A stretch of DNA of 20,036 nt from assembly GCF_000264995.1 (NCBI RefSeq), contig NW_006767449.1:1-20036 (forward strand). Direction: 5' to 3'. Below, piece after piece: positions 1 to 20,036 of the stretch (positions are counted from its first letter, which is position 1; every line of letters starts with the position of its first letter). Source of the stretch: Punctularia strigosozonata HHB-11173 SS5. Its lineage: Eukaryota; Basidiomycota; Agaricomycetes; Corticiales; Punctulariaceae. The position numbers were made by a program, and so were the translations under genes. Under the pieces are notes generated by a model that did not search any database, was not told where the DNA came from, and worked only from the letters and a program-made list of their open reading frames with translations.

Positions 1-338
1 TCCGACTCCCTACTGTCTTCGTCCTCCTCGTGGTGAGAGCCTTCCTCTGATCCTGCTCCCCCTTCTCGTACGATACCTTCGAAGGTGGAGTTCGAAGTAC
101 TCGACGCGTTGTCGATGATTTCCGCAAGTTCTTGCCTCGTGAATAGGGCCTTGAAGTCGGGGTGTGCCATGTAGAATTTGATGTCGGCTAGGAGTTTCTG
201 CCTCGCCCTGGCTTTGAGGGCCGCCACCGTGCCCTCCTCCTCGAGCCCTAAGTGGGCGGCCAGTCGTTGCAGTTCTTCCTTGCGCAAGGCCGACAGTCGT
301 TTGACGAAAAGTGGGGGTCGTTCGAGCCATGGAGGCAT
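1..338 (-). CDS. SAP-like domain protein, N-terminal part (runs off left edge)
   Basis: The frame opens at an ATG at 338 and stays open for 112 codons to the window edge, so only the N-terminus is seen. Residues about 13-45 (RLSALRKEELQRLAAHLGLE, then EGTVAALKARARQKL) match the two-helix SAP pattern: K-x-E-L-x-x-L, a hydrophobic and glycine turn, then G-T-x-x-x-L-x-x-R. An acidic, Ser/Glu-rich stretch (SEEGSHHEEDEDS) follows. SAP modules bind nucleic acid. In Agaricomycetes similar modules also open the Gag or first ORF of some retroelements, so this may be a host chromatin protein or part of an element. No intron is needed in what is visible. The SAP reading is moderately sure; the identity of the full gene is not. 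Confidence 0.6.
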   Translation of the reverse strand, partial: MPPWLERPPLFVKRLSALRKEELQRLAAHLGLEEEGTVAALKARARQKLLADIKFYMAHPDFKALFTRQELAEIIDNASSTSNSTFEGIVREGGAGSEEGSHHEEDEDSRES

Positions 339-835
339 TGCGGAATTTCACGAGAGATCGGAATCCAATACGAAAGAAACGAGGGGAGGCCGGACCTCCT
401 TGCCGCCCCTAGGATGTGGCGGCGAGCAGCCAGCGAGACTGCCCTCCGCCGCCCAAGAATCAGCACCGCCGCACGTGACCTCCGCTCCGGTGCGTCCGCT
501 CAGGGGCTTCCCCGATATGTATGTATAGAGCCTTGCTGGATTCGGGTGAATGCGGTGTATCGTACCCACAAATGCCACAAATGCCGGTCAGCCGAGCGGA
601 GCCTCCTGCCCGGAAAGGCTCTTCCCCTGAAGCGGAAGAAGCTGCAACCGTGAGCAAAGCTGGCGCCAGTGGTCTATCGTATTGAATTTAGCTGTATGAA
701 ACGGCGAACCACGGTGATATTGCAGGATGGTTCATCAGAGCTCGAGCTGCGGAACCCTGGCCTTGACCTTTACGACCACCACACTACTAACCTCCTACCC
801 CTGTTCGACGTTCTCAGAATCGCCGTTCCGCAGTA
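339..835. other. Intergenic region between divergent genes
   Basis: About 500 bases separate the leftward SAP-like start from the rightward oxygenase start, so any promoters for both lie here. I see no supported gene; the open frames are short and lack coding character. A small direct repeat (CACAAATGC twice, near 568-585) is the only pattern noted. Confidence 0.5.
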
Positions 836-2751
836 ATGTCTGGGACTTCGTCATCTTGGTCTTGGCCCGAACTCGCAGCCAAGGTGGTTGCTGGACCCTG
901 GTCGAAGACTGCGATCGCGACGACCGGCTTCGTCTGCTACCTCGCTCTCGTACGCGCCCTGCGCTGGCGTCGTCTGCACGCTCTGCAGAAGCGGTATGGC
1001 GACAAGCTGCACACCATGTCGCTGGCGGACGCTCAAAAGATCATGTTGGTCGCGCAGCTCTACGACATGCCGGGACTGTTCACGTACGCCCTCACGTTCG
1101 CCCTGTTCAAGACATATGCCGTGGTGAGTGCATCATCTACTGCCATGCTATCTTTGGCGCAATGTGAAAGCCTGTCTGGTTGCTTCACACGTACCTTATG
1201 TACCCTTTATTCTGCGCTATGAAGCTCTTATACATCTAGCGGGCTACGTTGCTGATGTGGCCAACAGCCCTCTATATCCAAGCTCCTATTGCAGACCCGG
1301 GAAATGGTCGGCGACAATACCATCGCAAAGCGGTATGCCGACGTAAGCCACTGCAGTCTCTCATGCGGACCCAAATAACTCGAACACCGCATGCAGACGG
1401 AGATTCTGATCGGTATGATACGGCATCTGAGGCCATCTGCCGGGACCGCGCATCTAGGCGCTGAAGCCTTCGTTTCCCAGTGACCTTCCTTACATGTCCC
1501 ATACACGGCAATTGGGATCTTGATGAACCCGCTCCGCCGAGCAAGCAAGATCTGGACCCTCGTGCGAACATTGCCATCGCCAGGATGAACTGGCTTCACG
1601 ACCGATACAACATCGTTAGCCGGGCCAAAATCATCTCCTAGTTCGCACCTCATGGCCTTTCTTCAATGTAGAGCAATGACGATTTCCTCTACACCCTGTC
1701 TTTATTCGTCCTGGAACCTATAGTAAGTCTACTGCGGTCGACTGAATGCCTGAGACTTAATCGTCTGTTGATAGCGATGGCTGGGTCGATACGGATGGCG
1801 GCCTTTATCTCCGCTAGAGCAGCAGGTATGAAAAATGCCGTCCTCGATTGAACGTGATCGAGCAGGCGCTTCTAGGCCGGCTTTGTTTTCTGGTCGGAAA
1901 TCGGTCGCCGAATGGAAATCCATTCCATCCCGGCCACGCTCGATGAGCTGCGGGCTTGGAGCGAAGACTACGAAGCGCGCGCCATGGTTCCGGCGGATAG
2001 CAACCTGGTGGTGGCGGAGGTGACCATGGGCGAGCTCCAGAGGCAGATGCACGTACCGAAGCCGCTCCGACCGTTCGCGCATCGTCTGGTCATCACCGTG
2101 CTCAACGAGCATACGAGGATTGCGATGATGTACGTGCGGTCCTCCCTCTCTGATCTCACAAAGTAATTTCCCTCACGTCAGGCAACCTGCGCAGCCGTGG
2201 TACTTGCATCTGATCACGAAGGCCGTGCTTAACGGCGCGATGCTCTTCCAGCGCTACGTTTGCCTTCCCCGCATCTACCCTCTCCCGCTCGTCCCTCTCG
2301 AGGTTCCCGACGTGAAACATGGCGAGGTCGCGCGCATGCATCCCACTAGGTCAGTCCTGTGCATCGCTGAAGCCGAATCGCCCTGATCTAGTCGCTCCCG
2401 ACGACAGGTGGGCGAGCAAACCGTGGTATAAGCCGCAACGGTCCGGTCTGGCCGGTTTCATGGACTGGCTGCTCGTCCGTCTCCATCTCGTCGACGCGGA
2501 ACATTTCACACCTGCGGAGAAGTACAAGAAGGAGGGGTATCAGCTCCATGAGATCGGTCCACTCTCACTGGAGAAAGGTGAGCGTATACCCTCTTCCGGA
2601 CCTCCCAGTGGCTCATTCAATTGCTCTTGCTTATGAAGTCGGCCATGACGAGGTGATGCGGAGAGCCGGCGATATGTTGGGTTGTCCGATACCTGCTATA
2701 TGGGCTGCGGGTTCCTCGGGCAAGCGTTCTCAGACAGTGACTGCGTATTAG
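836..2751 (+). CDS. mpaB/rubber-oxygenase-like (DUF2236) membrane protein
   Basis: Ten exons join in frame to about 439 aa: 836-1123, 1268-1342, 1397-1412, 1481-1614, 1672-1722, 1775-1825, 1876-2129, 2182-2349, 2408-2577, 2639-2751. All introns are GT-AG, 50-144 bases. A hydrophobic helix at residues about 25-42 (ATTGFVCYLALVRAL) suggests an ER anchor. The core shows family motifs: KLHTMSLADAQKI, LYDMPGLFTYALTFALFKTY, DPRANIAIARMNWLHDRY, NDDFLYTLSLFVLEPI and WLGRYGWRPLSPLEQ. Family members related to fungal MpaB and bacterial latex-clearing protein are haem or oxygen-dependent enzymes that cleave isoprenoid chains; the substrate here is unknown. The start was chosen because this frame spans the anchor. 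The SDR gene follows 162 bases downstream on the same strand. Family assignment is firm; catalytic activity is inferred. Confidence 0.88.
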
Positions 2752-2913
2752 ATTTCTCTGCTCTACTTAATGTACACGATTCTACCCACCCGGAACACGT
2801 CAAGCCGAACTTTATCCCGCGCCGAAGCATTGTGACATCATCGTAAGACGAGTTCCGACCTACTGGGAACGGCTGCTCGATTACGCATCTTATCTCCTGC
2901 CTTGAACCGCAAC

Positions 2914-4323
2914 ATGGAAAGCGAACGTCCGCTGCAGGGCAAGTTGGCTTTGATTACGGGATGCACGTAAGTATCAGGCGAACCTCTGTCGCACCTGCGG
3001 GCTTCGGCTTGTCTTGGATGACATCGACATATGCCCAGCGGAGGGATTGGCAAAGCCACCGCGCTCGCGCTCGCCAAACGGGGATGCTCCATCGCGGTGC
3101 ACTACCATCGCAACGCCGAGGAGGCCACGAAGCTCGTCGCCGCGCTGGGCGTCAAAGCGGCCGCGTTCCAGGCCGACCTGTCGTCGTACGACGAGGCGCG
3201 GTGGCTGCACGCCGAGGTCGTGCGCGAGCTCGGGCACCCTGACATCTTGTACAACAACTCCGGCATGACAGGAACGCGGATCGGGCCCCGGGGAGATATC
3301 GGCGACATGAGCGTCGACGAGTTTGAGCGGACGTGGAGGACGAATACCGGGACCGCCTATCTGGTATGGAGGGGGGAGGTGCCTCGTCTGCGAGTTTCGG
3401 CTCACCACCTTGTTCATGCCCATACACCGCTATAGCTGACGCAGCTGTGCATCCCGCACATGGAAGAGCAGAAATGGGGAAGGATCATCTTCTGTTCGAG
3501 GTTCGAGCTCTGACTTCGTCTGCGCCGAAGGTGTTCCACTGCTTACGCTCTTGGCCTACGCGTCAGCGTCGCTGCCGGTGAGCAAACTCGGCTGCTATCA
3601 GTTTCTTTTTTTTTCGAGTGCGCTCACTCATACGCGTCTTAGGAACGGGAGGTGTCATCGGTTCGTCGATGGCCATTCGTGTACCAGCGCCCGATGCGAT
3701 GATGCGCTGACCGCCGGCGGGGTCGTTAGGGCCGCACTACGCCAGCTCCAAATCCGCCATGCACGGCCTGGTACACTGGATCGCGCAGAGATACGCCAAA
3801 GACGGCATCGCGAGTGTCCCCATCTCGTCCTCTCTCTCCGTTGCTCCACCGTGAACTCATCCCGTGGGCGACAGACGTGCAACGCGGTGGCGCCGGCGCT
3901 GATCGTCGGTAAGAAATGATCTGTATCGCGGATTCCTTCGACGTTGGAATTCACCTTGGGTCCTTTTTTGTTTTTCTCCTTGCAAGGGACGACGATGATG
4001 GCCAACCCGCCGGATGAACACAAGGTCTGTTGACTCTCGGTGCTTGACTCCGATCAGAGAAAAACGGGATTTGACGCGCGCGCGCGCCAGAGGCTCATAC
4101 CCGTCGGGCGGTTCGGTCAACCGGAGGAGATCGCGTCTATCGTCGAGCTGCTGGTCCTGAACGCGTACATGACGAACAAGGTGACGATTGTTTTCCCCTC
4201 TCCACCGCGCCCCCCCCCCCCCCCCCTCTCCTTTTGCGCTGCCAGCGTACACCGTCGGGTTCGACTGAATCCGTGCCGCAGATCGTCGTGGGCGATGGCG
4301 GGATGCAGCCGACGGCGTTTTAA
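2914..4323 (+). CDS. Short-chain dehydrogenase/reductase (FabG-like)
   Basis: Ten exons give 251 aa, the usual SDR length: 2914-2966, 3039-3363, 3436-3500, 3567-3577, 3643-3660, 3730-3809, 3875-3908, 3987-4024, 4091-4180, 4282-4323. The Rossmann motif T-G-C-T-G-G-I-G is at residues 15-22, the NNAG-type motif is LYNNSG, a Ser pair is at 147-148, and the catalytic Tyr161-x3-Lys165 lies in HYASSKSAM. The C-terminus has IPVGRFGQPEEIAS and VVGDGG, as in 3-oxoacyl-ACP-reductase-like enzymes. It should reduce or oxidise a carbonyl/alcohol with NAD(P)H; the substrate is unknown. Oddities are an 11-base exon, an 18-base exon and an apparent GC-AG intron (3810-3874). Exon 9 could instead start at 4058 (33-base intron, 11 extra residues); 4091 gives the better family length. 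Confidence 0.9.
4210..4226. repeat. Poly-C tract in an SDR intron
   Basis: Seventeen consecutive C lie in the last SDR intron (4181-4281), between its donor and its CAG acceptor. A shorter C11 run occurs at 7802-7812 in an intron of the M20 gene. Such tracts are length-variable and prone to sequencing error, but here they do not touch coding frames. Confidence 0.85.
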
Positions 4324-4800
4324 CGACGGACCGCGGACGGGCTGGTTCCGCGAGCTTCGTAGGTGTTTGTGTGCGGCGACTGGCGCCGAGGATACTTACG
4401 TCATGAAGAGGAAACCTGGGAAATAGGCAGTAATATGTCATTTGCTTCGTGGAGACATCTATTGTACAACGCAGTCGGCTAGGCTACTTATCTAACGTCC
4501 CGCGACGAGGGTTAAAACACCCTCTGGACACGTTGCAAACGAGGGCGTCGTGTGCGGGTCCGGTACAAAACATGGAGCGTGAACGAGATCAGGGAGCATC
4601 AGACGAGTTCGTGGACGGGAGGGGCGTGAATAATGTTACACAGCAACGTTGACTGCACAAGAAGGGGAGACCAAAAAAAAAACGCGCATCAGCCGACATG
4701 CCCCATGGGGACAAAAACGTGGACTAAAGCACGAACGCACGTGAGGAAGGGAGAGAAAAAAAAAACGGCAGTGTCATCGATGGTTTGCGGGGGGTGGCGT
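4324..4800. other. Intergenic region between convergent genes
   Basis: This stretch separates the SDR stop from the stop of the leftward membrane-protein gene and should hold both 3' ends. It has two A-runs (near 4673-4682 and 4756-4765) and no open frame with recognisable content. Confidence 0.5.
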
Positions 4801-5981
4801 TTAGACGAAGGCGTTGCGGTGGAGATCGTCGACTTCGGCCTCGGACATCTCGCGCGCGCCCTTGGCTTGACCGGGCGCGACGAGGTCGAGCTTGGGGTTC
4901 TTCGTCCACTCGCGCGAGGGCGCGTCCTTGCGGGCGCGGTAGCGGATGTAGAGGATCGCGCCGAGGATGAGGAGGAGCAGGCCGCCGACGGTGCCGACCA
5001 CGGCGGGGACGATCACGGTGAGGGTGCGGTTCGAGCCGCTGCCGGAGGAGACGGCGTCGAGAGGGGCCGAGCTCGAGCTCGAGCTCGCGACGGCACCGGA
5101 GGCGGTCACGGCGACGGTGCCCGTGGCGTAGTACGTCGTGCGCGAGCTGGATCGGAGTGAAAAACCCGCTTTAGTGGGGAGCAAAGAAGGGGGGATGCGG
5201 GCGGTGGAGAGACGGGCTTACATCGGGACGGCGGCCCATCCTCCGCCGGTCCAGTATTCGGCCCAGCATTGGTCGTCTCCGCAGATGGTATGCGTGCCGG
5301 AGAAGAAGCCGGGGGTGCTGGTAGCTTTCGCGCCCGGGGACCTGGGGTAACCGGGGATGCGTCAGTTCGGTCCGGTGCCTGAGGGTTTGTTTGATGGCGA
5401 TGGTTCGCTCGATCTATGCGCAAGGCGCGGGATTGATAGATTTGGCTCGGGGCAACCCGGCGCCCGCAGGTCCCGCGTTGGGCGAACGGGGGAGATAAGG
5501 GGGGGAAAGGAGGGAAAAATGAAGGGGAACGGATGGACGCGATACGCACTGGACGGAGGTGGTGAGCTGCCCGAGGCTGTTGGTCGACACGAGCTCGCAG
5601 CCGTCGCCGAAGCAGTTGAGAGTCTCGACGGACCCGGTCGTCGTCGGGCTAGGCCATAACGTGAGCGCGCGATCGGTGGGGAGTGGCACGACAGGGCAAT
5701 CTCTCACAGTGGGATGGCCGTGAGCTGGCCGGCGCTGTCCGTGAACGCGGCGACGCATTCGGACGTCGACGCGCCGACGAAGCCTGCACAGATCGTCACC
5801 GTGAGCGGGTCGGCCGCCGTCGTCGATGGCCTGTAAATGCGGTGCAGGTATGAGTGACCTGTCCCTTTCGTATCGCGTGAGAGTAGAGCAGATAGACGTA
5901 CGAGACGTCGCTCGACTGAGCGCTGGCCACCTGCGCGCGAACGAACGCGGCAGCGACGAGGAGCAGCGGTGCGGAGAACAT
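4801..5981 (-). CDS. Secreted Cys-containing single-pass membrane protein, unknown function
   Basis: Five exons, read leftward (5981-5902, 5830-5708, 5648-5550, 5341-5222, 5146-4801), give 255 aa with matching phases. A signal peptide opens the protein (MFSAPLLLVAAAFVRAQVASAQ). The ectodomain has six Cys in three spaced pairs (TIC...SEC, NCFGDGC, TICGDDQC), compatible with three disulfides. A Ser-rich linker with an SNRT glycosylation site follows, then one membrane helix (VIVPAVVGTVGGLLLLILGA), a basic stop-transfer YIRYRARK and a cytoplasmic tail of about 41 residues. The topology is type I and the size is typical of fungal cell-surface mucin-like or sensor proteins. I do not recognise the family. 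The start at 5981 is the ATG directly before the signal peptide. It is divergent from the M20 gene. The 208-base intron (5342-5549) is unusually long for this window. Confidence 0.8.
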
Positions 5982-6471
5982 ATCGTCTTTGGGCAGCAAC
6001 TGCGGTCGACGTCGGCGGGGTCGGAGGGACAGAGGCGAGGCTGTCTCCAGGAGCGGGGCTCGGTCCCAGGGCAGGTCTTATAGCGTCGACGGATTCGGAT
6101 AAGAATAGAGTTTCATGACGTGTTTATATCAGCGCGCGATATCGCTCGGGTGCGGCCATCGACACCGGTGCGAGAGATTGGATGTATGCGCGCCTGCTTC
6201 GCTGAACATAGCACGTAGAGCGCGCGATGGTGGAAGGTGAAGGCGCTTGCCGATGGACCATGTGAATACGCGACGGACAACCTCAGGTAGGAGGGTAAAC
6301 GATGTTGACTATACTTTGCGCTACAAACAAGGCTGAATACGCAGGCCCGATAACGCGGTGGGAAAATCTGCCTCCGTTCATCCAGGGGGCATTCATCGAG
6401 CCCCTTGCGTGCCGCTCACGATGCCGGTGCAATACATAACACCTCTGCTCCGTACGCCTTGATCGCGAGCG
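5982..6471. promoter_or_regulatory. Divergent promoter region
   Basis: These 490 bases lie between the start codons of the leftward membrane-protein gene and the rightward M20 gene, so both promoters must be here. No convincing TATA box or factor site can be singled out. The regulatory role is inferred from gene layout only. Confidence 0.45.
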
Positions 6472-8381
6472 ATGGCGAACACTGATGAGAGCAAGCTGGA
6501 GCGCATCAGGGCGGCGTCGCACGCCTTGCTGCCCGAATGCATCGCGTTTCTGCAGGATCTCGTCCAGATCGACACCACCAACCCGCCGGGGTTGAAGTGA
6601 GCAGGGCTCGATACCGGTTCTGTCCGCGGCTGCACTCGAAGCGCTGACGCGGACGCGTCCATAGCTATCGACGGATCGCGACGGTCATCAAGGACAAGCT
6701 CGACCAACTCGGATACGACGAGACGGAGCTGCTCGAGGTTGCGCAGTCCGGTTCGTCCCAGCGTCGTTTACGTCTGATCGGATTTTCCTGATGAATACGG
6801 GTTGTCTAGACCTCCCCACCTTGGCCCCGCATTTCGACGGACATGAGCGTGTCAACGTGCTTGGACGCCTGAAATCGAAGTCGGCTTCTCCCATCACCGC
6901 CGCAGGCAAGAACAGGGAGCAAGTACTACACTTCAATGGGCATACCGTATGCTGCTCGGTGTTGTCTATGCTCAGAGGATGATGGATCTCTATGACAGGA
7001 CGTCGTGCCCATTGGCTCACGCGATACATGGACCCACGATCCCTTCGGTGCAGAGATCGAAGACGGCGTGATATACGGACGCGGCGTGTCCGATATGAAG
7101 GTGCATACACGCGAACTATCCCACCGCGCTCCGTTCGACGCTCACGAAAATCGCGCCTTCGTCACCGTCTAGGGAGGTCTGGCGGCACAGGTGCGTGCCC
7201 AAGATATATCATCATATATGCGCATATATTTACCCGTCTCTGACTCGCACAGATCTACGCCGTGGAAGCCGTCCGTCGTGCGGGACTCACCCTGCGCGGT
7301 ACCGTCGAGCAAAGCGGCGTCGTTGACGAAGAGACGACCGGCGTGCGCAACGCAGGTAGGTCGCGGATCTCGCGCCGACTTCGAGGACATCTTGCTCAGA
7401 TCCGGATCAGGAGCCGGCTGGCTCATCGAACAAGGCTACTGTTCCGCCGACAAGACCGACGCCGTCATTATTACCGGTAAGCATTCGCACCCCACCTTCT
7501 TCCTCTCTCTTTTTTTTGTTTCTGACCTCACGCCAACAGAACCGCTCAACGTCGACAACCTCTGCTGCGGCCACCGCGGCACGCTCTGGGGCACGATCAC
7601 CTTCCACGGCATCGGCGCGCACGGCGCGATCCCCCAGCGCGGCGTCAACGCCGTCGAGCACGCCGCGCTCTTCGTCACCCGCTGCAAAGAGCGCTTCGCG
7701 CCGCTCCTCCAAGGCCGACGGGACGAGCGCGTGATCCCAGAAGAGGCGCGGGGCAGCAGCATGACCTTCACCGTACGCAGCTCCCCGTCCCTTCCTCCAT
7801 GCCCCCCCCCCCTCTCCACCTTTCCTCCTTAAACCCCCGCTCATTCCGGGTCCCACCCGCAGACCTTCCACGGCGGCACGAACCCCAACTCGGTCGCGGA
7901 CCGCTGCGCGCTCTCGTTCGACCGCCGGCTCGTCCCGGGCGAGACGCTCGACGGCGCCCGCGGCGCCATCCACGCCCTCCTCGCCGAGCTCGCGTCGACC
8001 GTGCCGAACTTCGCATACGAGTACGCGGAGACGTACCAAACCGAGCCGGTCTGGGTCGACCCGGACCAGCCGTTCTGCCGGACGATGCGCCGCGCGATCG
8101 CGCGCGCGGCGGGCGCGGCGGACGCGGGCGTGGTGTGCTCGCCCGGGTCGGACGACCAGCGGTTCTTCGTACGCGCCGGGATCGGGCGCACGGTGGTGTA
8201 CGGACCCGGGAATATCAGGTGAGTTATCGGACTCGCCCCCCCTGGCTTTTGGAGCTCACGAACGCTGGGGGGGTTCAGGAACGTGCATAATCGCGACGAA
8301 GCGCTGTTGCTGGAGGATCTGAGGCAGAGCGTGGAGGCGATGGCGATAGCGGCATGCGAGTTCCTCGGGGTAGACGACTAG
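6472..8381 (+). CDS. M20 family metallopeptidase (ArgE/DapE-like)
   Basis: Ten exons splice to 442 aa, usual for the family: 6472-6596, 6665-6750, 6810-6946, 6999-7100, 7173-7190, 7253-7355, 7411-7476, 7540-7772, 7863-8218, 8279-8381. Metal-site motifs are complete. FNGHTDVVP supplies His115 and catalytic Asp117. [10 protein letters not shown] supplies the bridging Asp148. VVDEETTG supplies Glu182 (general base) and Glu183. ITEPLN and the C-terminal NVHNRDE supply further ligands. [13 protein letters not shown] marks the dimerisation domain. The enzyme should hydrolyse an amide bond with two zinc ions, as in acetylornithine deacetylase, succinyl-diaminopimelate desuccinylase or carboxypeptidases; the substrate is not readable. 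No signal peptide is seen, so it is probably cytosolic. An 18-base exon (GGLAAQ) is conserved family sequence, which supports the splice model. Confidence 0.92.
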
Positions 8382-8963
8382 GGCATAGAAACATGTATCA
8401 CGATCCTGCAGTCGTGTATAGTATACTATACTATACATAGATCTGATAGCATAACTCAAGTGCAGTGCATATCCGGAGGGGGGTTTCTAAACAAGTAAAA
8501 CAAGTAAATTATGTGCGATAAGAATGTGGCGCGCCACCTTTGACGAGGGCAAGATTTTGCTGTCTTCATTGCCCCTTGACGACGACAACAACAATAACAG
8601 ACCGATAACAATAACCATGCATAACCACACCTTACAACCACCTTGTTCCCCGGACGGTTAGCAAGGCGCTTAGAAATCCGAATTGCTGTCGAACGCGTCC
8701 GAGATGATAAACGTATTGCGCGTGTACTGGTCTAGAGTCTAGCACCCGACTCCGAGTTGCCGCCATCCCTGTAGCAAGTCCGCACGTTTCGTGAAGTACC
8801 TCAACTTTTTTGAAGCGCGTCGTCTGCAAGCAACTTCTGAAACCGTACGAGAAGAAGACAAATCGCACCCAACACCCACGGCGGGCCATCTACCTCCAAA
8901 CCAGTACGCACATGGACTCCCGCCTTCGGATGGATATCGATTGACCAGTGCATAGACCGGAAG
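8382..8963. other. Intergenic region upstream of A1
   Basis: This region holds the 3' end of the M20 gene and the likely promoter of A1. Apart from the palindrome at 8416-8431 and low-complexity CAA-type sequence near 8580-8640, no gene is supported. Confidence 0.5.
8416..8431. repeat. Perfect 16-base palindrome
   Basis: GTATAGTATACTATAC equals its own reverse complement and lies 35 bases after the M20 stop codon, so it is probably in the 3' UTR. It could form a hairpin in RNA without a loop, or simply be AT-rich sequence. No function is supported. Confidence 0.7.
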
Positions 8964-10348
8964 ATGGACCTCAACGACCGGCTCACAAGCGGGCGACTAC
9001 CAGTGCCTCACGCACCGCTCATACCCACGAACCAGATGGCCTCGGTGAGTACAGCAAAAACATTCATCCTACCGCTCCTCACCATATCAAGAAGGTGCCT
9101 TCATCTGCAATCGTCGAAACTTCATATCCACCCACACGTGCAGGAAAGCGATCTCGATCCTCTTCCGTGCCAGAAAAACGCCATACGAAACGTCGTCGCG
9201 TGGACGATGGATCTCGAAGAGAAAGGGGGACCACGGTTCACCGCGCCCTGGACGATCTCAAGTTTTTGCAAGAACGGAAGGGAAATGTGCTCCTTCTTGT
9301 GGCAGAGATGCAGCAGGGCATCAACCGCATGGAGGACGGTCTTGTCGACCTAGTAGTGACGGGCGAGCGGGCTCGCCAACGCGGGTACCCCTTTACGGGG
9401 GGCGCAGATCGTGTTGGGCGCACTGGAGTCAACCTGTGAGTATCGCCTGTCGTTCTCCACTTACTCCTTCTCATGGCTTTCAACCGTAGGCTTCCGAGGG
9501 GAGACTCCAACTTATCCCAGCGACTGGAATCACAACAAGAGCTCACGAATCTAGGGACTTCCGACATCCATGCTCGCACATCCGAGACGGCCAGTGTGCA
9601 TCAAGTTCGCGTCCGAAGAAATCCCGAAGAACATTCTCGCGATGAGCTCGCGTCCTTATATCGCGCTCACATCGACACTCCTCCAATCCCCTGCACTTGT
9701 CGACGGACCGCGCTACAGCAGGAACACGCCAAGATCACAACATACCTGCGCCCCCGCCCCCGCATTGGCGTGGATGCACAAGGAATGGCCTTCGAGGACT
9801 GGACTTCCCACCCGCCCTTCCGCACCTTGCCGCGGATCCTGAGGAAAGAGCAACTCCTCCGGATGCGCTCATCCTCCAGCATATACGCCGATGTCACACC
9901 TGACGCACATGTTTACCCAGTGCGAATTTGGCCGCGACACCCCAGGGCATCCTCGACGGGTTTCATCCTCCAATTTCGACATATAACTCCCACCGTATCC
10001 GACTGGATGGAATCTTGGCACGTTGAAAGGGGACGCTGCTTGTCCTGCATAGCGAGGGCGATGCGCACTTTCCCTCCGTGGATCATCAAATTCAGTCCTT
10101 TTCACGGGGCGATAGAAGATGGGAATCCTGCATTCACGAACCAAAGACAGGACGAGCTCGTCGAGTGGGATGAAGAACGGAAGCGTTGGCGCCACCTTGT
10201 CTTCGACCACTATCGATGGCTTCCTGTTGAGGAGCTGGAGGAGAGACCGAGCGACCGCACCGCCGATGCCCAGACCGTTAATGGATTACACGATACACCT
10301 GTCCCTGATTCCTATACCGTTGCTTACTGGCGGATAATAGATACGTGA
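8964..10348 (+). CDS. Family A protein, copy A1 (unrecognised Cys-motif nuclear-type protein)
   Basis: Three exons (8964-9044, 9092-9435, 9490-10348) give 427 aa. The second exon has a tandem acceptor (CAAGAAG), so it may start at 9092 or 9095. In order, the protein has a basic NLS-like stretch (GKRSRSS, then KRHTKRRRVDDG), a helical segment (ALDDLKFLQERKGNVLLLVA), an EELxxLYR-type helix (SRDELASLYRAHI), C-T-C-R-R-T, the block RPRIGVDAQGMAFEDW, a CLSC pair in RGRCLSCIARAMRTFPPW, and a C-terminal VEWDEERKRWRHLV...DHYRW. The Cys pairs suggest metal binding. It matches A2 along most of its length and shares blocks with A3. I do not recognise the family; nuclear location and DNA or chromatin binding are inference. 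K1 begins within about 80 bases of its stop. Confidence 0.75.
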
Positions 10349-10423
10349 CGATAAGTACGTATCGCGCGCTCATCTGCATCGCCATGACAAAGCACCGATA
10401 GCAGCTCGCGTGCCATTCGATAG

Positions 10424-12485
10424 GTTGTGCACAGCTCGCAAACGAGACGGTAACCAGTCAGATGCTTGCACGAAGATTTCATGCGATAGCCTCGAGGTCG
10501 CAGTCTACGTACGTCCTGTGATCCTTCGAATCATGAACCATCTTCCCTGATAACTTCAACAGATAAATGGAGTGCATCTCATACCTGGAGAGCCACGCAA
10601 ACTCCAGTCCAATGACGTTATTCGGTTCAATGGTGCAGGTGTGTAGGCATATCATTAGTCGTGTTTGCGGGCTCTTAATCGCTGGTATCTTGAAGAGTAC
10701 ATCTATCGGCACTTAATTGGTGCTCAAGATACGCCCTACGGTGTCGAGGCCGAACGGTACGATGTCCGCGAACCCATAGCGGTCGGAGAGGCAGCACCAA
10801 GTACTGTATACCGATTGCATGACATTCAAACACTGACAGTCTTCCCAGGCCGTTGGATCGCACAGCACTTGCACACCCGCCAGGCTGTCGTCGTCAAGCG
10901 TATCACGGTACCGACTAGAAATCTCGACGAAGTTGCGTCTAATATCAGGATATGCGATGAGCTCCTCCACCGGAATATTGTGTCTCTGTTCGACTGCTAT
11001 ATGCATCCCGAGAATCTCCAGGGCTCCGAGAGACAAATAAGTAAGCGATGCGCGCGCCAGGTGGTCTCATTCATAACTTACGCTACCTATTATCATCAGG
11101 CATTGTGACGTCTCTCGCTCCTCATGGAAACCTACACGACTTCATCAGGATAGGAAATGGGAAGCTCGGTGTGCCTCTCTCCATGTTTTGGTTTGACTGC
11201 TGCTGAATCTCTCCTTGATTACAGGCGAATCTCTTGCTCGACCCGTCATGGCTCAACTCATGGACGGACTGATGGTGAGGGACACGCACATCGATGTTGA
11301 TTGCAATTGACTGACTCATGCTAGTATATGCATGATCAAGGCATACTCCACTGCGACATGAAGCCCGAGGTTAGTATTGTGGCTACCGTTCGTCTGGCTG
11401 ACTGACAATGGAGTCGCTCAGCATGTCCTCGTATACGGTTTGGGCTCAGCTGGTCCCATAGTCAAGATCAGTGGTCTCGGGCTCGCCGCGCGCTCCGGGA
11501 AGAATGAAGATAGAGAGCTCAGTCCATCTCTTCGTCAGGCGATGATGAAGAGTGCCGCATGGGCTGCACCTGAATCACTGAACTATGAGCATACGGAGCT
11601 CAGCGATGCCTTCAGCTTAGGAGCCATCATGTTTTTCATGTGAGTCGTTTGCACGCGTTCCTTCGTCCATGGCGCTTACCACGTTCGTTCGGAAAGCCAC
11701 TGGGGTAAGCCGCTTTATGACATAGAAGGAGGCATGTTCTTCGAAGAAATTATGCAAAGGAGGCGCACGAATTTCACTAAATTACGGAGGCAGATGATGA
11801 GCTCCAACGGTAATCCATCATCCTTGTTTGTCCTCAGAGAATGCTTATAGATTCTTCCTTTGCAGCATGTGACCTCATCGAAAGCCTTACGAAGGTGTCC
11901 ATGAGCGAACGAATCGGCTTACGCGAAGCGCGACGACACGCCTGGTTCAACGGATGTCAAGTCCCCCCTCCATTCTCTGCCCAATACGAGTACGACGACC
12001 CTCTGGTTCAAGGATTTATCGCTGGGGGCGGGAGACCTGCCGTTAGCAACCATGATCCCGTCAACAAGAACGGTCTTCTGGACTTCAGCGACTGCTTCTC
12101 CGCCGACAGCGATTCTCTGTTTGATGCTGGCCTTATCTCCGAGAGCGAATTCGAGGCACGCCGGGGGCTTGAATGGGATTTTCTGTATTCTCTTGTGCAT
12201 CCGACTTTCTTCGGGTCTGGGGGCGACAACGGCGCGCTTGCTAGCGATATTGCCCCGGAACCAAGCTCCTCGCTCGCCACGGTCCGTGTCATTCCGATCC
12301 CTGGAGCACAGGCTTGTGAACCCGTCGCACCCGGGCCGCCGTCGTTTGTCGAGTCGGAACGTTACTACTACGAAGAAACAGACGTTAAAGGCTGGGATCC
12401 CGTGAGCGAAACCTTCGTTGCCTTGGCCGACAAACCCAACTGGCGCGGACCGCGGGTGGGTGGACTTATCGCTACTCCCCGGTGA
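10424..12485 (+). CDS. K1: FHA-kinase-like gene with degenerate active site (5' end unresolved)
   Basis: Ten exons keep one frame: 10424-10508, 10563-10638, 10696-10800, 10849-11040, 11100-11168, 11225-11274, 11325-11369, 11422-11639, 11697-11809, 11866-12485. The first two end an FHA-like domain (YINGVHLIPGEP, SNDVIRF), the layout of Rad53/Chk2-type kinases. The kinase domain has a poor G-loop (VGEAAPS), VVVKRI with the ATP Lys, APHGNLHDFI, YMHDQGILHCDMKPEH, ISGLGLA where DFG should be, WAAPESL and DAFSLGAIMFFM. The catalytic-loop Asn is His and the Mg-binding DFG Asp is Ser, so it is predicted to be a pseudokinase. A tail of about 190 residues follows. No in-frame ATG precedes the FHA part, so upstream exons are missing or lie under A1. 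A GTGGGT donor at 12456 could extend the tail to 12697. Confidence 0.75.
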
Positions 12486-12707
12486 CGCACGATCGCTCGG
12501 AGCGCGTCCTCTCGTCGGCCAAGCGCAATTCGATCAAGCTGAACTGCGCGCGAGCCGCGACGGTACGGAAAGGTCTCGCTACATCGCCGGACCCGGTGAA
12601 CACGGCGGCGAAGGCACTGGCACGCGGTAGTGTCCATCTTGCAGACGTGAGGTATACCGATCCTCTAGTGTACATTTTGGGTCATCACAAGACATGAAAA
12701 TTATGCT
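12486..12707. other. Possible extension of the K1 tail
   Basis: If a GTGGGT donor at 12456 is used with an AG acceptor ending at 12502 or 12523, the K1 frame continues to a stop at 12697 with a basic tail (SSAKRNSIKLN and onward). Otherwise this is a short intergenic spacer. Transcript evidence would decide; the sequence allows both. Confidence 0.3.
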
Positions 12708-13067
12708 TTATTTTATGCATGTATCCTCGGTCTCGACGCGTGTTACCGCTTGTCTGCCCTTCGCCTTCGATGCGTTTGATATCCGCCCGATGAATCGCCT
12801 GCTATTGGGCCAATCGAGCCCCCATGCCGCGCATCCCACCGCCGAGATTCGGTCGATAGCATGCGAAGGCAAGAGCTTCGGCAGGTCGGGAGGGTGGTCG
12901 GAGCAGAACTGCTCAGCGGCCTCGTAGTCCGCATCGGATGCCTCGTTGTAGAGTCCGTCGGCGTAGCTTTGCTCGGGTGCGGCAGTCCATTCGGGCGGGG
13001 GTGCGTTCACGTCAGGTTCGGCGTTGGATGAGGGTTTCCCGAAATGTTGTCTCAGCCACGACGGCAT
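12708..13067 (-). pseudogene. Truncated N-terminal fragment of a fungal SPRY-type protein (tentative)
   Basis: The leftward frame of 119 codons has ordered, protein-like sequence: MPSWLRQHFGK, APPPEWTAAPEQSYADGLYN, ASDADYEAAEQFCSDHPPDL, LLPSHAIDRISAVGCAAWGL, SRRFIGRISN and RVETEDTCIK. From memory this resembles the N-terminal region that precedes a SPRY/B30.2 domain in some Agaricomycete proteins, but I cannot confirm that. The frame stops just where such a protein would go on, and only about 220 bases remain before K1. No SPRY core is visible downstream on this strand. It is therefore likely a broken or truncated copy caught between the two A-K units, or alternatively a small intact gene. 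Confidence 0.5.
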
Positions 13068-13653
13068 GGCGGATTCGTACTTGATTGCGATTTCAAGCCG
13101 AAAATGTAGGGTAAAATGAAGCAGTCCGCGCCGCGTTCTCAGCCTCGTCTTATACGCATCTGTGCCAATCTCGCAGTCGTCCCCGAACTGTGCCGGAAGC
13201 TATCGTGGTCGCAATCAAGACATGGTGGGACCTCGTAAATGCTGTCCAAAAGCAATGCAGTCCCTCTTGGCGCGTGAAAACATCTTTCCAGCCGTCGACG
13301 ACGACTTGGACAACAACAAGCAGTCCTACAACAAGAGTCTTTCTCACACATGTCTCCGCATCTTCAACAATAGTGTTTGTTCCATGTAGGGTCGTCGCAA
13401 TCCATTCGTAACAACAGACACACTACAATCTCAGGCGACGCACCCTGCCGTCGTTCCCGTCATACTGGAAATTTAACATTTGCTTGACTGTTTGACCCTT
13501 ACTACCTAAGATACCTTGCGCGAGGACGATCCGTACCTTCGCAGTACAGTTACAAGCGTTGGACAGTGACCGACGCGGAACTCAAGTTTGATCTTCGCCT
13601 TCGGAAGCTTTCCCTGGCGCCTGGTACGCCCGGGCTCTCCGACTCCAGACTCG
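13068..13653. other. Intergenic region upstream of A2
   Basis: This region should hold the promoter of A2. A 56-codon rightward frame without ATG (13491-13661, with TVTDAELKFDLRLRKLSLAP) looks protein-like and overlaps the A2 start in another frame, but no splice model ties it to A2. Nothing else is supported. Confidence 0.4.
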
Positions 13654-14969
13654 ATGACTGATACAAGCATAGACTCGATGAACCATCTCATGCCGCAACA
13701 CACGGCTACTTTCACCAGTATTCCCGGTCCCTCATCACCTACACGCACCCTTCCACCCGCACTGGCGAAGCCGTCGCTCCAACGGACGCAAGGCAAGAAA
13801 CGAGCCAGATCTCCTACTTTCATGGACGAAGGTACCAAACGAACTCGAGCGGAGGGCGGTCGGCGAGATAGGAAGGCCCGTGTTGTGCGTGCCTTGGCCG
13901 AGATCGAATGGCTGCGCGACCGCAAGCAGGACGTCGTTGCAGCCACCACGGAGGTGAAGCAAGGCTACGAGCGGATGAAGGCTGCGATCATCAGCCTAGG
14001 GAAGGAGCGTGCCCGCCGTAGGGATGCGGCGACAAACAAGCTGCTGTGAGTTATTATCGCGTGTGTAGCTGGTCGTCATCTCAAGTTGTCCGACGCAGTT
14101 CCTCCGAGGAGGCTAGACTATTCGCAAACGCTAGGCCAGAACAGCGCGAGGCCTTTTTTCGCATGAAGTTTGGTGCAAAGAAACCCTATCGAGAACATAC
14201 AGCCGAGGAGCTCGAGGCGTTATACCGCGCCCGGGCCCGCCTACCCAAACGCCCGGAAGATTATACACCTGAGGAGCTTGCGCATCTGTATAGATCCAAG
14301 ATTGACGCAATTCCCATCAATTGCACCTGCCGACGGACTACGCTACAGCAAAACCGGGCTAACAATTCATCGTTCACACATCCCAGACCCCGCATGGGCG
14401 TGGACGCGCAGGGAGTAGCATTCGAGGACTGGTCCGCATGCCCTCCGCAAACTGGCACGGAGCATGCTGCTCTGCTCGTGACCGAATTGGCTCTTCGCCA
14501 TGAAATATCCACGAGTAGGGATCGTGATATGCGCATCCTTCCGATACCGCCCAACCCACGACGTCCCAGGGCATTCTCGACGCGATTCATCCTTCAACTT
14601 CGACATGTACCTTCGCGAGTGTTTGATACGCTCGAGGCATGGCATGTCGAATATGGGCGGTGCTTGACCTGCGTAGCCAAAGCTATGCGAACGCTCCCTC
14701 CATGGATCATTGAATGGTACTCCCTTGAAGAAGTAATGGAGAACGGGAATCCTGTGTTCGTGAATCTCAGGCAGGACGAGGTGGTCGAGTGGGATGAATC
14801 GCGGAAAGGTTGGCGTCATCTGGTCCTTGATCACCATCGATGGGTTCCCGTAGAAGAATTGGAGGAGAGACCAAGCGACGGTACCGCCGATCCGAAGATT
14901 GTCAATGGATCTAACTTCAGTATTCCCGAATCGTATAACATCGCGTACATGCATTTTGTAGACACATGA
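13654..14969 (+). CDS. Family A protein, copy A2
   Basis: Two exons (13654-14045, 14099-14969) give about 420 aa. The GTGAGT intron sits at the position of the second A1 intron, with the same phase. The order is as in A1: an NLS-like GKKRARSP and GTKRTR, a helical ALAEIEWLRDRKQDVVAATT, NCTCRRTTLQQ, RPRMGVDAQGVAFEDW, a SACPP Cys that is His in A1, GRCLTCVAKAMRTLPPW, VVEWDESRKGWRHLV and HHRWVPVEELEERPSDG. Unlike A1, it carries the EELxxLYR helix twice (TAEELEALYRA and TPEELAHLYRS), a probable internal duplication. A1's first small exon is not visible here; the ATG at 13654 is the first in frame, so the true N-terminus may differ. Decayed kinase exons (K2) follow about 35 bases after its stop. 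Function unknown. Confidence 0.75.
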
Positions 14970-15002
14970 TTCCTGAGGTACTCGCGATTGTACAAACTGC
15001 TC

Positions 15003-15300
15003 GTGTGACGCGTAATCCTTCCCTCATGGAAACCGTGGCACCATCCGAACTTCATCCTTATCCTATTACCTTTTCCTTGCATACATGGTGTAGAGCGACG
15101 CTGTAGGACCACGAGGCGGTTGCGGATGGATGATGATCCAGGATTAGGTATCTGGTCAACACGCTCTCCAATTTGAGAAGCTCACAGCCTGTTAGGAGTA
15201 TTTGCATGGGCGTGATATCATCCACCTCAATCTGAGGCCAGAGGTAATCTTATTTTGTTAACATCTGATGGCAACATTGTCCGCGAGGGCGTTAACTGGA
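15003..15300 (+). pseudogene. K2: remnant of a K1-like kinase gene
   Basis: Short blocks match successive K1 exons in order. CCCTCATGGAAACC near 15024-15037 matches the PHGN exon. GAGGCGGTTGCGGATGG near 15113-15129, followed by a GTATCT-like donor, matches the exon ESLARPVMAQL. A 15-codon block YLHGRDIIHLNLRPE at about 15200-15244 matches K1 YMHDQGILHCDMKPE, with the same length and a GT donor at the same codon. The next bases, read in a shifted frame, give NLILLTSDGNIVREG, typical of kinase strands beta7-beta8. The catalytic Asp is Asn and the Lys is Arg. The N-terminal FHA and lobe exons and everything after beta8 are missing. It follows A2 as K1 follows A1. It is clearly non-functional. 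Confidence 0.65.
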
Positions 15301-15317
15301 CTCGTGGCATTGACACA

Positions 15318-15350
15318 GGCACCGGCACCGGCACCGGCACCGGCACCGGC
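15318..15350. repeat. GGCACC hexanucleotide repeat, about 5.5 units
   Basis: Thirty-three bases of perfect GGCACC repeat lie where the K2 remains meet the 3' end of A3. Read leftward in the frame that continues A3 homology after a frameshift, it would encode a Pro-Val repeat. It is probably length-polymorphic. Confidence 0.85.
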
Positions 15351-15371
15351 TGTTGGCGCCCTTCCCATTCT

Positions 15372-16584
15372 TCAAAAGAAATCCAACGAGCGATGGTGGT
15401 GCGACACCATATACCGCCATCGCCTCTCCCCGTCGTCCCATTCGATCAGCGCGTCTGGATAGTAATTCACAAAGACCATCTTCCCGCCCTCATACCCCAA
15501 TTCTCTCGCATGCGCGACCCACCGCGGCAGCGTGCGCATGGCTTTCTGTTCGCAGTACGCGCACCAATTCCTGCGGCGGTGCAGCGTCGTGTACGGTATC
15601 TCGCCAAAGCTCGCGTACAGCGGCGCCCACTCCGAGTCAGGCGCGGTGCGGCGCTGAATTGGCATGGGCATCGTGCCGAAGCCGCCGCGCGCGAGCTGCG
15701 TTTGGGCTGGGCGGTAGGAGTCCAGATGGAGCCGGAGGGCCTGCTCACGATTCGTGAGCTGGAACCGACGGCGGGGGTCATGCGACGGCGGGGGCCATGC
15801 GACGGCGGGGGCGGACATGGGCTTCTGTCGTCGAAGGCGTGACCCTGCTCGTCGATGCCCATGCGTGGGCGGAGCAACCTCTCTGTGTCCGGGTTGGGCC
15901 GGCCCTGAATGCGCGGACATGTGCAGCAGGTCGTGTCGTCACCACAAAAAAGCCGAGCAGCGTGCGGTGGTAGGAATGAAGCGGTGTCCCTGTTCAACCG
16001 GGGTACCGTTGGCAGTGTCGGGCTCCATCCGTCGCAGCGTGCCAACGACTGCCTTAAGGTCGGATTCTCCTCCATTCATCCGGATTATTGGAGGCGTCGC
16101 AGAGTGTTTTAGTTTCCTTTGCTGTGTGGGACTGTGCGGACAGCCGTCAGGGAGGAGGAGACACGCGGTCGCTAAAGAAGCACGTACCTGGGTGGGTCTG
16201 CAACGTCAGATCCTTACACTCTCAAGCGAGGAACATGCGTGTGGCGAGCCTCTCCATGTCGCTCATCAGGGCCTGAGAGAGAGCCGCAGCGCTCATTGCC
16301 GCTTTCTCAGTCTTTGCTATGAGCATATGTAGCTTCCTCGGCTCGTGCCGTAGCTCTGTGTCCGGAGCTAATAGATCGTCATGAACAGCATCGTTCCACG
16401 GCGGCGAGGCTTGCTGCAGCGCTCAGCCTTGGTCGGCCCATTTCCGCGTTGGCCGACGATCTTGGGGCGCTGGTGATATCATGGTAATCACCTCGTCTTC
16501 CCCTGGCGGTGTGGGCGTTTCGAAAACCAAGCGATCTCTCTGTGCCGATCCGAGAAGTGCTGGTCCTTTCTTCGCGTCTGTCAT
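15372..16584 (-). pseudogene. A3: inverted, decayed family A copy
   Basis: Read leftward from an ATG at 16584, one frame runs MTDAKKGPALLG to KWADQG, hits TGA at 16425, continues ALQQASPPWNDAVHDDLLAP and a helical LIAKTEKAAMSAAALSQALM, and hits a second in-frame TGA at 16224 before a GTACGT donor (16187). Downstream blocks carry family A signatures: CCTCPRI, RPRMGIDEQGHAFDD, SPCPP, CAYCEQKAMRTLPRW, LIEWDDGERRWRYMV and HHHR. They lie in two frames, broken at an A6 run (15946-15951), at a 17-base tandem duplication (15767-15812) and again after HHHR, where a shifted frame reads RWISFEEWEG like A2's RWVPVEELEE. With at least four lesions it is a pseudogene. It diverges from A1 and A2 more than those two do from each other. 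Confidence 0.7.
15767..15812. repeat. 17-base tandem repeat, 2.7 units, inside A3
   Basis: Units at 15767-15783 and 15784-15800 differ at one base (GACGGCGGGGGTCATGC versus GACGGCGGGGGCCATGC), and a partial third unit runs 15801-15812. Because 17 is not a multiple of three, one unit more or fewer changes the A3 frame. A3 homology is in one frame before it and another after it. Confidence 0.85.
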
Positions 16585-16599
16585 CTCGCGAGCTCCGTA

Positions 16600-16875
16600 C
16601 TAGTACTGAAAGGCCCATAGGTTAATCACTGCCCACCCGTCGAGATCGCGACAAAGGATACTCGCTCGAACGTCGTCCTCAAGCTCCGCCGAATGCTTTT
16701 GACTGGTACCGATATCCATGGGGTACACAACAATGCGATTCAAGGCGAGCGTGCTATGTAAGTATCCCCAGCGGTCCGCGCACTGGCTGATGACAAGATG
16801 TGGCCAGCGCTTGACGGAGTCAGACGGACGGAGGGACGCGCGCGCGGCAACATTCCCACGAATACCGAAAGACAC
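16600..16875 (-). other. Leftward ORF with protein-like C-terminal part, unrecognised
   Basis: The frame ends VKRWPHLVISQCADRWGYLH, then LNRIVVYPMDIGTSQKHSAE and a DLDGWAVINLWAFQY terminus. The composition is balanced and unlike a random GC-rich frame, so it may be the end of a truncated gene whose upstream part was replaced by the A4 relict. It lies 16 bases upstream of the A3 ATG on the same strand and could be a misplaced A3 exon. I recognise no family. Confidence 0.3.
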
Positions 16876-17014
16876 AACGAGCCAGGTCTCCTACGTGAAC
16901 ATCGTACCAAACGGTCTCGTGTGTTAGGGCAGCCAGCGAGATAGGCAGCACTTGGCCGAGATTGAACGGCTGCGCGATCACAAGCGAGTAGACTACTAGA
17001 GTAGCCGCAGTTGC
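16869..17014 (+). pseudogene. A4: relict of a family A gene
   Basis: This short segment aligns by eye with A2 near 13790-13945. Both contain CAACGAGCCAGGTCTCCTAC-like sequence, then GTACCAAACG, then GGCCGAGATTGAACGGCTGCGCGAT (A2: GGCCGAGATCGAATGGCTGCGCGAC), encoding (H/A)LAEIE(R/W)LRD(H/R)K. Indels break the frame and it stops at TAG after HKRVDY. The rest of the gene, including the Cys core, is absent. Confidence 0.65.
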
Positions 17015-17030
17015 TTTTTTTCTAGATCAG

Positions 17031-17300
17031 ATGACGCGACTCGCGAGCGCGGGTGTGACGCGAGTAAGATCAGAACTGATCAAAGTGCGTTCACACGGTC
17101 AGTTTCTCGAGCGGCACAGTCAGAGAGTTCAAAGTCTCGTTATTGAGCAACTCGAGAAGATACAAAAAAGTCGCCCCTCCTCCGTCAAGCATCGGCGTAC
17201 TTATACTCTATCGTAAGTACCTGACCATATGGAGGTGGAGCATGCTGATGAATCAAAGGGGGGGACGCGTAAGCGTCCAGCGAACAAAAAAGGAAAGTAG
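17031..17300 (+). other. Small ORF with in-frame stop, unrecognised
   Basis: From the ATG at 17031 the frame runs 61 codons with a helical middle (QSLVIEQLEKIQKS), meets TAA at 17214, and continues in the same frame to a basic end (DESKGGTRKRPANKKGK) and TAG at 17298. It could be a broken small gene or the degenerate downstream part of A4. No family is recognised and coding status is doubtful. Confidence 0.25.
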
Positions 17301-17394
17301 CGACGGTCTCGATAGCATCGATGGCCGAACCGCTACACACGCCCTCCTGAAGTGGAAACCGCTTCACCAAAATAAGTAACTTCCCGCCCCTCCT

Positions 17395-19623
17395 TCACTT
17401 GCGACGGCGCTCACGCCAGATCAGCTCCCTCTTCATCTTTGCCCGCACGCTCCCCATCATGGCGTAGTTGATCACCTCCATGTCCGAAAACGAGTAGGCT
17501 TGACCATTGCGCAGCTTGACGTCTGCCGTAGGAGGTTTGCGCGAATCCGGACCATTTCCCGACGACCGATGATTGGATGGTTCGCGGCGCGAGCGACGAC
17601 GATTGCGGATGGCATCCCGGACGGCATCATTGAAAAGGATGGATCGAGGTGAGGAGCCTTGAATGTCTGCGCGGGTCTCGTTCTCGGCGCTAATGTCATG
17701 GACGAGTAGCGAGAGGGATGCCTCCGATGGGTCGATGACGTTGCGAAGGGTGGTGCGTAGCTCGTCGTAACCGGGCGGAACAGGCTCCTCAAGAATTGCG
17801 GAGCCGTCGCGGATGCTGTCGTCGTAGCGCAGGAGTCTGTCGACGTAGCGCCAGTGCCAGACGGTGAATGGGCTTCCGATCGATGGGGGAGGGACCCGGT
17901 CGATCACGAACTCGAGGGTACGCGTGTCGAAGTCAATGCCGCGATGGACCGTGATGAGGTGAGTGACATCCTCGCCGGGTGACGCCTCGCGAGACGCACC
18001 ACGACGAGGAGTAGCGGCGCGATCCGAACGGGAGTTTGAGCGGACGGGTGTCGTGTTGGTCGAGGAGTTGGGGGGTTGGTTGGAGTCGGAGGACGAGGGC
18101 ATGCAGCGAGGAAACGAAGAACGGTAAGTCTTGACGTGATTCTTGGGGAACGTGAGTTGACGAGTCTTGAAGGATCGGGCGTTAGCCCCCGTTGGCCTAA
18201 ATACGCGCCCTCCAGCCGGACGGTCATCCAATACGGTCTCGTACCGAATCCCGCCGACGAAGACTTGAGGATCATCGGTATCGAGCTTTCCTTTACCTTC
18301 TGGAAGCTCGCCCACGCTGCTGACACCTTGCTCATCTAGATACAGCTTCAACTGCTCGAGGCCGTCGATCCGATCAAGCGGTAGCCAGGTAATGTCACCC
18401 GCTTTCCATTTGATTTCGAATACCGCGGCTAAACCTTTACCTTTGTGTGACAGAATTCGTTCTACCGCCCATTCGCCTCCGTCTTCGCCAAAGTCCGCCA
18501 CCTGCATCTCTGCGCGCCCGGGGAATAATCGGTCATCGTTGGCTACATGCACTCGCAGAAGAGACGAGTGGAATACGGGATGCACGCCTCGCTGCAACAA
18601 GCGCGCAGGTAAATCTACGCGAAACGAGTTGTTTCCGTAGTCTTTTGAAATAATGTAAGGCCCTATATATTTTGGCACGAGCTTGCGCGCGCGCCCTTTG
18701 GGAAAGCTAATATTCTTAGTCGAGATGTAGACCATGTCGCCCACTGTAAATGGGGCAGGCCGGCGATGCCGATTAGCGGCTCGCGTCTGTTTCACTCGAG
18801 CCTCAAGAATTGCATCGTGTGCTGCCATTATCGCGTTTCGCATACGCTGCGCAAAAACTCGAACGCCAGGGTACTCGGTGTCACCTGGCTGATCCCATAT
18901 CATGGACCTAGGCATCCGACCGGTGTCTAGGAAGAACGGTGCGTAACCCGTACTTTCCGATCGTGCCGAGTTGATCGCGAACTCGATGCCAGGTAGTTTC
19001 GAGACCCAGTCCTTCTGATCGGGGCTGACGCAAGCACGAATCATTTGTGTGATGGTCCGATTTGCACGTTCCGTGGAACCGTCACTCTCCGGGTGGTAGG
19101 CACTCGACATATTCAGTTGTATACCTAACATTTTGTTGAAATTCTGCCAGAATGCGCTCGTGAACAAGACGTCACGATCACTGACGATGCGCTTCGGCAA
19201 CCCGTGTAACCGGTAGACTTCTGAAAATACTAGTTCCGCTATGTCCTTCGCCCGGTAATCCTGTCGGCTCGGGATAAGATGAACTCGGCCGGTGAGCAAA
19301 TCTATCACTACGGTAATTTCGTCATAAGACGCATTTCTGTCTTTCGACACAGGCAGTGGACCCACGAAGTCCATTCCGATTGCCTCCCATGGACGGGTAG
19401 GTACCGGTAGTGGATTGAGCAATCCATACGGTTTCTGATTGTTAGGTTTGCTCTTCCTGCAGGTCACGCAGCTTTCGCAGAAAGCCCTTACAGCAGCTAT
19501 CATCGACTTCCACCACACGGAACCTCGTAGATACGCGATTGTTTTTGATGGCCCAAGGTGAGCTAAGATTGAGTGCGCACGCGATATGATGATCTCGCGT
19601 GCAGATCGGGCCCCTATCCAATG
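17395..19623 (-). mobile_element. Ty3/gypsy chromoviral pol fragment: integrase, chromodomain, long tail
   Basis: The leftward frame is open from 19623 to TGA at 17395. It starts inside the integrase zinc module (RAHSILAHLG, then CESCVTC) and has the catalytic core with MDFVGPLP, SDRD and YHPESDGSTERANRT. The last two acidic residues have exactly 35 residues between them (DD35E). A GPY/F motif (GPYIISKDYGNNSFRVDLP) and a chromodomain (EWAVERILSHKGKG, IKWKAGDITWLPL) follow. About 300 further residues, basic and Ser/Pro-rich with a folded-looking block (LEFVIDRVPPPSIG, FTVWHWRYVDRLLRYDD), extend beyond the chromodomain, unlike most family members. Protease, RT and RNase H are absent: an in-frame TAG and unrelated repeats lie upstream. 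No LTR was identified. The integrase frame itself is intact, so truncation may be recent. Confidence 0.88.
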
Positions 19624-20036
19624 CTAGTTGCTTGAATAATTAACAAGCTGTGGACATACATCCATTTGCCTTCGTGTACAAAGGTGGATCCAGTGGAGTT
19701 ACAACATCCTTAGGTAAAGCATCCCTTACGGTATGACACGGTAGAGCTACAACATGACTGGGCATCACCATAATTGAATGATTACACTACAACAATATTG
19801 GATAGGGCTGTACTGTTGGATGTTGTGACAAGGAGCAGACCCCACAACAATATTGGATATGTCTGCATTCTTGGACAACGACGGTGGTGGGCAGTGGTAT
19901 ACCAGCGCACTACAACAATAGTGGGCAGGCAAGAGGAGCATAAAGCTATGACGGCGGGCACTACATCAGTTGACAACGGTGGTGGGCTCGTCGTATACCA
20001 GCGCACCACGACAATGATGGGCAGGCAAGGTGAGCA
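19624..20036. repeat. Degenerate tandem-repeat array at the right edge
   Basis: Two long copies with a period of about 98 bases lie at 19874-19940 and 19972-20036. Both hold GGTGGTGGGC, then GTATACCAGCGCAC, then ACAATxxTGGGCAGGCAAG. A shorter direct repeat, ACAACAATATTGGATA, is at 19789-19804 and 19844-19859. Weaker TACAACAT copies occur near 19700 and 19748. The array abuts the truncated pol and continues off the window. It could be a satellite or an LTR/subterminal repeat. Confidence 0.7.

What the first reader, a model, noticed from the sequence alone, without database searches (positions are those of the whole stretch)
8964..15300. Duplicated two-gene module: unknown Cys-motif protein (A) followed by an FHA-pseudokinase (K)
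A1-K1 and A2-K2 share order, orientation and tight spacing, and blocks in K2 match successive K1 exons. Conserved linkage through duplication suggests a co-inherited pair, for example partners in one complex, a selfish pair or a lineage-specific signalling module. The linkage is seen; the functional pairing is inference. This is my best candidate for an undescribed system.
Basis: partly seen in the sequence, partly recalled or inferred. Interest (0 to 1): 0.8.

Follow-up and report, generated by a model that had tools for sequence, protein, structure and literature searches.

The report
Repeated kinase gene pair in fungus
A fungal genome carries about twenty copies of the same two-gene unit, an unknown and perhaps nuclear protein followed by a protein kinase, duplicated together for so long that the two genes may well work as a pair, although what they do is not known.

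Summary
The window starts contig C17 of a 33.6-Mb fungal genome with 34 A places on five contigs. Of 31 that could be judged, 21 have a continuous K directly downstream on the same strand, and a 22nd has a K with an inner inversion. A and K trees of the 21 pairs share 14 of 18 splits (shuffles: mean 0.26, maximum 4); the 22nd pair is discordant. Both genes are under purifying selection. So the pair has mostly duplicated as one unit. A has no Pfam match above cut-off; it has conserved [C/H]xC...CxxC cysteines and an NLS-like motif. K is a CAMK-like kinase. Two labels need correcting: "pseudokinase" fits one clade (7 of 21 pairs, including this window), while 14 pairs keep both catalytic aspartates; "FHA" is unproven. 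In the window K1 lacks its first exon and K2 is one exon relic, while A1 and A2 are intact. Best reading: a kinase-partner module, possibly nuclear. Boldest reading not excluded: a writer/reader non-self-recognition locus. Function and spread across species are untested.

The parts
8964..10348 (+). A1: intact three-exon model, 426 aa; NLS-like motif KRSRSS...KRRR, then a conserved domain with CTC ... GRCLSC
   Evidence: 85% identical DNA copy at C17:491 kb
10444..12485 (+). K1: kinase gene without its first exon and start codon; pseudokinase (VVVK kept, HCD, SGLG); a tail of about 170 residues after the kinase
12708..13067 (-). D: small open frame (about 119 aa from its first Met) divergent from A2; copies upstream of the A genes at 474 and 477 kb; no Pfam match at E 0.1
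13654..14969 (+). A2: intact two-exon model, 420 aa, closest to the A genes at C17:474 and 477 kb
15197..15249 (+). K2 relic: the catalytic-loop exon only
   Evidence: 89% identity to C17:479518-479570; above 8 shuffles
15370..16205 (-). A3: broken, inverted A copy; the stretch 15370-16500 is 84% identical to C17:487.6-488.7 kb
16876..16985 (+). A4: relic of A exon 1 (68% identical to A2), inside a stretch 93% identical to C17:489.9-490.3 kb

Best explanation
A-K is an old two-gene module that was expanded in this fungal lineage. A encodes a probably nuclear protein with a metal-binding-like cysteine core. K encodes a CAMK-like protein kinase with a conserved N-terminal domain of its own. Most likely each K acts on or through its own A: either K phosphorylates A, or A is the adaptor that brings K to a nuclear target. 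Duplication as a unit keeps matched partners together. In one clade K has lost the DFG aspartate and would act as a binding scaffold. Shown: repeated same-order linkage, mostly congruent trees, purifying selection, kinase residues kept in some clades and lost in another. Inferred: nuclear location, metal binding, physical or enzymatic contact between A and K.
For: 21 of 31 testable A copies have a continuous K directly downstream, same strand (spliced-alignment scores 500-1581; 24 control stretches 91-119); a 22nd (C17_560) has a K with an inverted inner segment. Distance from A stop to first aligned K codon 32-1161 bp, the smallest being the truncated K1. A and K trees of 21 pairs share 14 of 18 splits (2000 relabellings: mean 0.26, maximum 4); Mantel rho 0.60, 0 of 9999 permutations as high. 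Purifying selection: A core dN/dS 0.18-0.27 in the 6 of 10 planned pairs that could be computed; K 0.13-0.41 in 9 pairs, K1/K493 kinase part 0.26. Both catalytic aspartates kept in 14 of 21 pairs; Pkinase E 1.8e-49. NLS-like motif upstream of 29 of 34 A cores against 25 of 196 control stretches. In alignment A2 (21 of 34 places) the second Cys and both CxxC Cys are invariant and the first is C or H by my reading, as metal ligands often are.
Against: Adjacent genes that duplicate as one unit of about 6 kb give congruent trees even without working together. A stands without a whole K at nine of the 31 places; K1 here has no start codon and K493 has a frameshift, so A does not always need its K. 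The K of C17_560 (its inner segment) groups with the K of C17_576 (support 100), while its A lies outside A 566/576/557: that pair is discordant. In the C17_9/C17_491 pair A and K differ in synonymous distance. No fold was found for A (pLDDT 40.3). The NLS expression was loosened after a first look. There are no expression, interaction or cross-species data.
Confidence: 0.45

Rival explanations
1. Linkage by duplication only. A and K happen to be neighbours and were copied together in tandem and segmental duplications; they have unrelated functions.
For: A regular head-to-tail array of six units on C10 with A spacing 5.6-6.1 kb; large segmental copies between the window and C17:473-496 kb; lone A genes.
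Against: The same adjacency is found on five contigs between modules whose K genes differ at most synonymous sites (pS 0.68-0.83 in 10 between-module K comparisons). Among the 40 largest families of open frames in the fetched loci I saw no other gene family that accompanies the modules across contigs. K keeps constraint even after loss of the DFG aspartate.
Confidence: 0.22
2. Writer/reader non-self recognition. Each module marks a target by phosphorylation (K, the writer) and checks the mark (A, or the N-terminal domain of K); cells that receive a foreign module after hyphal fusion die or are blocked. Many diverged, tightly linked pairs are what such a system would need.
For: Tightly linked kinase plus partner, many diverged copies, mostly congruent trees. 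A linked two-gene writer/reader locus exists in an ascomycete (het-V), and such a system was proposed on theoretical grounds for basidiomycetes, where the mechanisms are called completely unknown (PMC8229728, passages only).
Against: No cell-death or executor domain in A or K in the Pfam scans made. Purifying, not diversifying, selection between paralogues. No strain polymorphism data; a phospho-reading FHA domain is unproven.
Confidence: 0.17
3. Selfish killer/protector pair (meiotic drive or toxin-antidote): one gene harms, the other protects, and linked copies spread and decay.
For: Clustering, many copies, frequent decay. A places without a whole K (9) outnumber K places without an A (2: a fragment at C17:57.8 kb and one at 470 kb), and in this window A is intact while K is broken, as expected if K were the harmful and A the protective part. 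In Spok a kinase domain gives resistance (PMC6660238, passages only).
Against: The imbalance is small and three of the nine A places are fragments. No toxin-like domain was found in the Pfam scans made. Strong constraint over long divergence is unusual for short-lived killers (general knowledge). No segregation data.
Confidence: 0.1

Closest known systems
het-V locus of Podospora anserina (PaMt1 methyltransferase and PaMt2 MLKL-TUDOR)
   Same: Two genes at one locus, one a modifying enzyme, in a fungus (passages of PMC8229728)
   Different: Methylation, not phosphorylation; has an MLKL executor; here about 20 diverged copies, no executor domain found, no incompatibility data
Spok spore killers
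   Same: Kinase plus a conserved cysteine cluster, multi-copy, fungal (passages of PMC6660238)
   Different: A single protein with a PD-(D/E)XK nuclease and a kinase said to be closer to eukaryotic-like kinases; here two genes, a regular Pkinase domain, no nuclease match
CHK2/RAD53-type FHA kinases (recalled)
   Same: CAMK-like kinase domain after an N-terminal domain with a weak FHA-like end
   Different: FHA not confirmed; the genome has a separate place with FHA and kinase matches at C5:1.496 Mb
FunK1 fungal kinases (PF17667; the link of name and accession is recalled)
   Same: Expanded kinases of fungi
   Different: K scores below the PF17667 cut-off and far better with Pkinase

Membership tests
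Eukaryotic protein kinase (PF00069) | Full-length kinase domain above cut-off with the catalytic aspartates | tested here: met
   C10_1581 K: E 1.8e-49, 168.9 bits against 31.7; 14 of 21 pairs keep the HxD and DFG-type Asp; the C17/C4 clade (7 of 21) loses the DFG Asp
CHK2/RAD53 FHA kinases | FHA domain before the kinase | tested here: inconclusive
   Partial hit 16.0 bits under cut-off 20.7; 2 of 14 N-termini at E up to 0.5, best 0.009; none of the 9 listed own-genome FHA matches lies at a K (exon by exon); hhalign against five own-genome FHA stretches, some with unspliced introns, Prob 1.1
CHK2/RAD53 FHA kinases | CAMK-group kinase domain | tested here: inconclusive
   Best PDB sequence matches are CDPK1 and CaMK1, best E 1.6e-30, 60 of 2371 shown; no kinome tree was made
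FunK1 (PF17667) | Score above the PF17667 cut-off (24.1 bits) | tested here: not met
   14.9 and 19.6 bits in two K, 13.5 bits in a third
Spok | Nuclease and kinase in one protein | tested here: not met
   A and K are separate frames with a stop codon after A at all 21 pairs; no nuclease family in 21 A cores
het-V-like writer/reader locus | Tightly linked modifying enzyme and second gene | tested here: met
het-V-like writer/reader locus | Cell-death executor domain | tested here: not met
   No such Pfam hit in the A and K sequences scanned
het-V-like writer/reader locus | Allelic or presence/absence difference between strains with incompatibility | not testable with these tools
   One genome only

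The most novel reading that the evidence does not exclude
A-K modules are the long-sought kind of non-self-recognition loci of mushroom-forming fungi: linked phospho-writer (K) and reader/effector (A) pairs. Each paralogous module would carry its own specificity, and the pseudokinase clade would be reader-only variants.
Probability: 0.13. Interest if true: 0.92.

Novelty: new variant of a known kind. Interest (0 to 1): 0.55.

Why it matters
A protein family without a Pfam match above cut-off, kept next to one particular kinase family through about twenty duplications, is good genetic evidence for an undescribed partnership. If the pair works by writing and reading a phospho-mark, it would supply concrete candidate genes for basidiomycete non-self recognition, whose mechanisms are called completely unknown in PMC8229728 (passage). 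Even if it is ordinary signalling, it gives a natural series of active-looking kinases and pseudokinases with matched partners.

Tried and rejected
Structure of A: predicted from the two window last exons only; mean pLDDT 40.3, pTM 0.28, so no fold search was made. Relatives elsewhere: viral contigs and genome contigs gave no relative of A; these collections are of viruses, bacteria and archaea, so this says nothing about spread among fungi. PDB: A profile best E 1.0, A2 alone best E 0.052, K N-terminus best E 1.9: taken as chance. PADLOC gave many hits to K (best mad6, 7.6e-45); they cover the kinase domain only and were not taken as evidence of a defence role. A third obligate module gene was looked for among open frames of 70 aa or more; only the 40 largest families were printed and I judged them by eye. 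A+K as one fused gene was considered: A1 ends in a stop codon at 10346-10348, so rejected for this copy. I first counted the K at C17:564 kb as a lone K; one search shows that it is the inverted inner part of the K behind A_C17_560. A weak upstream signal at C6 (188) proved to be noise: 177-213 spread over 3.3-4.1 kb, so scores up to about 213 are not evidence. Papers: eight searches showed no description of this pair in the listings and abstract beginnings shown; two papers were seen in passages only (PMC6660238; PMC8229728). The NLS expression was loosened: a stricter one matched 12 of the first 21 A places before that script stopped.

Full report
Where it is. Searching this one genome made it possible to test the linkage, exon by exon; no other fungal genome is held here.

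What is in the window. A1 and A2 are intact spliced models of 426 and 420 aa. K1 follows A1 directly. Its spliced sequence matches Pkinase at E 3.9e-35, with the DFG aspartate replaced (SGLG). Compared with the nearest copy at C17:490.6-494.9 kb, the stretch between A1 and K1 lacks about 550 bp that contain the likely start codon and first exon of the sister K; the first Met left in the frame lies inside the kinase. K2 is one 53-bp exon relic. A broken inverted A (about 15370-16205) and an A exon-1 relic (16876-16985) complete the cluster. So the window shows two healthy A genes and two damaged K genes. The sister K at 493 kb carries a frameshift; an assembly error cannot be excluded for any single frameshift.

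How often the pair recurs. A protein search with A2 gave 39 matches (lower bound), which I merged to 34 places; with gaps above 50 kb as borders they form nine clusters on C4, C6, C10, C17 and C19. I fetched the surroundings of all 34, in three cases partly withheld, and scored the 4.2 kb downstream with a spliced aligner against six K queries. Twenty-four control stretches scored 91-119; noise in one real stretch reached 213 with longer queries. Twenty-one A places have their own K downstream on the same strand (500-1581). A 22nd, C17_560, scored only 301, because the inner 1.85 kb of its K is inverted; DNA comparison with the K of C17_566 shows both outer parts in the plus and the inner part in the minus orientation. 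Three places could not be judged because much of the stretch is withheld (C17_487-, C10_1509-, C10_1512-). Nine have no whole K: C17_14 (A2, relic only), C17_15-, C17_66, C17_474, C17_495-, C17_548, C17_555, C17_557 and C6_1873; of these C17_15-, C17_66 and C17_555 are themselves fragments. On the opposite strand three of 34 places scored high (C17_15-, C17_495-, C17_560+), through the K of a neighbouring module or the inverted segment just named; high scores upstream come from the preceding module. A 425-aa K query over the whole genome listed 89 matches; outside the known clusters these cover the kinase domain only and look like other kinases. K places without an A are C17:57.8 kb (a fragment) and 470 kb. 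On C10 six modules stand head to tail with A spacing 5.6-6.1 kb.

Old linkage, not one recent event. Trees were made from 31 A rows (three fragments dropped) and 23 K rows. For the 21 pairs 14 of 18 splits are shared, some deep ones included, against a mean of 0.26 and a maximum of 4 in 2000 relabellings; Mantel rho is 0.60 with 0 of 9999 permutations as high. Against this, the 22nd pair is discordant: its K segment groups with the K of C17_576 with support 100, while A_C17_560 falls outside A 566/576/557. A1 and A2 sit in different subclades, each with its own nearest relatives at 491 and at 474/477 kb, so the window's two modules are not one recent duplicate. Most lone A genes sit next to or within paired clades, which suggests repeated loss of K; C17_487 and C17_495 form a clade of their own. 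The K2 relic shows one loss directly. Both genes are constrained: A core dN/dS 0.18-0.27 in 6 pairs (4 further planned pairs could not be computed), A N-termini 0.30-0.44 in 4 pairs, K 0.13-0.41 in 9 pairs. In the C17_9/C17_491 pair the K synonymous distance (0.14) is smaller than that of A (0.29 before the core, 0.43 in the core), which hints at recombination or gene conversion between the two sites.

What A is. The conserved part (alignment A2, 21 of the 34 places; near-duplicates and damaged copies left out) has invariant Arg-Pro-Arg, Gly, Asp, Glu, Trp and Cys columns. By my reading the first of the four Cys positions is C or H and the other three are invariant, as metal ligands often are (inference). 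An NLS-like motif of the type KRxRSP...KRRR is found upstream of 29 of 34 cores with a loosened expression; the same expression is found in 25 of 196 control stretches and 14 of 200 shuffles. Of the five misses three are the fragments C17_15-, C17_66 and C17_555, one (C10_1498-) had only 702 bases to search, and one is C17_477. No Pfam family reaches its cut-off (best E 0.033 among 21 cores), and no PDB relative was found. The fold is unknown: with two sequences the model had pLDDT 40.3.

What K is. The C10_1581 copy is an ordinary-looking protein kinase, closest in sequence to calcium- and calmodulin-dependent kinases among solved structures. Fourteen of 21 pairs keep the HxD and DFG-type aspartates; the seven of the C17/C4 clade all lose the DFG aspartate, and five of these also the HRD aspartate. 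Constraint in the K1/K493 kinase part (dN/dS 0.26) suggests that this form did something useful for much of its history. The N-terminal domain is conserved within the family, but the FHA label is not secured.

What it most likely does. The evidence supports a pair that is inherited together; it does not show contact. The best guess is a nuclear kinase-partner module. Rivals are linkage by duplication alone, a writer/reader recognition system, and a selfish pair; they are weighed in the Rival explanations section. The writer/reader idea rests on a theoretical proposal for basidiomycetes and on het-V of Podospora (PMC8229728, passages), not on data from this genome.

Limits. One genome; no transcripts; gene models of K from a home-made aligner, in which many copies show a frameshift near the glycine loop that may be a missed intron; counts are lower bounds because parts are withheld and the searches score only the best candidates.

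Noticed in passing
window 12708-13067 (-), C17:472483-473421 (-), C17:475399-475959 (-): Small divergent open frame D upstream of A2 and of the A genes at 474 and 477 kb; three copies seen in the fetched loci, no Pfam match at E 0.1.
   Followed up: partly
window 8964-17060 against C17:473-496 kb: The window cluster is a rearranged copy of the 473-496 kb block of the same contig, in segments of 77-97% identity.
   Followed up: partly
C17:561814-565103: The K behind A_C17_560 has an inverted inner segment of about 1.85 kb that is closest to the K of C17_576.
   Followed up: partly
C17:9-12.5 kb and C17:490.6-494.9 kb: A and K of the same sister modules have different synonymous distances (0.29-0.43 against 0.14), which hints at gene conversion.
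   Followed up: no
window 17395-19623 (-): Long open frame resembling the polyprotein of a retrotransposon with an integrase part (read by eye from the translation; no family search made).
   Followed up: no
window 6470-8380 (+) and 2911-4323 (+): By eye, an M20-type peptidase gene and a short-chain dehydrogenase gene lie before the cluster (translations; no family search made).
   Followed up: no
C17:57803-58593: Fragment of the K1 C-terminal tail and 3' flank without an A match nearby.
   Followed up: partly
C4:231002-240848: A family of open frames repeated on both sides of the C4 module, not seen at the other clusters in the printed list.
   Followed up: no
C5:1495.8-1497.1 kb: An FHA match next to a kinase match, perhaps the genome's own CHK2/RAD53-type kinase.
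   Followed up: partly
window 19784-20036: Short imperfect direct repeats at the end of the window.
   Followed up: no
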